This document shows positions 1 to 64,000 of a DNA stretch of 64,000 nucleotides, piece after piece. Location of the stretch: positions 558,001-622,000 of the forward strand of contig NZ_JACZCQ010000003.1 of assembly GCF_014904705.1 (NCBI RefSeq), in the 5' to 3' direction. Numbering within the stretch: the stretch's first letter is position 1; each line of letters opens with the position of its first letter. The notes beneath the pieces were generated by a model. It searched no databases. It had not been told where the DNA came from and saw nothing but the letters and a program-made list of their open reading frames with translations. The stretch is from Nisaea sediminum (GTDB taxonomy: Bacteria > Pseudomonadota > Alphaproteobacteria > Thalassobaculales > Thalassobaculaceae). Made by a program: the position numbers and the translations under genes.

Positions 1-377
1 AGAAAACGCAGCCCCGCATAGGCGTCTCCCGGACGCGCCCGGAGCATGGTCCTGCGTTCCGACACGTTGCCGCAGGTCGCGCCCATGCCGCGCGAGCCCG
101 CGCTGTCGATCATCAGCACGGCATAGCCCTGCGCGGTCATGTGGTTGGACCATGCGCGATAGGTCGAGGAGACGCCCCCATTCCTGCCAAGGCCGCTGCA
201 ACCATGGAGGAACACCAGAGCGGGCCAGGGCGCCGGGAAAAGGTAGGGACTGTCCGGAAGCTCGAGGCGGGCGTTCAAGGAAATCCCGCCCTCGGCGGGG
301 ACCTGCACCTGCTCGGCGCGCGGCCCGGAAACCGCCGCCAGAAGGATCAGTATCCCAATGCACAGGACTCTCGCCAT
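1..377 (-). CDS. Dienelactone hydrolase-like secreted alpha/beta hydrolase (3' end outside the window)
   Basis: The reading frame is open from an ATG at 377 to the left edge, giving 125 residues of an unfinished protein. Residues 1-21 are a signal peptide (short basic start, ILILLAAVSG core, cleavage probably after GPRA). Then come a beta-rich segment, the FLHGCSGLG stretch (residues 56-64, the oxyanion-hole strand-turn of alpha/beta hydrolases) and VLMIDSAGSRGMG (residues 87-99), which is typical of the dienelactone hydrolase family. The catalytic Cys/Ser, Asp and His would lie in the missing part. A periplasmic hydrolase is likely; the substrate cannot be told. It is divergent from the agmatine deiminase gene, with 205 bases between the two starts. 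Confidence 0.72.
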   Translation of the reverse strand, partial: MARVLCIGILILLAAVSGPRAEQVQVPAEGGISLNARLELPDSPYLFPAPWPALVFLHGCSGLGRNGGVSSTYRAWSNHMTAQGYAVLMIDSAGSRGMGATCGNVSERRTMLRARPGDAYAGLRF

Positions 378-582
378 GTCGCCGACTCTCCAAGCCAAGC
401 ACGCCGGACGATATCCGATCCTGTCACAACCGGCCACATCCCCCGCAGCGCCGCACTCGCATGGTCCGACATGCGCCGAATGCGATAGCCTTGCCCGGTT
501 TTTCCCTTTCCTTTTTGCCCGCCCCTGAAAAAATGCATGCGGCGGAGGTACCCCGCCTTTCAGTTTACAGGGGATTTCGAGA
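378..582. promoter_or_regulatory. Divergent intergenic region, hydrolase / agmatine deiminase
   Basis: These 205 bases separate two divergent starts, so both promoters must lie here. I see no clear -35/-10 pair or strong palindrome. A purine-rich AGGGGATTTCGAGA precedes the ATG at 583 and can serve as its ribosome binding site. Confidence 0.35.
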
Positions 583-1611
583 ATGACCTGGGTCATGCCG
601 CCGGAAACAGCTCCCCAGGACCGGATCTGGATGGCGTTTCCGCGTGAAGGCGCAACGCTCGGCTCCAGCGCCTCCGAACAGGAAGCCGGTTATGCCGCCT
701 GGGCCGAGGTTGCCAACACCATCGCGGCTTTCGAACCCGTGTCGATCCTCGTCGATCCGTCCGAGATGGCGCGGGCACGCCGCATGCTGTCGAGCGAGAT
801 CGAGATCATCGAGCGTGTCATCGACGATTTCTGGATGCGCGATCCGGGACCGACCTTCGTGCATGCCGAAGACGGATCGCTTGCCGCAATCGACTGGATT
901 TTCAATGGCTGGGGCGGCGGCGACTGGACATCCGCCCGGAACGATCGCGGCATCGCCCGTTTCATCGCCGGACTTACCGGCGTGCCGGTTGTCTCCTCGC
1001 TGCTCGTCAACGAGGGCGGCGGCCTGCATGTGGACGGCGAAGGAACAATCCTCCTCACCGAGACGGTGCAGCTCGATCCCGACCGCAACCCGCATGCCGA
1101 CAAGGAGCGCGTCGAGGCGGAAATGGCCCGCACCCTCGGCGCCACGAAAACGATCTGGCTGCCGCGCGGCCTGACGCGGGATTACGAGCGCTTCGGCACC
1201 CGCGGTCATGTCGATATCGTCGCGACCTTCCCCTCGCCCGGCACCGTGCTGCTGCACGACCAGTGTCATCCGGACCACCCCGACCATGCGGTGACGAAGG
1301 AGATCCGCGCGCTCCTGTCCGAAGCGACGGACGCGCGGGGTCGCCGTCTCGAGATCCTCGACCTGCCAGCGCCCGACACCCTGACCGACGCCCATGGGCC
1401 GGTCGACTGGAGCTACGTCAACCATCTCGTCGTCAATGATGGTGTGATCGCCTGCGGTTTCGGGGAAGCGGGGGCGGATGCACGGGCCCGGGATATCCTC
1501 GCCGCTGCCTATCCCGGCCGCCGCGTGGTGACGGTCGATGCCCGCGAGCTCTTCGCACGCGGCGGCGGCATTCATTGCATTACGCAGCAACAGCCGAAAC
1601 CGAAGACATGA
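583..1611 (+). CDS. aguA: Agmatine deiminase (PAD_porph family)
   Basis: 342 residues. Family motifs in order: PPE...DRIWMAFP near the N-terminus, DFWMRDPGPTFV (~residues 83-94), DWIFNGWGGG, NEGGGLHVDGEGTILLTE, GTRGHVDIVATF with the catalytic His region, and the C-terminal GGGIHCITQQQP carrying the nucleophilic Cys. The family hydrolyses the guanidino group of agmatine to N-carbamoylputrescine and ammonia; related members act on arginine or peptidyl-arginine. The C-terminal motif is one residue shorter than the usual GGGNIHCITQQQP. Its stop overlaps the next start as ATGA, so translation is probably coupled. No N-carbamoylputrescine amidase of the nitrilase type (AguB) is nearby; an amidase-signature enzyme sits in its place. 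Confidence 0.88.
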   Translation: MTWVMPPETAPQDRIWMAFPREGATLGSSASEQEAGYAAWAEVANTIAAFEPVSILVDPSEMARARRMLSSEIEIIERVIDDFWMRDPGPTFVHAEDGSLAAIDWIFNGWGGGDWTSARNDRGIARFIAGLTGVPVVSSLLVNEGGGLHVDGEGTILLTETVQLDPDRNPHADKERVEAEMARTLGATKTIWLPRGLTRDYERFGTRGHVDIVATFPSPGTVLLHDQCHPDHPDHAVTKEIRALLSEATDARGRRLEILDLPAPDTLTDAHGPVDWSYVNHLVVNDGVIACGFGEAGADARARDILAAAYPGRRVVTVDARELFARGGGIHCITQQQPKPKT

Positions 1612-3593
1612 GGCTGGTCGATGCCTCCATCGCCGAGCTTCGCGCCGCGCTCGAAACCGGCCGCACCAGCTCGGTTGCCCTCGTCGCGGGCTACCTCAAC
1701 CGCATCGCGTTCTATGACCGTCATGGAGCGCGACTGAATTCCGTAACCGCGCTGAACCCGGCCATGTTCGAGGAAGCGCTCGCCTCCGACCGGCGCCGCG
1801 CGCGCGGCGAAGTGCTCGGACCGCTGGACGGTATCCCCTATACGGCGAAGGACAGCTACATGGTGAAGGGGCTTCCGGTTTCCGCCGGTTCGCCCGCCTT
1901 TGCCGATCTCATCGCCGCCGACGACGCCTTCGCCATCGCCAGGTTGCGCGCCGCCGGCGCAATCTTCATCGGCCATACGAACATGCCACCGATGGCGAAT
2001 GGCGGCATGCAGCGCGGCCTCCATGGCCGTGCGGAATCGCCTTACAATGCCGATTGGCTGACGGCCGCTTTCGCTTCCGGCTCCTCCAACGGGTCCGGCA
2101 CCGCGACGGCGGCGAGCTTCGCCGCGTTCGGGCTCGGGGAGGAAACCTGGTCGTCCGGCCGCGCCCCCGCCTCCAACAATGCTCTTTGCGCCTATACGCC
2201 GAGCCGGGGCGTCATCTCGGTGCGCGGCAACTGGCCGCTGGTCCCGACCATGGACGTGGTGGTGCCGCATACGCGCACAATGGCCGACCTGCTGGAGCTG
2301 CTTGACGTGATCGTCGCCGACGATCCCGAGACACGCGGCGACTTCTGGCGCATGCAGCCCTGGGTCAAGATCCCGAAAGCCTCCGGCATCCGCCCCGCTT
2401 CCTATGCCGCTCTTGCCGAGGACGCATCGCTCAAGGGCAAGCGCATCGGCGTGCCGGCGATGTACATCAATGCCGACCCGAAGGCGGGCACGGCCGCGCA
2501 TCCCGGCATCGGCGGGCCGACCGGGCAGCGCATCGACACACGGCCGTCGATCATCGCGCTCTGGGAGGCGGCACGGCAGGCGATGGAAGCCGCCGGCGCC
2601 GAAGTGGTCCTCGTCGATTTTCCGGCTGTCTCGAACTACGAGGGCGACCGTCCGGGCTGCCCCACGATCAAAAGCCGCGAGCTTGTCGGCGCCGAATATC
2701 TCCAGCGCGAGATCGTCGACCTCTCGGTCTGGTCCTGGGAGGAGTTCCTTTCGGCGAACGGTCGGCGGCTCGCCAATGTCGATGGCGGGAAAATCTTCCC
2801 CGTGCCGAAGGGCAGCCTGCCGGACCGCTATACCGGCTTCGACGACACGATCAGTCTCTATCCGGATTATGCGCGTAGCCTCGACCTCACCGATTTCAGG
2901 GCCATTCCGCATATTGCCGAGGGTGTGAAAAGGCTCGAGGAAACCCGCCGGATCGATCTCGAGGACTGGATGGACAATCTCGGTCTCGACGCGATTGTCT
3001 TTCCCGCCGTCGCCGATGTCGGCCCGGCCGACGCGGACACCGACCCGGCCTCCGCCGATGTGGCCTGGCGCAACGGCGTCTGGGTCGCCAACGGCAATCT
3101 CGCGATCCGTCATCTCGGCATCCCGACAGTCACCGTGCCCATGGGGACAATGGCCGATATCGGCATGCCGGCCGGCCTCACCTTTGCCGGGCGGGCCTAT
3201 CAAGACACTTTTCTGCTGCAACTCGCAGCGGCTTTCGAGGCCACGGGCGCGAGGAGGGTTCCACCGCCGCGCACTCCGGAACTCGGCACTCCTTTCGAAG
3301 CTCAGGGAGCGGCATCGGAGGGCGTGGCCGCGCCGGATTTTTCGACCTCGGCAGAGTTGCTCGATACGCGCCGGGTGCGGATCACGGCAGAGTTCGGCGC
3401 CGACGCGATACCCGTCACCGTCACCGTCGACGGCGAACCCGTCCGCTGCACCAAGACGGCTGCCGGTTACCGCATCGAGCATATCGTTCCCCGCAACGAC
3501 CATCGCCACAGCGAATGGTTGGAGCCCTGGGGGCATCTGCTCATTGTCCTCTTCGACAACGGCACAGCCGGTTTTCGCGAGCTGTCGCCCTAA
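1608..3593 (+). CDS. Amidase-signature family hydrolase
   Basis: 661 residues when started at the ATG that overlaps the aguA stop; an ATG at 1575 would overlap aguA by 37 bases and is less likely. The amidase-signature triad is visible: Lys81 in YTAKDS, a cis-Ser near 163 in SGSSNGSG, and the nucleophile Ser183 in WSSGRAPAS. The family cleaves C-N amide bonds of small amides, ureas or carbamoyl compounds in the cytoplasm (no signal peptide). At 661 residues it is longer than ordinary amidases (450-500); the extra C-terminal ~130 residues may be a second domain. Its place between an agmatine deiminase and a ureohydrolase suggests a carbamoyl or urea-derived substrate, for example N-carbamoylputrescine, but this is inference. 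Confidence 0.85.
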   Translation: MRLVDASIAELRAALETGRTSSVALVAGYLNRIAFYDRHGARLNSVTALNPAMFEEALASDRRRARGEVLGPLDGIPYTAKDSYMVKGLPVSAGSPAFADLIAADDAFAIARLRAAGAIFIGHTNMPPMANGGMQRGLHGRAESPYNADWLTAAFASGSSNGSGTATAASFAAFGLGEETWSSGRAPASNNALCAYTPSRGVISVRGNWPLVPTMDVVVPHTRTMADLLELLDVIVADDPETRGDFWRMQPWVKIPKASGIRPASYAALAEDASLKGKRIGVPAMYINADPKAGTAAHPGIGGPTGQRIDTRPSIIALWEAARQAMEAAGAEVVLVDFPAVSNYEGDRPGCPTIKSRELVGAEYLQREIVDLSVWSWEEFLSANGRRLANVDGGKIFPVPKGSLPDRYTGFDDTISLYPDYARSLDLTDFRAIPHIAEGVKRLEETRRIDLEDWMDNLGLDAIVFPAVADVGPADADTDPASADVAWRNGVWVANGNLAIRHLGIPTVTVPMGTMADIGMPAGLTFAGRAYQDTFLLQLAAAFEATGARRVPPPRTPELGTPFEAQGAASEGVAAPDFSTSAELLDTRRVRITAEFGADAIPVTVTVDGEPVRCTKTAAGYRIEHIVPRNDHRHSEWLEPWGHLLIVLFDNGTAGFRELSP

Positions 3594-3671
3594 ACGATCC
3601 TGCTTGTGGGATCAGCCGGAATGGACTGCAATGCGCGCACGCATTCTCTTCCAGTCCGCCGGGATCAAATC

Positions 3672-4628
3672 ATGTCAGCGCACGGTTACGAAACGGGCCG
3701 CCTCAACCTGCCCTTCGTCGGGATTTCGACCTTCGGCAAGTACCCCTATCAGCCGGACTGGGACGCCATCGAGGCGGATGTCGCGGTGCTCGGCGCGCCG
3801 TTCGATTTCGGCACCCAGTTCCGTGCGGGCGCCCGCTTCGGTCCGCGCGGGATCCGGGAGGCCTCCACCCTTTTCTCCTTCGGCCATGGCGGCGCCTACG
3901 ACCACGAGGACGACATCACCTACCTGCCGGCGGAGACAACGCGGATCGTCGATCTCGGCGACGCGGACATCATTCATACCGACACCCAGCAGAGCCACGC
4001 CAATATCGAGTACGGGGTGCGCAAGATCCTGAAAGCCGGCGCCATCCCCGTCGTGCTCGGTGGCGACCACTCGGTGAACATTCCCTGCATCAACGCCTTC
4101 TCCGAGGAAGAACCGGTGCATCTGGTGCAGATCGACGCCCATCTCGATTTCGTCGACGAGCGCCACGGCGTCCGCGCCGGCCACGGCAACCCGATGCGCC
4201 GGGCGGCGGAAAAGGATTATGTCACCAGCCTGACGCAGATCGGCATCCGCAACGTCTCCTCCACTGCCCGCGAGGGCTACGAGGCGGCGCGTTCCATGGG
4301 CTCCGACATCCTTTCTGTCCGCCAGTTCCGCAAACTCGGCGTCGCGGCGGTGCTGGAGCGCATCCCGGCCGGCAAACGCTATTACGTCACCATCGATATC
4401 GACGGCTTCGACCCCTCCATCGCCCCCGGCACCGGCACCCCGAGCCATGGCGGCTTCACCTACTACGAAGGGCTGGAACTGCTCGACGGGCTGACGAAGC
4501 GGGGCAGCGTCGTTGGCGTCGATCTGGTCGAGGTCGCGCCGGACTACGACCATGCGGGCTGTACGACGACGCTCGCGGCGCAGCTGCTGCTGAACTTCAT
4601 CGGGCGGATTCTGCATCACCGCACCTAG
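3672..4628 (+). CDS. speB: Agmatinase-type ureohydrolase (arginase family)
   Basis: 318 residues from the ATG at 3672, which has a GGGAT-like site 8 bases upstream; an earlier ATG at 3606 adds 22 residues that do not look like the family. The Mn2+ site is complete: GGDHS (His133), DAHLDF (Asp155, His157, Asp159) and DIDGFDPS (Asp242, Asp244). Ureohydrolases split guanidino compounds into urea and an amine. Agmatine to putrescine is the default reading; guanidinobutyrate or guanidinopropionate are equally possible from sequence alone. It is co-directional with aguA and the amidase, 78 bases after the amidase stop, and ends in a 4-base convergent overlap with the DUF1062 gene. Confidence 0.85.
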   Translation: MSAHGYETGRLNLPFVGISTFGKYPYQPDWDAIEADVAVLGAPFDFGTQFRAGARFGPRGIREASTLFSFGHGGAYDHEDDITYLPAETTRIVDLGDADIIHTDTQQSHANIEYGVRKILKAGAIPVVLGGDHSVNIPCINAFSEEEPVHLVQIDAHLDFVDERHGVRAGHGNPMRRAAEKDYVTSLTQIGIRNVSSTAREGYEAARSMGSDILSVRQFRKLGVAAVLERIPAGKRYYVTIDIDGFDPSIAPGTGTPSHGGFTYYEGLELLDGLTKRGSVVGVDLVEVAPDYDHAGCTTTLAAQLLLNFIGRILHHRT

Positions 4629-5236
4629 TCTGCAATGCAGGACCGGTCGATCCACACGCCCGAAATGACGACCCGCGTCCCGTCCCGCACTGGTTTCCGC
4701 ATGGCGCGTACTCCCTCCGGCTCGACCCGCAGCGCCCCCTCTTTGAGAAGCGCCCGAATGCGTGAACGGGCGAACCCGGTTTCCTGCGCGAGCAGCCGAT
4801 CAAGGCGCAAGCCGGGTGCAGCGGGAACCGAAAGCTCGATCACGATCGCCCCCGGGTTGGCCGGGAGCGGCGCCAGGGCCGTCTTGGTGACACGCACACC
4901 CCCAAATTCCTCGACGCGTTGCGCGCGGCGCCTCAGACCTGCGACATCGAAGGCAATACGATCCGCGAGATCTAGATCGTTTCTCTGCAAAGCATCGAGG
5001 AACGCCGGATCCAGAACGCCGACAGGGTGCCGCTCGAGCAGCGGACGGTTCCAGGTGTCGCTGCAGACGACGCATTTATAGATCAGCCAGGCATCGAGCT
5101 TCTTGCCGTTGCTGTTCAGCCTGAATTTGCCGCTGCTGGCAAAATTCCTGACCGTGCCGCAGTGCCTGCAATGAAGCTGCGGTTCAGGGGCGGCCGTCGG
5201 GACGATTGTCCATCTGGCCCAAAGGATATCGGACAT
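4625..5236 (-). CDS. DUF1062 family protein with two CxxC pairs
   Basis: 203 residues from the ATG at 5236, which has a GGGAAG site 11 bases upstream; a GTG at 5248 is possible but has no spacing for a ribosome binding site. The N-terminal half has LHCRHCG and KCVVCSDTW, two CxxC pairs that probably form a zinc ribbon. The C-terminal third (LRLDRLLAQETGFARSRI then a LLKEGALRV segment) resembles an S4-like RNA-binding fold. This arrangement is typical of DUF1062, whose function is unknown. It is convergent with the ureohydrolase and has no obvious operon partner. Confidence 0.75.
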   Translation of the reverse strand: MSDILWARWTIVPTAAPEPQLHCRHCGTVRNFASSGKFRLNSNGKKLDAWLIYKCVVCSDTWNRPLLERHPVGVLDPAFLDALQRNDLDLADRIAFDVAGLRRRAQRVEEFGGVRVTKTALAPLPANPGAIVIELSVPAAPGLRLDRLLAQETGFARSRIRALLKEGALRVEPEGVRAMRKPVRDGTRVVISGVWIDRSCIAD

Positions 5237-5562
5237 GCCGGTTCGCACTTCCCACTGGGAAGTTCGCCGGATGACGGGATCCGATCAGGCGCGGATACGG
5301 AAGCAGAGCTTCAGGAAATTGCGTTTAAGCGGCCGGGTTATCCGGCGCGGTTCAGCCGTGCCAAACCGGTCTCGACCGCCACCACGCGAAACTTCCATAA
5401 CAGAAGGAGCGGCGCCGTGATCACGGGCCGCGCTGAGATTCGTGGTTCTGGTGAGACCGGCATTTAACTAGGCAAACTGGCTCTACCCTGAGCGATTTCG
5501 AAGGCGTTCTACATATCCGTGCACAACTTGCCGGGCAATACCTGAAGAGAACGCCGCCGATA
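5237..5562. other. Intergenic stretch with no recognisable gene
   Basis: About 325 bases upstream of the DUF1062 gene, up to the terminator of the operon that ends at 5615. Short frames here have no homologue I recognise and no convincing ribosome binding sites. It must contain the DUF1062 promoter, but I see no strong match. Confidence 0.4.
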
Positions 5563-5592
5563 AAGAAAGGGGCGGGCCCGAAGGTCCGCCCC
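5563..5592 (-). terminator. Rho-independent terminator of the TRAP/gamma-glutamyl operon
   Basis: A 10-bp GC-rich stem with one mismatch (5569-5578 with 5583-5592) and a CGAA tetraloop. On the minus strand it is followed by the T-rich TTTCTTTATC. It lies 23 bases after the stop of the iron alcohol dehydrogenase gene and closes the seven-gene operon. Confidence 0.85.
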
Positions 5593-5614
5593 AGGCTCAC
5601 ACGGGAGGAAGCGG

Positions 5615-6760
5615 TCAGATCGACTGCTTGAACAGTTCGGTCAGGTTCTCGACCGTGAGCTCCACCGGGTTGCCGCCGCAGCTCGGATCCTCGATCGCCA
5701 TGGCGGCGAGTTCGCCGATCCGGTCGGTGCCGACGCCGAGTTCGGACATCTTGTCCGGGATCGAGAGCTGCTCGCGCAGTTCCAGGACATAGTCGTAGAA
5801 CCCGTCGAACCCGCCGGAGATGCCGAGATAGGCGCCCGCCTGGGCGAGTCTGTCCTCGATGGCCGGGCGGTTGAATTGCAGCACCGGCGGCATGACCACC
5901 GCGTTGGTGGTGCCGTGGTGGGTGTTGTAGACGGCACCGAGCGGGTGCGAGAGCGCATGGATCGCGCCGAGGCCCTTCTGGAAGGCAGTCGCGCCCATGG
6001 CCGCAGCGCTCATCATGTGGGCCCTGGCCTCGATGTCGCCACCGTCGGCATAGGCGCGCGGCAGGTACTCCTTGACCAGCCGCATGCCCTCGAGCGCGAT
6101 GCCCTGGCTCATCGGGTGGTAATGCGGGCTGCAGAAGGCCTCAAGGCAGTGCGCGAAGGCGTCCATGCCGGTGCCGGCCGTGATCGGCTTCGGCATGCCG
6201 ACGGTCAGTTCCGGGTCGCAGATCACCACGCTCGGCAGCACCTTCGGATGGAAGATGATCTTCTTCACGTGGGTCTCGGAATTGGTCAGCACGCTGGCGC
6301 GGCCGACCTCGGAACCGGTGCCGGCGGTGGTCGGCACGGCGACGCTCGGATGGATCTTGCTGGCATCGGCGCGGGTCCACCAGTCGCCGATATCCTCGTA
6401 ATCCCAGACCGAGCCCTTCTGGTCCGCCATGAAGGCGACCATCTTGGCGAGGTCGAGGCCGGAGCCGCCACCGAAGGCGACGACGCCGTCATGATTGCCC
6501 GCCTTGAAGGCCTTGATGCCGGCCTCGAGGTTCTTCTCGTTCGGGTTCGGATCGACCTCCGAGAAGATCGCCCGGCCGAGGCCCGCGGCCTCCAGCAGGT
6601 CCAGCGTCTTCGCCGTGATCGGCAGGCTGGCAAGGCCCTTGTCGGTGACGAGCAGCGGGCGCTTGATGCCGGCGGCGGCGCAGGCCTCGCCGATCTCGGC
6701 AATGCGTCCGGCGCCGAAGCGGATCGCGGTCGGGTAGCTCCAGTTGGCTTTGATACTCAT
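5615..6760 (-). CDS. Iron-containing alcohol dehydrogenase
   Basis: 381 residues, full length for the group III Fe-ADH family. Visible are the NAD(P)-binding GGGSGLD (residues 97-103), PTTAGTGSEV (~143-152), and the metal ligands Asp200 and His204 (GMDAFAHCLEA), His268 (AIHALSHPLG) and His282 (NTHHGT). The family oxidises primary alcohols to aldehydes or does the reverse with NAD(P). The gene is the last of the operon and starts 5 bases after the aldehyde dehydrogenase stop. In this setting it is expected to oxidise the hydroxyl of a gamma-glutamylated amino alcohol to the aldehyde used by the preceding gene product (inference). Confidence 0.9.
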   Translation of the reverse strand: MSIKANWSYPTAIRFGAGRIAEIGEACAAAGIKRPLLVTDKGLASLPITAKTLDLLEAAGLGRAIFSEVDPNPNEKNLEAGIKAFKAGNHDGVVAFGGGSGLDLAKMVAFMADQKGSVWDYEDIGDWWTRADASKIHPSVAVPTTAGTGSEVGRASVLTNSETHVKKIIFHPKVLPSVVICDPELTVGMPKPITAGTGMDAFAHCLEAFCSPHYHPMSQGIALEGMRLVKEYLPRAYADGGDIEARAHMMSAAAMGATAFQKGLGAIHALSHPLGAVYNTHHGTTNAVVMPPVLQFNRPAIEDRLAQAGAYLGISGGFDGFYDYVLELREQLSIPDKMSELGVGTDRIGELAAMAIEDPSCGGNPVELTVENLTELFKQSI

Positions 6761-6765
6761 GGCCG

Positions 6766-8148
6766 TCAGGCTTTCTTCAGATGGTAGGATTTCGGGCGTG
6801 TCAGGTTCTGGAACCCGATCACGGAAAGGGCGCCGCCGCGGCCGGTATCCTTGCAGCCGGTCCAGCAGAGGCCCGGATCGAGATAGTCCGCGCGGTTCAT
6901 GAAGACGGTTCCGGTCTCGATCCGCGCGCCGATGGCCGCGGCCCGTCCGGCGTCCTTGGTCCAGAGCGAGGCGGTGAGGCCGTAATTGCTGTCGTTCATC
7001 ATGCGGATGGCCTCCTCGTCGCCGGAGACCTTCATGATGCCGACGACCGGGCCGAAGCTCTCTTCCCGCATCACCGTCATTTCATGGGTCACGTCGACAA
7101 GGATCTGCGGCATCAGATAGGCGCCGCCATCGTCTTGCGGAAAGAGCGCCGGATCGATCAGCGGTTTCGCGCCCTTGGCCACCGCGTCCGCGGTCTGCTC
7201 ACGCACCACAGCGGCGAAGCGCTTGTGCGCCATCGGGCCGAGCGTCGTCGCTTCCTCCAGCGGATTGCCGAGCTTGTAGCCGGAGACGATCGCCACCGCC
7301 TTCTCGACGAAGGCGTCGTAGAGGCTCTCGTGCACATAGATCCGCTCGATACCGCAGCAGCACTGGCCGGAATTGAACATCGCACCGTCGATCAGCGTGT
7401 CCACCGCCGCGTCGAGGTCGGCGTCCTCCATCACATAGCCAGGATCCTTGCCGCCAAGCTCGAGGCCGAGCCCGGTGAAGGTACCCGCCGCCGCCCTCTC
7501 GATGGCACGGCCGCCGCCGACCGAGCCGGTGAAGTTGACGAAATCGAAGCTCTTCGAAGAGATCAGCGCCTCGGTCGTGCCGTGGTCGAGGAAGAGATTG
7601 ACGAAGAGGCCTTTCGGCAGCCCCGCCTCCTCGAAGGCGCGGACCATGCGCTCGCCGACCAGCAGGGTCTGGGTCGCGTGCTTCAGCGCCACCGCGTTCC
7701 CGGCGATGAGCGCCGGCGCGACGGTGTTGATCGCCGTCATGTAGGGATAGTTCCAGGGCGCGATCACGAAGACGAGGCCGTGCGGCTCGCGCAGGATGCG
7801 GCGCTCGAACTTGTCCGAGTCCTCGATCACGATCGGCGCCAGCGCGCTCTCGGCGATTTCCGCCATGTAGGAGGCGCGCTCGTTCGTGCCGCCGAACTCG
7901 CCGCCGTAACGGACCGGCCGGCCCATCATATGCGCCAGTTCCGGCACCATTTCGGCCTGCATCTCGCCGAGCCGGGCAACGCCGGCGCGCACCAGGGCGA
8001 CACGCTCGGAAAGCGGACGCGCCGCCCAGGCGCGCTGGGCCTCCCGCGCCGCGGCGATTATTTCCCGCGCCTGATCGAGACCTAGTACCGGCCGTTCGGC
8101 GAAGACCGAGCCGTCGATCGGCGAAATACATTGCAGCATCTTGCTCAT
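6766..8148 (-). CDS. NAD(P)-dependent aldehyde dehydrogenase
   Basis: 460 residues from the ATG at 8148; a TTG at 8169 would overlap the upstream ligase gene and is less likely. ALDH landmarks: APWNYPY with the catalytic Asn, FTGSVGGG for cofactor binding, LELGGKDP with the general-base Glu, and NSGQCCCGIERI with the nucleophilic Cys (three Cys in a row). It turns an aldehyde into a carboxylate in the cytoplasm. It lies 7 bases after the glutamine-synthetase-like gene and 5 bases before the Fe-ADH gene, so the three form a tight ligase-ALDH-ADH block, the layout expected for oxidising a gamma-glutamyl-protected amino alcohol. Confidence 0.9.
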   Translation of the reverse strand: MSKMLQCISPIDGSVFAERPVLGLDQAREIIAAAREAQRAWAARPLSERVALVRAGVARLGEMQAEMVPELAHMMGRPVRYGGEFGGTNERASYMAEIAESALAPIVIEDSDKFERRILREPHGLVFVIAPWNYPYMTAINTVAPALIAGNAVALKHATQTLLVGERMVRAFEEAGLPKGLFVNLFLDHGTTEALISSKSFDFVNFTGSVGGGRAIERAAAGTFTGLGLELGGKDPGYVMEDADLDAAVDTLIDGAMFNSGQCCCGIERIYVHESLYDAFVEKAVAIVSGYKLGNPLEEATTLGPMAHKRFAAVVREQTADAVAKGAKPLIDPALFPQDDGGAYLMPQILVDVTHEMTVMREESFGPVVGIMKVSGDEEAIRMMNDSNYGLTASLWTKDAGRAAAIGARIETGTVFMNRADYLDPGLCWTGCKDTGRGGALSVIGFQNLTRPKSYHLKKA

Positions 8149-8155
8149 TTGGGTG

Positions 8156-9523
8156 TCAGGCCCTTTCAAACCCGCGATTCACTTCCCAGTCGGTCACCCG
8201 ACGGTCGTATTCGGCCTGCTCCCAGCGGGCCGCATGCACATAATGGTCGATCACGTCGTCGCCGAAGGCCGCCCGCAGCATCTTCGAGCCGTCGAGCTCG
8301 TCGGCCGCCTGGCGGAGCGTGGCGGGGATCTCCGGAACGCCGGTGCCGACATAGGCATCGCCCTTGAACTCGCCTTCGAGCTTCATCTTCTTCTCGATCC
8401 CGTCGAGCCCGGCGGCAATCAGCGCCGCCATGGCGAGATAGGGATTGAGGTCCGAGCCGCCGATCCGGCACTCGACACGCACCGCCTTGGTGCCGTCGCC
8501 GCAGACGCGGAAACCGGCCGTGCGGTTGTCCATCGACCAGACGATCTTGGTCGGCGCGAAGGTGCCGGCGACGAAGCGCTTGTAGGAATTGATGTAGGGC
8601 GCAAGGAAACAGGTGATCTCCTTGGCATGCGCCAGCAGTCCAGCGAGGTAGCTCTGCATCATCTCCGACATGCCGTATTTGGCGTCCGGATCGAAGAACA
8701 GCGGCTTACCGTCCAGCGTCCAGAGCGACTGGTGGATGTGCGAGGAGTTGCCCGCATAGTCGTAATTCCATTTTGCGAGGAAGCTGATCGCGCGGCCCTG
8801 CGCCCAGGCGATCTCCTTGCAGCCGTTCTTGATCAGCACATGCCGGTCGGCCATGGTCAGCGCCTCGGCATAGCGCACATTGATCTCTTCCTGGCCGGCG
8901 TCCGCTTCGCCCTTGGAGTTCTCCACCGGCACGTCGGCGCCGTGCAGGCCGTTGCGGATCGCCCGCATCAGGCCCTCTTCCTTGGTCGTCTGGAAGATGT
9001 GGTAGTCCTCGTTATAGGGACTGATCACGTCGAGATTGCGGTATCCCTGCGCGTGGGCTTCCTCGAAGCTCTGCTTGAAGACGAAGAATTCCAGCTCGGA
9101 GGCCATGAAGGCCTTCATGCCCAGCGCTTCCAGCCGCTTGACCTGCTTCTTCAGGATCGCGCGCGGCGAATGCGCGACCTCTTCGTGGGTGTGATGGTCG
9201 AGCAGGTCGCAGAACACCAGCGCCGTGCCTTCGAGCCACGGAATGCGGCGGATCGTCGAGAGATCCGGCTTCATCGTGTAATCGCCGTAGCCCTTTTCCC
9301 AGCTCGTCGCCTTGTAGCCCTCGACCGTGTACATCTCCATGTCGTTCGCCTGGAGATAGTTGCAGCTGTGGGTCTCCTCGTAGGCGCTCTCGCAGAAGAA
9401 CTCGGCATGGAACCGTTTGCCCATCAGCCGTCCCTGCATGTCGATCTGGACCGCGAGAACGGTATCGATCTCGCCGCTTCCGACGGCCGCCTTCAATTCG
9501 TCGAAGCTGAGCTTGCCTGCCAT
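8156..9523 (-). CDS. Glutamine synthetase-like gamma-glutamyl-amine ligase
   Basis: 455 residues. The GS catalytic domain is clear: ASELEFFVF (first metal Glu), GQEEINVRYAEAL, SSHIHQSL (His of the ATP site), NRTAGFRVCG and RVECRIGGSDLNPYLAMAA (substrate and phosphate Arg residues). The N-terminal part lacks the DGSS stretch that contributes the ammonium-binding Asp of true GlnA, and no adenylylation Tyr motif is seen. This fits the GlnA-like enzymes (PuuA, IpuC, GlnT-like) that join glutamate to an organic amine at the cost of ATP. Linked TRAP, ADH and ALDH genes point to an amino alcohol such as ethanolamine or alaninol, but the amine cannot be read from sequence. Confidence 0.87.
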   Translation of the reverse strand: MAGKLSFDELKAAVGSGEIDTVLAVQIDMQGRLMGKRFHAEFFCESAYEETHSCNYLQANDMEMYTVEGYKATSWEKGYGDYTMKPDLSTIRRIPWLEGTALVFCDLLDHHTHEEVAHSPRAILKKQVKRLEALGMKAFMASELEFFVFKQSFEEAHAQGYRNLDVISPYNEDYHIFQTTKEEGLMRAIRNGLHGADVPVENSKGEADAGQEEINVRYAEALTMADRHVLIKNGCKEIAWAQGRAISFLAKWNYDYAGNSSHIHQSLWTLDGKPLFFDPDAKYGMSEMMQSYLAGLLAHAKEITCFLAPYINSYKRFVAGTFAPTKIVWSMDNRTAGFRVCGDGTKAVRVECRIGGSDLNPYLAMAALIAAGLDGIEKKMKLEGEFKGDAYVGTGVPEIPATLRQAADELDGSKMLRAAFGDDVIDHYVHAARWEQAEYDRRVTDWEVNRGFERA

Positions 9524-9608
9524 GACGCTACCCCATCACTCCATTGATCCGGGCCCGGCCCGGAAGTTTCTGCCGGCGGCAGGACGCCGCGCGGCAACGA
9601 AGTAGTAT

Positions 9609-9650
9609 CCGGGCGCCCGTACGCGCAAGGTCCGCGTATCGGGCGGCCGG
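9609..9650 (-). repeat. Long imperfect hairpin between TRAP dctP and the ligase gene
   Basis: CCGG/CCGG, CGCCCG/CGGGCG and ACGCG/CGCGT arms pair across a small loop to give a stem of roughly 15 bp with bulges. There is no T-run after it, so an RNA-stabilising or processing hairpin at the 3' end of the dctP segment is more likely than a terminator. Confidence 0.55.
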
Positions 9651-9683
9651 AGAAATGCCGCTCCCGGAGGAGACGATCAGGTC

Positions 9684-10739
9684 TTAGCTATAGCGGTACG
9701 GCTTGCCCGCCTTTTTCATATCCGATGCATACTTCTTGAAGATATCGATGACCTTCTTAGTCCGCGGCGTCTGGGCGGCGATTTCGTCCCAGAACTTCTC
9801 GGCCTCGGCCTCGACCGTCGCCCACTCGTCGTCGGCGATGGTGGTCAGCTTCATCTTGGTGCCGTCGACGCGCAGCTTCGCCTCGCCGCCCCAGTACCAG
9901 TGCTGGCGGTAATAGTGCGAGCTGTCCATGCAGAGCCTGAAGAGTTCCTTCAGATGCTCCGGCAGCTCGTTCCAGCGTTCGGAGTTGGCGAAGTAGGAAC
10001 CGCACCAGGCACCGGAAATGTTGTTGGTGAGGAAGTAGTTGGTCACGTCGGCCCAGCCCACCGTGTAATCCTCGGTGATGCCCGACCAGGCGATGCCGTC
10101 GAGCTCGCCGGTCTGCACCGCGACCTCGATGTCTTCCCACGGCAGGGTCACCGGAATGACGCCGAAGCGGGACAGGAACTTACCCGCGGTCGGGAAGGTG
10201 AAGACCCGCTTGCCCTTCAGGTCGTCGAGCTTGTTGATCGGATCGACGGTGGCGAAGTGGCACGGGTCCCAGGCGCCGGCGCTGAGCCAGGTCACGCCCT
10301 CGACTTCACCGTAAGCCTCTTCCCAGATCTCCTTCAGGCCGTACTGGTTGAACAGCACCGGTACGTCGAGGCTGTAGCGGGTCGCGAACGGGAAGTAGCC
10401 GCCGAAGACCGAGATATCGACCGGCGCAGCGATGGAATCGTCGTCGCTCTGCACCGCGTCGATGGTGCCGCGCTGCATGGCGCGGAAGAGCTCGCCCGTC
10501 GGAACCAGCTGGTCGGCGAAATAGAGCTCGATCTCCATCTCGCCGTTGGCGACCTTGTTGAAGGCGTCGATCGACGGCTTGATCACGTGCTCGGCGAGCG
10601 CCGGACCGGCATAGGTCTGCAGCCGCCACTTGATCTTGCTCTGGGCCTTCACGGCCGGCGCGGCGAGTGTCGCGGCTCCGGCAACGCCCGCCGTCGTCGC
10701 GGCGGCGGCCGTCTTCAGAAATTCACGTCTGTTCGTCAT
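9684..10739 (-). CDS. TRAP transporter substrate-binding protein (DctP family, Tat-type signal)
   Basis: 351 residues. The N-terminus NRREFLKTAAAA followed by an Ala-rich core and APAVKAQS is a twin-arginine-type export signal, so the protein is periplasmic. The mature part carries DctP/TakP-family features: QTYAGPALAEHV, LYFADQLVPTGELFRAMQRG, LDDLKGKRVFTFPTAGKF and ELDGIAWSG. It captures a solute for the DctQM permease encoded just upstream. Members close to the alpha-keto-acid type bind varied organic acids and amines; the ligand here is unknown. It is separated from dctM by a hairpin-rich 145-base gap and from the ligase gene by another hairpin, a layout that usually lets binding protein exceed permease. 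Confidence 0.88.
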   Translation of the reverse strand: MTNRREFLKTAAAATTAGVAGAATLAAPAVKAQSKIKWRLQTYAGPALAEHVIKPSIDAFNKVANGEMEIELYFADQLVPTGELFRAMQRGTIDAVQSDDDSIAAPVDISVFGGYFPFATRYSLDVPVLFNQYGLKEIWEEAYGEVEGVTWLSAGAWDPCHFATVDPINKLDDLKGKRVFTFPTAGKFLSRFGVIPVTLPWEDIEVAVQTGELDGIAWSGITEDYTVGWADVTNYFLTNNISGAWCGSYFANSERWNELPEHLKELFRLCMDSSHYYRQHWYWGGEAKLRVDGTKMKLTTIADDEWATVEAEAEKFWDEIAAQTPRTKKVIDIFKKYASDMKKAGKPYRYS

Positions 10740-10740
10740 G

Positions 10741-10813
10741 TCACCTGTCTCCCTTAGGTGATGGGCCCTCGGGCCCGGTTAACCCTCAATGGAACGGTTC
10801 CCAGGCCGTTCCA
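10741..10813 (-). repeat. Three tandem hairpins between dctM and dctP
   Basis: TGGAACGG (10790-10797) pairs with CCGTTCCA (10806-10813) over 8 bp. GGGCC pairs with GGCCC at 10763-10776. TCACCT (10741-10746) pairs with AGGTGA (10756-10761), which puts the likely GGGAG ribosome binding site of dctP in a loop. No T-run follows. They could set mRNA stability or translation of the binding-protein gene. Confidence 0.6.
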
Positions 10814-10884
10814 TCCGCACTGTCATGGCGCGATGCGCCTCCCCTTCCCCGTTTCTTCTTCAGTTCGGTCCCATCGCGGCCCGA

Positions 10885-12210
10885 CTACCTTCCGTAGAAT
10901 TGGTTGGGCAGCCACATCGCGATATCGGGGAAGATCATGACCAGAATGAGCGCCAATGTCATGACCAGCACGAAGGGGCCGATGGACCGGTAGATGTCCG
11001 ACAGCGTGACCTCCGGCGGCGCCATGGCGCGCATCAGGAAGAGGTTGTAACCGAATGGCGGCGTCATATAGGCGATCTGGCAGGTGATCGTGTAGAGCAC
11101 GCCGTACCAGACCAGATCGAAGCCCAGCATCTTCACCAGCGGCACATAGAGCGGCGCGACGATGACCAGCATCGCCGTGTCGTCGAGGAACATGCCCATC
11201 AGGATGAAGGAGAGCTGCATCAGGATCAGGATCTCCCAGGGCCCGAGACCGAGCCGGTCGACGAAGAAGCTCTCGATCGCCTTAACGGCGCCAAGACCGT
11301 CGAAGACGGCGCCGAAACAGAGCGCGGCGAGAATGATCCACATGAACATGCAGGAGATGCCCAGCGTCTTGCGCAGCACCTCTTCCATAACCTCCGCCGT
11401 CAGCCGGCGCTTGACGAGCGCGGCCAGGGTCGCCGCCGTGGCTCCGACAGCGGAGCTCTCGACCAGCGAGGTCACCCCCATCAGGAACAGCCCGGTCATC
11501 GAGAAGAAGATGAAGAGCGGCAGGATGCCGGCCTTGAGCAGGCTGATCTTCTCTTCCCAGGTGATTTCCGCCCGCTCCTCCTTGCTGAGCGACGGCCCGA
11601 GGGAGGGCTGCATCCAGCAGCGGATGACGATATAGGCGATGAACATGCCCGCCATCATCAGGCCGGGTATGGCGCCCGCGAGCCAGAGCTGGCTGACCGG
11701 CTGGCGCGCGATCATGCCGTAGAGCACGAGCACGACGCTCGGCGGCACCAGGATGCCGAGCGAACTGCCGGCCTGGATCACGCCGGTCACCATGATCTTG
11801 TCGTAGCCGCGGCGAAGCAGTTCCGGCAGCGCGATACTGGCGCCGATGGCCATGCCCGCAACCGAGAGCCCGTTCATCGCCGACACCGCGACCATCAGCA
11901 GGATCGTGCCGATCGCGAGACCGCCGTTCAGCGGCCCCATCCAGACATGGAACATGCGGTAGAGATCGTCGGCGATCTTCGACTCCGACAGCATGTAGCC
12001 CATGTAGACGAAGAGCGGCAGGGTCAGCAGCGGATACCATTTCATCAGCTTCATGGCCGCGCTGAAGGCCATTTCGGAGCCGCCGTCGCCCCCGAGCTGC
12101 AGCGCTGCCGCCCTGGCCGCGGAACCCATGGGCCCGAAGACCCGCTGCCCCGTGAGGAGCAGCAGCATCATCGAGGAGAACATGAGGAGGGCGATAAGCT
12201 CGTAACTCAT
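10885..12210 (-). CDS. dctM: TRAP transporter large permease (DctM)
   Basis: 441 residues of almost unbroken hydrophobic segments, about 12 predicted helices. Family features: VAVSAMNGLSVAGMAIGASIALPELLRRGYDK near residues 100-135, the SSLGILVPPSVVLVLYG loop, MGMFLDDTAMLVIVAPLYVPLV, and AYMTPPFGYNLFLMR near the C-terminus. It forms the sodium-driven channel of the TRAP transporter with the small subunit. The start overlaps the DctQ stop as ATGA, so the two subunits are translationally coupled. Confidence 0.92.
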   Translation of the reverse strand: MSYELIALLMFSSMMLLLLTGQRVFGPMGSAARAAALQLGGDGGSEMAFSAAMKLMKWYPLLTLPLFVYMGYMLSESKIADDLYRMFHVWMGPLNGGLAIGTILLMVAVSAMNGLSVAGMAIGASIALPELLRRGYDKIMVTGVIQAGSSLGILVPPSVVLVLYGMIARQPVSQLWLAGAIPGLMMAGMFIAYIVIRCWMQPSLGPSLSKEERAEITWEEKISLLKAGILPLFIFFSMTGLFLMGVTSLVESSAVGATAATLAALVKRRLTAEVMEEVLRKTLGISCMFMWIILAALCFGAVFDGLGAVKAIESFFVDRLGLGPWEILILMQLSFILMGMFLDDTAMLVIVAPLYVPLVKMLGFDLVWYGVLYTITCQIAYMTPPFGYNLFLMRAMAPPEVTLSDIYRSIGPFVLVMTLALILVMIFPDIAMWLPNQFYGR

Positions 12211-12716
12211 CAGAGTTCCTCCCCGCGCAGTGCGGCAATATCCTTGAAGAGCGTCGCGACCGCCTGCAGCAGCATGAGCAGAACCCCGAAGGTCATGACG
12301 ATCTTCACCGGCGCCATGTAGGGCGCCCAGGCGGAATAGCTCTGCTCGTTGTATTCGATGGCGTAGGCGGTCGAGGAATAGCCGCCATAGAGCAGCAGGC
12401 AGAGATAGAAGATCAGGAAGAGAACGGTGATCGAGTCGACCAGAGAGCGGGTCCGCGGTTTCCAGTTCGTGTAGAGCAGGTCCATGCGCACATGGTCGCC
12501 GAGCTGCATGGAATAGCCGCCGCCCAGCAGGTAATAGGCCACCATCAGAAACTGCGCGGTCTCGAGCGTCCAGAGCGACGGCAGGAATACCGCCTTGGAA
12601 AGCGACGAATAGAGCAGCACGCCCAGCATCGCGAAGATCAGATACATCGCGAACCGGCCGATGAAGCGGTTCATCTTCTCGACATAGGCAACGTAGAGCC
12701 GTATCGCTTTTGGCAT
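12210..12716 (-). CDS. dctQ: TRAP transporter small permease (DctQ)
   Basis: 168 residues from the ATG at 12716, which is directly preceded by AAGGGGCGGAGG; a longer frame to 12776 would overlap the upstream gene. Four hydrophobic segments are visible, with the DctQ-type SLWTLETAQFLMVAYYLLGGGYSMQ region and a conserved DHVRMD after it. It partners DctM in the inner membrane. It starts 10 bases after the stop of the amidohydrolase-like gene. Confidence 0.88.
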   Translation of the reverse strand: MPKAIRLYVAYVEKMNRFIGRFAMYLIFAMLGVLLYSSLSKAVFLPSLWTLETAQFLMVAYYLLGGGYSMQLGDHVRMDLLYTNWKPRTRSLVDSITVLFLIFYLCLLLYGGYSSTAYAIEYNEQSYSAWAPYMAPVKIVMTFGVLLMLLQAVATLFKDIAALRGEEL

Positions 12717-12726
12717 CCTCCGCCCC

Positions 12727-13539
12727 TTATCTCTGCTGGTCGTTGCTGTTGCCGTCGCCGCCCGCGCAGAGCTCAAGAGCCCTCGCTACCGCGCCCGACA
12801 GCCGCTCCGCCATGGCGCGCTGCTGCGCCGTCTCGCGGATGATGTCGTTGCGGATTTCGATCATGACGTTGAGCAGGCCATGCGGCAGCGCGTGGACCTT
12901 CAACGTGTGCGTCACGCCATCGGCCGGGCCGTAGGGCTCGTTCCGGCGTACGTCCAGTCCGGCGAATATTTCCTGCTGATCCAGCATTGCGTCGGCGAGG
13001 CGGCTGTCCGCATCGTGAAGAATGCCGAGATCGAAATGTCTTTCGACCCCTTTGTAGACGGGCGTGAAGGAATGCACGGTCACGATCGCCGGACGCTGTC
13101 CCGCCGCCATGCGGCCTTCGATGACGTGCTCCAGCGTGTCGCGGAACGGAAAGTAGATCCGCTCTGCGCGTTCTGCGCGCTGCATCTTGGTCAGGCCGGC
13201 ATTGCCCGGGATTTCGTAGATCTCGCTCACCGCCGGCATGGCGCTTTCGGCCTCGGGCGGGCGGTTGCAGTCATAGACCAGGCGGGAAGTCTTCGCCGCC
13301 ACCAGGGGCGCATCAAGCGTGGCGGCCATGGTCGAAGCCACGGCAAGCGCTCCCGGGTCCCATGCCACATGGCTCTGTTGGACGGCTTCGTCAACGCCGA
13401 GCCCATGCAAATGGGCCGGAATATGGTTGGAGGCGTGTTCGCAAACGACGATCGCGGCACGCTTGCCGCCCTCGTTCGTCACGCTGACCGGATTGCCCCA
13501 CGCGGACAGATCCGCGATCGGCTGCGCCGACAATGCCAC
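12727..13539 (-). CDS. N-formylglutamate amidohydrolase-like protein (COG3931 type)
   Basis: 270 residues from a GTG at 13539, chosen because GGGGAG lies 7 bases upstream; a TTG at 13575 is weaker. Family motifs: VVCEHASNHIP (metal-binding His region), SRLVYDCNRPP, VTVHSFTPVYKG and RHFDLGILHD. Characterised relatives (HutG type) cleave N-formyl-L-glutamate to formate and glutamate with a metal ion. No histidine-degradation gene is near. It is the first gene of the TRAP/ligase/ALDH/ADH operon, so an attractive reading is hydrolysis of the gamma-glutamyl product to recycle glutamate, the step PuuD performs in putrescine degradation. That role is inference. Confidence 0.82.
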   Translation of the reverse strand: MALSAQPIADLSAWGNPVSVTNEGGKRAAIVVCEHASNHIPAHLHGLGVDEAVQQSHVAWDPGALAVASTMAATLDAPLVAAKTSRLVYDCNRPPEAESAMPAVSEIYEIPGNAGLTKMQRAERAERIYFPFRDTLEHVIEGRMAAGQRPAIVTVHSFTPVYKGVERHFDLGILHDADSRLADAMLDQQEIFAGLDVRRNEPYGPADGVTHTLKVHALPHGLLNVMIEIRNDIIRETAQQRAMAERLSGAVARALELCAGGDGNSNDQQR

Positions 13540-13682
13540 TCGCCCTCTCCCCTGACGTTGCAGCCATCTTTTCAACTTTGATCAGGCAGTCAAGGATAAT
13601 TCTGAAAATTCCTCTTCTATAAATCTGAGATTGTCGCATTATTTTCAAAACGACACGGCGCGGTCGCGCCCGGGAGGATGAA
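13540..13682. promoter_or_regulatory. Divergent promoter/operator region of the gamma-glutamyl operon and its RpiR regulator
   Basis: 143 bases between the divergent starts. An AT-rich core (about 13575-13655) contains CTGAAAAT and, on the other side, ATTTTCAA, which form spaced GAAA/TTTC half sites of the kind RpiR-type proteins bind. I cannot fix exact -35/-10 elements. The regulator probably controls both directions from here. Confidence 0.45.
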
Positions 13683-14558
13683 TTGTCGGAACCCCTGACC
13701 GGAACGGTGGCGGAGCGCATCAGGCGCCGGTTCGAGTCGCTGACCCGAGCGGAGCGTCAGCTCACCAATGTCATTCTCGAGAACTATCCGGTGTCCGGCC
13801 TCGGCACGATAACGACACTGGCCGAGACAGCCGATGTCTCCACGCCGACGGCGGCGCGGATGGCCCGCAAGCTCGGCTTCGGCGGTTTTCCCGAGATGCA
13901 GGCCGCGCTCCGGTCGGAACTCGAGGCCACCCTCTCCAATCCGATCGCGAAGCACGACAGCTGGGCCGCGAACGCACCGGACACCCATATCCTCAACCGC
14001 TTCGCCGATGCGGTGACGGACAATCTCAGGCAAACCCTGCAGCAGCTCGACCTCTCGGACTTCAACGCGGTCGTCGACCTGCTGAGCGATCCTGCACGCA
14101 ATATCTATCTCGTTGGCGGCCGCATCAGCCGGTCGATGGCGGATTACTTCTTCACCCACATGCAGGTGATCCGGGACGGTGTGACGCTGATCTCGCCGAA
14201 TTCGAACACCTGGCCGCATTATGTGCTGAACATGAAGGAAGGCGACGTGCTCGTCGCCTTCGACATCCGGCGCTACGAGCATGACACGCAGCGCCTGGCG
14301 GAAATGGCGAAGGAGCGCGGGGCGCGCCTGGTGCTCTTCACCGACCAGTGGGGCTCGCCGGCCGCGAAACATGCGAGCCACAGCTTCCGCGCCCGCATCG
14401 AGGTGCCGTCGGCCTGGGACAGTTCCGCCGTGATCCTGTTCATCATCGAGGCGCTGATCGCCGCGGTGCAGACGGAACGCTGGGAAGAGACAAGGGACCG
14501 GATGAAAGTTCTGGAACAGCTCTTCGACCAGACGAAACTCTTCCGCAAGTTCACCTGA
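13683..14558 (+). CDS. RpiR/MurR family transcriptional regulator
   Basis: 291 residues from a TTG start. GGGAGG at 13672-13677 is spaced 5 bases from the TTG, whereas the ATG at 13678 is in another frame and stops after six codons. The N-terminal helix-turn-helix (ERIRRRFESLTRAERQL then TITTLAETADVSTPTAARMARKLGFGGFPEMQ, residues ~10-75) is the HTH_6 type. Residues ~125-255 form a SIS phosphosugar-binding-like domain with IYLVGGRISRSMADYF. RpiR proteins sense small effectors and control catabolic genes. It is divergent from the seven-gene operon and most likely regulates it. Confidence 0.9.
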   Translation: MSEPLTGTVAERIRRRFESLTRAERQLTNVILENYPVSGLGTITTLAETADVSTPTAARMARKLGFGGFPEMQAALRSELEATLSNPIAKHDSWAANAPDTHILNRFADAVTDNLRQTLQQLDLSDFNAVVDLLSDPARNIYLVGGRISRSMADYFFTHMQVIRDGVTLISPNSNTWPHYVLNMKEGDVLVAFDIRRYEHDTQRLAEMAKERGARLVLFTDQWGSPAAKHASHSFRARIEVPSAWDSSAVILFIIEALIAAVQTERWEETRDRMKVLEQLFDQTKLFRKFT

Positions 14559-14581
14559 GGGAGACCGGTAGGACTCCGGTA

Positions 14582-15619
14582 CTACTTGGCGAGAGACCCG
14601 AGCAAGTCGAGGTAGTGCCGGACCACCGTGCGCTCGCTGAAACGGGCTTCGAACTCGGCCCGCCCGGCATCGGTCAGCGACTTCGCGAGCGCGTTGTCGG
14701 AAATCACGCGGTTCAGCTGCGCAGCAAATCCGTCGGCGTCCTCGATCACGGCCAGCAGACCGGTTTCCCCCTCACGGATCAGATGCACCGGCCCTTCGCT
14801 CTTCGCCGCGACGACCGGCAGGCCGTGCGCCCAGCCCTCGATCACCACATTACCGAGCCCTTCGACACGGCTCGGGCAAACCAGAATGTCGGCGCTTGCA
14901 AGCAGATCCGCGGTGTCGTCGCGCCATCCAAGGAAGCGGACCCGCGCGGCGATCTCCAGCTCTTCCGCCAGCGCCTTGAGAGCCGCTTCCTCCGGCCCCG
15001 CGCCGGCGATCCAGAGATAGGCCGCTGGTGTCTTCGCAAGGGCGCGCAATAGCACGTCGTAGGCCTTGTTGCGATGCAGACGGCCGAGCGCAAGCAGCAG
15101 CGGGGCATCGTCTGGCGTGTCGAACGCGCTGCGGCTGAGCGGCGTTCCGGGCTCGGCATGGACGAAGTTCGGAACATAATGGGTCCGCTCCGCCGGCCAG
15201 CCCTGACCTGTCATATGATCGACGAGACCAGGTGCGTTGCAGATCAGGTGATCGAAGCCGCGATAATATTTCACGTCATAATAGCCGCCGATCCGGCCTA
15301 CGCGGAGATAGTCGCCCGGCGGTGTCTTTGCGGCGGCTCGGTTCATCCAGGCCAGCACCACATCGGGCCGGAACGACCGGATATCCCGCCTGAGCTGCCA
15401 GGGCGTCAGGAAGTCAAGAGCTCCGCCGAAGCCGAATTCGGTGAAATCCACTCCGGCCGCGCGGAGAATCCCGGCCCGCCTGTCGTCGCGGCGGATCGCG
15501 ACGCGCTGTGCGACAGCGCCACTCCATTCCGGCTTTGCCATCGCGGAGACCAGGCGTTCGAAAAATGCTTCGGCGCCGCCGTGGCGCGCCCCTGCCATGG
15601 TCTGGTAAAGACGGATCAT
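14582..15619 (-). CDS. GT4-type glycosyltransferase
   Basis: 345 residues from the ATG at 15619, where the protein opens with IRLYQTMAGARHGGAEAFF, the usual GT-B start; in-frame starts up to 15724 would run into the divergent gene. The C-terminal Rossmann half has LLLALGRLHRNKAYDVLLRAL and the EGLGNVVIEGWAHGLPVVA stretch, the E-x7-E nucleotide-sugar site of retaining GT4 enzymes. It probably adds a sugar to LPS core or another surface glycan in the cytoplasm. It is divergent from a GT9 gene; three glycosyltransferase genes lie together in 14580-17670. Confidence 0.87.
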   Translation of the reverse strand: MIRLYQTMAGARHGGAEAFFERLVSAMAKPEWSGAVAQRVAIRRDDRRAGILRAAGVDFTEFGFGGALDFLTPWQLRRDIRSFRPDVVLAWMNRAAAKTPPGDYLRVGRIGGYYDVKYYRGFDHLICNAPGLVDHMTGQGWPAERTHYVPNFVHAEPGTPLSRSAFDTPDDAPLLLALGRLHRNKAYDVLLRALAKTPAAYLWIAGAGPEEAALKALAEELEIAARVRFLGWRDDTADLLASADILVCPSRVEGLGNVVIEGWAHGLPVVAAKSEGPVHLIREGETGLLAVIEDADGFAAQLNRVISDNALAKSLTDAGRAEFEARFSERTVVRHYLDLLGSLAK

Positions 15620-15714
15620 CGAGGTTTCGGAAAAGCTTGTGACAACGCGGCGCATTGTGGTGTAGCCCGTGCCCGACCGCAAGCGCAGTGCGGACCGACG
15701 ACGGGAGCCGAAGA

Positions 15715-16734
15715 GTGAAAGCAACGATTGCCGGAATCGACCCGCGCCCGATCGGCGGCACCCTCGTCATCCAGCCGCTGCCCGGCATCGGCGACGTGAT
15801 CTGGCACCTGCCGCATCTGAAGAGCATCGCCGCCCAGACAAAGCAGAAAACCGTGACGCTCCTCACCAAGCAGCGTTCGCAGGCGGATGTCCTGCTCGAA
15901 GGATCGGACTTCGTGCGCGACGTGCTCTGGCTGGACGAGAAGCGCCACCGCGGCCCGCTCGGCGGTCTCGCGCTCGGCAATGCCCTGCGCCCATACGGCT
16001 TCGACACGGTCTGGATCCTGCACACCTCGGCGCGCTACGGGTTTGCCGCCTGGCGCGCCGGGATCGGCGAGCGGATCGGCTACGGTATCGGATGGCAGGA
16101 CGCCTTCCTGACGACACAACACGCCTTGCCGCGCGATGCGAAGAAACTGAGCGCCATCGAAAAGGCGAACCGGCTGCTGCTCAATCACTCGGTCCCGAAA
16201 ATCGAGGCGGCTCCAAACCTCGCCGTTGACGGTCGGCTGACAGACATCGCCCGCACGGAGCTAGATACCCTGCCCCGCCCATGGATCTCGCTGATCCTCG
16301 GCGCCAGCGAGGAGTTCAAACAATGGGGCGTGGATAATTTCGGCGCGCTGGCCGACCGGCTGCACAGGGAGACCGGCGGAACTTTGCTGCTCATCGGCGG
16401 GGAGGCCGAGGCGGACATGGCAGCGCGCATCGGCTCGCGGTTCTCCGATCCCGCCTGGATCCGTCCCGTCATCTCGCGCCCGCTTCTGCAGGCAGCCGCC
16501 TTCGCGGCAGTCTCGGACTTCGCCATCGGCAACGACACCGGAATGCTCAACGTCGCCGCCGCAGTGGGCACGCCGTCGGTCGGCCTGTTCGGTGGCTCGG
16601 TGCCGATCGCCGAGGATCCGCGCATCGACGTGGTGATGCCGCCGGGTGTCGTGCGCTACGGCAATAACCGCATGGCCGAGATCTCGATCGGCGCGGTCGC
16701 CGACGCGGTGCGCTCAGGACTTTCCGGCGAGTAG
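15715..16734 (+). CDS. GT9 heptosyltransferase-family glycosyltransferase
   Basis: 339 residues from a GTG at 15715, with GGGAG 8 bases upstream. The protein has IQPLPGIGDVIWHLPHLKSI near residue 20, the GT9 N-terminal motif, and later LILGASEEFKQW, LLIGGEAEAD, AIGNDTGMLNVAAAVGTPSVGLFGG, the ADP-heptose-binding C-terminal motif. Such enzymes build the LPS inner core at the inner membrane face. It is convergent with a second GT9 gene, overlapping it by 21 bases. Confidence 0.87.
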   Translation: MKATIAGIDPRPIGGTLVIQPLPGIGDVIWHLPHLKSIAAQTKQKTVTLLTKQRSQADVLLEGSDFVRDVLWLDEKRHRGPLGGLALGNALRPYGFDTVWILHTSARYGFAAWRAGIGERIGYGIGWQDAFLTTQHALPRDAKKLSAIEKANRLLLNHSVPKIEAAPNLAVDGRLTDIARTELDTLPRPWISLILGASEEFKQWGVDNFGALADRLHRETGGTLLLIGGEAEADMAARIGSRFSDPAWIRPVISRPLLQAAAFAAVSDFAIGNDTGMLNVAAAVGTPSVGLFGGSVPIAEDPRIDVVMPPGVVRYGNNRMAEISIGAVADAVRSGLSGE

Positions 16735-17667
16735 TCTTTCCGCCGCCTCGACCACACGATCGACCGGTAGGTCCCACATCAGGCTGTCCTCCGGGTCCTT
16801 GCAGAAGCCGGGGTCGCGGCGCAGCGTCTCGTAGTCCCGGTCGGTCCTGACGAAGGCTGTGCGTGCCCCCCAGGGCCGGTACTGCTCGTCGCGGCTCGGG
16901 CCGAAGAGCCCGAGGGTCGGCGCACCGGACGCAGCCGCGAGATGCATCAGTCCGCTGTCGTTGCCGATATAGAGCGCCGAACGCGCCAGCAGCGCCGCCA
17001 GCACTCCGAGCGGCTCGATGCCCGCGAGATCGATCCGGTCGGCTTCGGGGACGGCGGAAAGCAGAGGGAGCGCTTCTTCTCGCTCCGACGGCGCGGAAAG
17101 CACCGCGAGACGGCTCCCATCGAGGACGCCGCCGGATGCCGTGAGCCGGCGCACAGTCTCCTCGAAACGTTCGCGCGGCCAGGTTTTCGCCCGCCAGTTC
17201 GCGGTCGGACCGACGGTGAGGATCGGACGCGGATCGTCGCCGATCAGTTTCTCCGCCCTCGCCCGGTCCGCGTCGGAGCACCAGGCGCGCGGCGGCGGCG
17301 GCGGATCCAGATCCAGTAGGGCAGCCAGTTGTTCGACCCGGTGCCCATTGTTCGAGCCACCGGAGAAGATCCGGCGCCTGCGCGTTGGGAGAACCCACGC
17401 CGAGGCGGAGCCGCGCAAATCGACGATCAGGTCCCAGAAAGCGGGGAAACAGGCCCCGAGCAGGGTGCGCCAATGCGCCAGATAAGGCCCCTTGCGCATC
17501 ACCACCAGACGTTCGAGCGCCGGGAACGCCTCGAACACAGGCGCCGCCACCGGACCGCAGGCGATCGTGAAGCGGGCCTCCGGATAGCGCTCGCGCAGCG
17601 CTTCGAGCAACCCGGTCGACAGCACCGCATCGCCGAGGCGGGTGTAGGAAATGAAAAGGATGCGCAT
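16714..17667 (-). CDS. GT9 heptosyltransferase-family glycosyltransferase
   Basis: 317 residues starting ILFISYTRLGDAVLSTGLLEAL, a textbook GT9 N-terminus. The C-terminal half has LTVGPTANWRAKTWPRERF and LYIGNDSGLMHLAAASGAPTLGLFGPS, the donor-binding region. It is expected to transfer heptose or a related sugar during LPS core assembly. It is only distantly similar to the convergent GT9 product (same motifs, different sequence), so this is not a recent duplication. The last 21 bases overlap that gene on the other strand. Confidence 0.88.
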   Translation of the reverse strand: MRILFISYTRLGDAVLSTGLLEALRERYPEARFTIACGPVAAPVFEAFPALERLVVMRKGPYLAHWRTLLGACFPAFWDLIVDLRGSASAWVLPTRRRRIFSGGSNNGHRVEQLAALLDLDPPPPPRAWCSDADRARAEKLIGDDPRPILTVGPTANWRAKTWPRERFEETVRRLTASGGVLDGSRLAVLSAPSEREEALPLLSAVPEADRIDLAGIEPLGVLAALLARSALYIGNDSGLMHLAAASGAPTLGLFGPSRDEQYRPWGARTAFVRTDRDYETLRRDPGFCKDPEDSLMWDLPVDRVVEAAERLLAGKS

Positions 17668-17707
17668 GGCGCCGCTTATACCCCGCCGGGCCGGGATCGC
17701 AAGCCCG

Positions 17708-18064
17708 TCAGACGGTCTCGGCGCGCGCGCTTTCTTGTTCGTGCATCATGCGAACCCAAACGGAGACCACCGCGCCGGCTTCCGCCGAATTGAAACTGAC
17801 CCGGGCACCATGTTCGTCGTTGGCGATCAGTTTTCCCTCAAGATGAAGGCCCGAGGCCGGGTGCAAGATCTTCAGGTCGCTGCCTGGCTCCGCCGCCACC
17901 GGCGGCTCAAGGCGCAAACCTCCTACGGAAACGTTTTCTACGATGCAGGTATGCGCGACACCACCCACAGTCACTTCGAGCGGAGTCGTGACAGGATAGC
18001 GTTCGAACTGCCGCCGCTCACCTTTCGGAGACAGGCCGATCGCACGAAGGATCGAGTTAAACAT
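17708..18064 (-). CDS. PilZ domain protein (probable c-di-GMP receptor)
   Basis: 118 residues from the ATG at 18064, preceded by GAAGGAG at good spacing; the frame is open to 18127 but has no better start. Both PilZ signatures are present: RRQFERYPV (the RxxxR switch, residues ~17-22) and VENVSVGGLRL (the D/NxSxxG element), followed by a small beta-barrel ending LIANDEHGARVSF. Stand-alone PilZ proteins bind cyclic di-GMP and tune motility, polysaccharide export or transcription. There is no operon partner; it follows the glycosyltransferases at 40 bases on the same strand as the last one, which hints at a surface-polysaccharide role. Confidence 0.85.
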   Translation of the reverse strand: MFNSILRAIGLSPKGERRQFERYPVTTPLEVTVGGVAHTCIVENVSVGGLRLEPPVAAEPGSDLKILHPASGLHLEGKLIANDEHGARVSFNSAEAGAVVSVWVRMMHEQESARAETV

Positions 18065-18247
18065 GGCTTTTTGCTCCTTCGGCGGGGAATGCCGAATGTT
18101 CAACCAATGATACGAATTACCGCACACATTTGAAATGCGGTCTGTGCGAATTCACGCATTTCGACGATGCATTCACCCATGAATTAGTTTCTTATTTTCG
18201 AAACGGATAGCCCCTGTCTCGCAGTTTCAGGACAACGGACCGACGCT
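18065..18247. other. Intergenic region upstream of PilZ and ABC ATPase genes
   Basis: 183 bases between divergent genes, with a locally AT-rich part around 18180-18210. No convincing promoter match or palindrome seen. Confidence 0.35.
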
Positions 18248-19006
18248 TTGCAAAAACTCTTCCTTGAGAATGTGCGCCACAGTTTCTCAGGCAATATGCC
18301 CACGAAAACGGTACACGCCGTCGGCCCGATCGGCTTCGCCGCCGACGAAGGAGAGTTCGTCGCGATCGTCGGGCCTTCCGGTTGTGGAAAATCCACCTTG
18401 CTCCGCCTCACGGCCGGTTTGCTCGAAGCCGACGAAGGGACAATCCGGTTCGCGGGAGAACGAATCGACGGCCCCAGCCCGCGCCGCGGCATGGTGTTCC
18501 AGCAACCCGCGCTGTTCCCCTGGCTCGACGTGACCGGCAACGTCACCTTCGGCAGCAGGTTCCGCGCACTTGGCCGGACAGTAAGCCGGGATCTGACCGC
18601 CGAACTCATCGCCGCCGTCGGTCTCGAGGGGTTTGAGCAATTCTACCCGAACGCCCTGTCCGGCGGGATGCAGCAGCGCGCGGCGCTCGCACGCACGCTC
18701 GCCGGCGGCCCGGAGCTGCTGTTGCTGGACGAGCCGTTCGGCGCGCTCGATCAGCAAACCCGCGCGCAGATGCAGGTCTGGCTCGCCGGACTCCTCGCAG
18801 ACCGCGGCATCACCGCGCTTCTGGTGACGCACGACATCGAGGAAGCGGTCTTTCTCGCCGACCGGGTCCTGGTGATGAGCGGACGGCCCGGGCAGTTGCG
18901 CGCGAGTTTCGAAATCCGGCTCCCGGCGGACCGGCGACAGAGGGTCAGAACCAGCCCGGAATTCGTCGCGCACAAAGCGGAAATCCTCGCCGCGCTTGAG
19001 AGCTAG
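18248..19006 (+). CDS. ABC transporter ATPase, nitrate/sulfonate/taurine (SsuB/TauB) type, orphan
   Basis: 252 residues from a TTG at 18248, chosen because the first beta-strand (KLFLENVRHSF) begins right after it; a downstream ATG at 18298 would cut into the domain. Walker A GPSGCGKST, Q-loop FQQPALFPWLDV, signature LSGGMQQRAALAR, Walker B LLLDEPFGALD and the VTHDIEEA switch are all intact. The sequence type is that of SsuB, TauB and NrtD. No permease or binding protein accompanies it, which is unusual. Next to it are a TauE/SafE exporter and sulfite dehydrogenase genes, so a sulfonate or sulfur substrate is plausible. Confidence 0.87.
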   Translation: MQKLFLENVRHSFSGNMPTKTVHAVGPIGFAADEGEFVAIVGPSGCGKSTLLRLTAGLLEADEGTIRFAGERIDGPSPRRGMVFQQPALFPWLDVTGNVTFGSRFRALGRTVSRDLTAELIAAVGLEGFEQFYPNALSGGMQQRAALARTLAGGPELLLLDEPFGALDQQTRAQMQVWLAGLLADRGITALLVTHDIEEAVFLADRVLVMSGRPGQLRASFEIRLPADRRQRVRTSPEFVAHKAEILAALES

Positions 19007-19069
19007 ACGGCAAGCAGACCGGATTGCCGGGTACGGCCCACCGATTTTTGGAACAAGTCCAAACAAGTC

Positions 19070-19082
19070 GTGGCACTGCCAC
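19070..19082. promoter_or_regulatory. Short perfect palindrome ahead of the TauE/SafE gene
   Basis: GTGGCA-C-TGCCAC, two 6-bp arms around one base, about 95 bases before the exporter start and followed by a T-rich stretch. Possible operator for the sulfite module. Confidence 0.35.
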
Positions 19083-19176
19083 ATATTTTTCTGTTATCAA
19101 GGATGGAATCGTTCGGTCGGCCACGTCTGTGACGCGACCGGTTTCAGGTTCATCCCTTACCGTCCCCGCGGGCCCG

Positions 19177-20097
19177 ATGTACATCTACCTGCCCATCGCA
19201 GAGATGTCGGTAAACGTCTTCCTCATTCTGGGGATGGGCGGGGCTGTCGGATTTCTCTCCGGCCTGTTCGGCGTCGGCGGCGGTTTCCTCATGACGCCGC
19301 TGCTGATCTTCCTCGGCGTCCCGGCGCCGGTCGCGGTCAGCACCGGCGCGAACCAGATCGTCGCCAGCTCGATCTCCGGCGTGATCGCACATTGGCGCCG
19401 CGGAAACCTCGATTTCACCATGGGATTGGTACTGCTCGCAGGCGGCATCGTCGGCTCCAGCCTGGGCGTGCTGATCTTCAAGCTGCTCGAAGCGCTCGGC
19501 CAGATCGACCTGGTGATCAAGCTCTGCTACGTGATCTTCCTCGGCATCATCGGCGGGTTGATGCTGCTGGAAAGCATCCGCACCATTCTGCAGGTCCGCA
19601 AGAGCGGGGCCCGGCGGCGCAAGCTGCACGAGCATAACTGGATGCATGGCCTGCCGCTGAAAATGCGGTTCCGCAAGTCCAAGCTCTATATCAGCGCCCT
19701 GCTGCCGCTCGGGATCGGGTGCCTGGTCGGCATCCTGTCCGCGATCATGGGGGTCGGCGGCGGTTTCATCATGGTTCCGGCGATGATCTACATGCTCGGC
19801 ATGCGCACCTCGATGGTGGTCGGGACCTCGCTGCTGCAGATCATCTTCGTCACCGCGAACGTGACCTTCCTGCAGGCGATTTCGACCCAGACCGTCGACG
19901 TCGTTCTGGCCATCCTGCTGCTCATTGGCGCTGTCGTCGGCGCCCAGTTCGGCAGCCAGTTCGCAGTCAAGCTGAAGGGTGAGCAGCTGCGCGTTCTGCT
20001 GGCTCTGATGGTCGTTTCGGTTTGCCTGAAACTCGCCTTCGATCTGGTGGTGACACCGAGCGACGTCTACTCGATCGTCGTGGCGAGCGGAGGCTGA
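19177..20097 (+). CDS. TSUP (TauE/SafE) family anion exporter
   Basis: 306 residues from the ATG at 19177, where the protein begins YIYLPIAEMSVNVFLILGMGG, the usual start of this subfamily; the frame extends up to 19024 with no membrane character. Eight or so hydrophobic segments are visible, with the duplicated signature LSGLFGVGGGFLMTPLLIFLG (residues ~27-47) and LSAIMGVGGGFIMVPAMIYMLG (~187-208). TSUP members export sulfite, sulfoacetate or related anions. It is followed at 4 bases by a TIGR02186 gene, its common partner in alphaproteobacteria, and lies 1.4 kb before soeABC, so sulfite export is the likeliest job. Confidence 0.88.
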   Translation: MYIYLPIAEMSVNVFLILGMGGAVGFLSGLFGVGGGFLMTPLLIFLGVPAPVAVSTGANQIVASSISGVIAHWRRGNLDFTMGLVLLAGGIVGSSLGVLIFKLLEALGQIDLVIKLCYVIFLGIIGGLMLLESIRTILQVRKSGARRRKLHEHNWMHGLPLKMRFRKSKLYISALLPLGIGCLVGILSAIMGVGGGFIMVPAMIYMLGMRTSMVVGTSLLQIIFVTANVTFLQAISTQTVDVVLAILLLIGAVVGAQFGSQFAVKLKGEQLRVLLALMVVSVCLKLAFDLVVTPSDVYSIVVASGG

Positions 20098-20101
20098 ACG
20101 G

Positions 20102-20866
20102 ATGCCCTGCAACGACCGTTCCCGCCTCGCGGGGCTCGCCATCATCGCCCTCGCATTGATCTGCTCGGGAAGCGCGCGGGCACAGGACCTGATCGCCGAT
20201 CTCTCCAGTCACCGGGTGGACATCACCACCGGGTTCACCGGCGCCGACCTGCTGCTCTTCGGATCGGTGGACGATACAGGCGATATCGTCGTCACGGTCA
20301 CCGGCCCCAAGGAAAACATCACGGTCCGCCGCAAGGATCGCGTCGCCGGTATCTGGATGAACACCAAGAGCATTCAATTCACCGGGGCGCCCAACTTCTA
20401 CGCCGTTGCGTCAAGCCGGCCGCTTGAGGAAATCGCGCCGCCGGAAGTCCTGGCGCGCCAGGAGATCGGCGCGAACCATCTGCGTCTGAAGGTGGCCGAC
20501 GGGCACGATAGCCGCGCCCGGGAGGAGGTGGCCGAGTTCCGCAAAGCGCTGATTCGGCGCAAGAAGGCACAGGGTCTCTATGCCCAGACCCCGGGCGATG
20601 TTACCGTGATCGCGTCCAAGCTGTTCCGCACCCAGGTGCATTTCCCGGCAACCCTCGCGACCGGCATCTATACCGCGGTCGTCTACCTGATCCGCGACGG
20701 ACGTGTCGTTCACGCCCAGACAACGCCGCTCGTGGTGGAAAAAGTCGGCATCGGCGCCGAAGTCTACACCTTCGCGCATACGCGTTCGGCAATTTACGGC
20801 CTCGCGGCGATCATCATCGCCGTCGTCGCGGGCTGGCTTGCCGCAGCGGTTTTTCGTAAAGTTTGA
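20102..20866 (+). CDS. TIGR02186 family (Alph_Pro_TM) membrane-anchored periplasmic protein
   Basis: 254 residues with a signal peptide (residues 1-27, ALICSGSARAQ), a beta-rich periplasmic domain beginning LIADLSSHRVDITTGFTGADLLLFG, and one C-terminal helix (AIYGLAAIIIAVVAGWLAAAVF) close to the end. This matches the alphaproteobacterial family named for its transmembrane tail; the biochemical role is unknown. GGAGG is 10 bases before the ATG. It almost always follows a TSUP exporter gene, as it does here, so it probably acts as the periplasmic partner of that exporter (inference). Confidence 0.85.
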   Translation: MPCNDRSRLAGLAIIALALICSGSARAQDLIADLSSHRVDITTGFTGADLLLFGSVDDTGDIVVTVTGPKENITVRRKDRVAGIWMNTKSIQFTGAPNFYAVASSRPLEEIAPPEVLARQEIGANHLRLKVADGHDSRAREEVAEFRKALIRRKKAQGLYAQTPGDVTVIASKLFRTQVHFPATLATGIYTAVVYLIRDGRVVHAQTTPLVVEKVGIGAEVYTFAHTRSAIYGLAAIIIAVVAGWLAAAVFRKV

Positions 20867-20897
20867 TCAAAGTCGTGGCAGATCGGACAGAACTCGC

Positions 20898-21383
20898 ATG
20901 AGCCAGTTGACGGATGGATCGAAGCCCAGGGTCTTCCTCGTCGTTGTCGATGACAGCGACGAGATGATGATCGCGCTGCGCTTCGCCTGTCGCCGGGCCC
21001 GCCACAGCGGCGGCCACGTGGCTCTTTTCCGGTCCATCGAACCGCAGGAATTCCAGCACTGGATGGGCGTCGGCGAGATCATGCGCGAGGAGGCCCGCGA
21101 GGATGCGGAAGAGCTCCTCAGCGGCCTCTCCGAGAAGGTCGTCGAGATTTCAGGACAGATTCCGATCATCTATGTCCGCGAAGGATCCACCCGCGACGAA
21201 CTGCTGAAACTGATCGACGAGGAACCGAGCATTTCGGTGCTCGTGCTCGGCGCCAACACCCAGGGCGAGAGCCCCGGGCCGCTGGTCTCCTACATGGCCG
21301 GCAAGGGCGCCGCGCGGATGCGAGTGCCGATCACGATCGTGCCCGGAAACCTCACAGACGAGCAGATCGACGCCGTCACCTGA
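20898..21383 (+). CDS. Universal stress protein (UspA family)
   Basis: 161 residues from the ATG at 20898. The Usp fold is visible: RVFLVVVDDSDEMMIALRFACRRA at the start, LFRSIEPQEFQHW, an amphipathic helix of charged residues, then VLVLGANT and GAARMRVPITIVPGN, the ATP-binding-type glycine region at the C-terminus. Usp proteins respond to stress and starvation; some bind ATP. It sits 31 bases after the TIGR02186 gene on the same strand and before soeA, so it is probably co-expressed with the sulfite module. Confidence 0.87.
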   Translation: MSQLTDGSKPRVFLVVVDDSDEMMIALRFACRRARHSGGHVALFRSIEPQEFQHWMGVGEIMREEAREDAEELLSGLSEKVVEISGQIPIIYVREGSTRDELLKLIDEEPSISVLVLGANTQGESPGPLVSYMAGKGAARMRVPITIVPGNLTDEQIDAVT

Positions 21384-21416
21384 TGCGCCGCGACAGTCAA
21401 ATCGTCCACGCTTTCC

Positions 21417-21445
21417 GGATCGAAGAAAAAAGCTTGTTTCGATCC
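21417..21445 (+). promoter_or_regulatory. 8-bp perfect inverted repeat between uspA and soeA
   Basis: GGATCGAA (21417-21424) and TTCGATCC (21438-21445) enclose 13 A-rich bases that contain AAGCTT. It may be a weak terminator for the upstream genes or an operator for soeABC. No T-run follows, so an operator is slightly favoured. Confidence 0.4.
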
Positions 21446-21532
21446 TGACTTTCCCGGACCGGTCCTGCTAAAGTTCGGTGCAACGATAAGAATCCGAATG
21501 GCCGAAACGCGCCGTCCCGCCCCGGAGAGAGA

Positions 21533-24412
21533 ATGAGCATCAACCCGTTCGAAACGGTTGTTGAGACTGTCGAGACATCGCCGCCGGTATCCGACGAGAC
21601 CAAGTTCACGACCTGCTACATGTGCGCCTGCCGCTGCGGCATCAAGGTGCATCTGCGCGACGGCACCGTCCGCTATATCGAGGGCAACAGGAACCACCCG
21701 GTGAACAAGGGGGTGCTCTGCGCCAAGGGCTCCGCCGGGATCATGCAGCACTATTCGCCCGCCCGGCTGACCAAACCGCTGATGCGGGTCGGCGAACGCG
21801 GCAGCGGCGAGTTTCGCGAGGTCGAGTGGGAAGAGGCCCTTGCGACTGCCGCAGGCTGGCTCGGCGACATCCGCAAGAGCGATCCTCGCAAGCTCGCCTT
21901 CTTTACCGGCCGCGACCAGTCGCAGTCGCTGACCGGCTGGTGGGCAAGCCAGTTCGGCACCCCGAACCACGCCGCGCACGGTGGGTTCTGTTCGGTGAAC
22001 ATGGCGGCCGCCGGACTCTATTCCATCGGCGGCTCGTTCTGGGAATTCGGCGAGCCCGACTGGGAGCACACCAAATATTTCATGATGTTCGGCGTCGCCG
22101 AGGATCACGATTCGAACCCGATCAAGATCGGCCTTGGGAAGCTGAAGACGCGGGGCGCCAAGTTCGTCTCGGTCAATCCGGTGAAGACCGGCTATTCCGC
22201 CATCGCCGACGAATGGGTCGGCATCCGCCCCGGCACGGACGGGCTGCTGATCCTTTCGCTGGTCCACGAGTTGCTGCGCGCGGGCAAGGTCGACCTGCAG
22301 TACCTCGTCCGCTACACCAACGCGCCCTGGCTGGTGATCCAGGATCCGGGTGGCGGCGAGCACGGTCTTTTCGCGCGCGATTCCGAGGGTCGGCCGCTAG
22401 CGTTCGACAAGAAGAGCGGAACCATCGTCTCCGCGCTCGACACCGATATCACGCCGGACCTCTCCGGTGACCATGTGCTGCCGGACGGTCGTAAGGCCGT
22501 CCCGTCCTTCAAGCTGCTGGCCGAGCGCTATATCGACCCGGCCTACGCGCCAGATACGGTGGCGAAGGAATGCGGGCTGAAGGCGGAGACCATCAAGCGT
22601 CTCGCCGCCGAACTCGCGCATGCCGCCTTCGAGCAGGAAATCACCCTCGATGTGCCCTGGACCGACTGGGCCGGACGGCGGCATGAGAAGATGACCGGCC
22701 GCCCGGTCGCTATGCATGCGATGCGCGGCATCTCGGCCCATTCCAACGGCTTCCATACCTGCCGCGCGCTGCATGTGTTGCAGATGCTGCTCGGCAGCAT
22801 CGATTGCCCGGGCGGCTTCCGTTACAAGCCGCCCTTCCCGCGCCCCTGCCCGCCGCCGCTGAAACCGGTCGGCCGTCCGGACCAGGTGAAACCGGAAACC
22901 CCTATGGCGGGCCCGCCGCTCGGCTTCCCGATGGGGCCGGAGGATCTTCTGGTTCACGAGGACGGCAGCCCCGCGCGGATCGACAAGGCCTTCTCCTGGG
23001 AAGCGCCGATGGCCGTGCACGGCATGATGCACATGGTCATCCACAATGCCTGGGCGCAGGATCCCTATCCGATCGACACGCTCTTCATGTACATGGCCAA
23101 CATGTCCTGGAATTCGACGATGAATTCCAAGGGCACCATGGAAAAGCTGACCGACAAGGATCCCGCGACCGGCGAGTACAGGATCCCGCGGATCATCTAT
23201 TCCGACGCCTATGCCTCCGAGATGGTGGCCTATGCCGATCTCGTCCTGCCCGACACGACCTATCTCGAGCGCTGGGACTGCATCTCGCTGCTCGACCGGC
23301 CGATCTGCGATGCGGACGGCGCCGCGGACTCGATCCGCCAGCCTGTCGTGCCTCTCGACCGCGACGTGCGGCCGTTCCAGGAGGTGCTGATCGAGCTCGG
23401 TGTCCGCCTCGGCCTGCCCGGCCTGACGAAGGAAGACGGCTCGGCGAGATATCCGGGCGGCTATCCGGACTATATCGCCAATCACGAGCGCGCGCCGGGC
23501 GTCGGCCCGCTCGCCGGCTGGCGGGGCGCGGACGGCACCGAAGGCGGCAAGGGTGCGCCGAACCCTAACCAGCTACAGCGCTATATCGAGAACGAGTGCT
23601 TCTGGCGCCACGAGTTCGCGCCGGAAGAGCGTTATTACAAGCATTCCAACAAGGCTTATCTGGAGACCGCGACGAAGCTCGGCTTCATCGGCGCGCCGAA
23701 CCAGGTCATCCTTCAGCTCTATGTCGAGCCGCTGCAGCGCTTCCGCCTGGCCGCCGAGGGGCACGGGGACCTCCAGCCCCCCGAGAAAGACCGCGAGCGG
23801 CTGAAGCGCACTTTCGACCCGCTGCCGATCTGGTACCAGCCGTTCGAGGAGAGCGAGGTCGACACGGCCAGCTTCCCGATGCACGCGATCACCCAGCGCC
23901 CGGCGGCGATGTATCATTCCTGGGGCTCGCAGAATGCCTGGCTGCGTCAGCTGCACGGCAAGAACCCGCTCTTCATGAACCGGGAGCGCGCCGAGAGTCT
24001 CGGCGTCGCCGACGGCGACTGGGTCTATGTCACCTCCCATCACGGCCGCATCAAGGTACCGGTGAAGCTGATGGAAGGCGTCAATCCGGACACCGCCTGG
24101 ACCTGGAACGCCATCGGCAAGCGTCGCGGGGCCTGGAACCTCGGCAAGGACGCGCCGGAGGCGACCAAGGGCTTCCTGCTGAACCACGTGATCTCCGAAC
24201 TGCTGCCGGCGCGCGGCGACGGGTACCGCTACGCCAATGCCGATCCGGTGACCGGACAGGCGGCCTGGTACGACCTGCGCATCCGGATCGAGAAGGCGGA
24301 GCCGGACCGGCCCGGATCCGTTTCCGAGCCGCAGTTCCCCGAGCTCGGCAATCCCTCCAGCGTCGCGCGTCCGAAAGGGCCGCTGCAGTTCCGCGGGAGG
24401 CGCAGCCGATGA
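21533..24412 (+). CDS. soeA: Sulfite dehydrogenase molybdopterin subunit SoeA
   Basis: 959 residues, the size of SoeA. Cys28, Cys31, Cys35 (CYMCACRCG) and Cys63 (GVLCAKG) bind the N-terminal 4Fe-4S cluster. The rest shows the DMSO-reductase-family architecture: FFTGRDQSQSLTGWW, VSVNPVKTGYSAIADEWVGIRPGTDG, LVLPDTTYLERWD and a C-terminal guanosine-binding barrel with NREDRAESLGVADGDWVYV-like sequence. There is no Tat signal, so it is cytoplasmic, as known SoeA is. It oxidises sulfite to sulfate and passes electrons through SoeB and SoeC to quinone. GGAGAGAG precedes the ATG. Nearby TauE/SafE and TauB-type genes support the sulfur assignment over a formate or polysulfide enzyme. Confidence 0.85.
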   Translation: MSINPFETVVETVETSPPVSDETKFTTCYMCACRCGIKVHLRDGTVRYIEGNRNHPVNKGVLCAKGSAGIMQHYSPARLTKPLMRVGERGSGEFREVEWEEALATAAGWLGDIRKSDPRKLAFFTGRDQSQSLTGWWASQFGTPNHAAHGGFCSVNMAAAGLYSIGGSFWEFGEPDWEHTKYFMMFGVAEDHDSNPIKIGLGKLKTRGAKFVSVNPVKTGYSAIADEWVGIRPGTDGLLILSLVHELLRAGKVDLQYLVRYTNAPWLVIQDPGGGEHGLFARDSEGRPLAFDKKSGTIVSALDTDITPDLSGDHVLPDGRKAVPSFKLLAERYIDPAYAPDTVAKECGLKAETIKRLAAELAHAAFEQEITLDVPWTDWAGRRHEKMTGRPVAMHAMRGISAHSNGFHTCRALHVLQMLLGSIDCPGGFRYKPPFPRPCPPPLKPVGRPDQVKPETPMAGPPLGFPMGPEDLLVHEDGSPARIDKAFSWEAPMAVHGMMHMVIHNAWAQDPYPIDTLFMYMANMSWNSTMNSKGTMEKLTDKDPATGEYRIPRIIYSDAYASEMVAYADLVLPDTTYLERWDCISLLDRPICDADGAADSIRQPVVPLDRDVRPFQEVLIELGVRLGLPGLTKEDGSARYPGGYPDYIANHERAPGVGPLAGWRGADGTEGGKGAPNPNQLQRYIENECFWRHEFAPEERYYKHSNKAYLETATKLGFIGAPNQVILQLYVEPLQRFRLAAEGHGDLQPPEKDRERLKRTFDPLPIWYQPFEESEVDTASFPMHAITQRPAAMYHSWGSQNAWLRQLHGKNPLFMNRERAESLGVADGDWVYVTSHHGRIKVPVKLMEGVNPDTAWTWNAIGKRRGAWNLGKDAPEATKGFLLNHVISELLPARGDGYRYANADPVTGQAAWYDLRIRIEKAEPDRPGSVSEPQFPELGNPSSVARPKGPLQFRGRRSR

Positions 24413-25203
24413 CCTCGCTCCCGACCGAAACGACGGGCAAGAAGCTCGGCCTCGTCATCGATCTCGATATCTGCGTGGGCTGTCATGCCTGCGCGGTGAA
24501 CTGCAAGGAATGGAACACCGGCGGCCATTCCGCGCCGCTGACCGACTGGAACGCCTATAGCGCGGACGAAGAGGAAGACGGCGACGAAGGCGCCTGGGGC
24601 GTCTGGTTCAACCGCATCCACACCTACGAGGCGGGTGAAGGCGAAGACGCGCGCACCGTTCATTTCCCGCGCTCCTGCCTGCATTGCGAGACGCCGGACT
24701 GCGTCACCGTCTGCCCGACCGGTGCCTCCTACAAGCGCGCGGAGGACGGTATCGTCCTGGTCAATGCCGACCTCTGCATCGGCTGTAAGCTCTGCTCCTG
24801 GGCCTGCCCCTACGGCGCGCGGGAGTACGACAAGACCGAGGGCGTGATGAAGAAATGCACGCTCTGCGTCGACAAGATCTACAACGAGAACCTTGAAGAA
24901 CGGGACCGCGTCCCGGCCTGCGTCTCCACCTGCCCGGCCGGTGCGCGGCATTACGGCGATCTGGGAGATCCGACGTCCGACGTCTCGCGACTGGTCGAGG
25001 CCCGGGGCGGCTACGAGCTGATGCCGGAGATGGGCTACAAGCCGGTCAACCGCTACCTCCCGCCGCGCCCGCGCCGCACCGAGGCCGCCGATATCGGGGC
25101 GCCGGAGCGTCTTGCCGATCTGGCGGACAAAGTCCCTTCGACTGAATCGACCGCCGGCGCCACGGGTCTGCTCGGCTGGCTCGACCAGATGCTCTCCCGC
25201 TGA
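24409..25203 (+). CDS. soeB: Sulfite dehydrogenase iron-sulfur subunit SoeB
   Basis: 264 residues from the ATG that overlaps the soeA stop (ATGA). Sixteen Cys in four ferredoxin-type groups can be traced: CVGCHACAVNCK, CLHCETPDCVTVCP, CIGCKLCSWACP and CTLC...CVSTCP, enough for four 4Fe-4S clusters. KLGLVIDLDICVGCHACAVNC is the characteristic SoeB/DmsB-type opening. It carries electrons from the molybdenum subunit to the membrane anchor. It lies on the cytoplasmic side with SoeA since neither has an export signal. Confidence 0.88.
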   Translation: MTSLPTETTGKKLGLVIDLDICVGCHACAVNCKEWNTGGHSAPLTDWNAYSADEEEDGDEGAWGVWFNRIHTYEAGEGEDARTVHFPRSCLHCETPDCVTVCPTGASYKRAEDGIVLVNADLCIGCKLCSWACPYGAREYDKTEGVMKKCTLCVDKIYNENLEERDRVPACVSTCPAGARHYGDLGDPTSDVSRLVEARGGYELMPEMGYKPVNRYLPPRPRRTEAADIGAPERLADLADKVPSTESTAGATGLLGWLDQMLSR

Positions 25204-25213
25204 GGCCCGCGCC

Positions 25214-26164
25214 ATGCATCCAGCACTTTCCGTCATTTTCTTCACCACGGCCTCGGGCGCCGGCTACGGCCTGCTCGTCTGGCTCGCGCTGCATGCCGCG
25301 CTCACCGGCAATGCCGATCCCGTCATCGGCTGGATCGGCCTGCCGCTTTCGCTCGGACTGGTCACGGCCGGCCTGCTCAGTTCGACCTTCCATCTCGGTC
25401 ATCCGGAACGCGCCTGGCGCGCGCTCAGCCAATGGCGCAGCTCCTGGCTCTCGCGCGAAGGCGTGATGGCGATCCTGACCTACGTACCGGCACTGATATT
25501 CGCCGGCGGATGGCTTGTTTTCGGCCGGATCGACGGAGCGTGGGCCATCGCCGGACTCGCCGCAGCATCGCTGGCGCTGATCACCGTCTATTGCACGGCC
25601 ATGATCTATCGCAGCCTCAAGACGATCCCCCGCTGGTATTCCGGATACACCGTGCCGGGCTATCTCGTCCTGGCCCTGGCCAGCGGCGGTCTCTGGATGC
25701 TTCCGCTGACAGCACTCGCCGGAGAGGATGTCCCGTCCGCTGCGCTTCCCGTCCTGACGGCTGTTCTGCTCTCCGCCGCGATCAAGTGGCGTTACTGGGC
25801 GTCGTCAGACCGCGCCGGCGCCACCGCGACATCCGGCAGTGCGACAGGGCTGGGCGCGCTCGGACATGTGCGCCTCCTCGAGGGTCCGACGACCTCCGAG
25901 ACTTACGTCATGCGTGAGATGGGTTACCGGATCGGCCGCAAGCACGCCGCCCGGCTCCGGCAATTCACCGCCTTGTTCGGGTTTCTGATCCCGGTCGCGG
26001 TACTCGCTGTCCTGATGTCCGTTCCCGGCACCGGCACGATCGCAGGCGGCCTCGCCCTGATCGCCGCCATATCGGGGAGCATCGGGGTGGTGCTCGAGCG
26101 CTGGCTGTTCTTCGCCGAGGCGAAGCACGTGGCGACGCTCTATTACGGCGAAGACTTCGCCTGA
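25214..26164 (+). CDS. soeC: Sulfite dehydrogenase membrane anchor SoeC (DmsC family)
   Basis: 316 residues from the ATG at 25214, 10 bases after soeB. Eight hydrophobic segments are visible; the N-terminal ALSVIFFTTASGAGYGLLVWL, then STFHLGHPERAWRALSQWRSSWLSREG, is a DmsC/SoeC hallmark. It anchors the complex and passes electrons to the quinone pool. Its last 22 bases overlap the convergent MFS gene. Confidence 0.86.
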   Translation: MHPALSVIFFTTASGAGYGLLVWLALHAALTGNADPVIGWIGLPLSLGLVTAGLLSSTFHLGHPERAWRALSQWRSSWLSREGVMAILTYVPALIFAGGWLVFGRIDGAWAIAGLAAASLALITVYCTAMIYRSLKTIPRWYSGYTVPGYLVLALASGGLWMLPLTALAGEDVPSAALPVLTAVLLSAAIKWRYWASSDRAGATATSGSATGLGALGHVRLLEGPTTSETYVMREMGYRIGRKHAARLRQFTALFGFLIPVAVLAVLMSVPGTGTIAGGLALIAAISGSIGVVLERWLFFAEAKHVATLYYGEDFA

Positions 26165-27492
26165 ACCAGCTCCTCGGCTTCGCCCTCGACGGCGGAGTCG
26201 ATGATCTCCTCGTAGGAGAAATCCTTCGGCGGAGTCTCGTCCATGACGTTCGGCTCGACCTCCTCGATGACCTCGCCCCGCGGATCCAGCTCGGCGGCAA
26301 GCGCGGAGGTCCGGGCATAGGCGACGTAGGGGCCCTGCTCCTCCATCGTCGGCGCCGCACGGCGAAGCATCCGGTAGACGGCGAAAAGCCCGACCGCTCC
26401 ACCGATGAGCGCGCTGAAATGAAACAGCCCGCCCGGTCCCACCTGGTCCATCAGGAACGCGCCGGCAACCGGGCCGATGGAGGATCCGAGGCTCGCCGCG
26501 ATCAGGATGCCCGCGGAGGCCGGCACCAGATCGCTCGCCTCGACATGGTCGTTCACATGGCTGATCGCGAGCGGATAGAGCGCGAAATTCAGTCCGCCAT
26601 AGACCACCATCAGGCCGAGGAACATCCACCATCCTCCATCGAAGGACACAGCTATGGCGAAGGACACGGCGGCGACGGCGAAAAGCGCCACGGTGATCAC
26701 CGTACGACGGTCGAAATAGTCCGAGAGCTTGCCGATCGGATATTGCAGCAGCAATCCACCGAACATGGAGACCGACATCATCGTGGCGATGTCGGCAATC
26801 GACAGACCGATCTGGTTCCCGAAGATCGGGCCAAGCCCCATGATCGCCGCCCCGAGCGCACCGCTGGCGAAAGCGCAGATGAGCCCGAGCGGCGAGATCC
26901 GGAACAGTTCCCTGAGACTCAGCCGCGACGGCGTCAGCTCGCCGGCCGTTGCCCTGGACGCGAGCGACAGCGGCACCAGCGCGAGCGAAAACAGGATCGA
27001 GGCGACGCTGTAGAGAATGAAACTGGTCGGCGGCGAGACGTTCAGGATCTGCTGTCCGGCGGCCATGCCGAAATACATCACCACGATATAGATCGAGAGC
27101 ATCTGTCCGCGGTTGGAATTCGTCACCGCGCCATTCAGCCAGCTTTCCGCGACCATCAGGGCGCCGGCGATGCAGATGCCGGTCGCGAAGCGCAACGCGC
27201 CCCAGAAGAACGGATCGACGAAGATCGCATGCGCGACCGCACAGGCCGAGATGACCGAGGCAAACGCGGCAAAGGAGCGGACATGACCGACGCTCTCAAT
27301 GATGCGGCCGCAGATCGCTGCGCCAAGAAGCTGGCCGACGAAGTAGGACGACGCGACCATACCCGCGACGGTCGTGTCGAACCCCTCCTGGCTCATGCGC
27401 AGGCCGAGCAGGCTGTGGAACAGCCCGTTCGCGCTCCAGAGAAACGCGACGGAGATCATTAGGGCAACGATCGGGTGGCCGAGCACGGTCAT
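26143..27492 (-). CDS. MFS transporter with acidic C-terminal tail
   Basis: 449 residues with about 12 hydrophobic helices (residues 8-385). The MFS loop 2-3 type motif appears as GRIIESVGHVR, and GKLSDYFDRRTVI marks the equivalent loop of the second half. The type is that of YcaD/YfkF-like permeases whose substrates are mostly unknown. The last ~70 residues are hydrophilic and strongly acidic (EVIEEVEPNVMDETPPKD and on), longer than the usual tail of the family and of unclear use. It is convergent with soeC (22-base overlap), so it is not part of that operon. Confidence 0.85.
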   Translation of the reverse strand: MTVLGHPIVALMISVAFLWSANGLFHSLLGLRMSQEGFDTTVAGMVASSYFVGQLLGAAICGRIIESVGHVRSFAAFASVISACAVAHAIFVDPFFWGALRFATGICIAGALMVAESWLNGAVTNSNRGQMLSIYIVVMYFGMAAGQQILNVSPPTSFILYSVASILFSLALVPLSLASRATAGELTPSRLSLRELFRISPLGLICAFASGALGAAIMGLGPIFGNQIGLSIADIATMMSVSMFGGLLLQYPIGKLSDYFDRRTVITVALFAVAAVSFAIAVSFDGGWWMFLGLMVVYGGLNFALYPLAISHVNDHVEASDLVPASAGILIAASLGSSIGPVAGAFLMDQVGPGGLFHFSALIGGAVGLFAVYRMLRRAAPTMEEQGPYVAYARTSALAAELDPRGEVIEEVEPNVMDETPPKDFSYEEIIDSAVEGEAEELVQAKSSP

Positions 27493-27709
27493 GAAATAAA
27501 AGCTTTCTGCGGGTCGATGCGCATTCTTCCGGCACGCCTTAAGCCGCAGGCACAGTCCCGGTCTCGCTTCTGCGCGACACAGGCGCCGGTTTTAGGATGG
27601 TTGCATGTCGGGTTTCAGAGAATTCATCTCGTTTTAATCGATCGGCGACGGTTGACAGCCGCACCGGATGCCGCCTATCCGCAGCCATTACAGATTTTCG
27701 GAGGCGGCC

Positions 27710-27925
27710 ATGCGTTGGCGTACTGCACTCGGCGGATTAACGATTATTTCGGGATTGATCGCGTATATCGCGGCCGCAGTCACTTTCGCCAACCACTATC
27801 TACCGGAGCATTGGCTGGCCGAACTGATCTTTTATCCACTGGCCGGCTTTCTCTGGGTTTTTCCGGCAATCTGGATCATCGGCTGGACCAAGAAGGACAA
27901 GGAGCCGCCCACGCCAGGTCGATAA
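27710..27925 (+). CDS. Small membrane protein, DUF2842-like
   Basis: 71 residues from the ATG at 27710, preceded by GGAGG at 6 bases; this site decides against the ATG at 27668. Two hydrophobic helices are visible (LGGLTIISGLIAYIAAAVTFA and ELIFYPLAGFLWVFPAIWIIGW), with the LIFYPLAGFLWVFPA pattern of DUF2842, a small alphaproteobacterial family of unknown function. It stands alone between the MFS gene and the RTX gene. Confidence 0.7.
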   Translation: MRWRTALGGLTIISGLIAYIAAAVTFANHYLPEHWLAELIFYPLAGFLWVFPAIWIIGWTKKDKEPPTPGR

Positions 27926-28200
27926 ATTTTTATTTTATTTTCCAACCGAATACCCTTCAATAAACCATAAGATGTTTTTTTCAATATATTAAAAAAATTA
28001 ACCACATCCTATAAGTCAATGATTTTTCGGATAATAATTTTTTAACGATTACCCTATAGTTTACCCCCCAGAAGCTAGGCGACATAGTCGCCCACGGCAC
28101 ATCAAACCCAACAGACGAGTCAAACCGGTCCTGACCGGACGGAGCGATTCGGCCCGAATTCGCGCGGCACGCGCGATCGGAAAACACGAAGGAAGCAAAA
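27926..28200 (+). promoter_or_regulatory. AT-rich upstream region of the RTX protein gene
   Basis: About 140 bases (27926-28065) are strikingly A/T-rich, with runs such as TTTTTATTTTATTTT and ATATATTAAAAAAATTAA, in a window that is otherwise GC-rich. The last 135 bases return to normal composition and end with AAGGAAG before the ATG. This is where the promoter must be; curved DNA or a silencer-protein (MucR/Lsr2/H-NS-like) site is plausible. Confidence 0.55.
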
Positions 28201-30798
28201 ATGGGCATGTTCGATACCCATCTCGCCCCGTCCCGCTCCTCCGCAGCGGATCTCGGCGCAACGGTCGCGCCGGCGCTGCTGGTCGTGGCATCTGACGTAG
28301 CAGACCGTGGGGTTCTGCTTCGTGAGCTGCCCGACAATGTGCGCCTCCTGCGCGACGGAAACGGCGCGACCCTCGAGCGCATCCGCTGCGCGCTGACCAC
28401 GATCCGGCTCGAGACCGGGCGGCTGGCCGCTCTCCACCTGGTCGGCCATGGTGCGCCGGGCGAGATCTCCGTCGACGATTTGCATCTGGATGCCGAAAGC
28501 GTCGATCACATCGCCGCCACGCTGCGCACCGTACCGCTCTCCCTCATCGCCCTGCACGGCTGCCATACCGGCGCCGACGCAGCCGGCGAGAGCCTGACCG
28601 GGCGCCTGCAGGCTACTCTCGGCGTTCCCGTTCACGCCAGCCGCGATTTCGTCGGCCGCGCACCGGATGGGGAGAGCCGCTGGAAACTGGACGGCCTGAC
28701 GACATCGATGCTGCCGTTCGCAGCGGCCGCGATCGCGGCCTATCCCCATCATCTCGCCGATATTACCGGGACGACGGGAAACGATCTGTTCCACGGTTCG
28801 ACGACCCCGGCGACGACGACCGGCGATGACACGATCTCGGCTCTGGCCGGCAACGACACGATCAGTGCCCTCGACGGCAACGACCTTCTCTACGGCGACG
28901 ACGGCAACGACACGCTCTATGCGGACGGTGGCGACGATACGGTCTATGGCGGCGCCGGCAACGATTTCGCCTATGGCGTCACCGGCAACGACCTGATTTT
29001 CGGCGACGCCGGTAACGACCAATTGTCCGGCGCCGACGGGATCGACACCCTCTACGGCGGTGACGGAAACGACACGGCGGCCGGCAGTTCCGGCAACGAC
29101 CTTGTGTACGGCGATGCCGGTAACGATTGGTTGTGGGGCGGCAAAGGCAACGACATCGTTTACGGTGGCTCCGGAACGGACACGATTTCCGGCGGCGATG
29201 GTGAAGACACCCTCTATGGCGGCATCGGTAGCGACACCATTTCGGGCTTCAGCGGCACCGATCTGCTCTATGGCGAGGATGGCAACGATCTGCTGCGCGG
29301 CGGCGGTCAGGCCGACACGATGTTCGGCGGCGCCGGCAACGACACCTTCTCCGGCACCGCTTCCCACTTCAACGGTGACACGATCGGCGATATTGAAATC
29401 GGCGACATGATCCAGATCACCAGTACCGATCTGACCTCGCTGAACGGCACGACGCTCGGCAGTACGATCGATCTTGGCTCAGGGCAGACGCTCAATATCG
29501 GCGGCAGTCCCGGATCGTTGACGATCAACGCGGTGCTTAACGGCTCCACGACAGAACTGACCTTCAGCGCGGCAAGCAGCGGGTCCTCGGGAGGCTCCTC
29601 GGGCAGTTCGGGAAGCGCGCTGACGGTCACGGAGCAGACCACCGGCGACGTCGCCGGAACGACGACGGGCCGCACGCTGGTGAACAATACCGGCGGCAGC
29701 GCGACCGGTGCGTTGGTCGAGAATACCGGCAACGGCAATGTCGTGACCGTGACGCTACCGACAGGCATTTCCCTTACGAACTCCGGAACTGCCGCTGCGC
29801 AGAGCTCGGCCGTTGCCGGGACCACCCTGAGAGGTGAAATCCAGGCGACGGAGCCCGTGGCATCGTCGCAAAGTTTCCTCGATGGTCACGGACAGACCTT
29901 CCTCGCCAACTCGGCCGGCGCGACCCTCGATGTTCGGTCCATCACCTTCTCGAGTACCGGAGGATCAGCACAGACCGTCGAGCTGACGGGACAATCGTCA
30001 AGCGGCAGCGAGGCCTTCATCATCAACACGACCGGCCTTCCGACCGGATCGACCCTGAAGCTCGACAATATCGAGTTCGCGGCAATCGTCGGCAACGCAA
30101 CCGTCACGGGCGGAGCCGGTCAGAACTACGTCGTCGGCGACAATTCCACGCAGTTCATCTCCTGCGGCGCCGAGGATGACACGCTAGCCGGAGGCGGTGG
30201 CAACGACACCGTCGGTTCGGGCTGGGGCGAGGACATCGTCTATGGCAACCAGGGTATCGACTCCGTCTTCGGCGGCGGGGGCATGGATACGCTCTACGGT
30301 GGCCAGGACAGCGATACCGTCAAGGGCGACAACGACAACGACGTCGTCTACGGCAACAAGGGCGACGATACCGTCTCCGGCGGCGAGAACGATGACCTGG
30401 TCTATGGCGGCCAGGACAACGACTTTGTCTACGGCAATTCCGGCAATGACAGTCTGTTTGGCAATCTCGGAAACGACACGCTTTATGGCGGTCAAGGCAA
30501 TGACGTGCTCTCCGGCAATGCCGGGAACGATCTGCTGGCCGGCAACAAGGGCGACGATACCCTTGTCGGCGGCGAGGGCGCGGACGTCTTCGTCTTCGAG
30601 TTCGGCGGCGGGAACGATACCGTCAACGATTTCGCGGCCGGGACAGATACGCTGGCCCTCGAGGCCGGCCTCGGAGTCAGTTCCGCGACGGAGAGCGGCG
30701 GCAATACCACGGTCACCTTCTCCGACGGCGGCAGCGTGACGGTCATCGGCGTCACAAAGACCGCGCTTTCAGAAGCAACCGGCTGGGTCTTTATCTGA
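28201..30798 (+). CDS. DUF4347-RTX secreted calcium-binding protein
   Basis: 865 residues. Residues ~24-180 form a DUF4347 domain: [31 protein letters not shown] (His83) and [15 protein letters not shown] (Cys121), then [15 protein letters not shown] nonapeptides of the GGxGxDxLx type fill residues ~190-385 and again ~655-790, with D-rich calcium sites such as [10 protein letters not shown]. Between them is a Ser/Gly linker ([12 protein letters not shown], ~460) and a beta-rich domain (~485-650). The C-terminus has the usual hemolysin-type end after [13 protein letters not shown] proteins leave by type I secretion without an N-terminal signal; a matching ABC/HlyD pair lies at 39511-43215. Adhesin, S-layer-like or protease functions are all possible. 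Confidence 0.85.
28765..29340 (+). repeat. RTX nonapeptide repeat block 1
   Basis: Around 20 tandem GGxGxDxLx-type units coded in roughly 27-base steps (GGCAACGACACG- and CTCTACGGC-like words recur). It forms a calcium-bound parallel beta-roll in the protein. Confidence 0.85.
30160..30570 (+). repeat. RTX nonapeptide repeat block 2
   Basis: A second run of about 14 GG-x-G-N-D-x-hydrophobic units near the C-terminus, close to the type I secretion signal, where RTX blocks normally sit. Confidence 0.85.
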
Positions 30799-30824
30799 TC
30801 TCGGCGCCACGGCGATTTATCGGA

Positions 30825-30859
30825 GCCATCCCCGTCATCCGGCGGGGATGGCTTTTTTT
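30825..30859 (+). terminator. Rho-independent terminator after the RTX gene
   Basis: A perfect 10-bp stem GCCATCCCCG (30825-30834) / CGGGGATGGC (30843-30852) with an 8-base loop, followed by seven T's. It also lies just past the stop of the convergent response-regulator gene but has no T-run in that direction. Confidence 0.93.
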
Positions 30860-30870
30860 GTCCCGGCCCC

Positions 30871-32091
30871 TCAGGACCGGCGGAAATCCCTCGGCGAGAG
30901 TCCGAACCGGGCCAAGCGGTCGTAGAAGGTATTGCGGGGAAGACCAAGAAGCCTGGCTGCTTCCGCTGCCTTGCCGCCGACCTTTTTCAGGGTTTCGGAC
31001 AGAACCATCTTCTCGAACGCGTCGATCTGCTCCGCAAGGGTCCGTTGACCGGCTCCGTCACTCTGCACGCGGGAACCGAGCGCGTAGGTCGTCGCGTGTT
31101 CCCTCAGTTCCGGAAGGTTGCCCGGCCATGTCCGCGTCAAGAGCTCCGTGAACACCGAGGCCGGAACCTCCGGCATATCGGTATCCAGGCCGCGAATTGC
31201 CAGACGCAGGAGATTCTCGAATATCTCCGGCAGGTCTTCCCGCCGCTCGTCCAATGTCGGGAAACGGATCTCGACCACCGTGCTTCCGTCTTCCCCGAGA
31301 CCGAGCCCTTCGAGTTCGGACAGCGGCAACACCGAAGACGAGATCAGGCGCAACGCCGGATCCGAATTCAACAGAGACTGAAGATCCTCGATCTGTCGTG
31401 GCGTCGCGTGCTCCACATTCTTCAGCGACAGATCCCATCCCGCCCCCTCTGCTCCAGCGAGACGCCGCACGGCGTCTTCCGATGCCGTGATCAGATTGAG
31501 CGTCCGGAAAACGCGCGGTTCCGGTGAGAGCGCGTTGATGGCAAAGGCGGCCTCCTTGCGGCCCGTACCTTTCGGCCCGTAAAGATGCACGTGGGAGCTG
31601 GCTGCCGCGACGCGGCGCAGAGCTGTCCGGAGCGCACTGGAAACCGGCCCGGAGCCGGGAAAACTCCGGGCGGCCGCGTCGCTCTGTTCAAGCGCGCGCT
31701 CGATACGCCTGGACTTGAGAACAAGTTGGCGATGCGCGACCGCGCGGCTGACGACATCGACCAGGCGTTCCGTACCGACCGGTTTCTCGAGATACTCGTA
31801 GGCCCCTTCCTTCATCGCGCGCATCGCGGTGGGCACGTCGCTGTGGCCGGTCAGCAGAATGACCGGCAGATCCGGGTCGGCGCTCCTCGCGGCTGTCAGG
31901 ACATCGAACCCATCCTGATGCGGCATCCGGATGTCGGAAAGAATCACGCCGGGAAAATTCGCCCGGATGCTGCGCTTGGCCTGAACATATCCGACCGTGG
32001 AAATGACGCTCATATCCGCCAGTTCCAGAGTCTGTGCCAGCGATGCGCGCAGCGCGTCGTCATCCTCGATCAGGAGCACCTGTCCGCTCAT
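30871..32091 (-). CDS. dctD: DctD-like response regulator with a degenerate AAA+ domain
   Basis: 406 residues, about 40-50 fewer than typical DctD. The receiver domain is intact: acidic pocket EDDD, phospho-acceptor Asp53 (LSDIRMP), Thr/Lys switch with Lys103 (LEKPVG). The central domain keeps only fragments of the sigma-54 activator AAA+ fold. Walker A reads GPKGTGRKE with an extra residue and Arg in the Lys position, the GAFTGA loop is absent, and the Walker B LFLDE is missing. The R-finger region (PTLDERREDLPEIFENLL) survives. The C-terminus is a Fis-type helix-turn-helix (KAAEAARLLGLPRNTFYDRLARFGL). It probably binds DNA without remodelling sigma-54 polymerase. It overlaps the kinase gene by 4 bases. 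Confidence 0.85.
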   Translation of the reverse strand: MSGQVLLIEDDDALRASLAQTLELADMSVISTVGYVQAKRSIRANFPGVILSDIRMPHQDGFDVLTAARSADPDLPVILLTGHSDVPTAMRAMKEGAYEYLEKPVGTERLVDVVSRAVAHRQLVLKSRRIERALEQSDAAARSFPGSGPVSSALRTALRRVAAASSHVHLYGPKGTGRKEAAFAINALSPEPRVFRTLNLITASEDAVRRLAGAEGAGWDLSLKNVEHATPRQIEDLQSLLNSDPALRLISSSVLPLSELEGLGLGEDGSTVVEIRFPTLDERREDLPEIFENLLRLAIRGLDTDMPEVPASVFTELLTRTWPGNLPELREHATTYALGSRVQSDGAGQRTLAEQIDAFEKMVLSETLKKVGGKAAEAARLLGLPRNTFYDRLARFGLSPRDFRRS

Positions 32092-33791
32092 GGATTCGCC
32101 TCGTCCGCAAGAGGAAGACGGATGGTGAAGACCGCGCCGCCCTCCTCCCGGTTGGCGCAGGAAAGCTCACCGCCGAAACTGCCGACCAGCCCATAGGAAA
32201 TAGAAAGACCCAAACCGAGCCCTTTGGAGGCACCGAGCTCCTTTGTCGTATAGAAAGGCTCGAACACCCGGGACGGATCCGGAATGCCGGGACCGGTATC
32301 GGAAATCCTGAGCACGGCATCCGCACCGTCAGTCTCGATCTCGACGGAAATGAGCTTTTCCTCCGCATCGACGAGGGCGTCCTGCGCGTTCGAGAGAATA
32401 TTGACCACGACCTGCTGCAGGCGAACCTCTCCGCCGAGGACGCAAACCGGTTGCCATGGAGCGCGCCAGGAAACCTCGATCCCGGCTTTCTCGAGCGACG
32501 CGCGTGTCAGCGCAAGCGCGTGCTCGACGGCCGCCGCGAGGTCTACGGGTTCGACGATCTCGGCTTCGTTGCGCGCGAAGCTCCTGAGATTCCGGATGAT
32601 CCGGTCCATCCGCTGCACTTGCCGTGCGATCTCGCCGAGATTGTCCGCTGCCTTATCCGGGCGGTCCCGATCGATAAGCTTCATGCCGTTCTCGGCAAAA
32701 TTCATAATCGCGGCCAGCGGCTGATTGAGTTCGTGGCTGATGCCGGCGGACATTTCCCCGAGCGCGGAGAGTTTCGAGGCCTGCACCAGCTGATCCTGCG
32801 CCATCCGCAGTTCGGACGTACGCTGTTCCACCCGTTCCTCCAGCCGCGCATTGGCCGCTGTCTCGATCGCCAGGCGGTCTGCCATCCGCCGGCGCCAGAG
32901 TGCAAGGATGAGACCGGCAAGGCCGACGACGCCCAGAACAGAGGCCGTAAGCAGACCACGGAGCAAAGCCGTCATCCGGGCCGGAGCGGTATCCAGAAAT
33001 CCGCGCGCCGTCATATCGAGTTGCGGAATGGCGCGCGAGACCACGAGCGCCTGCTCAGGCAACGCCTCGGCGCCAGCGAATTCCCAGATCTCGAAATCGC
33101 CGTCCCGGCGGAGCTCGTGTTCCGGAAACGGCCGGAGCCCGGGAGACGCGGCATGCGGGCCCATGTCCTGTCGCATCAGCAGGGACTGACGCGTCGAGGC
33201 GAACACGATCTGCGCGCGGTCGAAGAAGCAGACCGCCTCCGGGTCGACCTCCCACTCGAACTCAAGCGATGCCACGTCGATCGTCACGAAGATCGCTCCG
33301 ATCGCCGGAGCCCTGCCGTCGATCACGCCGCGGCTCAGGCGGAACAGGCGTCGCTGTCCGTCGAGGACTGTCTCCAGACCGAGCCGTCCGTTGAGCGCCG
33401 CCCGCAACAACGGAAGACTGACCGGCAGCTGCTCCCGGTCCGGCGAGGAGGCCGCGACCACGCGTCCGCCGGCATCCGTGACCACGATGCCGTCCGCTCC
33501 GTATGTCAGCACCGATTGCTCGAGCAGATCGCCGGTCTCCGGCGGAATGCCGCCACCAAGAACGCCGCTGACGACCGCGGGATGATCGGCGAGCAGATTG
33601 ATCAGGTAGGTATAGCTCGCAAGCTGCCCCATCAGGCGGACACTCGCCTGCTGAAGCCGGATCCGTCCGGTTTCCTCCAACTGTTCCAGATTTGCGAGAT
33701 AGGAATAGCGATAGACCGACCACCCGGCAAAAAGAGCGGCAAGCGCATAGATCGCGAGAATGGTTGCGGCGATTGTCTTGTTTCGAGACAT
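32088..33791 (-). CDS. dctB: DctB-like C4-dicarboxylate sensor histidine kinase
   Basis: 567 residues. The first helix (IAATILAIYALAALFAGWSVY) and a second at ~280-300 (LLTASVLGVVGLAGLILALW) enclose a ~250-residue periplasmic tandem-PAS-like sensor, as in DctB. A coiled stretch (RLEERVEQRTSELRMAQDQLVQASKL) leads to the H-box SAGISHELNQPLAAI, then the N-box NILSNAQDAL, G1 DTGPGIP, F-box FEPFYTTKE and G2 GLGLGLS. It senses a dicarboxylate outside and phosphorylates the adjoining DctD-like protein. It is divergent from the TRAP dctPQM genes that it most likely controls. Confidence 0.9.
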   Translation of the reverse strand: MSRNKTIAATILAIYALAALFAGWSVYRYSYLANLEQLEETGRIRLQQASVRLMGQLASYTYLINLLADHPAVVSGVLGGGIPPETGDLLEQSVLTYGADGIVVTDAGGRVVAASSPDREQLPVSLPLLRAALNGRLGLETVLDGQRRLFRLSRGVIDGRAPAIGAIFVTIDVASLEFEWEVDPEAVCFFDRAQIVFASTRQSLLMRQDMGPHAASPGLRPFPEHELRRDGDFEIWEFAGAEALPEQALVVSRAIPQLDMTARGFLDTAPARMTALLRGLLTASVLGVVGLAGLILALWRRRMADRLAIETAANARLEERVEQRTSELRMAQDQLVQASKLSALGEMSAGISHELNQPLAAIMNFAENGMKLIDRDRPDKAADNLGEIARQVQRMDRIIRNLRSFARNEAEIVEPVDLAAAVEHALALTRASLEKAGIEVSWRAPWQPVCVLGGEVRLQQVVVNILSNAQDALVDAEEKLISVEIETDGADAVLRISDTGPGIPDPSRVFEPFYTTKELGASKGLGLGLSISYGLVGSFGGELSCANREEGGAVFTIRLPLADEANP

Positions 33792-34023
33792 GCTGTCCGA
33801 TCATCGGAATGACGTGCGCTTACCTACGAAGAAGCATGCAGGAACTACAAGATAATTTGTCCGAACTTTCGGACAAAAACACGATAGAGACATTCGCTCA
33901 CAATTTAGTTTCATGATTTTAAACGGAAAAATTTTTTTCCGAGTTCGTGATTGCCGAGTTTTCATCGAAAAACTCTGCTAAGGCCATCGCGGATTCAACC
34001 GCATGTGTCTTTGGGAGGACATC
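33792..34023 (+). promoter_or_regulatory. Divergent control region between dctB and dctP
   Basis: 232 AT-rich bases with three palindromes: a perfect 22-bp one at 33856-33877, GGAAAAA-TT-TTTTTCC at 33925-33940, and GAGTTTT-6-AAAACTC at 33956-33975. On the plus strand no GG-N10-GC sigma-54 core is present between 33870 and 34020. GGGAGG lies 5 bases before the dctP ATG. Confidence 0.75.
33856..33877. promoter_or_regulatory. Perfect 22-bp operator-like palindrome
   Basis: TTTGTCCGAA and TTCGGACAAA flank two central bases with no mismatch. It lies 147 bases before dctP and 65 bases before the dctB start, a position suited to a dimer of the DctD-like regulator acting on one or both promoters. 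Confidence 0.8.
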
Positions 34024-35028
34024 ATGAAGAAGTTCGTCGCCGCCGCCCTGGCGGCCGCCGCCCTTATTGCGCCCGGCGTTGCCTACGCCAACTGCGATGA
34101 CGGCGAAGTGGTCATCAAGTTCAGCCACGTCACCAATACCGACAAGCACCCGAAAGGGATCGCCGCGTCCCTGCTCGCCGAGCGGGTCAACACGGAGATG
34201 AACGGCAAGGCCTGCATGGAGGTCTTCCCGAACTCGACGCTCTACAACGACAACAAGGTCCTCGAGGCCATGCTGCAGGGCGACGTTCAGCTCGCTGCCC
34301 CGTCGCTCTCCAAGTTCGAGAAGTTCACCAAGCAGTTCCGCATCTTCGACCTGCCGTTCATGTTCAAGAACGTCGCCGCCGTCGATGCCTACCAGAGCTC
34401 CGATGCCGGCCAGAAGATGCTCGACAGCATGCAGCGCCGCGGCCTGCAGGGCCTCGCCTACTGGCACAACGGCATGAAGCAGATGTCTGCCAACAAGCCG
34501 CTGCTGATGCCGGCCGACGCCAACGGCCTTAAGTTCCGCGTCCAGTCGTCCGACGTTCTCGTCGCGCAGATGGAAGCGATCGGCGGCACGCCGCAGAAAA
34601 TGGCCTTCTCCGAGGTCTATGGCGCACTCCAGCAGGGCGTCGTCGACGGTCAGGAAAACACCTGGTCCAACATCTTCGGCAAGAAGTTCTTCGAAGTGCA
34701 GGACGGCATCACGGAAACCAACCACGGCATCATCGACTATCTGCTGGTCACTTCCGTCGACTGGCTCGACAGCCTGAAGCCGGACGTGCGCGAGCAGTTC
34801 CTGAAGATCGTCGCCGAGGTCACCGACGCGCGGAACAAGGAATCCACCGCGGTCAACGAAGCAGCCAAGCAGTCCGTGATCAAGGCCGGCGGCACCGTCC
34901 GCACCCTGACCGCCGACCAGCGCGCCGCCTGGGTCGAGGTGATGAAGCCGGTCTGGGCCAAATTCGAGAAAGATGTCGGCTCCGACAACATCGCCGCCGC
35001 GCAGGCCGCGAACAGCCTGACCAACTAA
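34024..35028 (+). CDS. dctP: TRAP C4-dicarboxylate-binding protein DctP
   Basis: 334 residues from the ATG at 34024, with GGGAGG 5 bases upstream; the ATG at 34003 is poorer. A signal peptide (residues 1-22, ...APGVAYA) exports it by Sec. The mature protein opens VVIKFSHVTNTDKHPKGIAA and has the DctP features FPNSTLYNDNKVLEAMLQGDVQLAAPSLSKF, the FRVQSSDVLVAQMEAIGGTPQKMAF ligand region with the carboxylate-binding Arg, and VDGQENTWSNI. These are close to the malate/succinate/fumarate-binding type. It is followed by a terminator-like hairpin and then dctQM, and is controlled by the neighbouring DctB/DctD pair. Confidence 0.92.
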   Translation: MKKFVAAALAAAALIAPGVAYANCDDGEVVIKFSHVTNTDKHPKGIAASLLAERVNTEMNGKACMEVFPNSTLYNDNKVLEAMLQGDVQLAAPSLSKFEKFTKQFRIFDLPFMFKNVAAVDAYQSSDAGQKMLDSMQRRGLQGLAYWHNGMKQMSANKPLLMPADANGLKFRVQSSDVLVAQMEAIGGTPQKMAFSEVYGALQQGVVDGQENTWSNIFGKKFFEVQDGITETNHGIIDYLLVTSVDWLDSLKPDVREQFLKIVAEVTDARNKESTAVNEAAKQSVIKAGGTVRTLTADQRAAWVEVMKPVWAKFEKDVGSDNIAAAQAANSLTN

Positions 35029-35043
35029 GGCACCGGTTCCCTA

Positions 35044-35065
35044 AACAAGGCCAGTTCGCCTTGTT
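35044..35065 (+). repeat. Inverted repeat after dctP
   Basis: AACAAGG (35044-35050) and CCTTGTT (35059-35065) with an 8-base loop, directly ahead of the stronger terminator-like hairpin. Probably part of the same 3'-end structure. Confidence 0.55.
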
Positions 35066-35100
35066 GCGCGGTGCGGTCACCCCCGCACCGCGCGTTTTTT
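35066..35100 (+). terminator. Intra-operon terminator/attenuator between dctP and dctQ
   Basis: A perfect 11-bp stem GCGCGGTGCGG (35066-35076) / CCGCACCGCGC (35083-35093) with a 6-base loop and a run of six T's. The dctQ ribosome binding site (GGAG) starts right after the T-run. Partial termination here would give more binding protein than permease. Confidence 0.88.
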
Positions 35101-35112
35101 GGAGCTGTCCCG

Positions 35113-35787
35113 ATGACCAACAAGATTCTCTCGGACCGTATCGAGGAGCTGACGACCGCAGCGATCCTCGGTGCGATGACCCTGATCACCTTCGCCAACG
35201 TGATTGCGCGCTACGTCTTCGACAGCGGCATCCTCTGGGCGCTCGAGGTCACGGTTTTCCTTTTCGGCTGGCTGGTCCTGCTCGGCGCCGCCTATGCCGT
35301 CAAGACCCGGTCCCATCTCGGCGTCGACGTGCTGACCAACGGCTTCGCCCCCGGCACGCGCCGGGTCGTCGCGCTGGTTGCCGCCGCGGTCTGCATCTTC
35401 TACGCGTTCCTGCTGTTCAAGGGCGCCTGGGACTACTGGGCCAATTTCGCGAATCTCCCCGCGACCGAGGGACGCTGGTTCCCGCTCGGCTTCGAAACGG
35501 ATTTTCGGGAAAAGGGCTGGTATGAGACCGAGGATACGCCGATGCCGGAATTCTTCGGCATCCGTCCGCTCGACTGGCTGCAGGACGTCTTCAATGCGGG
35601 CGAGCGCTACGAGAAGATCCCGCGGCTCGTTCCCTATTTCATTCTCCCCCTCGCGACCGGACTTCTGCTGATCCGTTTCGTCATGGCCGGCATCGCCATC
35701 TGGCGCGGTCGGATGGACGGGTTGATTGCCAGTCACGAGGCCGAGGAAGCGGTCGAAGAAGCCGCTGAAAAACTGAAGGATTGCTGA
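35113..35787 (+). CDS. dctQ: TRAP small permease DctQ
   Basis: 224 residues from the ATG at 35113, preceded by GGAG. Four hydrophobic helices, with NVIARYVFDSGILWALEVTVFLFGWLVLLGAAYAVKTRSHLGVDV as the family core. A ~70-residue hydrophilic insertion (WFPLGFETDFREKGWYETEDTP...) between helices 3 and 4 is longer than usual but is found in a subgroup of DctQ proteins. It assembles with DctM. It starts 12 bases after the attenuator hairpin and ends 3 bases before dctM. Confidence 0.9.
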   Translation: MTNKILSDRIEELTTAAILGAMTLITFANVIARYVFDSGILWALEVTVFLFGWLVLLGAAYAVKTRSHLGVDVLTNGFAPGTRRVVALVAAAVCIFYAFLLFKGAWDYWANFANLPATEGRWFPLGFETDFREKGWYETEDTPMPEFFGIRPLDWLQDVFNAGERYEKIPRLVPYFILPLATGLLLIRFVMAGIAIWRGRMDGLIASHEAEEAVEEAAEKLKDC

Positions 35788-35790
35788 CCG

Positions 35791-37167
35791 ATGGAAGTCG
35801 CCCTTCTCTTCCTTGCCATCGTCGCCCTGCTGCTGATCGGCGTGCCGATCGCAGTCGCGCTCGGCCTCTCGTCGATCCTCTTCCTGCTGGCCTTCTCGGA
35901 CTCCTCGCTGGCGTCGATCGCGCAGACCCTGTTCAGCGCATTCGAAGGCCACTACACGCTGCTGGCGATCCCCTTCTTCATCCTCGCCTCCTCCTTCATG
36001 TCGACGGGCGGGGTGGCGCGACGGATCATCCGCTTCTCGATCGCCTGCGTCGGACACTTCCCGGGCGGCCTCGCCATCGCCGGCGTGTTCGCCTGCATGA
36101 TGTTCGCGGCGCTCTCCGGCTCATCGCCCGCGACCGTGGTGGCCATCGGCACCATCGTGATCGCCGGCATGCGGCAGGTCGGCTACACCAAGGAATTCGC
36201 CGCAGGCGTGATCTGCAACGCCGGCACGCTCGGCATCCTGATCCCGCCCTCGATCGTCATGGTGGTCTATGCCGCCGCCGTCGAGGTTTCGGTCGGCCGC
36301 ATGTTCCTTGCCGGAGTGCTGCCGGGTCTGCTCGCCGGTCTTTCGCTCATGGTCGCGATCTACTTCATGGCTCGGTGGAAGAACCTGCCGAAAGGGGAGT
36401 GGGCCGGATGGCGCGAAATCTACGAGAGCGCGAAGGACGCCTCCTGGGGCCTGCTGCTGATCGTGATCATCATGGGCGGCATCTACGGCGGTATCTTCAC
36501 GCCAACGGAAGCCGCAGCGGTGGCGGCCGTCTATGCCTGGATCATCGCGACCTTCGTCTATCGTGACATGGGCCCGCTGGCGACAGAAGGCGATGCGGCG
36601 AACGTCCCGCTCTACCGTCGTCCAAGCGCGCTGCTAACCGCATTCTATCACCCGGACACGCGAAAGACCCTGTTCGAGGCGGGCAAACTCACGGTCACCC
36701 TGCTCTTCGTCATCGCAAACGCGCTGATCCTGAAGCACGTGCTGACCGACGAGCAGATCCCGCAGAAGATCACAGAGGCGATGCTCGCCTACGGCTTCGG
36801 CCCGGTCATGTTCCTCGTTGCGGTGAACGTGATCCTGCTGATCGGCGGCCAGTTCATGGAACCGTCGGGGCTGCTGGTCATCGTCGCCCCGCTGGTCTTC
36901 CCGATCGCCATGGAGCTCGGCATCGACCCGATCCATCTCGGCATCATCATGGTGGTCAACATGGAAATCGGCATGATCACGCCGCCGGTCGGTCTCAACC
37001 TGTTCGTGACCTCCGGGGTCGCCGGCATGCCGATGATGTCGGTGGTAAAGGCGGCCCTACCGTTCCTGGCAGTGCTGTTCGCCTTCCTGATCGTGATCAC
37101 CTACGTACCGTGGATCTCAACGGTGCTGCCGAACGCGGTGATGGGGCCGGAGCTGGTGACGAAATAG
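35791..37167 (+). CDS. dctM: TRAP large permease DctM
   Basis: 458 residues, 11-12 hydrophobic helices. Signature stretches: FFILASSFMSTGGVARRIIRF, MFAALSGSSPATVVAIGTIV, AGTLGILIPPSIVMVVYAAA, GGIYGGIFTPTEAAAVAAVYA and MITPPVGLNLFVTSG. Sodium-coupled dicarboxylate importer subunit. A soluble loop of about 50 residues (MGPLATEGDAANVPLYRR...) sits mid-protein. It is the last gene of the operon and is convergent with pseB. Confidence 0.93.
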   Translation: MEVALLFLAIVALLLIGVPIAVALGLSSILFLLAFSDSSLASIAQTLFSAFEGHYTLLAIPFFILASSFMSTGGVARRIIRFSIACVGHFPGGLAIAGVFACMMFAALSGSSPATVVAIGTIVIAGMRQVGYTKEFAAGVICNAGTLGILIPPSIVMVVYAAAVEVSVGRMFLAGVLPGLLAGLSLMVAIYFMARWKNLPKGEWAGWREIYESAKDASWGLLLIVIIMGGIYGGIFTPTEAAAVAAVYAWIIATFVYRDMGPLATEGDAANVPLYRRPSALLTAFYHPDTRKTLFEAGKLTVTLLFVIANALILKHVLTDEQIPQKITEAMLAYGFGPVMFLVAVNVILLIGGQFMEPSGLLVIVAPLVFPIAMELGIDPIHLGIIMVVNMEIGMITPPVGLNLFVTSGVAGMPMMSVVKAALPFLAVLFAFLIVITYVPWISTVLPNAVMGPELVTK

Positions 37168-37191
37168 CTCCGGCTACCGCGGACTGAGCGG

Positions 37192-38220
37192 TTAGAGGGT
37201 CTCCATCACCTTCGTGAGATCTTCACCGCTCAGCCAGGCGGTGTTGGTATCGCTCGCATAGCGGAAATCCGGAACGACCATCTTCGCACCGCCATCGATA
37301 TACTCCTTCATGACCCGGTCGCTGTTCGCGGGCAGGATCACGTAGCGGTCTTCGAGCTCCACCGTGGTCCGGGAATCGTCTTCCGAGATCATCACTTCGT
37401 GCAGCTTCTCGCCCGGGCGGATACCGACATTCCGGAGCGGCAGATCCGGTGCCATCGTCTTGGCGACATCGACGATCTTCATGCTCGGGATCTTCGGCAC
37501 GAAGATCTCCCTCCCCTTCATCATCTGCAAGCTGGAAAGAACGAAATTCACCCCCTGCTGCAGCGTGATCCAGAACCGGGTCATGCGCTCGTCGGTGATC
37601 GGCAGATCCGTCGCACCCTCGTTCATCAGCTTGCGGAAGAAGGGGATCACGCTCCCCCGCGAGCCGATCACATTGCCGTAGCGCACGACCGAGAAATGGC
37701 AGCCGTCATGGCCGGCGATGTTGTTCGCGGCGACGAAGATCTTGTCCGACGCGAGTTTGGTCGCCCCGTAGAGATTGATCGGATTGGCGGCCTTGTCGGT
37801 CGAAAGCGCGATGACCTTCTTCACGCCGCTCCGCAACGCCGCTTTCACGACATTCTCGGCGCCGTGGATGTTGGTCTGCACGCATTCGAAGGGATTGTAT
37901 TCCGCCGCCGGCACATGCTTCATCGCCGCCGCGTGAACCACGTAATCGACCCCGCGCATCGCCAACTCGAGCCGGTCGACGTCGCGCACGTCGCCGATGA
38001 AATAGCGGATCGGCTTGCCCGGAAGCGGCGGAAACTCCTGCGCCATGTCATAGTGTTTCTGCTCATCCCGGGAAAAGACGATGCAGCGGCGCATCTCGTT
38101 GTTGGCCAGCGCGGTGCGGATGAACTCCTTGCCGAAGGACCCGGTCCCGCCGGTCACGAGGACCGTCTTGCCGTCGAGGTCGATCAGGTTCTTGTCGAAA
38201 TTGAACGCCGTGTAGCTCAT
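37192..38220 (-). CDS. pseB: UDP-GlcNAc 4,6-dehydratase (C5-inverting), PseB
   Basis: 342 residues. NAD(P)-binding TGGTGSFG (residues 23-30), HAAAMKHVPAAEYNP (inverting-dehydratase Met-Lys pair), LSTDKAANPINLYGATK (active-site Asp, Lys, Tyr-Lys) and the C-terminal IRPGEKLHEVMIS are hallmarks of PseB/FlaA1. The enzyme makes UDP-2-acetamido-2,6-dideoxy-beta-L-arabino-hexos-4-ulose, the first step toward pseudaminic acid. It lies 74 bases after pseC on the same strand. Confidence 0.92.
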   Translation of the reverse strand: MSYTAFNFDKNLIDLDGKTVLVTGGTGSFGKEFIRTALANNEMRRCIVFSRDEQKHYDMAQEFPPLPGKPIRYFIGDVRDVDRLELAMRGVDYVVHAAAMKHVPAAEYNPFECVQTNIHGAENVVKAALRSGVKKVIALSTDKAANPINLYGATKLASDKIFVAANNIAGHDGCHFSVVRYGNVIGSRGSVIPFFRKLMNEGATDLPITDERMTRFWITLQQGVNFVLSSLQMMKGREIFVPKIPSMKIVDVAKTMAPDLPLRNVGIRPGEKLHEVMISEDDSRTTVELEDRYVILPANSDRVMKEYIDGGAKMVVPDFRYASDTNTAWLSGEDLTKVMETL

Positions 38221-38294
38221 GCGATCCTGGGCCTCACCCTAAGATATTCGAATCACGCTATTTTGCCCCGCTTGTGGAAACTGGGAAACCGCCT

Positions 38295-39506
38295 TCACAG
38301 CTTGAGCACGGAAGCGAGTTCATCGACCACCCTGTCGACGTCGCTTTCCGCCATCGCCGGGAACAGTGGCAGACTGAGACAGCGGGCGTAATAGGCATCG
38401 GCCCCGGGCAGGTTCAATGGACCGTATCGCCGGGCGTAGTAAGGCTGACGATGTAGCGGAATGTAGTGTACCTGGGTACCGACGCCGCGTTCCCTGAGAG
38501 CATTCATCACTTCCGTGCGCGTTGTTCCGAGCGCGTCGAAATCGATCAGCGTCACGGCCAGATGCCAGGCCGGATTGCAGCCTCCGGCGACACGCTGCAT
38601 CTTCACATGCGGCCCCAGTGCGGCGACGCGTTCCGCATAGCGCTCGCGCAGCGCACGCCGCTTGGCGACGAAAGCATCAAGCTTCTTCAGCTGGCTGAGG
38701 CCGAGTGCCGCGTTCACGTCCGACAGGCGGTAATTGTAGCCCGGCAGATGCATCTCGTAATACCAGGGTGCCGGGTTGCCGGCTTCGAAGCCCATGGCCT
38801 GATTCTGGAACCGCTCCGGCTCTCGCACCATACCGTGGTTCCGCGCCCAGCCGAGGCGGTTGGCGAGAACGTCGCTGTTCGTCGTCAGCACGCCGCCCTC
38901 GCCGGTCGCGATTGTCTTCACCGGATGGGTCGAGAACATGGTGATGCCGCCGAGCGGACAGGATCCGACCGGCACCATGCCCTGCCCGACATCGTACTCG
39001 CCCCCAAGGGCATGACAGGCATCCTCGACCATCGCGAGGTGCGGAAACACCTTGCGGAGCCCGGCGATGTCCACGGTGTGCCCCGTCAGGTGGACCGGGA
39101 ATATCGCTTTCACCGTCCCTTCGCTCAGGCCCGCGATGGCGCGCGCCACATGTTCCGCACTCATCAGCCCGGTCTCCGGGTCGACATCCGCGAAGAGCAC
39201 GTCGGCATTTACGTACCGGACCGCGTTGGCGGTCGCGAGGAAGGTGACGCTCGGCACAACGACGACATCGCCGAAATCGAGCCCGAGCGCGATGGCCGCC
39301 ATGTGCAGTCCGGCGGTGCCGCTCGAGCAGGCGACCGCATGTTTCGCACCGACACGTTCGGCAAATGCCTTCTCATAGGTATCGACGGTCGGCCCGGTGG
39401 TCAGGAAGTCCCCACGCAGCACCTCGAGCACGGCCTGCTCGTCTTCGGCATCGATCTGCTGACGGCCATAGGGAAGAAAACTCTTGGGCGGGGCCGTGTC
39501 TTTCAT
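38295..39506 (-). CDS. pseC: PseC-type sugar 4-aminotransferase
   Basis: 403 residues of the DegT/DnrJ/EryC1/StrS fold-type I PLP family. Visible: LTTGPTVDTYEKAFAERVGAKHAVACSSGTAGLHMA, VEDACHALGGEY, FSTHPVKTIATGEGG with the PLP-binding Lys, and PGYNYRLSDVNAALGLSQL. PseC aminates the 4-keto product of PseB with glutamate as donor, giving UDP-4-amino-4,6-dideoxy-L-AltNAc. It starts 4 bases after the stop of the HlyD-type gene, so it appears to share the secretion operon. The later pseudaminic genes (pseH, G, I, F) are not in the window. Confidence 0.9.
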   Translation of the reverse strand: MKDTAPPKSFLPYGRQQIDAEDEQAVLEVLRGDFLTTGPTVDTYEKAFAERVGAKHAVACSSGTAGLHMAAIALGLDFGDVVVVPSVTFLATANAVRYVNADVLFADVDPETGLMSAEHVARAIAGLSEGTVKAIFPVHLTGHTVDIAGLRKVFPHLAMVEDACHALGGEYDVGQGMVPVGSCPLGGITMFSTHPVKTIATGEGGVLTTNSDVLANRLGWARNHGMVREPERFQNQAMGFEAGNPAPWYYEMHLPGYNYRLSDVNAALGLSQLKKLDAFVAKRRALRERYAERVAALGPHVKMQRVAGGCNPAWHLAVTLIDFDALGTTRTEVMNALRERGVGTQVHYIPLHRQPYYARRYGPLNLPGADAYYARCLSLPLFPAMAESDVDRVVDELASVLKL

Positions 39507-39510
39507 GGCG

Positions 39511-40848
39511 TCAATTTTCCCTCAATCCGAGCTCGAAGCTGCGAACCAGCGGCGCGAGCAGATATTCGAGCAGGGTCTGATCCCCTGTCGAGATGATTAC
39601 AGTCGCCGGCATGCCCTGCACAAGCTCAAGCTCCGGCTGCTTGGCGAGGCTATCCCGGTCAAGTTCCACTCGCGCCTCGTAATAGGGGGCGCCCCGCTCG
39701 GGTTGAACGATATCGGCCGAAACGGTAAGCAGCTTGCCGTCGATCGGCTGGGTGGTGCGCTGGCTGAACGACGTCAGACGCACACTGGCCAAGGCCCCCA
39801 CCTCGACGACGTCAATATCCGCCGGATCGATGCGCGCCTTGACGACCAGAGTGTCGCCCTGCGGAACGATCCCCAAGATCGGCTCGCCCGGACCGATGAC
39901 ACCGCCCACCGTGAAGAACCGCAGACCGTAGACCCGTCCACTCTGCGGCGCCCGGATCCGGGTTCTGTCAAGCGCGTCACGCGCGCCCTTGAGGCGGTCC
40001 TTCAGATCGATCAGTTGATCCTGAACCTCGCGTAGGCTGGTCTCCACCTCGGTCTTGAACCGCTCCTGGGTGTTCAGAAGCTGGAACTCGGTCTCGGCGA
40101 TGGTCTGCTCCGCCCGGGCGATCAGCGCCTTGCGGTTGCCGATGCTGCCTTCGAGCTGGACCGCGGTACGCTCCAGCGCAAGCAGGCGCGGCTTGCGCTC
40201 CAGCCCCTTCTCGTAAAGCACCCGGACATCCGAGATCTCTTCCTGGATCAGCTCGTACTGCCGCGCATCCGCGCGCTGCTGGGCCAGAAGCGCGGTGATC
40301 TCTTCGCGGGTTTTCTGGATGCGCCGTTTCAACAGGCTGAACTGGCTGTCCCGCGCGCTGATTCGGTTGGCGAAAAGCCGTTGCTGCCCGGCGATCACTT
40401 CCTGAACGTCAGGATCGGATGCCGCCGCGACCAGTTCCTGGGGAAAGTTGACCTCGGCCAAATCGTCCCGCTCCGCCTCGAGGCGCGCCTTGGTGCCGAG
40501 ATGCGTCAGATACTGCTTGCGGAGCAGCTCGAACTCGACCGAGACACGGGTATCATCGAGCCGGATCAGGATGTCGCCTTCGCGGACAACGTCGCCATCC
40601 CTGACATTGATCGCCTCGATAATGCCACCCTCGAGGTGCTGCACGGTCTTTTGATTGCTCGAGACCTGCAGCTGTCCCTGGGCGATCGCGCCGCTGCCCA
40701 GCGGCGCCAGCGCCGCCCAAAGCCCGAATCCTCCGAAGAACAGCAACAGGACCATGAACCCGGCCCAGACGACCGGACGCCAGGCTTTCGGATTTTCAGC
40801 TTCCGAAAGCTCGAAGGCATCGTTCAGGTCGTTGGCCGCATTCGACAT
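39511..40848 (-). CDS. Type I secretion membrane-fusion protein (HlyD/PrtE family)
   Basis: 445 residues. One N-terminal helix (VVWAGFMVLLLFFGGFGLWAALAP, ~residues 26-50) anchors it in the inner membrane. VQHLEGGIIEAINVRDGDVVREGDILIRLDD is the lipoyl half motif, then a ~200-residue alpha-helical hairpin and a second lipoyl half with RIRAPQSGRVYGLRFFTVGGVIGPGEPILGIVP. It bridges the ABC exporter to an outer-membrane channel. AGGAACC lies 7 bases before the ATG; it is 45 bases after the ABC gene. No TolC gene is in the window. Confidence 0.92.
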   Translation of the reverse strand: MSNAANDLNDAFELSEAENPKAWRPVVWAGFMVLLLFFGGFGLWAALAPLGSGAIAQGQLQVSSNQKTVQHLEGGIIEAINVRDGDVVREGDILIRLDDTRVSVEFELLRKQYLTHLGTKARLEAERDDLAEVNFPQELVAAASDPDVQEVIAGQQRLFANRISARDSQFSLLKRRIQKTREEITALLAQQRADARQYELIQEEISDVRVLYEKGLERKPRLLALERTAVQLEGSIGNRKALIARAEQTIAETEFQLLNTQERFKTEVETSLREVQDQLIDLKDRLKGARDALDRTRIRAPQSGRVYGLRFFTVGGVIGPGEPILGIVPQGDTLVVKARIDPADIDVVEVGALASVRLTSFSQRTTQPIDGKLLTVSADIVQPERGAPYYEARVELDRDSLAKQPELELVQGMPATVIISTGDQTLLEYLLAPLVRSFELGLREN

Positions 40849-40893
40849 CTTTGGTTCCTATAACGGGTCGGCGTAACCGGGCCCGGACGAACG

Positions 40894-43215
40894 TTACTGC
40901 TTGGCGCGCGGGCGCCCGGAGATGGACTGAATATCCTCTATATTGAGCGCCGCGGCCGGACGGATATTGGGCGGCGGCGCAACGGATATCGGTCCCCGGG
41001 ACGGCTTGACCGTCTCGGCCGGAGCCTGAGGCTCCGGCGTCGAATTGTTTGCGGGTTTCGGAGCCGGCCGGACCGGAATGGCGTGCGGCGGCGGATGCAT
41101 GCGCACCGTCTCCACCAGTTTCGGCGGTCGCACCATCGGACCGGCGCCTTCATCTCCGTGCGCCGGAGCGGGCCCCTGGGCCGGGCCCCGGCGGGCGAGG
41201 ATTTCCATCGCCTGGGCAGATCCCTGACCCAGCTTCGGACGTACGCCATGCCCGGTTCCGGGCTGCAGCGTCGGCGGCATACCTTCGTTCGACCGGGCCC
41301 GGCGCGCAGACGGCATGCCGGATGGCATGCTCGGCGGTGGGGGAAGATTTGCGGCCGGCACGCCCGGAATCCCCTTGCGGGAAGGGCTTGGCCCGACCCT
41401 TTGCTCGACGGGCTCAGCCCGTTCCGGTGGCGTCATGCGACGGCGGTCGGCCCCAGGCCGGCCGCCTTGCGGCTCGGCTTCGTCCGGTTTCCCGGACGGC
41501 CTGGCCTGCGGCGGCGGCATCGATGTCGGCCCCATCCCCGCACTGGCCAGCACCTCGTCGCGTGAACCGTATTTGTTGATCATGCCCTCCTGCAGCACGA
41601 GCAGCTTGTCCATGTTGGCAAGCGCCTGCACCCGGTGGGTGATCATGATGATGGTCGCCCCGCGTTCCTTGAGCTCGTTCAGCGCCTTCACCAGCGCTTC
41701 GTCGCCCTTGGAATCCAGGTTCGAGTTCGGCTCGTCCAGAACCACCAGCGACGGCTCGCCATAAAGCGCCCGTGCCAAGGCGACCCGTTGACGCTGACCG
41801 CCGGAGAGCAATGCTCCGGAATTGCCGATATCCGTATCGTAACCGTTCGGGAGCTGCAGGATCAGGTCGTGCAGGCCAGCCAGCTTGGCGGCCGCGATCA
41901 CCTGCTCGGGATCCGGTTCGGCATCCAGCCGCGCGATATTCTCGGCAATGGTTCCGCTGAACAACTCGATGTCCTGCGGCATATATCCGATGTGCTTGCC
42001 GAGGCTCTCGGTGCTCCAGTTGTAGATATCGGCACCGTCGAGGCGTACATGCCCGACATGCGGTTTCTCGACCCCGACGATCAGACGCGCCAGGGTCGAC
42101 TTTCCGGCCGCCGACGGTCCGACGACGCCAAGCGCTTCGCCCGGTTTCACCTCGAGACTGATGCGCTGAAGGATCGGTCGCGGTGCCCCGCGCGGCTGAT
42201 ATCCGACGCCCTCGAGCACCAGATGGCCCTTCGGCGCGGGCAGCTCCATCCGCCGCATGCCGGACTGGGCATTGACCAGCGCCGTTTCGATGGTGCGATA
42301 GGCAGAGAGCGCCTCGACCAGATGGCGCGCCTGCCCGATCGCCATTTCGACCGGCTGCAGCGCCCGGCCGAGGATCAGCGAACAGGCGATCATCATGCCC
42401 GGTGTCATGTCGACTTCCGGGTTGATGATCTGCAACACGGCCACCGTCATGATCACCATCTGCAGGAGCATGCGGGCGGATTTCGAGATGGCGGCAAGGA
42501 TCGCGGCCCGGTCGCTCGCCCGCCCCTGCAGGCTGAGGACCTGCTCGTTCTCGCGGTGCCAGCGCCCCATGATGTTGCGCCGCATGCCCATGCTCTCGAC
42601 GACAGCGGCATTGCGAACAGCGGATTCGGCGGCAGAGTAGGCCTTGGAGGAAAATTCCTGCGCCGCGTTCAGCGCCGGTCGCGTCATCCGGTCGTTGATA
42701 ACCCCGAGCGTGAACATGACGATCGCACCGATCGCCGCGGCAAGTCCCATGGCCGGGTTGATCCAGAGAATCAGCGCGAGAAAGACCGGGACCCACGGCA
42801 CGTCCAGCATGGTCAGCATGCCGGGCCCGGTAAGAAACATGCGCAAGGTACTCAGCGATCGAAGCGGATTGCTGTTCGGCTGGCTGCCGCGGTCAAGCGC
42901 GTCGGTTATGATGGAAGAAAGCAGGAGCGGACCAATGCGACGGTCGATCCAGCCGCTGATGCGAACGAAGGCATAGGCCCGGATGGTGTCGAGCGTGGCC
43001 TGGATCGCAAGCGCGAAACCGGCAATCCCGAGCAGCAGGAACAGCGTCGCTTCGCTGCGGCTTGCCAGCACCCGGTCGAAAACCTGGAACATGAAGACCG
43101 GCAAGGTCAGCATCAGCAGATTGACGGCAAAGCTGAACACGCCGGCGGAGAACAGCGCCGTGTAGCAGGCTCGCATCAACCGGTTGACGGTTACGGGCTG
43201 ATCCGCCCCTGCCAT
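40894..43215 (-). CDS. Type I secretion ABC exporter (PrtD/HlyB-like) with a long Pro-rich tail
   Basis: 773 residues from the ATG at 43215, which follows GAGGTGA; the frame opens at 43263 without a better start. Residues ~10-310 hold six membrane helices of the PrtD type. The ATPase (~325-550) has Walker A GPSAAGKST, signature LSGGQRQRVALARAL, Walker B LVVLDEPNSNLD and the ITHR switch. There is no N-terminal C39 peptidase domain, so substrates keep their C-terminal signal. Residues ~555-773 form a low-complexity Pro/Arg/Gly-rich tail (MPPPQARPSGKPDEAEPQ and similar), whereas PrtD relatives end near 580. It probably exports the RTX protein encoded at 28201 (inference). Confidence 0.9.
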   Translation of the reverse strand: MAGADQPVTVNRLMRACYTALFSAGVFSFAVNLLMLTLPVFMFQVFDRVLASRSEATLFLLLGIAGFALAIQATLDTIRAYAFVRISGWIDRRIGPLLLSSIITDALDRGSQPNSNPLRSLSTLRMFLTGPGMLTMLDVPWVPVFLALILWINPAMGLAAAIGAIVMFTLGVINDRMTRPALNAAQEFSSKAYSAAESAVRNAAVVESMGMRRNIMGRWHRENEQVLSLQGRASDRAAILAAISKSARMLLQMVIMTVAVLQIINPEVDMTPGMMIACSLILGRALQPVEMAIGQARHLVEALSAYRTIETALVNAQSGMRRMELPAPKGHLVLEGVGYQPRGAPRPILQRISLEVKPGEALGVVGPSAAGKSTLARLIVGVEKPHVGHVRLDGADIYNWSTESLGKHIGYMPQDIELFSGTIAENIARLDAEPDPEQVIAAAKLAGLHDLILQLPNGYDTDIGNSGALLSGGQRQRVALARALYGEPSLVVLDEPNSNLDSKGDEALVKALNELKERGATIIMITHRVQALANMDKLLVLQEGMINKYGSRDEVLASAGMGPTSMPPPQARPSGKPDEAEPQGGRPGADRRRMTPPERAEPVEQRVGPSPSRKGIPGVPAANLPPPPSMPSGMPSARRARSNEGMPPTLQPGTGHGVRPKLGQGSAQAMEILARRGPAQGPAPAHGDEGAGPMVRPPKLVETVRMHPPPHAIPVRPAPKPANNSTPEPQAPAETVKPSRGPISVAPPPNIRPAAALNIEDIQSISGRPRAKQ

Positions 43216-43349
43216 GAAATCACCTCGGTACGACCATCCGGACACAACCGCGCGAATTTTCACGCGGCTTTTGGCTCAAAGACAATCAATACCATACATG
43301 ATTCGCCGAAGCGAAACATGAAGTCTCTGGTCTTGGTTATTGATTTTTA

Positions 43350-43376
43350 GTCGAAAAGGCCGGGTGATCGGGCCTT
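43350..43376 (-). terminator. Probable terminator after the small gene at 43376-43666
   Basis: On the minus strand AAGGCC and GGCCTT pair over 6 bp with a 9-base loop, followed by TTTTCG and later TAAAAATC. It begins at the stop codon of the small gene. Confidence 0.5.
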
Positions 43377-43666
43377 CAATCCTCGGTGAATTTCGCCAAG
43401 TCGATATCGCCGTGACGGAACGGGACCCAGTACTTGGTCTCCGGATTGAACTGCAGCCCGTAGATGTTGGTGCAGAAAATCTTAGTCGGCGGAGTCTGGC
43501 CCTCGCCTTCGGTGCGGGCGACATCGACCAGATCGGCCGGCTTGAAATAGGTTTCCCATGCCGCCGAGACGTCGGAGCGCTCTTGCTCGGAGAGATCGTT
43601 CACCTGCATGGCGAGATCCCAAGTCTGCTCAAGATCATTCCAAAGGTCGTCGAGATACTTGCCCAT
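43376..43666 (-). CDS. Hypothetical small soluble protein
   Basis: 96 residues from the ATG at 43666; a GTG at 43681 would add five residues. I do not recognise a family. The sequence is acidic and Trp/Tyr-rich, with an N-terminal helical part (GKYLDDLWNDLEQTWDLAMQ), a central AAWETYFKPADLV and a C-terminal FNPETKYWVPFRHGDIDLAKFTED. There is no signal peptide or membrane segment. It is upstream of the type I secretion genes on the same strand but separated from them by 160 bases and a probable terminator. Confidence 0.55.
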   Translation of the reverse strand: MGKYLDDLWNDLEQTWDLAMQVNDLSEQERSDVSAAWETYFKPADLVDVARTEGEGQTPPTKIFCTNIYGLQFNPETKYWVPFRHGDIDLAKFTED

Positions 43667-43827
43667 CGATCCAAAATCCACAGTGTCATGTGCGGTTTGT
43701 CTTCATCGCCTTATATCGGATCGGTTTCGGCAGGTGAAGGTGTAAATTACAGCTTGGCGGAGCGCCGGACCTTGGAATATCAAAGCGCTTCATGTGATGT
43801 CGCACCTTTCAAGGTGCAGGAGTCGGT

Positions 43828-44646
43828 GTGCTTTTCAAGCTGTTCGAGAACCTGTTTTCCCACCCGGACACGACCAGTCCGCTGCTGATCGGAGCCACCG
43901 GCGGCTCCGGGACCCGGGCCCTGCACGGCGCCCTCAAAGAAGCAGGCTTCTTCGTCGGAGAGCGGCTGAACCATGCCGGCGACGCGATGGATTTCGAACC
44001 GTTCCTCGATGCCAACATCAATCCGGTCCTGCGCGAAACCCGGTCTCTCGACTACAGTCTCGATGACCTGAGCGACGGTGTGCGCTCAGCGGCGATCAGA
44101 GATTTTCGCGCCGCTCTCAAGCAGTACACGCGCGAACTGCCGCGGAATGCGTCGAACTGGGGTTGGAAGAATCCTCGCAGCATGTACGTTCTGCCGATCG
44201 TAGCAGACGCCTGCCCAGGCATGCGTTTCCTGCATCTTGTCCGGGACGGCCGCGACATGGCACTGAGCGACAATCAGAACCAGCCGAACAAGCATTACGA
44301 CGCCCTCTTCGGTGAAACCTATAGCGGCGAGAGCCCCGAAAACGCGATCCGCCTCTGGGCGACCGCCAACATGCAGGTCGCGGACTGGGGCGAGCGCATT
44401 CTCGGGAAGCGCTACGCGCGAATTCGGTTCGAAGATCTCTGCGCGGCACCGCGCGCAACCCTGATGGAAGCTCTCATCGCCAGCGGTTTGGAGGGGGACC
44501 TTGCCGGCCAGGTCGGATCGGCCGCCGAAGCGGTGATCCGGATACCGGAGTCCGTCGGCCGCTGGAATCGGCTTCCCGATCGAGAGAAGGGCAGCCTCAG
44601 CGAAATCGGCTCCAAAGCGCTGACACGCTTCGGCTACGCGACGTGA
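43828..44646 (+). CDS. Sulfotransferase-family protein
   Basis: 272 residues from a GTG with AGGAG 6 bases upstream. LLIGATGGSGTRALHGAL (residues ~19-36) is the PAPS 5'-phosphosulfate loop and FLHLVRDGRDMALSDN (~135-150) is the 3'-phosphate region of sulfotransferases; ARIRFEDLCAAPRATL follows. No signal peptide. Enzymes of this type sulfate surface carbohydrates or small acceptors, though in some relatives sulfation has not been shown. The next gene begins with a second, different sulfotransferase domain. Confidence 0.78.
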   Translation: MLFKLFENLFSHPDTTSPLLIGATGGSGTRALHGALKEAGFFVGERLNHAGDAMDFEPFLDANINPVLRETRSLDYSLDDLSDGVRSAAIRDFRAALKQYTRELPRNASNWGWKNPRSMYVLPIVADACPGMRFLHLVRDGRDMALSDNQNQPNKHYDALFGETYSGESPENAIRLWATANMQVADWGERILGKRYARIRFEDLCAAPRATLMEALIASGLEGDLAGQVGSAAEAVIRIPESVGRWNRLPDREKGSLSEIGSKALTRFGYAT

Positions 44647-44698
44647 AGGCGCCGGTTAGCTCACCCGTGCCGGCCAATATCGCGGAACCGCGAGCTTT

Positions 44699-47600
44699 AT
44701 GATATCCAAGCGACCGATTACGCGAACAGGCGACACAGAACACGCAGCGAGTCCCCGATTCATGGCAGCGAAGTCCCCGTCCAAGAAAAAGAAGACCTCG
44801 ACCGCGGTCGTCATCCTCGGCATGCACCGCAGCGGGACGTCAGCGCTGACCCGGGTCTGCAACATTCTCGGTGTCGAGCTGAGCGACAACCTGCTGCCGC
44901 CGGTCGAAGGCAATAACGAAACCGGCTTCTGGGAACATCTCGACACCGTCGTCACCGACGAGCAGCTGCTGACCGACTTTGAGATGTTCTGGGACGATCC
45001 GCGAGCGCTGCCAGCCGGCTGGACCGGAACGGAAGCGGCGGAGAAGGCCCGAAGGACGATCCTCGAATTCCTCGAGAAGGATTTTGCCGGCGCGAAGCTC
45101 TGGGGCATCAAGGACCCCCGGATGTGCCGCCTGATGCCGCTCTGGGAGCCCGTGCTGGAAGAGTTCGGCGCGGAGCCGGTTTATGTGATCATGCAGCGCA
45201 ATCCGCTCGAGGTCGCGCGCTCCCTGCACCAGCGCGACGGACTCTCGACCGGCCGTGGCCTCGTGCTCTGGCTGCGCCACGTGATCGAATCAGAGCGCGC
45301 CACCCGAGGCAAACGCCGCACCTTCCTCAGCTACGACCGGCTGATGGCGGACTGGCAGGGCACGATCGAAGGCATGGCGAAAAGCCTCGACCTTCCGCTC
45401 GACAAAGTCACCGGCGAGTCGCGCGCCGAAATCGAAGGTTTCATCCGTCCCGGCCTCAGGCACTTCGCCCTGCACGACAGGGAGCTTTACGGCTCGGCCA
45501 CACTCTCGCGCTGGGCGGGCCGTGTCTTCGCCGCCTGTCGCGCACTGGAGTGCGATCCGGACGATGCCGCCGCTCTCGCCGCCATCGATCTGGTCGCCGC
45601 GGAACTGGAGCTCGCCGGGGCCTATTTCGACGACATCGTCGGCGAGGCCGCCCCGCGCGAGAAGAAACAGCGCGAGGAGATCGTCGATCTGCACCGCAAG
45701 GTCGCGGAACGTCAGAACTGGGCGACGGAACAGATCAGCCGGGTGGCGGAACGGGATGCCCGGCTTCAGGAACGCGACCGGATGATCCACTCGCTGATGG
45801 TCCAGCGCGAGGACCTGCATGCGAACTACAAGCAGGCGCAGCACGATCTCAATATCGAGAATGCGCGCATCCACCGCGAATTGCGCTTCATCACCGGAAC
45901 CTGGTCCTGGAAACTCACCCGGCCGCTCAGGGTGATGAACCGGCTCTTCCTGCGCACCCTCGGCGCCATGCGGGTACTCAAGCACGACATGCATGTCGCT
46001 TCGGCGATCCATGCCGAGGCCCTCGGCGGCGACGTCTTCCGTTCGACCGAGCCGAACCCGCAGCTGATTCTCGGCTCGCCCTGGCGCTTCCTGCCGGAAG
46101 GCTGGGTCGAGGTTTCCTACGAGATCGAGGCCAAGCGCGGGGCCTCGCCCTTCCTCTTCGCCGATGTCGGTTACGGGTTCGAGGAAGCTTACCGGTTCCG
46201 CCTGCCGCCGACCCGCGGCGGTACGGGCAAGGCCATCGTCCGGTTGCCGAAAGGGATCTTCCAGCTCCGTTTCGATCCGGTGCATTTCGTCGGCACCTTC
46301 GAGATCAAGCATATCCGGATTCGCGAGGTCAGCCGCATTCTGCTGACCCTGCGTACGCTCTGGAGCCGCATCCGCGAGGTGATCGAGCACAGGGACGCGC
46401 GCAAGCGGGTCGGCAAACGGATTTACGATCTGGTGGTGAAGCGGGACGTCAAAGGCTTCTTCGAGGGCGTCGCACGGCTCGGCCCGGACCCGGTCAGCAG
46501 CTATACCCGCTGGTTCGAGCTCTATGGCACGCTAACGGACGACGACCGGACCGCGATCCGGAAACATATCGAGACGATGAAGAAGAAGCCGCGCTTCTCG
46601 ATCGTCATGCCGACCTACAACACGCCCGTGCAGTTCCTGCGCAAGGCCATCGAGTCGGTACAGAACCAGCTTTATCCCGAGTGGGAACTCTGCATCGCCG
46701 ACGATGCATCCACCTCTCAGGAGACGAAGGATCTGCTTCGCCGCTACGCGAACGAGGACGACCGCATCAAGGTCACCTTCCGGGAGAAGAACGGCCACAT
46801 CTCGGCGGCCTCGAACAGCGCGCTGGAACTCGCGACCGGCGACTATATCGCCCTGCTCGATCACGACGACGAGCTGACGCCGCACGCGCTCTACATGATG
46901 GCGGTCGAGGTCCGGGATCATCCGGATGCGGACATCATCTATTCGGACGAGGACAAAGTCGACGAGAACGGCGACCACTATGCGCCCTATTTCAAGCCGG
47001 ACTGGGCGCCGGACATGTTCCTCGGCCAGAACCTGATCAATCATCTTGGAGTCTACCGCCGCAAGCTGGTCGAGAAGGTCGGAGGCTTCCGCCTCGGCTA
47101 CGAGGGCAGCCAGGATTACGATCTCGCGCTCCGCGTGATCGAGCAAACCAGGCCGGAGAACATCCGGCACATTCCTCACATCCTCTATCACTGGCGCGCG
47201 GCCGAGGGCTCGACCGCGCTCGCCGAGGAGGAGAAGGACTATACCGGCAGCGCCGCGATCCGGGCGATCCAGGACCATCTCGACCGCTCGAAGATCAAGG
47301 CCAAGGTGGTGCAGGGCCGAGACATCTACAGCCAGCGGGTCATTTACGAGCTGCCGAAGAAACCGCCGCTGGTCAGCCTGATCATCCCGACCCGGAACCG
47401 GGCCGACATCCTGAAAGGCGCCGTCGACGGCATCCGCGAGAAGAACGACTACCCGAACTGGGAAATCATCGTCGTCGACAATGGGAGCGACGAGGAAGAG
47501 ACCCTCGAATATCTCGCCGAGCTGGAAAAGGACGACCGGGTCCGGATCCATCGGGACGACGGGCCGTTCAACTATTCCCGTCTCAACAACGATGCCGCCC

Positions 47601-48247
47601 GCCTCGCCAAGGGCGAGATCATCGGTCTGATCAACAACGACGTCGCGCCGATCAATGAAGACTGGCTTTCCGAGATGGTCCGCCAGGTGACGCAGCCCGG
47701 TGTCGGCGCGGTCGGGGCGAAGCTCTATTACGAGAACGACACCCTGCAGCATGGCGGCGTGATCGTCGGGCTCGGCGGCGTGGCCGGTCATTTCGACAAG
47801 CGCCTGCCGCGCGACAGCCGCGGCTATTTCGGCCGCGCCATGCTGGTGCAGAACTTCTCCGCCGTCACCGCCGCCTGCCTTCTGGCGCCGAAGGAGGTGT
47901 TCGAGGAGGTCGGCGGGCTCGACGAGCAGAACCTCGCGGTCGCCTTCAACGATGTCGATTTCTGCCTGAAGATCCGCGAGGCCGGCTATCGCATCATCTG
48001 GACGCCCTATGCCGAACTCTATCACTACGAGTCGATCAGCCGGGGCGAGGATACCGATCCGGACAAGCGGGCCCGCTTCAACGCGGAATCCGAATATATG
48101 CAGAAACGCTGGGCCAAGGTCTGCGAGCACGACCCCTATTACAGCCCGAACCTGACGCTCGATTTCGAACAGCCCTCGCCCGCAGACCCGCCGCGCGCGC
48201 TCCGGCCGTGGAACGACTATTTCGAGCAGGAAGACGCGGCGGACTAG
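44699..48247 (+). CDS. Sulfotransferase-coiled coil-double GT2 glycosyltransferase fusion
   Basis: 1182 residues from the ATG at 44699; an ATG at 44762 is also possible, and neither has a strong ribosome site. Residues ~36-300 are a sulfotransferase-like P-loop domain (VVILGMHRSGTSALTRV, then WGIKDPRMCRL, VYVIMQRNPLEVARSL). Residues ~320-390 are coiled coil. Residues ~440-560 look like a beta-sandwich. Residues ~630-880 are a GT2 domain (SIVMPTYNTPVQFL, LLDHDDELTPHA, IIYSDEDK). Residues ~890-1160 are a second GT2 domain (SLIIPTRNRADILKG, GLINNDVAPINEDWL, NDVDFCLKIREAGY). This is a polymer- or O-antigen-type synthase joined to a possible sulfating domain. No frameshift is evident. Confidence 0.87.
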   Translation: MISKRPITRTGDTEHAASPRFMAAKSPSKKKKTSTAVVILGMHRSGTSALTRVCNILGVELSDNLLPPVEGNNETGFWEHLDTVVTDEQLLTDFEMFWDDPRALPAGWTGTEAAEKARRTILEFLEKDFAGAKLWGIKDPRMCRLMPLWEPVLEEFGAEPVYVIMQRNPLEVARSLHQRDGLSTGRGLVLWLRHVIESERATRGKRRTFLSYDRLMADWQGTIEGMAKSLDLPLDKVTGESRAEIEGFIRPGLRHFALHDRELYGSATLSRWAGRVFAACRALECDPDDAAALAAIDLVAAELELAGAYFDDIVGEAAPREKKQREEIVDLHRKVAERQNWATEQISRVAERDARLQERDRMIHSLMVQREDLHANYKQAQHDLNIENARIHRELRFITGTWSWKLTRPLRVMNRLFLRTLGAMRVLKHDMHVASAIHAEALGGDVFRSTEPNPQLILGSPWRFLPEGWVEVSYEIEAKRGASPFLFADVGYGFEEAYRFRLPPTRGGTGKAIVRLPKGIFQLRFDPVHFVGTFEIKHIRIREVSRILLTLRTLWSRIREVIEHRDARKRVGKRIYDLVVKRDVKGFFEGVARLGPDPVSSYTRWFELYGTLTDDDRTAIRKHIETMKKKPRFSIVMPTYNTPVQFLRKAIESVQNQLYPEWELCIADDASTSQETKDLLRRYANEDDRIKVTFREKNGHISAASNSALELATGDYIALLDHDDELTPHALYMMAVEVRDHPDADIIYSDEDKVDENGDHYAPYFKPDWAPDMFLGQNLINHLGVYRRKLVEKVGGFRLGYEGSQDYDLALRVIEQTRPENIRHIPHILYHWRAAEGSTALAEEEKDYTGSAAIRAIQDHLDRSKIKAKVVQGRDIYSQRVIYELPKKPPLVSLIIPTRNRADILKGAVDGIREKNDYPNWEIIVVDNGSDEEETLEYLAELEKDDRVRIHRDDGPFNYSRLNNDAARLAKGEIIGLINNDVAPINEDWLSEMVRQVTQPGVGAVGAKLYYENDTLQHGGVIVGLGGVAGHFDKRLPRDSRGYFGRAMLVQNFSAVTAACLLAPKEVFEEVGGLDEQNLAVAFNDVDFCLKIREAGYRIIWTPYAELYHYESISRGEDTDPDKRARFNAESEYMQKRWAKVCEHDPYYSPNLTLDFEQPSPADPPRALRPWNDYFEQEDAAD

Positions 48248-48252
48248 AGGTC

Positions 48253-48912
48253 CTAGCGGCCCTCGCGGAGCTGCTTGACGAAATCGGTGAGGCCGAGCTG
48301 GCGGTCGCGCTTCAGACGCTCGGCCGTCAGGATCGCACGCACCTTCTCCACGCTCTCGTCGAGATCGTGGTTCACGATGATGTAGTCGTATTCGCGGTAG
48401 TGGCTGATCTCTTCTGCCGCCTTGGACATGCGCTGGGCGACAACCTCGGCGGAATCCTGGTTCCGACCCAGCAGGCGGCGCTCCAGCTCGTGGATAGAGG
48501 GCGGAAGGATGAAGACACTGACCAGGTCGTCGCGCGCCGCGTCGGCAATCTGCTGCGTGCCCTGCCAGTCGATATCGAACAGCACGTCCCCACCGCCGCC
48601 GAGCACCTTCTCGACGCGGTCCCGCGGCGTGCCGTAATAGTAATTGTTGCCGAGGACCTTGGCATATTCGAGGAATTCGCCCCGGTTGATCCGGAGCTGG
48701 AATTCGGTCTGGTCGATGAAATAGTAGTCCGTGCCGTCCACTTCCCCCGGCCGGCGCGGACGGGTTGTCGCCGAGACGGAGATCGTCAAATCGTCCTCGA
48801 GTTTCAGCAGCTCCCGGCAGATCGAGGATTTGCCGGCGCCGGATGGAGAGGACAGCACCAGCATCAGACCGCGGCGGCGCAGCTCGGTATCGTTTTCGGT
48901 AGCGTAGCTCAT
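48253..48912 (-). CDS. gmk: Guanylate kinase
   Basis: 219 residues. P-loop SSPSGAGKSS (residues ~20-30), SVSATTRPRRPGEVDGTDYYF for GMP binding, EFLEYAKVLGNNYYYGTPR, and FDIDWQGTQQI. It phosphorylates GMP to GDP. The start overlaps the yicC stop by 4 bases, the classic yicC-gmk pair. Confidence 0.96.
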   Translation of the reverse strand: MSYATENDTELRRRGLMLVLSSPSGAGKSSICRELLKLEDDLTISVSATTRPRRPGEVDGTDYYFIDQTEFQLRINRGEFLEYAKVLGNNYYYGTPRDRVEKVLGGGGDVLFDIDWQGTQQIADAARDDLVSVFILPPSIHELERRLLGRNQDSAEVVAQRMSKAAEEISHYREYDYIIVNHDLDESVEKVRAILTAERLKRDRQLGLTDFVKQLREGR

Positions 48913-49823
48913 TCGACGTTCTGAACCTGCTCGCGGAACTGCTCGACAGTGGATTTCAGTTCGAGCCCGATATTGGTCAGCGCCAGCGAGGCCGCCTTGG
49001 AGCAGATCGTGTTGCTCTCCCGGTTCAGCTCCTGGCAGATGAAGTCCAGTTTGCGGCCGATCACCCCGCCGGCCTTGATGAGGTCTCGGCAGGCATCGAT
49101 ATGGGCGTCCAGCCGGTCGACCTCCTCGCGGATATCGGCCTTGGTCGCGAGCAGGGCCAGTTCCTGACCGAGGCGTTCCTCGGAGACCGGCGGAGACTGT
49201 TCGAGCAGCTCGGCGATCTGCTGCTTCATCCGCTCGCGCTGCTGGCCGGGCTGGAGGTCGGCGGTCTCTTTGGCCGACGCGGAGAGCCCCGAGAGGGTCT
49301 TCAGATGGGCCGTGAGCATGTCGGCGAGCCGCCCGCCCTCTTCCGCGCGCATCGCCGTCAGGGCGGACAGAGTCTCCTCGAGCCCCTTCAGAAGAGCCGC
49401 GAGCAGGGCTTCCTTCTGCTCCGCATCCTGCGCCGGGTCTTCGTCCGTCTCCAGAATGCCGCGCACGGAGAGCAGGCTGTCGAGGCGCGGCGGAGACGGG
49501 TAGATCTTGCCTTCGGCTTCCAGCGCCGCCTGCAGTTCGAGGATCTGTTCGATCAGCTCACGGTTCACGTTGAGCGCCTTGACCGCGCTCCGGCGCGCGA
49601 CCGACAGCGATACCGAGAGGGATCCGCGCCCGAGCTTCGCCCCGATCAGCTTTCGGGCCGGGATTTCGAGCGCATCGTAGCCGCCCGGCATGCGGAAGCG
49701 GATATCGAGGCTCTTGCCGTTGACCGACTTGACCTCCCAGCTCCACTGCCATTCTCCGGCGCCGTCGCCAGCGTCATGGGTTCCCTCGACACGGGCGTAA
49801 CCCGTCATGCTGTTGATCGTCAC
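48909..49823 (-). CDS. yicC: YicC family endoribonuclease
   Basis: 304 residues from a GTG at 49823, which gives the canonical TINSMTGYARVEG opening; another GTG at 49832 adds three residues. The N-terminal YicC domain (WEVKSVNGKSLDIRFRMP) and the C-terminal DUF1732 domain (KADIREEVDRLDAHID, IGRKLDFICQELNRESNTICSKA) are both complete. YicC proteins cut RNA and are linked to small-RNA turnover. It is coupled to gmk. Confidence 0.92.
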   Translation of the reverse strand: MTINSMTGYARVEGTHDAGDGAGEWQWSWEVKSVNGKSLDIRFRMPGGYDALEIPARKLIGAKLGRGSLSVSLSVARRSAVKALNVNRELIEQILELQAALEAEGKIYPSPPRLDSLLSVRGILETDEDPAQDAEQKEALLAALLKGLEETLSALTAMRAEEGGRLADMLTAHLKTLSGLSASAKETADLQPGQQRERMKQQIAELLEQSPPVSEERLGQELALLATKADIREEVDRLDAHIDACRDLIKAGGVIGRKLDFICQELNRESNTICSKAASLALTNIGLELKSTVEQFREQVQNVE

Positions 49824-49905
49824 CGATACCACCAGATCTTTGCTATAGAAGTCGCGGGCGCACTATATCCGTGCCCGGTTACGGCAACAAGACGCGGAGG
49901 CCGCG

Positions 49906-50682
49906 ATGCAGGCGCCGAAATCGATCCTGATCACCGGCGCCTCCAGCGGGATCGGCGCCGCGCTCGCTGCCACCTATGCCGCGCCGGGCGTGACCCTCTT
50001 TCTCGGCGGCCGGGACGAAGCGCGCCTGGCGGAGGTCGCCGAAACCTGCGCGGCGAAGGGCGCCTCCGTTCATAGCTGCCGGATCGACGTCACCGACCGG
50101 GCCGGAATGGACCGCTGGATCGACGAAGCCGACACCCTGGCGCCTCTGGACCTCGTCATCGCCAATGCCGGGATATCCCTCGGCACCGGCGACGGCGGCC
50201 CGGAACCCGCCGAGCAGGTCCGGAGGCTCTACGCGGTCAATGTCGACGGGGTTATGAACACCGTGCTTCCGGCGCTGGACAGGATGCGCCCGCGCGGCTC
50301 CGGGCAGATCGCCATCATGAGTTCTCTCGCCGGCTTCCGGGGCTTTCCCGGCGCCCCGGCCTATTGCGGCTCCAAGGCCGCGGTCCGGGTGTTCGGCGAG
50401 GGCCTGAGGCCGATGGCGGCGCGCGAAGGGATCGGCGTCAGCGTGATCTGCCCCGGCTATGTCCGCTCCCCGATGACCGCGGTGAACGACTTCCCGATGC
50501 CGTTTCTGCAGGATGTCCACAAGGCGGCGGAGAAGATCCGACGCGGGCTCGCCCGCAACAAGCCGCGGATCGCCTTTCCCTGGCCGCTCTACGCCACCGT
50601 GCTGCTCCTGCAGACACTGCCGCCCGCCTGGATCGACGGTCTCATGGGACGCCTGCCGACCAAGGGGTCGTCCGGCCACTGA
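49906..50682 (+). CDS. SDR family oxidoreductase
   Basis: 258 residues. NAD(P)-binding TGASSGIG (residues ~10-17), NAG (IANAGIS), catalytic Ser (MSSLAG), Tyr and Lys (YCGSK). The C-terminal part has a hydrophobic segment (WPLYATVLLLQTLPPAW) that could dip into a membrane, as in DltE/YbbO-like SDRs. Substrate unknown. It is divergent from yicC and convergent with trkH, and lies between parts of a normally continuous fab-mltG-yicC-gmk cluster. Confidence 0.88.
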   Translation: MQAPKSILITGASSGIGAALAATYAAPGVTLFLGGRDEARLAEVAETCAAKGASVHSCRIDVTDRAGMDRWIDEADTLAPLDLVIANAGISLGTGDGGPEPAEQVRRLYAVNVDGVMNTVLPALDRMRPRGSGQIAIMSSLAGFRGFPGAPAYCGSKAAVRVFGEGLRPMAAREGIGVSVICPGYVRSPMTAVNDFPMPFLQDVHKAAEKIRRGLARNKPRIAFPWPLYATVLLLQTLPPAWIDGLMGRLPTKGSSGH

Positions 50683-50689
50683 TCCGCGT

Positions 50690-52132
50690 TCAGGTTTTCC
50701 AGAAGTCGCGGTCGAAAGCGACGAGGACCGTGAAGATTTCCAGACGCCCGAGAATCATGATGAAGGACAAAAGGATCTTCGCGCTGTCCGGCAGGCTCTC
50801 GAAGGTTCCCGACGGCCCGACGACCGAGCCCAGTCCCGGCCCGACATTGGTGATCGCCGTCACGCTCGCCGAATAGGACGTGTCGAGATCGAGCCCGAGA
50901 AAGGTCAGCGCGACCGTACTGATCGCGATGGTCGCGACGAACAGGGCGAGAAATGCGAGGACGCCGAACGCGGCCTCCTCCGGCAGCGGACGGCCGTTGA
51001 AGGAGGTCGGCACCACGCGGTGGGGGCTGGTCAGTCTCTTCACATGCGCCTTGATCACCTGGAGCAGCACCTGGAAGCGGTAGATCTTGATCCCGCCCGA
51101 GGTCGAGCCCGAACAGCCGCCGACGAAGGTCAGGACGAGGAACAGGCCGATCGCACCGGCCCCCCATGTCGTGTAGTCGTCGCTGGCGAAGCCCGTCGTG
51201 GTCACGATCGAGGTCACGTTGAAGAAGGTCAGTGTGATCGCCTCGAAGAGGCTGGCCTCGCTCCGCTGGTGTAGCCAGATCCCCGCCGCCAGGCTGACGA
51301 TGCAGAGAAACCCGACAAGGGTCGTGACCTGGCTGTCCCGGAACATCGCCAGGCGATTGCCGCGCGCGACCTTGATGTAGAGGAAGAACGGCACCGCCCC
51401 GGACAGCATGAAGATCGTGCCGGCCCATTGCATCGCGGCGCCCTCGAAATAGCCGAAGGACGCGTCGTGGGTCGAGAAGCCGCCGGTCGAGATCGTCGCC
51501 ATGGCATGGCAGACCGCATCGAACCCCGTCATCCCGAGGGCCCAGAAGGTCGCTGTGCAGAGCGCCGTCAGACAAAGATAGATCAACAGGATATCGACCA
51601 TCATGACCGACCAGCGGGATTCGACCTTGTCGGATGTGTCGGAACTCTCGCTTCGGAACAGCTGCGCCCCGCCGATGCGCATGAACGGCAGCAACACCAC
51701 GGCCATCACGAGAATCCCGATGCCGCCGATCCATTGCAGCAGGGAACGCCAGAGCAGGATGCCGGGCGGCAGCTCGTCGAGACCGGTGAAAACCGTCGAG
51801 CCCGTCGTCGTCAGCCCCGAGGTCGCCTCGAATACCGCATCGGCATAGCCATGCCCGAGACCGAGAAAGGGCAGCGCCGTGAAGAGCGGCAGGACAAGCC
51901 AGCACAGACCCGTCAGCAGGAAAGCGGTGCGCAGAGACATATCGGTCGAGCGCTCGCTCCAGGTCGCGAGGATGACGGAAACGCTGACGAAGCCCATGAA
52001 CGCGGCCGAGCCGGCAAAGACCTTCCAGTCGGGGTTCCCCGCGAGCAGATCGACCAGCATCGGCAACAGGGCGCCGAGGGCCGAGCCAAAGACCACGATA
52101 CCGACAATATGAAAGACAAACTTGATCTGCAT
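50690..52132 (-). CDS. trkH: TrkH-type potassium uptake channel protein
   Basis: 480 residues from the ATG at 52132, with AAGGAG 7 bases upstream; the long extension to 52279 would run into mltG. Four pore loops with selectivity-filter glycines are visible: GLTTTGSTV, ISTGGFST, IVTTTGFAS and ITNVGPGL, in an 8-10 helix membrane protein. It imports K+ with a TrkA-type cytoplasmic partner that is not in the window. The gene follows mltG at 73 bases on the same strand, past a probable terminator. Confidence 0.92.
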   Translation of the reverse strand: MQIKFVFHIVGIVVFGSALGALLPMLVDLLAGNPDWKVFAGSAAFMGFVSVSVILATWSERSTDMSLRTAFLLTGLCWLVLPLFTALPFLGLGHGYADAVFEATSGLTTTGSTVFTGLDELPPGILLWRSLLQWIGGIGILVMAVVLLPFMRIGGAQLFRSESSDTSDKVESRWSVMMVDILLIYLCLTALCTATFWALGMTGFDAVCHAMATISTGGFSTHDASFGYFEGAAMQWAGTIFMLSGAVPFFLYIKVARGNRLAMFRDSQVTTLVGFLCIVSLAAGIWLHQRSEASLFEAITLTFFNVTSIVTTTGFASDDYTTWGAGAIGLFLVLTFVGGCSGSTSGGIKIYRFQVLLQVIKAHVKRLTSPHRVVPTSFNGRPLPEEAAFGVLAFLALFVATIAISTVALTFLGLDLDTSYSASVTAITNVGPGLGSVVGPSGTFESLPDSAKILLSFIMILGRLEIFTVLVAFDRDFWKT

Positions 52133-52160
52133 TTCGGTCTCCTTGACCGTCCAGCAAAAC

Positions 52161-52190
52161 GCCCCGCCCAGCCATTCCGGCAAGCGGGGC
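52161..52190 (-). terminator. Probable terminator between mltG and trkH
   Basis: On the minus strand GCCCCGC (52184-52190) pairs with GCGGGGC (52161-52167), with inner GCC/GGC pairing, followed by GTTTTGC. It would separate trkH from the fab-mltG operon. Confidence 0.6.
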
Positions 52191-52205
52191 GAGGTCAGTG
52201 CACCG

Positions 52206-53174
52206 TCAGTTGGCGTCCCTGATCTTGCGCCATTTCCGGACGTTGCGGTTGTGTTCCTGCAAGGTCCGCGCAAAAGCATGCCCGCCGGTCCCGTCGGCGA
52301 CGAAATAGAGGTAGTCCGTTTCCACCGGGTTCATCACTGCACGGATCGCGTCGATCCCGGGATTGGCGATCGGGGTCGGCGGCAAACCGTCGATAACATA
52401 TGTGTTGTAAGGCGTTTCACCTTTCAGGTCGCCGCGGGTCAGGGGGCGGTCGAGGCCCTCGGGAGAAATCCCGTAGAGGACCGTCGGATCGGATTGCAAG
52501 CGCATGCCTTTCCGCAGCCGGTTGACAAAGACCCCGGCCACCAGCCCCCGCTCGCGCGCAATCCCCGTCTCCCGTTCGACGATCGAGGCAAGAATCAGCG
52601 CATCCTCAGGCGCGTCGAACGGAAGGTCCGGTGCCCGCATCTCCCAATTCCGGGAAAGAGCGCCGCGCATCGACTCCTGCATCCGTGCCAAGAGATCGGC
52701 GCGCTGGTCGCCATAGGAAAAGTGATAGGTTTCCGGAAGCAGCGTGCCTTCCTTTGGAACCGCGACATCGCCGAACAGACCTTCCGCGCGCTGCAGGCGA
52801 TCCACCACCTCCGCCGAGGTCAGCCCTTCCGGAATGGTCAGCCGGCGCACGACGGTCTTGCCGGAAGCGAGGATATCCATCACCTCCCGCGGGCTGGCCT
52901 TCGCCGGAATATGATACTCACCGGCCCTGAGCGAACGGGCTTTCTCGAAGGCCCGCGCACCGATCGCGAAGATATAGTCGTGGCGGATAATTCCGGCGCC
53001 CCGCAAGACCGAGGCGATGCCGTCCAGCCCGGTTCCCGCGGGTATGATCACGTTCCGGGCCACCTGGAGCGGCCCGGGTCCGGTGAACTGGGCATAGCCC
53101 CAGGCGAGGACGACCGCCGCCGCGACCGCCAGAACGGTGCCCCCCGATATCAGCCGGAGCACTGCCCGACCCAC
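52206..53174 (-). CDS. mltG: Endolytic murein transglycosylase MltG
   Basis: 322 residues from a GTG with GGAG 9 bases upstream, placed 6 bases after fabF. An N-terminal helix (ISGGTVLAVAAAVVLAWGYA) anchors it in the inner membrane. A LysM-like segment (VIIPAGTGLDGIASVLRGAGII) precedes the YceG domain, whose catalytic Glu200 sits in ILASIVERETG; QSDPTVLYGI and TPYNTYVIDGLPPTPIANPG follow. It cuts nascent glycan strands and sets their length. Linkage to fabF is standard in alphaproteobacteria. Confidence 0.94.
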   Translation of the reverse strand: MGRAVLRLISGGTVLAVAAAVVLAWGYAQFTGPGPLQVARNVIIPAGTGLDGIASVLRGAGIIRHDYIFAIGARAFEKARSLRAGEYHIPAKASPREVMDILASGKTVVRRLTIPEGLTSAEVVDRLQRAEGLFGDVAVPKEGTLLPETYHFSYGDQRADLLARMQESMRGALSRNWEMRAPDLPFDAPEDALILASIVERETGIARERGLVAGVFVNRLRKGMRLQSDPTVLYGISPEGLDRPLTRGDLKGETPYNTYVIDGLPPTPIANPGIDAIRAVMNPVETDYLYFVADGTGGHAFARTLQEHNRNVRKWRKIRDAN

Positions 53175-53180
53175 GGGGCG

Positions 53181-54446
53181 TTACTCCGGTGCGGAGAAAA
53201 TCAGGGACGCGTTGGTGCCACCGAAGCCAAAGGAGTTCGACAGGGCGTGCTTCACCTTGCGCTCCTTCGCTTTCAGCGGAACGAGATCGGCCGCGCCGAC
53301 CTTCTCCGACGGATTGTTCAGGTTGAGCGTCGGCGGCAGGATGCCGCGCTGAATTGCCAGCACGGAATAAATCGCCTCGACCGCGCCCGCGGCCCCGAGC
53401 AGGTGACCGATGGCCGACTTTGTCGAGGACATGGACGCACCGCCAAGATCGTCACCCATCAGCCGCTTCACGGCGCCAAGCTCGATCATGTCACCGAGTG
53501 GCGTCGAGGTGCCGTGGGCATTGATGTAGCCGATCTGGTCCGGCGCGAGGCCCGCCCGCTTCAGCGCCGCCTTCATCGCGCGATAGCCGCCATTTCCGTC
53601 ATCGGCCGGCGCGGTGATGTGATGCGCGTCGCCGGACATGCCGTAACCCGTCACCTCGGCGTAGATCTTCGCACCGCGCTTCTTGGCGTGTTCGTATTCT
53701 TCCAGGACGACGCAGCCGCCTCCCTCGCCCATGACGAAGCCGTCACGGCCCTCGTCCCACGGACGCGAGGCCTCTGCCGGCGTGTCGTTGAAGCCGGTGG
53801 AAAGTGCCCGGGCAGCGGCGAAACCGGCAATGCCGAGACGGCAGACCGCAGCTTCCGCGCCGCCGGCGACCATAACGTCGGCATCGTCCAGCATGATCAG
53901 CCGCGCCGCGTCGCCGATGGCGTGGGCGCCGGTCGCACAGGCCGTCACGACCGCGTGGTTCGGACCGCGAAACTTGTAGCGGATAGAGACATGGCCCGAG
54001 ATCAGGTTGATCAGCGCGGCCGGAATAAAGAACGGGCTGATCCGGCGCGGACCGCGCTCGAGCAGCAATTGTTCGGTACTGGCGATGCTGGTGAGACCGC
54101 CGATACCGGAACCGATCAGCACGCCGGTGCGGTCCTGGTCTTCCTCACCTTCCGGCAACCAGCCGGAATCCTTCACGGCCTGATCGGCGGCGGCCATGCC
54201 GAGCATGATGAAACGGTCGACCTTGCGTTGTTCTTTCGGCTCGAGATAGGCGTCCGGATTGAACAATCCGTCCCCACCTTCGCCTTGCGGAATGACTCCC
54301 GCGATCTTGGCAGGCAGATCGGAGACATCGAATTCGTCGATGCTTCTGATTCCGGAGTCCCCGTTGATCAGCCGGGTCCAATTATGCTCGACCCCGTCCC
54401 CGAGGGGCGTGACCATACCAAGTCCGGTAACAACAACGCGTCTCAT
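53181..54446 (-). CDS. fabF: Beta-ketoacyl-ACP synthase II
   Basis: 421 residues from the ATG at 54446 (a GTG three bases earlier is equally possible). Thiolase-fold condensing enzyme with Cys170 (VTACATGAHAI), His in NAHGTSTPLGD, Lys in STKSAIGHLLGA and the C-terminal NSFGFGGTNASLIF. It elongates acyl-ACP with malonyl-ACP. Operon order fabD-fabG-acpP-fabF-mltG. Confidence 0.96.
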   Translation of the reverse strand: MRRVVVTGLGMVTPLGDGVEHNWTRLINGDSGIRSIDEFDVSDLPAKIAGVIPQGEGGDGLFNPDAYLEPKEQRKVDRFIMLGMAAADQAVKDSGWLPEGEEDQDRTGVLIGSGIGGLTSIASTEQLLLERGPRRISPFFIPAALINLISGHVSIRYKFRGPNHAVVTACATGAHAIGDAARLIMLDDADVMVAGGAEAAVCRLGIAGFAAARALSTGFNDTPAEASRPWDEGRDGFVMGEGGGCVVLEEYEHAKKRGAKIYAEVTGYGMSGDAHHITAPADDGNGGYRAMKAALKRAGLAPDQIGYINAHGTSTPLGDMIELGAVKRLMGDDLGGASMSSTKSAIGHLLGAAGAVEAIYSVLAIQRGILPPTLNLNNPSEKVGAADLVPLKAKERKVKHALSNSFGFGGTNASLIFSAPE

Positions 54447-54517
54447 CACCAGGGCATTTCCAGAAATGTCATGGGACCCCGGGCGGCACCAACCGCCCGA
54501 GGGGAATCGATAGCCGG

Positions 54518-54754
54518 TTAGTTGGACGACTGCTCGATGAAGGTGATCGCGTCCTTGACGGTCAGGATCTTTTCGGCGGCATCGTCCGGAATTTCGACGC
54601 CAAACTCTTCTTCGAACGCCATGACAAGTTCAACCGTGTCGAGGCTGTCCGCCCCGAGGTCGTCGATGAAGCTCGCGGAATCAACCACCTTGGCCTCGTC
54701 AACGCCGAGATGCTCGACCACGATCTTCTTCACGCTAGCGGCGACGTCACTCAT
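54518..54754 (-). CDS. acpP: Acyl carrier protein
   Basis: 78 residues, acidic. Ser37 in [13 protein letters not shown] carries the phosphopantetheine arm. It shuttles growing acyl chains among the fab enzymes. It is 71 bases ahead of fabF. The 243-base gap from fabG suggests its own promoter, as is common for acpP. Confidence 0.97.
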
Positions 54755-54997
54755 TTTTGTTTTCCTCGAATCTTAAGCTCTACGGTTTTACCGGCAGCAC
54801 GTCTGCGTTTACCGGCCTCAATATACCCCAAGAAACGCGCATTCCGTCATGGAGTAAGAAACACTTTGGCAGTACGCCTATGCGGGGCGGCGGGATACCA
54901 CACTTTTTTTTAATTGCCTAGCATCAGAAATCCCGGCGCCGCATCCCCGAAACAGCCGGAAGCGCGCGCGACTCGCCCGCTCTCCCGCTCCGCTCGG
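54755..54997 (-). promoter_or_regulatory. Gap between fabG and acpP, probable acpP promoter region
   Basis: 243 bases with an A/T run (eight T's at about 54903-54911 on the plus strand) about 150 bases before the acpP start. I cannot name -35/-10 hexamers with confidence. No gene seen. Confidence 0.35.
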
Positions 54998-55738
54998 TCA
55001 GAGCATCGCCATCCCGCCATTCACGTGAATGGTTGCCCCGGTCACATAGGCCGCTTCCTCGGACGCAAGGTAGACCACAGACGCGGCGATGTCCTCGGGC
55101 GTACCGAGTCTGCCCGCGGGCACCCCGGCGAGCAGCTTCTCATGCTGTGCCTCGTCGAGCACATCGGTCATCGCCGTCTTGATGAAGCCCGGCGCGACGA
55201 TGTTGGCCGTGATGCCACGATTGGCGACTTCCTGGGCGAGCGATTTGGTGAACCCGACCATGCCGGCCTTGGAGGCGGCGTAGTTCGCCTGCCCCGGATT
55301 GCCGGTCGCGCCGACGATGGAGGAAATCCCGACGATACGGCCCCAGCGGCGCTTCATCATGCCGCGCAGCAGGGCACGGGAGAGGCGGAAGCCCGAGGTT
55401 AGGTTCACGTTCAGCACGCTTTCCCAGTCCTCGTCCTTCATCCGCAGCATAAGCCCGTCTTTGGTGACGCCGGCATTGTTGATGAGGATGTCGATTCCAT
55501 CGGACGCGACCTCTTCCGCCGTCTTGGCCAGAGCGGCGACCGATTCTGCATCGCCGAGATTGGCGGTCACGACATGGGCGCGGCTGCCGAGCTCGTCGGC
55601 CAGCGCCTGCAGCGCCGCCTCGCGCGTTCCCGACAGCACCACTTCGGCGCCCTGCGCATGCAGCGCCTTGGCGATCGCATTGCCGATACCGCCGCTCGCG
55701 CCTGTCACCAGGGCCGATTTTCCATCTAGACGAAACAT
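54998..55738 (-). CDS. fabG: 3-oxoacyl-ACP reductase
   Basis: 246 residues. NADP-binding VTGASGGIG (residues 11-19), NNAG (87-90), catalytic Ser139/140 (ISSIVG), Tyr153 and Lys157 (YAASKAG), and a C-terminal TGATIHVNGGMAM. It reduces beta-ketoacyl-ACP. It follows fabD by 38 bases. Confidence 0.96.
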   Translation of the reverse strand: MFRLDGKSALVTGASGGIGNAIAKALHAQGAEVVLSGTREAALQALADELGSRAHVVTANLGDAESVAALAKTAEEVASDGIDILINNAGVTKDGLMLRMKDEDWESVLNVNLTSGFRLSRALLRGMMKRRWGRIVGISSIVGATGNPGQANYAASKAGMVGFTKSLAQEVANRGITANIVAPGFIKTAMTDVLDEAQHEKLLAGVPAGRLGTPEDIAASVVYLASEEAAYVTGATIHVNGGMAML

Positions 55739-55776
55739 ATGTCTTCTCCCTCGCCCGTTCCCGGGTCGACCAGACC

Positions 55777-56727
55777 TTAAAGGGTTTCGAGAAACGCCGC
55801 GATCTCTTCCGGCGTGCCGACGGCCCGCCCGGCGAGCGAGCGGTCGATCCGCTTTGCAAGTCCGGTCAGAACCTTGCCGGAGCCGAGTTCGACGATCTCG
55901 GTGACGCCCTGCCCAGCAAGCCAGAGCACCGACTCGCGCCAGCGCACCATGCCCGTCACCTGTTCGACCAGTCGGGTGCGAATCTCGCGCGGATCGCTGA
56001 TCTTGTCGGCCAGCACGTTCGCGACCAGCGGCACGACTGGCTGCCGCAGGTCGGTGGTCGCCAGCGCCTCGGCCATCGCGTCAGCCGCCGGGGCCATCAG
56101 GCCGCAATGGAAGGGGGCGCTGACCGGAAGCAGTACGCTCTTCCGCGCGCCCTTCTCCGCCGCCGCCGCGACCGCCTTCTCGACCGCCGCCTTGGAGCCG
56201 CTGATCACCACCTGGCCCTCGGCATTATCGTTCGCGATATCGCAGACCCCGCCATCGGCCGCACCGGCCGCCGCGACTTCCTGCGCGAGCTCAAGCGAAA
56301 CGCCCAGCAGTGCAGCCATCGCGCCCTCGCCTACCGGAACCGCGGTCTGCATGGACTCGCCGCGCAGCCGCAGCAGCTTCGCCGCGTCGGCGACGTCCAG
56401 CGCGCCGGCCGCCGCGAGGGCGGAATACTCGCCGAGGGAATGCCCCGCGACGTAGCTCGCCATGTCCCCGATCGACTTGCCGCTCTCGGCCTCCAGGACC
56501 CGGACCACCGCAAGGCTTACCGCCATCAGCGCCGGCTGAGCGTTACGAGTCAGGACGAGCTCCTCTTCCGGCCCCTCGAACATCAGCCGGGACAGGGGCT
56601 CGCCCAACGCATCGTCAACCTGCTCGAAAACCTCGCGCGCGGCGCCGTAGGCCTCGGCGAGCGCTTTGCCCATTCCGACCGCCTGGGAACCCTGGCCGGG
56701 AAACGTGAATGCGCGAACCGTCGTCAT
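55777..56727 (-). CDS. fabD: Malonyl-CoA:ACP transacylase
   Basis: 316 residues. PGQGSQAVGMG at the start, nucleophile Ser97 in AGHSLGEYSALAAAG, Arg in LRLRGESMQ, His in VSAPFHCGLM and the C-terminal VELGSGKVLTGLAKRI. It loads malonyl onto ACP. First gene of the fab operon, divergent from rpsF. Confidence 0.96.
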   Translation of the reverse strand: MTTVRAFTFPGQGSQAVGMGKALAEAYGAAREVFEQVDDALGEPLSRLMFEGPEEELVLTRNAQPALMAVSLAVVRVLEAESGKSIGDMASYVAGHSLGEYSALAAAGALDVADAAKLLRLRGESMQTAVPVGEGAMAALLGVSLELAQEVAAAGAADGGVCDIANDNAEGQVVISGSKAAVEKAVAAAAEKGARKSVLLPVSAPFHCGLMAPAADAMAEALATTDLRQPVVPLVANVLADKISDPREIRTRLVEQVTGMVRWRESVLWLAGQGVTEIVELGSGKVLTGLAKRIDRSLAGRAVGTPEEIAAFLETL

Positions 56728-57034
56728 GTTTGAAATCCTTGTATTTTAACCAAGGTATCGTTCTGTCCTTCCGCGCCGGGCCTCGCGCCCGCATGAAGGC
56801 GGCGTATGCTCCACGCCCTCTTTATCAGCGGCGCCAAAGAGAACGAGCCGGAAAAGCGCTGTCAAGCGGAACCGTCTCTCAGGTTGCACGCCTTGGGGTT
56901 TTGTGTATATTCCGCCGGTCCCGCGCTAAGGCACCCCGGTGCCGGGGCGGGATATTACATAACTCCTTGCCGGCAGAGCCGGCTTAGCAGCGTCCCTTTG
57001 AACGGGGCGTTCTGATTATCCGTAAGGAGATAAA
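56728..57034 (+). promoter_or_regulatory. Divergent fabD/rpsF region with rpsF promoter and leader
   Basis: 307 bases without a gene. A sigma-70-like promoter is visible at 56884-56911. The transcript would carry a leader of about 115 bases with GC-rich hairpins (GCCGGC-AGA-GCCGGC and others), ending in AAGGAG before the rpsF ATG. The fabD promoter should lie near 56740-56790 but is not clear. Confidence 0.6.
56884..56911 (+). promoter_or_regulatory. Sigma-70-type promoter of the rpsF operon
   Basis: TTGCAC (56884-56889), 16-base spacer, TATATT (56906-56911), in the correct direction and about 125 bases ahead of rpsF. Confidence 0.65.
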
Positions 57035-57523
57035 ATGCCTCTCTATGAGTGCGTGTTCATTGCACGCCAGGACATCTCGTCCGCCCAAGCCGAGCAGCTC
57101 ACCAGCGATTTCTCCGAGATCATCACCAACATGGGTGGTGAGATCAAGAACACCGAATCCTGGGGCCTGCGCTCCCTCGCTTACAAGATCAAGAAGAACC
57201 GCAAGGGCCATTACGTGCTGATGCACGTCGATGCCCCGTCCGATGCCATCCTCGAGATGGAACGGCAGATGCGCATCAACGAAGACGTGCTGCGCTACAT
57301 CAGCCTGCGCATCGAGGAAGTGCCGGAAGGCCAATCCGCGATTCTTCTCGCCAAGTCCGAACGCAGCGACCGCGGTGGCCGTGGCGGCCGTCCGGGTGGC
57401 GGCCGGTTCGACCGTGGCGACCGTCCGGAACGCGGTGACCGTCCGGAACGTGGTGACCGTCCGGATCGCGGCGACCGCTTCGACCGCGGCGACCGTGACA
57501 ACAGCGAAGCCCAGGGAGACTGA
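57035..57523 (+). CDS. rpsF: Ribosomal protein S6 with Arg/Gly/Asp-rich tail
   Basis: 162 residues. Residues 1-95 are S6 (PLYECVFIARQDISSAQ, NTESWGLRSLAYKIKKNRKGHYVLMHVDAP). The tail from ~110 consists of GDRPERGDRPERGDRPDRGDR-like repeats, richer than in most S6 proteins (95-135 residues), though alphaproteobacteria often have charged S6 tails. S6 pairs with S18 on 16S rRNA. AAGGAG is at ideal spacing. First gene of the rpsF-rpsR-DUF2232-rplI operon. Confidence 0.96.
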   Translation: MPLYECVFIARQDISSAQAEQLTSDFSEIITNMGGEIKNTESWGLRSLAYKIKKNRKGHYVLMHVDAPSDAILEMERQMRINEDVLRYISLRIEEVPEGQSAILLAKSERSDRGGRGGRPGGGRFDRGDRPERGDRPERGDRPDRGDRFDRGDRDNSEAQGD

Positions 57524-57526
57524 TCC

Positions 57527-57781
57527 ATGAGCACTCTTACGATTTCCCGCGCCGCCGTTCGCAAGCCGTTCATGCGCCGCCGCAAGTCCTGCCCGTTCTC
57601 CGGCCCGAATGCGCCGCAGATCGACTACAAGGACATCAAGCTGCTGCAGCGCTTCCTGTCCGAACGCGGCAAGATCGTTCCGAGCCGCATCACGGCCGTT
57701 TCGGCCAAGAAGCAGCGTGAGCTGGCGAAAGCCATCAAGCGCGCCCGCTTCATGGCCCTGCTGCCGTACGTGCTCAGCTAA
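57527..57781 (+). CDS. rpsR: Ribosomal protein S18
   Basis: 84 residues, strongly basic. [65 protein letters not shown] is the S18 core. It begins 3 bases after rpsF. Confidence 0.97.
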
Positions 57782-57823
57782 GGGATCAGCCGACACCTGC
57801 TTTCGCGGGTTCGACGAGGCAAG

Positions 57824-58813
57824 ATGTGGTCAAAGTGGTTTCCCATAGGAGCGGCGGCACTCGCGAGCGCGCTCATGTATCTCTCCACGATCCTCGGATC
57901 GTTCGGAGCGATTCTGCTCGCCTTCCTGTCTCCGCTTCCGCTCTTCGCCCTCTCGCTTGCGCGGGGGTGGATTGCGGGACTGACCGCTACCCTGGTTGCG
58001 GGGGCGATCGTTCTGCTCGCCGCCAATTCCATGGCCGGCCTGTTCTTCGTGATCATTTCCGGTCTGCCGGCGGTGCTGCTGACACGCAAGGCGTTGTTGG
58101 CGAGACCGCTGAACGACGATCCGGAGAGCACGGAACTCGAATGGTATCCGGCCGGCATGCTGGTTATGTGGCTGACGGCGCTCCCCGCGGTGGGATTGCT
58201 GACGGCCGTTCTGGTCGCGGGCCTGCAGGGTCCGGGTCTGGAAGCCATGGTCCGGACCGAGGTCGAGGGGATGTTCAATGCGATGGGAACGGCGAGCGAA
58301 GGGATCTTCGCCCTGCCCCAGGAACAGGTGGACGCCCTTATAAACCTCACAGTTGCCGTTCTACCCGGCATTGCCGGACTGCAATGGTCCATGCTGACCC
58401 TCGTCAACGGCCTTCTGGCCCAGGGCGTGCTCGCACGCTTCGACGCCAATCTGAGGCCGTCGCCCCGAATGCGGGACATCCGATTGCCGGTCTGGGCGCC
58501 CTTCCCGCTCGCCATCGCTGCTCTGGCGGCGATGCTCGCGGATGGAGCCCTCGGCTATCTCGGCTGGAACGCGGTGCCGATCCTGTGTCTGCCCTTCTTG
58601 CTCTCCGGTCTCGGGCTCGTCCATGCCCTCGCCGGAGCGTCGAACGGCAAGCGTTGGCTTCTGCCTGCCACCTATACGCTGATGATTCTGTCCTTCGTTC
58701 CCTACCTGGCATCCTTCCTTCAGCTCGTTTGGATACTGCTTATCCTGGCGGGACTGGTGGATCACTGGGCGGATCTGAAAGGGCGGATCGCACGGAATTC
58801 GAATCAAACGTGA
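57824..58813 (+). CDS. DUF2232 integral membrane protein
   Basis: 329 residues with about eight hydrophobic segments and no signal peptide. The N-terminal [30 protein letters not shown] and the central [22 protein letters not shown] are typical of DUF2232, a family found between rpsR and rplI in many bacteria. Its function is unknown. It starts 42 bases after rpsR. Confidence 0.88.
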
Positions 58814-58880
58814 TCCCGGTCGGAACCGGCCCGCGCCGCAGCTTCGCGGCAGAGGCCCCGGCCACAAAGGAGTAAGAGAA

Positions 58881-59495
58881 ATGGAAGTCATTCTTCTGGA
58901 GCGTATCGAACGTCTCGGCCAGATGGGCGACGTCGTTAACGTGAAGCCGGGCTTCGCCCGCAACTTCCTGCTGCCCCAGGGCAAGGCCCTTCGTGCGAGC
59001 AAGAACAACCTGACCCACTTCGAAGGCCAGCGCGCCCAGCTCGAAGCGGAAAACCTCGAGCGCAAGGGTGAGGCCGAACAGGTCGCGACCAAGCTCGCGG
59101 GCATGGTGGTTCCGGTGATCCGGGCCGCCGGCGACAGCGGCCAGCTCTACGGCTCCGTCACCTCCCGCGACATCGCGGACGCGGTCACCGCCGGGGGCGT
59201 CACCGTCAGCAAGCGCCAGGTCGTGCTCGACCGCGCCCTGAAGATGCTCGGCCTCGAAGAGATCCGCGTCGTGCTGCATCCGGAAGTGTCGGTGAACATC
59301 ACCGTCAACATCGCCCGCAGCGCCGACGAAGCCGAACAGCAGAAACTCCTTGGCCGTGCCGTCGGCACCGAAGAAGCCGAGGAAGCCGAGGAAGAGGAAG
59401 AAGCCCAGTTGACGGCCGAAGCCGCTTCCGAGCTGCTTGAGGAAGGCCTTGCCGAGGCGGCCGCCGACGAGGAAGAGAAGCCTGCGGAGGCCTGA
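58881..59495 (+). CDS. rplI: Ribosomal protein L9 with acidic tail
   Basis: 204 residues. [37 protein letters not shown]-type N-domain, long connecting helix ([21 protein letters not shown]) and C-domain ([16 protein letters not shown]). From ~155 the protein is a Glu/Ala-rich tail, about 50 residues beyond the usual 150. It carries a charge opposite to the S6 tail in the same operon. GGAGTAAGAG precedes the ATG. Confidence 0.95.
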
Positions 59496-59526
59496 GCCTT
59501 TTCGCGTCTCTCACCAACTGTTCCGG

Positions 59527-59560
59527 AAACGGCCGCCCGTCGGGGCGGCCGTTTTCTTTT
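59527..59560 (+). terminator. Rho-independent terminator of the rpsF-rplI operon
   Basis: A 12-bp stem AAACGGCCGCCC / GGGCGGCCGTTT (59527-59538, 59543-59554) with a 4-base loop and TTCTTTTT after it, 32 bases past rplI. Confidence 0.93.
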
Positions 59561-59620
59561 TCACAGGGTCAAGCCCTTGGTTTTCGGGCCGCAAATCCGA
59601 GATATCCCCGCTATTCAGCT

Positions 59621-59665
59621 TTATACACAGCCGTAAGTCTTTGATAAATCACGGCTTGGGGATAA
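59621..59665. promoter_or_regulatory. Two DnaA-box-like sites upstream of dnaB
   Basis: TTATACACA at 59621-59629 matches the TTATNCACA consensus. On the opposite strand 59657-59665 reads TTATCCCCA, one mismatch from TTATCCACA. They lie 44-88 bases before the dnaB start. Confidence 0.55.
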
Positions 59666-59708
59666 GATTGCTGAAGACGTCCACAGCCCTTCTTGGTATG
59701 TGTATCTG

Positions 59709-61220
59709 ATGTCCAGTTCAGAGCCATTCTCGACCATCACATCTCTCACGCGCGCGGAACCGCAGACCAGCGAATACCGCGAGCCTCCCCACAACCTAGA
59801 GGCGGAACAAGGTCTGCTCGGCGCGATCCTGGTCAATAACCGTGCCTTCGAGAGGGTCAGCGAGTATCTGGCGCCTGAACATTTCGCCGACCCGGCTCAT
59901 GGGCGCATCTTCGCCGCCTGCGGCCGGCTGATCGAGAAAGGCCAGATCGCCAACCCGGTGACCCTGAAACCGCTCTTCGATCAGGACGATTCCCTGCAGG
60001 AGGCCGGCGGCGCGCAGTATCTGGTCCGGCTCGCCGCCTCCGTCGTCACCGTGATCAATGCCGACGATTACGGCCAAGCGATCTATGACAGCTTCCTGCG
60101 CCGCGAACTGATCGATCTCGGCGGCGAGATCGTCAACGTGGCCTACAAGCACGATCTCGACCTGCCGGCGGCAGATCAGATCGAGGCCGCGGAATCGAAA
60201 CTCTTCAGTCTCGCGGAACGCGGCTCCAGTCAGGGCGGCTTCCAGGATTTCGGCGAGGCCCTGACCACCGCCGTCCGGATGGCCGAGGAGGCTTTCAAGC
60301 GAGACGGCGGGCTTGCGGGTATTTCCACCGGTCTGACCGACCTCGACGCCAAGCTCGGCGGCCTGCACCCCTCGGATCTGCTGATCCTCGCCGGCCGGCC
60401 GGCCATGGGAAAGACCGCGCTGGCGACGAACATCGCCTTCCATGTCGCGACCGCCGCGCTCAAGGACCCGGAACTCGACCGCCAGGTCGTCGCCTTCTTC
60501 TCGCTCGAAATGTCGGCCGAACAGCTCGCCACGCGTATTCTGGCCGAGCAGACCGAGATCTCGTCGGAGCATATCCGGCGCGGCGAGCTGACGACCGAGG
60601 ACTTCCAGAAGCTGGTCGCCTCCAGCCAGGACCTTGAGCGGGCGCCGCTCTATGTCGACGATACCCCCGCGATCACCATCGCCACCATGCGCGCCCGCGC
60701 GCGGCGCCTGAAGCGCCAGCAGGGACTTTCGCTCATTGTGGTCGACTACCTGCAGCTCATGCGCCCTTCCGCCGGTCAGCGGGCCGACAACCGGGTGCAG
60801 GAAATCTCCATGATCACCCAGGGCCTGAAGGCGATCGCCAAGGAACTGGACGTGCCGGTCATCGCCCTGTCCCAGCTTTCACGCGCCGTCGAACAGCGCG
60901 AGGACAAACGCCCCGTGCTGGCCGACCTTCGAGAATCCGGATCGATCGAGCAGGACGCGGACGTCGTCATGTTCGTGTTCCGCGAGCAGTACTATCTCGA
61001 GAAGGGCGAACCCGCGCAGCGCATCGATGAGTCCGACGAGAAGTTCCACGACCGGCACGACCAGTGGAAGGACCGCTGCGAGAAGTCCTACGGCAAGGCC
61101 GAGGTCATCATCGGCAAGCAGCGCCACGGCCCGACAGGCACCGTCACGCTGCACTTCGAAGGCTCGACGACCAAATTCTCCAATTTCGTCTCGGACGATC
61201 ACATCCCGGACAGCTTCTGA
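59709..61220 (+). CDS. dnaB: Replicative DNA helicase DnaB
   Basis: 503 residues from the ATG at 59709; a GTG at 59700 adds three residues. N-terminal domain EPPHNLEAEQGLLGAIL, linker, and RecA-like helicase domain with Walker A GRPAMGKTAL, FFSLEMSAEQLATRIL, Walker B LIVVDYLQLM, and LSQLSRAVEQREDKRPVLADLRESGSIEQDADVVMF. It unwinds DNA at the replication fork. Its stop overlaps the alr start as TGATG. Confidence 0.97.
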   Translation: MSSSEPFSTITSLTRAEPQTSEYREPPHNLEAEQGLLGAILVNNRAFERVSEYLAPEHFADPAHGRIFAACGRLIEKGQIANPVTLKPLFDQDDSLQEAGGAQYLVRLAASVVTVINADDYGQAIYDSFLRRELIDLGGEIVNVAYKHDLDLPAADQIEAAESKLFSLAERGSSQGGFQDFGEALTTAVRMAEEAFKRDGGLAGISTGLTDLDAKLGGLHPSDLLILAGRPAMGKTALATNIAFHVATAALKDPELDRQVVAFFSLEMSAEQLATRILAEQTEISSEHIRRGELTTEDFQKLVASSQDLERAPLYVDDTPAITIATMRARARRLKRQQGLSLIVVDYLQLMRPSAGQRADNRVQEISMITQGLKAIAKELDVPVIALSQLSRAVEQREDKRPVLADLRESGSIEQDADVVMFVFREQYYLEKGEPAQRIDESDEKFHDRHDQWKDRCEKSYGKAEVIIGKQRHGPTGTVTLHFEGSTTKFSNFVSDDHIPDSF

Positions 61221-62356
61221 TGCTCGATACCTCTCCGGCAGCCGGCGGCTCCGATGCCGCGTCGGAACTCGTGGTCGATCTCCGCGCGGTCAAACAGAAC
61301 TACCTGTCCCTGCAGCAGCGGCTCGGAAAGAGCGAATGCGCCGCGGCCGTGAAGGCCGACGCCTACGGAACGGGCGCGGACAAGGTGGCTCCGGCGCTCT
61401 TCGAGGCTGGCTGCCGGACCTTCTTCGTCGCAACCGTCGACGAAGCGATCGCCCTCCGAAAGATCCTTCCCAGCGCCCGAATCGCCGTGCTCAACGGTCT
61501 GCTTCCGGGGACCGAACAGGTCATTCCGGAGCACGATCTGATCCCGGTCATCAACGATCTGGAGCAGGTCTCACGCATTCGCGAAATGTGCGTCGCCGCC
61601 GGCCGGGCGCTGCCGGCCATGCTGCATATCGACACCGGGATGAACCGGCTTGGCCTGTCGCCGGACGAGATGGATCGTGTGGCCGAGGATCCCGATTTGC
61701 TGACCGGCCCGGACTGGCTCTACGCGATCTCGCATCTCGCCAGCGGCGACGATCCCGGCAACCCGGAGAACGCGGCGCAACTCGCGCGGTTCGCCGACCA
61801 GCGCCGCCGTCTAAAGCGGCCGCTGCGGGCAAGCCTGGCCAACTCGGCCGGGATCTTTCTCGGTCTGGATTATCATCTGGATCTCGCCCGCCCCGGCTTC
61901 GCGCTTTACGGCGGCCGGGTGGAAGACGGCAAACCGAGCCCGATGGAGCCGGTTGTCCGGCTGCGGGCGCGCATCCTGCAGGTCCGCACCGTCCTCGCAG
62001 GCGACAGCATCGGCTACGGCGGCACGTACAAGGTGACCAAGGATGCGCGTATCGCCACGGTAGCCGTCGGCTATGCGGACGGTTATCTGCGCTGCCTTTC
62101 GGGCAAGGGCGCGGCCTATATCGGCGACCAGCGCTTCCCCGTGGTCGGCCGGGTCTCGATGGACATGCTTGCCGTCGACGTCAGCCACGCGGATCCGACC
62201 GAAGTCTATCCGGGCGGCTATATCGAGCTGCTCGGAGCGCATTACACGGTGAACGACGCGGCCGATGACGCGGGAACCATCGGTTATGAAATATTGACAG
62301 CTCTCGGCCATCGCTATACCCGACGCTACATCGAAGCGGCGAGCGGAGAGTCCTGA
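61220..62356 (+). CDS. alr: Alanine racemase
   Basis: 378 residues from the ATG that shares a base with the dnaB stop. PLP Lys45 in AVKADAYGTG, HIDTGMNRLGL, the second catalytic Tyr in SIGYGGTYKV, and VGRVSMDMLAVDVS. It makes D-alanine for peptidoglycan. Translationally coupled to dnaB. Confidence 0.95.
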   Translation: MLDTSPAAGGSDAASELVVDLRAVKQNYLSLQQRLGKSECAAAVKADAYGTGADKVAPALFEAGCRTFFVATVDEAIALRKILPSARIAVLNGLLPGTEQVIPEHDLIPVINDLEQVSRIREMCVAAGRALPAMLHIDTGMNRLGLSPDEMDRVAEDPDLLTGPDWLYAISHLASGDDPGNPENAAQLARFADQRRRLKRPLRASLANSAGIFLGLDYHLDLARPGFALYGGRVEDGKPSPMEPVVRLRARILQVRTVLAGDSIGYGGTYKVTKDARIATVAVGYADGYLRCLSGKGAAYIGDQRFPVVGRVSMDMLAVDVSHADPTEVYPGGYIELLGAHYTVNDAADDAGTIGYEILTALGHRYTRRYIEAASGES

Positions 62357-62402
62357 TCATGCGTATCCCGATGCCCGGATCCCACGGGGGAAACGCCAGC
62401 GC

Positions 62403-63176
62403 ATGACCTTCCTCGCAGCCGTGGGACGGACCTTCCTTGGGTTCCTTGCCGCAACCGGGCGGCTCACGATCTTTACCGGGATAACGCTCGGTCATTGCGT
62501 CCGTCCTCCGCTTTACTGGCGCCTGCTCATGCGCCAGATCGTCGATATCGGCTATTACTCCCTGCCTGTGGTCGGACTGACCACGCTCTTCTCCGGCATG
62601 GTTCTGGCACTTCAGAGCTATACGGGCTTCGCGCGGTTCAACGCAGAGAGCGCCGTCTCCACCGTCGTCGTGCTCTCCATGACGAGAGAACTCGGCCCGG
62701 TACTGGCCGGCCTCATGGTCGCGGGCCGGATCGGCGCCTCGATGGCGGCCGAGATCGGCACGATGCGGGTGACCGAGCAGGTCGACGCGCTGACCACGCT
62801 TTCGACCAATCCGTTCAAGTATCTCGTCGTCCCCCGGGTCCTGGCCGGCATGATCAGCCTGCCCTTCCTGGTGCTGATCGGCGACATCATCGGGGTTTTC
62901 GGCGGCTATCTGGTCGGTGTGCACAAGCTTGGCTTCAATGCCGGGACTTACCTCAAGAGCACCTTCGAGTTCCTCGAGACACAGGACGTGGTCTCCGGCC
63001 TCGTGAAGGCGGCCGTCTTCGGTTTCCTGATCGCCGTCATGGGCTGCTATCATGGCTACCATTCGGGCCGCGGCGCCCAGGGGGTCGGCCGGGCGACGAC
63101 CAACGCGGTGGTATCGGCCTCCATTCTGATCCTGATATCGAACTACCTGATCACCGAACTCTTCTTCGCCCGCTAG
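62403..63176 (+). CDS. mlaE: MlaE family lipid ABC transporter permease
   Basis: 257 residues, about six hydrophobic segments. MRQIVDIGYYSLPVVGLTTLFSGMVLALQSY, TRELGPVLAGLMVAGRIGASMAAEIGTMRVTEQVDALTTL and PRVLAGMISLPFLVLIGD are the MlaE signatures. It moves phospholipid between membranes with MlaF and MlaD. The mlaD gene is not in the window. Confidence 0.93.
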   Translation: MTFLAAVGRTFLGFLAATGRLTIFTGITLGHCVRPPLYWRLLMRQIVDIGYYSLPVVGLTTLFSGMVLALQSYTGFARFNAESAVSTVVVLSMTRELGPVLAGLMVAGRIGASMAAEIGTMRVTEQVDALTTLSTNPFKYLVVPRVLAGMISLPFLVLIGDIIGVFGGYLVGVHKLGFNAGTYLKSTFEFLETQDVVSGLVKAAVFGFLIAVMGCYHGYHSGRGAQGVGRATTNAVVSASILILISNYLITELFFAR

Positions 63177-63192
63177 ACGGCTGGAAAGCGCG

Positions 63193-63981
63193 ATGGCCGA
63201 AACCACGGCGGCAAATCCCAAGATCCGGATCCGGGGCCTGCAAAAGTCCTTCGGCTCCAATCATGTGCTGCGCGGGCTCGACCTCGACATCGCGGCGGCG
63301 GAGTCCGTCGTCGTGATCGGCGGGTCCGGGACCGGCAAATCCGTTCTGATCAAAACCATCACCGGCCTGATGGAAGCTGACGGCGGCACGGTCGAGATCG
63401 ACGGCGTCGACGTACTCAAGCTGACTCCCTCCGAGCAGCACGGCATGATGAACCGCTTCGGCCTGCTGTTTCAGGCCGGCGCCCTCTTCGACTCGCTGAC
63501 CGTTCTGGAAAATGTCGCCTTCGGCCTGGTCGAGGCACAACGCATGCCCCGCGGAAAGGCGCACAAGCTGGCCCTCGACTTCATGGGCCAGGTCGGTCTG
63601 GAGCCAAGCGTCGGAGCGATGTATCCGGGAGAGATTTCCACCGGCATGCGGAAACGCGCCTCCCTCGCCCGCACCATTGCGACCCATCCCGACGTCGTGT
63701 TCTTCGACGAGCCGACCACGGGCCTCGACCCGATCATGGGCGACATCATCGACGAGTTGATCGTCAAATGCGTCAAGGACCTGAAGATCACCGCCCTCAC
63801 CATCACCCATGACATGGACAGCGCGCGCCGGGTCGGCGACCGGATCGCGATGCTTTACGACGGCAAGATCATCTGGCAGGGCCCGACCACCGAGATCGAC
63901 AATTCCGGAAATCCCTATGTGCACCAGTTCATCAACGGCCTCGAGGAAGGCCCGATCGAACTGGTGACGCGCCGGGCCTGA
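63193..63981 (+). CDS. mlaF: MlaF family lipid ABC transporter ATPase
   Basis: 262 residues. Walker A GGSGTGKSV, Q-loop LFQAGALFDSLTVLENVAF, signature ISTGMRKRASLART, Walker B VVFFDEPTTGLDP, switch ITHDMDSA, and the MlaF-type C-terminus NSGNPYVHQFINGLEEGPI. It powers MlaE and starts 16 bases after it. Confidence 0.95.
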   Translation: MAETTAANPKIRIRGLQKSFGSNHVLRGLDLDIAAAESVVVIGGSGTGKSVLIKTITGLMEADGGTVEIDGVDVLKLTPSEQHGMMNRFGLLFQAGALFDSLTVLENVAFGLVEAQRMPRGKAHKLALDFMGQVGLEPSVGAMYPGEISTGMRKRASLARTIATHPDVVFFDEPTTGLDPIMGDIIDELIVKCVKDLKITALTITHDMDSARRVGDRIAMLYDGKIIWQGPTTEIDNSGNPYVHQFINGLEEGPIELVTRRA

Positions 63982-63995
63982 CGGGGCACGCGGCG

Positions 63996-64000
63996 ATGGC
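63996..64000 (+). other. Possible start of the next gene (cut by the window edge)
   Basis: An ATG at 63996 lies 15 bases after mlaF on the same strand. In related alphaproteobacteria radA often follows this set of genes, but only two codons are visible here, so the identity is a guess. Confidence 0.2.

Follow-up and report, generated by a model that had tools for sequence, protein, structure and literature searches.

A probable Eto-type ethanolamine-utilisation operon with its own TRAP importer in the α-proteobacterium Nisaea sediminum

Background

The closest described counterpart of the locus reported here is the ethanolamine operon of Phaeobacter sp. MED193 (MED193_10021-10056), described by Westermann et al. 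2023 (PMC10132767), for which the Fig. 5 legend and Table 2 of that paper give the order RpiR, GGAH, EtoV, EtoW, EtoX, ETAGA, GAADDH, GETADH. The paper's account of this operon also states that five of its proteins were raised on phosphorylethanolamine and that EtoX binds ethanolamine with a Kd of 7.9 µM. For Chromohalobacter salexigens, a 2022 review tabulates a pathway with PF00120, PF00465, PF00171 and PF05013 (PMC9397018), the same four enzyme families as in the present locus; where PMC10132767 mentions this pathway it is called 'demonstrated', whereas PMC6529630 terms it 'predicted in an in silico approach'. An ethanolamine complex of the C. salexigens binding protein Csal_0678 has been described, with Glu220 as the platform residue (PMC12410723), and Csal0679 is listed, by annotation, among putative glutamine synthetases (PMC5299690).

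The GlnA4 pathway of Streptomyces coelicolor (PMC6529630) is proposed to pass through the same intermediates to glycine and glutamate, but lacks a TRAP importer; the cluster figure of that paper contains a short-chain dehydrogenase, a putative transporter and a glutamine amidotransferase, and SCO1615 is assigned to the formylglutamate amidohydrolase family both in its text and in Table 2 of PMC9397018. With the classical Eut pathway, based on the EutBC ammonia lyase, the present operon would share a substrate but not the chemistry. In the Ipu isopropylamine pathway gamma-glutamylation precedes oxidation, as is proposed here, and this pathway, as generally described, differs from the operon in substrate and gene set.

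Here we analyse a 64,000-nucleotide stretch of Nisaea sediminum DNA (GCF_014904705.1, contig NZ_JACZCQ010000003.1), referred to as the window. The gene run described below is very probably an ethanolamine-utilisation operon of the Eto, or gamma-glutamylation, type.

Results

Gene content and boundaries

Eight open reading frames were confirmed at the positions first proposed for them, seven on the minus strand between 5615 and 13539 and one divergent, and each of the profiles PF00465, PF00171, PF00120, PF03480, PF06808, PF04290, PF05013 and HTH_6/SIS was matched above its cut-off (Table 1). These matches bear out the seven-gene minus-strand run facing a divergent RpiR gene that a sequence-only reading had proposed. 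The start of the hydrolase gene was refined to a GTG at 13539 preceded by GGGGAGAGGG, the longest frame opening at 13575 (TTG), and those of the DctQ and aldehyde dehydrogenase genes were likewise refined from the sequence. Most junctions are short, with gaps of 10 nt between hydrolase and DctQ, 7 nt between ligase and aldehyde dehydrogenase and 5 nt between the two dehydrogenases, and a 1-nt overlap of DctQ and DctM. The genes had been called tightly packed, which fails on both flanks of dctP because these measure 145 nt (DctM-DctP) and 160 nt (DctP-ligase).

Table 1. Features of the operon and its surroundings, in window coordinates
Feature	Position	Strand	Basis or remark
Terminator-like hairpin (UUCG loop) and U-tract past last gene	5562..5592	-	folding; unlisted by consensus scan
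Fe-dependent alcohol dehydrogenase, GETADH-like (gamma-glutamylethanolamide dehydrogenase)	5615..6760	-	PF00465, PF25137; MED193 position identical
Aldehyde dehydrogenase, GAADDH-like	6766..8148	-	PF00171; ATG at 8148, ORF opens at 8169
Glutamine-synthetase-like ligase, ETAGA (ethanolamine gamma-glutamylase)	8156..9523	-	PF00120; nearest PDB 11zs, 5dm3
DctP/EtoX solute-binding protein, TAT-type signal, E223 platform, F180 at Arg position	9684..10739	-	PF03480
DctM/EtoW large permease	10885..12210	-	PF06808
DctQ/EtoV small permease	12210..12716	-	PF04290; ATG 12716 read from sequence
PF05013 hydrolase, GGAH (gamma-glutamylglycine amidohydrolase)	12727..13539	-	PF05013; nearest PDB 2odf
Candidate -35 TTGACT upstream of hydrolase	13588..13593	-	read from sequence
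TTTCAGAA half-site, candidate RpiR operator	13600..13607	-	motif found in spacer comparison
TTTTGAAA, inverted half-site, one mismatch to TTCTGAAA	13643..13650	-	read from sequence
Divergent MurR/RpiR-family regulator (HTH_6 + SIS)	13683..14558	+	Pfam

A single terminator had also been placed at the end of the operon. This is plausible, since the sequence immediately past the Fe-dependent alcohol dehydrogenase stop can form a hairpin that is rich in G+C, has a UUCG loop and is followed by UUUCUUU; the 51-nt element has a folding energy of -25 kcal/mol (z -2.0), and 9 of 200 shuffled sequences fold equally well or better. The consensus terminator scan, which did no better than chance (6 hits against 6.3 expected), listed none at this end.

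Gene names and locus-tag order in the published account of the MED193 operon agree with the window for each of the eight genes, and no difference in gene content was seen. The suggestion that a TRAP-fed version with this hydrolase had not been described as a unit is therefore contradicted by PMC10132767. The eight-gene operon is already known, and the window carries a sound but ordinary instance of it.

The solute-binding protein and the ligase

The window DctP scored 19.6 bits against a TAT-signal model with a cut-off of 16.7 (NCBIfam scan). In a search of PDB sequences it had one close solved relative, the sequence of 4uab/4xf5 (E 1.8e-169; next distinct sequence, 1.2e-14), which by the PDB titles is Csal_0678 of C. 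salexigens, 4uab being the entry with ethanolamine. Alignment and entry numbering make E223 the counterpart of the platform residue Glu220 of Csal_0678, and all 81 of the 81 close DctP sequences compared carry this glutamate. In an alignment, F180 occupies the position at which two other TRAP binding proteins from the same genome have the Arg; Csal_0678 likewise lacks the usual carboxylate-binding Arg (PMC4646407). By sequence comparison, then, the window DctP is a Csal_0678-type binding protein, with the carboxylate Arg absent and an acidic platform residue present. The assignment rests on the sequence match; the predicted structure is of low confidence (mean pLDDT 51.9; best fold match Z 14.7, rmsd 5.0), and its fold matches therefore served for titles and numbering only.

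The two PDB sequences closest to the ligase are 11zs and 5dm3, the latter with an E value of 1.5e-187 and the third distinct sequence with only 1.8e-52. As 5DM3 is, by its title, Csal_0679 of C. salexigens, the ligase is, by homology, of the Csal_0679 kind. The Csal_0678/Csal_0679 cluster reportedly goes back to Vetting et al. 2015 and Gerlt 2016.

Oxidising enzymes and hydrolase

The best NCBIfam model for the Fe-dependent alcohol dehydrogenase, 4-hydroxybutyrate dehydrogenase, reached 354 bits, under its cut-off of 500, and for the aldehyde dehydrogenase no model scored above cut-off among the 25 of 44 matches listed. The hydrolase is nearest to 2odf (Atu2144) in the PDB and, beyond its PF05013 match, matched no NCBIfam family, in a library that may lack a HutG deformylase model. 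EutB had no match in this one genome (98.8% complete; E. coli control positive), and the classical Eut pathway was rejected on this result.

Conservation and re-use across genomes

Loci selected by DctP were surveyed as the best 80 of 547 confirmed stretches, a choice that biases the sample towards close relatives; several loci end at contig ends. Among these 80, hydrolase and the same ligase clade were found together in 24 (class A), the ligase without the hydrolase in 7, another ligase clade in 27, and the hydrolase without a ligase in 6; in the other 16 the stored flanks contained no such gene. The exact eight-gene order is kept in 18 of the 21 class-A loci whose flanks extend far enough for the comparison. 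Because gene order is conserved in other genomes, the arrangement is, on this comparative evidence, more than chance.

In some loci the same importer adjoins another ligase clade, 30-34% identical. When genomes were selected by the ligase (n=37), DctP lay within the fetched flanks in only 12 and the hydrolase in 9. The importer is not bound to a single enzyme set, which counts against the ethanolamine reading. Two importer loci without the enzyme set (L003 and L015) had nine neighbours (4 and 5) scanned, among which no coherent pathway was recognised.

An amidase gene (1575-3593) and a ureohydrolase gene (3606-4628) of the window were ruled out as members of the system because they lie on the opposite strand and because the ureohydrolase is rare in survey loci, with a match in 2 of the best 80 of 547, both Nisaea; it also occurs in a ligase-selected locus of the same genus (L140).

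Regulator and candidate operator

Comparison of intergenic spacers yielded TTCTGAAA as a candidate RpiR half-site. The reshuffled locus L071 was removed from the set, after which exclusion of three near-duplicates reduced it from 28 to 25 spacers, that of the window included. The control compared up to 600 words per shuffle, over 10 shuffles, with all words on the real spacers, and shuffling of this kind ignores relatedness. By eye, and uncounted, TTGAC-type hexamers lie near the half-site in many of the compared spacers. The candidate -35 of the window was not among the sites listed by the promoter scan, which, like the consensus terminator scan, performed at chance level. Repression by the product of the divergent rpiR gene, probably acting at the candidate TTCTGAAA half-sites close to the -35, would last until an inducer arrives, where both inducer and operator are putative. 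Members of the RpiR family are better known as sugar phosphate sensors.

Discussion

For the window, the analysis establishes which genes are present and in what order, the families to which they belong and the conservation of ligand-site residues, and the reactions of its enzymes would be those suggested by data on homologues. Periplasmic ethanolamine would be taken up by EtoX (DctP) and brought into the cell by EtoVW (DctQM). With ATP, the ligase would join it to the gamma-carboxyl of glutamate, giving gamma-glutamylethanolamide, whose alcohol group the Fe-dependent alcohol dehydrogenase and then the aldehyde dehydrogenase would oxidise to the last intermediate, gamma-glutamylglycine. The PF05013 hydrolase would split this into glycine and glutamate, so that glutamate would be recycled. 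The general scheme of the earlier reading, in which TRAP import of an amino alcohol is followed by gamma-glutamylation, oxidation and hydrolysis, is well supported by the relatives of DctP and ligase and by the MED193 operon.

Ethanolamine, an abundant natural compound, is most likely the substrate. It seems improbable that a different short 2-amino alcohol, such as serinol or alaninol (the latter perhaps derived from isopropylamine), is the true substrate, in an Ipu-like route whose product would therefore be gamma-glutamylalanine or similar. Such a substrate would leave the enzyme chemistry unchanged, and of the two PDB entries for the solved homologue, 4uab and 4xf5, the second presumably contains 2-amino-1-propanol. 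For the unrelated ethanolamine receptor CqsR the Kd values are 1.3 µM for ethanolamine, 3.2 µM for L-alaninol and 15.9 µM for serinol. Ethanolamine is nevertheless favoured, besides its abundance, by the response to phosphorylethanolamine and the EtoX affinity reported in the account of the MED193 operon (PMC10132767). A broader version, in which the operon serves short 2-amino alcohols generally (ethanolamine, alaninol, serinol) and RpiR, acting at TTCTGAAA half-sites, uses its SIS domain to detect either the free amine or an intermediate that carries the gamma-glutamyl group, is offered as a tentative and rather unlikely extension.

Less credit still is due to a PuuA-like role of the ligase, with a diamine as the tagged compound, in a polyamine, diamine or GABA-type route. 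A GS-like ligase, an aldehyde dehydrogenase and a hydrolase do resemble Puu, and the ureohydrolase gene noted above is of the agmatinase family, but the ligase reaches 198.5 bits under the PuuA model, whose cut-off is 650, and was rejected as a gamma-glutamylputrescine synthetase on that score. By Pfam, moreover, the operon has an alcohol dehydrogenase and neither an amine oxidase nor an aminotransferase, the DctP belongs with the ethanolamine binders, and the agmatinase-family gene is both on the opposite strand and rare among the surveyed loci. Least likely of all is ordinary nitrogen metabolism, with a true glutamine synthetase adjoining an unrelated TRAP dicarboxylate system: although the ligase retains the GS fold and many GS residues, its scores under the GlnA and type III models (265.9 against a cut-off of 429.15 and 238.3 against 469.6) speak against a true glutamine synthetase, a separate clear GlnA with an FDGSS motif is encoded elsewhere in the genome, the EGYKATSW of the ligase stands opposite the GlnA DGSSIAGW (beside an alignment gap), the carboxylate Arg is missing from the binding protein, and the gene set is conserved.

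Conclusion

The Eto-type operon is hereby recorded for the genus Nisaea, and its value is one of confirmation, a published pathway having been correctly recovered by reading sequence alone; to this our study adds a candidate site for the regulator and examples of the importer re-used with other enzyme sets. Ethanolamine is a breakdown product of membrane phospholipids and a widespread source of carbon and nitrogen, and by the gamma-glutamylation route it would be used with no need for the EutBC lyase and with no free acetaldehyde made.

Relation to the described Eto operon

The minus-strand gene cluster is one more example of the Eto operon, the published system for import and gamma-glutamylation of ethanolamine. 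Leftwards from the divergent RpiR gene, the minus strand encodes a hydrolase matching PF05013, DctQ, DctM, DctP, a GS-like ligase, ALDH and Fe-ADH, which bears out the seven genes facing a regulator described in the sequence-only reading. In Phaeobacter sp. MED193, excerpts of PMC10132767 give the order RpiR, gamma-glutamylglycine amidohydrolase, EtoV (DctQ), EtoW (DctM), EtoX (DctP), ethanolamine gamma-glutamylase, gamma-glutamylacetaldehydeamide dehydrogenase and gamma-glutamylethanolamide dehydrogenase; as given there, the two operons share eight gene types and their order, and the earlier claim that such a unit was undescribed therefore fails.

According to the same excerpts, growth on phosphorylethanolamine raises five of the MED193 operon proteins, and EtoX binds ethanolamine (Kd 7.9 uM) and does not bind phosphorylethanolamine, phosphocholine or glycerol phosphates; the legend of Fig. 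5 heads the catabolic pathway "predicted", and Vetting et al. are cited for C. salexigens and A. tumefaciens. An excerpt of PMC9397018 tabulates PF00120, PF00465, PF00171 and PF05013 for C. salexigens, and one of PMC6529630 calls the pathway of that species an in silico prediction; in the passages quoted, citing papers thus differ on the strength of the original C. salexigens evidence. The chemistry proposed earlier (import of an amino alcohol or related amine, gamma-glutamylation, oxidation of the alcohol to the acid and hydrolytic release of glutamate) is upheld as the predicted pathway for this organism.

Operon layout and candidate operator

After start codons had been refined by sequence reading, four junctions proved to overlap or to span at most 10 nt, and the two flanking dctP measured 145 and 160 nt. 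Folding places a UUCG-loop hairpin with a U-tract 3' of the last gene; this hairpin is absent from the list of the consensus terminator scan. An amidase gene followed by one for an agmatinase-family ureohydrolase converges with the operon; about 100 C-terminal residues of the amidase lie outside the NF005127 match, and the two named Nisaea loci likewise have a ureohydrolase match next to the operon.

Features of the window and their coordinates
Feature	Position	Strand	Remarks
Amidase	1575-4628 (pair)	plus	NF005127, 994 bits against a cut-off of 575
Agmatinase-family ureohydrolase	1575-4628 (pair)	plus	TIGR01230, 191 against a cut-off of 174
Operon genes	5615-13539	minus	
GS-like ligase	8156-9523	minus	
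TTTCAGAA	13607-13600	minus	upstream of TTGACT
TTTTGAAA	13650-13643	minus	upstream of TTGACT
RpiR gene	13683-14558	plus	

Of 25 non-redundant RpiR-hydrolase spacers searched for regulator-site words, 21 contained TTCTGAAA or its complement when up to one mismatch was allowed (shuffle mean 7.4, maximum 12), and 21 likewise contained TTCTGTAA (mean 3.8, maximum 6); the best sampled words in shuffled spacers reached 12-15. Inverted half-sites of the TTCTGAAA type lie at 13600-13650; other genomes conserve this type between the divergent RpiR and hydrolase genes, and the window's pair constitutes a candidate, not a proven, operator.

Binding protein and enzymes

In a PDB sequence search, a single solved protein stood close to DctP (E 1.8e-169; next 1.2e-14). 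Its sequence is that of entries 4uab and 4xf5, identified by their titles as Csal_0678 of Chromohalobacter salexigens. In the excerpted literature, 4UAB contains ethanolamine, with Glu220 as platform residue (PMC12410723), ethanolamine was an unexpected TRAP ligand that emerged from work of the Enzyme Function Initiative (PMC5812351), and Csal_0678 is missing the carboxylate-binding Arg of most TRAP binding proteins (PMC4646407). By alignment and entry numbering, Glu220 corresponds to E223 of the window DctP, invariant in all 81 sequences from the window and the best 80 of 547 loci, which are 77-90% identical and therefore a set selected for similarity. When the window DctP is aligned with two further TRAP binding proteins encoded in this genome, F180 falls at the carboxylate-Arg position.

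The ligase, whose predicted structure has a pLDDT of 82.9, scores below the cut-offs of the curated GlnA, type III GS and PuuA models, and its EGYKATSW lies opposite DGSSIAGW of the genome's clear GlnA, beside an alignment gap. Its two closest solved sequences are 11zs (E 3.9e-195) and 5dm3 (1.5e-187), ahead of a drop to 1.8e-52. By title, 5dm3 is Csal_0679, adjoining the binding protein in locus number and bearing an EFI target number, and 11zs, from Brucella melitensis, was deposited under the name glutamine synthetase. Because 11zs shares about 60% identity with the window ligase and scores alongside Csal_0679, a long way above the true glutamine synthetases, it may instead be an ethanolamine gamma-glutamylase. 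The hydrolase's only PDB sequence match was Atu2144.

Distribution

The window's genome (5.0 Mb, 22 contigs) gave no EutB match. Searched for at E <= 1e-60, DctP turned up in all 5 genomes examined from the genus; across the order 15 of 36 genomes carry it, and all of these belong to a single family. The survey by importer covered the best 80 of 547 confirmed DctP-like stretches, several of which end at contig ends; the closest named loci are those of Nisaea nitritireducens and N. denitrificans (DctP 90% identical). Hydrolase and ligase at least 60% identical occurred together in 24 of the 80, with the exact eight-gene order in 18 of the 21 having long enough flanks; two (L005 and L017) are missing both dehydrogenases. 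In L071 the genes are reshuffled, with no Fe-ADH match. The remaining loci carried the ligase without the hydrolase (7), the hydrolase without any ligase (6), a different ligase clade (27), or neither hydrolase nor either ligase clade (16). Seven of 22 genomes with ligase-less loci carry a ligase 61-67% identical elsewhere (two partial), and 15 of the 80 DctP-bearing genomes match EutB, one weakly and with an internal stop.

Starting from the ligase (E <= 1e-120), a search of 289 genomes in the class gave matches in 38. Leaving out the window's genome, the fetched flanks of 37 held Fe-ADH in 28, ALDH in 24 (three only 26-28% identical and on the opposite strand), DctP in 12 and a hydrolase gene in 9. 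In six of the 37 the eight-gene order is exactly that of the window, and locus L149 has all eight genes in a different order.

Eight importer loci with full 9-kb flanks (L003, L007, L015, L020, L033, L045, L063 and L068) gave no ligase or hydrolase homologue nearby; elsewhere these genomes hold only GS-like proteins at most 33% identical, and the scanned neighbours in L003 and L015 look unrelated. The same importer adjoins a different GS-like ligase in Pseudomonas sp. WN033 (L030:7016-14826) and 26 more of the best 80 loci. That ligase is 34% identical to the window's in L030 and 30-34% across the 27, none of which matched the PF05013 hydrolase; ten, L030 among them, encode a hydrolase-like protein with a class-I GATase domain, and 25 have ALDH and Fe-ADH matches. 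Together, importer and second ligase clade seem to form a sister variant of this pathway.

Follow-up and report, generated by a model that had tools for sequence, protein, structure and literature searches.

A formylglutamate amidohydrolase-family protein as the probable gamma-glutamylglycine amidohydrolase of an ethanolamine operon in Nisaea sediminum

Introduction

The closest described relative of the locus reported here is the ethanolamine operon of Phaeobacter sp. MED193, which has the order RpiR-GGAH-EtoV-EtoW-EtoX-ETAGA-GAADDH-GETADH and whose first enzyme, MED193_10026, has been named gamma-glutamylglycine amidohydrolase, GGAH (PMC10132767). On phosphorylethanolamine the abundance of the MED193 amidohydrolase, ligase, two dehydrogenases and EtoX is increased, and binding of ethanolamine by EtoX was measured at 7.9 μM (PMC10132767). 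For C. salexigens and A. tumefaciens C58 the same paper refers to Vetting et al. 2015 with the wording “demonstrated”, and PMC6529630 describes the same assignment as “predicted in an in silico approach”.

A second system is the GlnA4 ethanolamine pathway of S. coelicolor, for whose last step a gamma-glutamylglycine amidohydrolase of the formylglutamate amidohydrolase family is proposed, in the accessible text as a prediction; its chemistry is the same as that proposed below, although the gene cluster and the transporter are different (PMC6529630). An analogous step, the freeing of glutamate that concludes a gamma-glutamylation pathway, is performed by PuuD, the gamma-glutamyl-GABA hydrolase, which belongs to an unrelated family (class I amidotransferase-like, PF07722). 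Operon order and GGAH assignment are, in short, already published for related bacteria and are not new. Here we describe the corresponding operon of Nisaea sediminum, located within a window (the whole stretch of DNA analysed) of 64,000 nucleotides, with emphasis on its leading gene, FGase.

Results

Organization of the operon

Seven genes on the minus strand form the operon. The first encodes an FGase-family (PF05013) amidohydrolase (12727–13539), a probable GGAH according to its Pfam match, its identity to 2ODF and synteny, and is followed by the TRAP small permease DctQ (EtoV-like, 12210–12776; PF04290, 73 bits), the large permease DctM (EtoW-like, 10885–12210; PF06808, 219 bits) and the solute-binding protein DctP, an orthologue of ethanolamine-binding EtoX (9684–10739). 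Downstream lie a glutamine synthetase (GS)-like ligase, probably an ethanolamine gamma-glutamylase (ETAGA; 8156–9523; PF00120, 339 bits), an aldehyde dehydrogenase (ALDH; 6766–8169; PF00171, 394 bits) and an iron-containing alcohol dehydrogenase (ADH; 5615–6760; PF00465, 170 bits); the families and conserved places of these last two suggest a gamma-glutamyl-aminoacetaldehyde dehydrogenase and a gamma-glutamylethanolamide dehydrogenase, respectively. Divergent from the operon, on the plus strand, is an RpiR/SIS-domain protein (13683–14558; PF01418 and PF01380), its probable regulator. The original prediction, that a gene of the HutG-family type leads a gamma-glutamylation operon, is borne out by this arrangement. 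The eight genes, their order and the role assigned to the amidohydrolase are shared with MED193; the locus belongs to another genus and is known from sequence, whereas the MED193 operon has been studied experimentally. From its place in the operon, MED193_10026 may be taken as the FGase counterpart.

The FGase reading frame extends over 12727–13575 with a TTG at 13575 as an alternative start, giving a protein of 270–282 residues. An in-frame GTG at 13539, with a purine-rich GGGGAG just upstream, is the likely start. A scan for promoters and terminators gave results no better than those for shuffled sequences, and a PHROGs search returned no match. Immediately after the operon, also on the minus strand, comes a gene for a DUF1062 protein (4625–5248); elsewhere in the window (21533–25203), translations judged by eye suggest a large molybdopterin-oxidoreductase-like protein and, after it, a 4Fe-4S protein.

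The GS-like ligase scores below every curated cut-off applied (GlnA, type III GS and gamma-glutamylputrescine synthetase), reaching 265.9 bits against the TIGR00653 (GlnA) equivalog cut-off of 429. The FDGSSI motif of GlnA carries residues of the ammonium site; in an alignment with the GlnA of the same genome, this motif is replaced by VEGYKA in the operon ligase.

Family and fold of the FGase protein

The FGase protein matches PF05013 over residues 41–246 with 139.1 bits (gathering score 28.9); this is its sole Pfam match, PF07722 (PuuD) not being found in it. Nor does the operon contain a PuuD-like gene, as originally noted, but the statement does not extend to the genome, which carries Peptidase_C26 (PF07722) genes elsewhere, the best scoring 243 bits.

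The AlphaFold model (pLDDT 91.6) has as its best structural neighbour Atu2144 (2ODF, Z 38.2), followed by the Ralstonia N-formylglutamate amidohydrolase 2Q7S (Z 23.0) and the phage poly-gamma-glutamate hydrolase 3A9L (Z 13.1); cell-wall amidases and M14 carboxypeptidases match at Z 11–13. These similarities fit an M14-like, carboxypeptidase-like fold, and FGase is probably a metal-dependent hydrolase. Some members of this fold cleave gamma-glutamyl bonds, with which the matches are consistent without proving the substrate; the 3A9L match (Z about 13) is near those of amidases and carboxypeptidases with other specificities (Z about 11–12).

The protein is also the least conserved of the operon. 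Its identity to the counterpart in Nisaea denitrificans (L053) is 65%, the other seven proteins showing 86–93%, and over 80 related loci its median identity is 54% as compared with about 74–76% for DctM, DctP, the GS-like ligase, ALDH and ADH.

FGase is distinct from HutG

Window FGase and HutG share a Pfam family and a fold. However, against TIGR02017, the profile for HutG N-formylglutamate deformylase, FGase scores 18.4 bits where the equivalog cut-off is 278.75. In a tree of 90 sequences, 22 operon-type sequences including Atu2144 form one clade (SH-aLRT 98) and 14 HutGs a separate clade (100), with long branches between the two; a larger FastTree run recovers both. The profile score together with the tree led us to reject a HutG function for the window FGase, and its description as a recruited HutG-like enzyme was misleading, since the two branches are well separated.

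The absence of a hut gene nearby was correctly noted and holds more widely, with no protein at HutG level in the whole genome (TIGR02017, threshold E ≤ 1e-60). Three other PF05013 genes are present in the genome (L001, L002 and L003). They score 97, 104 and 29 bits against TIGR02017, all far under the cut-off, and none lies within an evident hut operon.

The alignment reveals residues common to all FGase groups, including H47, R98, D102, N104, R105, H168 and E240, for which a catalytic role is presumed. Specific to the operon clade are D219-G-V-T-H223 (the DGVTH motif), P74 and M238. Where HutG has DTDWH, Arg214 and Gln238, the operon clade has HxAWD, Pro214 and Met238, in addition to the DGVTH motif. 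In M14 carboxypeptidases an Asn-Arg pair binds the C-terminal carboxylate. The invariant N104-R105 of FGase resembles this pair and, by analogy, would suit the carboxylate of glycine.

The closest solved relative, Atu2144 (PDB 2ODF), was deposited as a hypothetical protein. It is 53% identical to the window FGase over 250 residues, belongs to the same clade and stands in the tree beside the Agrobacterium rosae copy, which itself comes from an operon of the rhizobial form.

Conservation of gene order

A scan of named genomes yielded 80 related loci, 55 of which exceed 20 kb. The full order RpiR(−) FGase DctQ DctM DctP GS ALDH ADH is present in 27 of these 55, and a further 21 (Rhizobium, Sinorhizobium, Shinella, Agrobacterium and similar) are without the TRAP genes while keeping RpiR, FGase, GS, ALDH and ADH; such an arrangement is far from chance. 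RpiR is found in 77 of the 80 loci, each time divergent from FGase, and the place of FGase, with the divergent RpiR on one side and the Eto transporter and ligase genes on the other as for GGAH, is nearly fixed over all 80. In the sole rhizobial-type locus checked, an AA_permease_2 protein, probably an ethanolamine importer, occupies the TRAP position (L064:10786–12405).

Four of the 55 loci hold RpiR, FGase and TRAP genes only. These ligase-less loci were considered as a counter-example and dismissed, as the ligase-ALDH-ADH genes are located elsewhere in those genomes. Separation of the RpiR-FGase-TRAP block from a ligase-ALDH-ADH block was seen in L055, L057, L059 and L102 and in genomes G190–G196. 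Across the ligase-separated genomes the ADH orthologue is 57–66% identical. In G191 a ligase orthologue (66%) lies unlinked, together with its ADH; in G190, G192, G193 and G196 the ADH orthologue (57–63%) is near an ALDH and a GS-like ligase only 30–33% identical to that of the window, and the ligase is thus exchangeable while FGase stays. We regard it as a lead that orthologues of FGase stay with the pathway even where its ligase or transporter has been replaced or is no longer linked. There is no FGase beside the separate module in G190 and G196; that of G192 and G193 adjoins a second FGase of its own, and either FGase could serve it.

A link to ethanolamine

By phmmer, the closest solved relative of the window DctP is Csal_0678 (4UAB, 4XF5), with an E-value of 1.8e-169 and 74% identity. 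In the 4UAB crystal structure ethanolamine is held through Glu220 (PMC12410723). Allowing for the numbering offset of the entry, this residue corresponds to E223 of the window DctP, which is invariant in all 19 aligned orthologues, including those from loci without a nearby ligase. The window DctP thereby shows both orthology to the EtoX/Csal_0678 type and its ethanolamine-holding glutamate. EutBC-type breakdown of ethanolamine was ruled out for this genome, in which no eutB/EutB was found.

Discussion

The gene order, families, orthology, conserved ethanolamine site and conserved presumed catalytic residues are all observed in this locus. On sequence grounds, FGase is very probably the gamma-glutamylglycine amidohydrolase that completes the glutamylation (Eto) pathway of ethanolamine. 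Ethanolamine would be imported by the TRAP transporter and joined by the GS-like ligase to glutamate, with ATP spent, to give gamma-glutamylethanolamide, the alcohol of which would be converted to the aldehyde by the iron-containing ADH and then by ALDH to the acid, gamma-glutamylglycine. FGase would then cut the gamma-amide bond, releasing glycine and glutamate, the latter for recycling, and RpiR probably controls the operon. For this organism we infer each catalytic step, the order of the steps and their regulation. A gamma-glutamyl hydrolase, with gamma-glutamylglycine among the substrates named, had been predicted for this gene and fits all the evidence. The accompanying claims of novelty and of recruitment from HutG do not stand: because PMC10132767 names GGAH in the same gene order, the supposed new activity for the family is the assignment already published for orthologous operons (see also PMC6529630).

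The same chemistry could act on another or broader substrate, (S)-2-amino-1-propanol (L-alaninol) or other small amino alcohols, with FGase freeing alanine or a different amino acid from the gamma-glutamyl conjugate. For Csal_0678 there are two structures, 4uab and 4xf5, the latter with bound 2-amino-1-propanol, and the Eto enzymes could be promiscuous. We nevertheless consider this reading unlikely, as published induction and binding data on the orthologous operon favour ethanolamine, though the analogues tested there include no other amino alcohol (PMC10132767). That FGase cleaves gamma-glutamylethanolamide itself, in editing or recycling, would agree with a gene adjoining those of the transporter and apart from those of the dehydrogenases. 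Such hydrolysis would, however, be a futile, ATP-burning cycle, and the Asn-Arg motif expected to bind the carboxylate of the leaving group is invariant, while ethanolamine has no carboxylate, making this very improbable.

Slighter still is the chance that FGase is a true deformylase of N-formylglutamate or N-formyl-amino acids merely travelling with the operon. PF05013 membership and the family name speak for it, but the score far under the HutG cut-off, the separate clade with other residues at conserved positions and the near-fixed place in 80 loci all speak against. Hydrolysis of gamma-glutamylglycine is the reading we prefer.

Beyond this operon, GS-like ligase, FGase and an isochorismatase-like cysteine hydrolase cluster together at L147:7512–10263, L144:8355–11096, L181:6987–10379, L206:8286–11127 and L236:8216–11075, some of these clusters adjoining Liv/urea-type ABC transporter genes. 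Non-HutG FGases are also adjacent to GS-like ligases in L141 and L168/L169; most others of the class have no such neighbour. A single clade of GS-partnered FGases was hinted at by a first tree (5/6 vs 0/43 in a Fisher test on a chosen subset) and was rejected when a larger tree scattered the label (6 changes, with L236 outside), for which reason no single origin of GS partnering is claimed. Tentatively, and with the odds somewhat against it, the non-HutG branch may comprise a wide range of gamma-glutamyl-amide hydrolases that pair with several GS-like ligases, the ethanolamine operon being one case and the isochorismatase cluster, which in some genomes adjoins a branched-chain/urea-type ABC transporter, another that would degrade some amine or amide via gamma-glutamyl intermediates.

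The wider pairing of FGases with GS-like ligases points, as a lead, to further gamma-glutamylation routes and uncharacterised amine pathways. A misleading database name is also corrected, alphaproteobacterial proteins called “N-formylglutamate amidohydrolase” often not being HutG, and the DGVTH motif together with the clade could serve for annotating operon-type FGases. High expression of ethanolamine transporter genes in the ocean has been reported (PMC10132767), and the operon clade most likely serves the recovery of nitrogen from ethanolamine.
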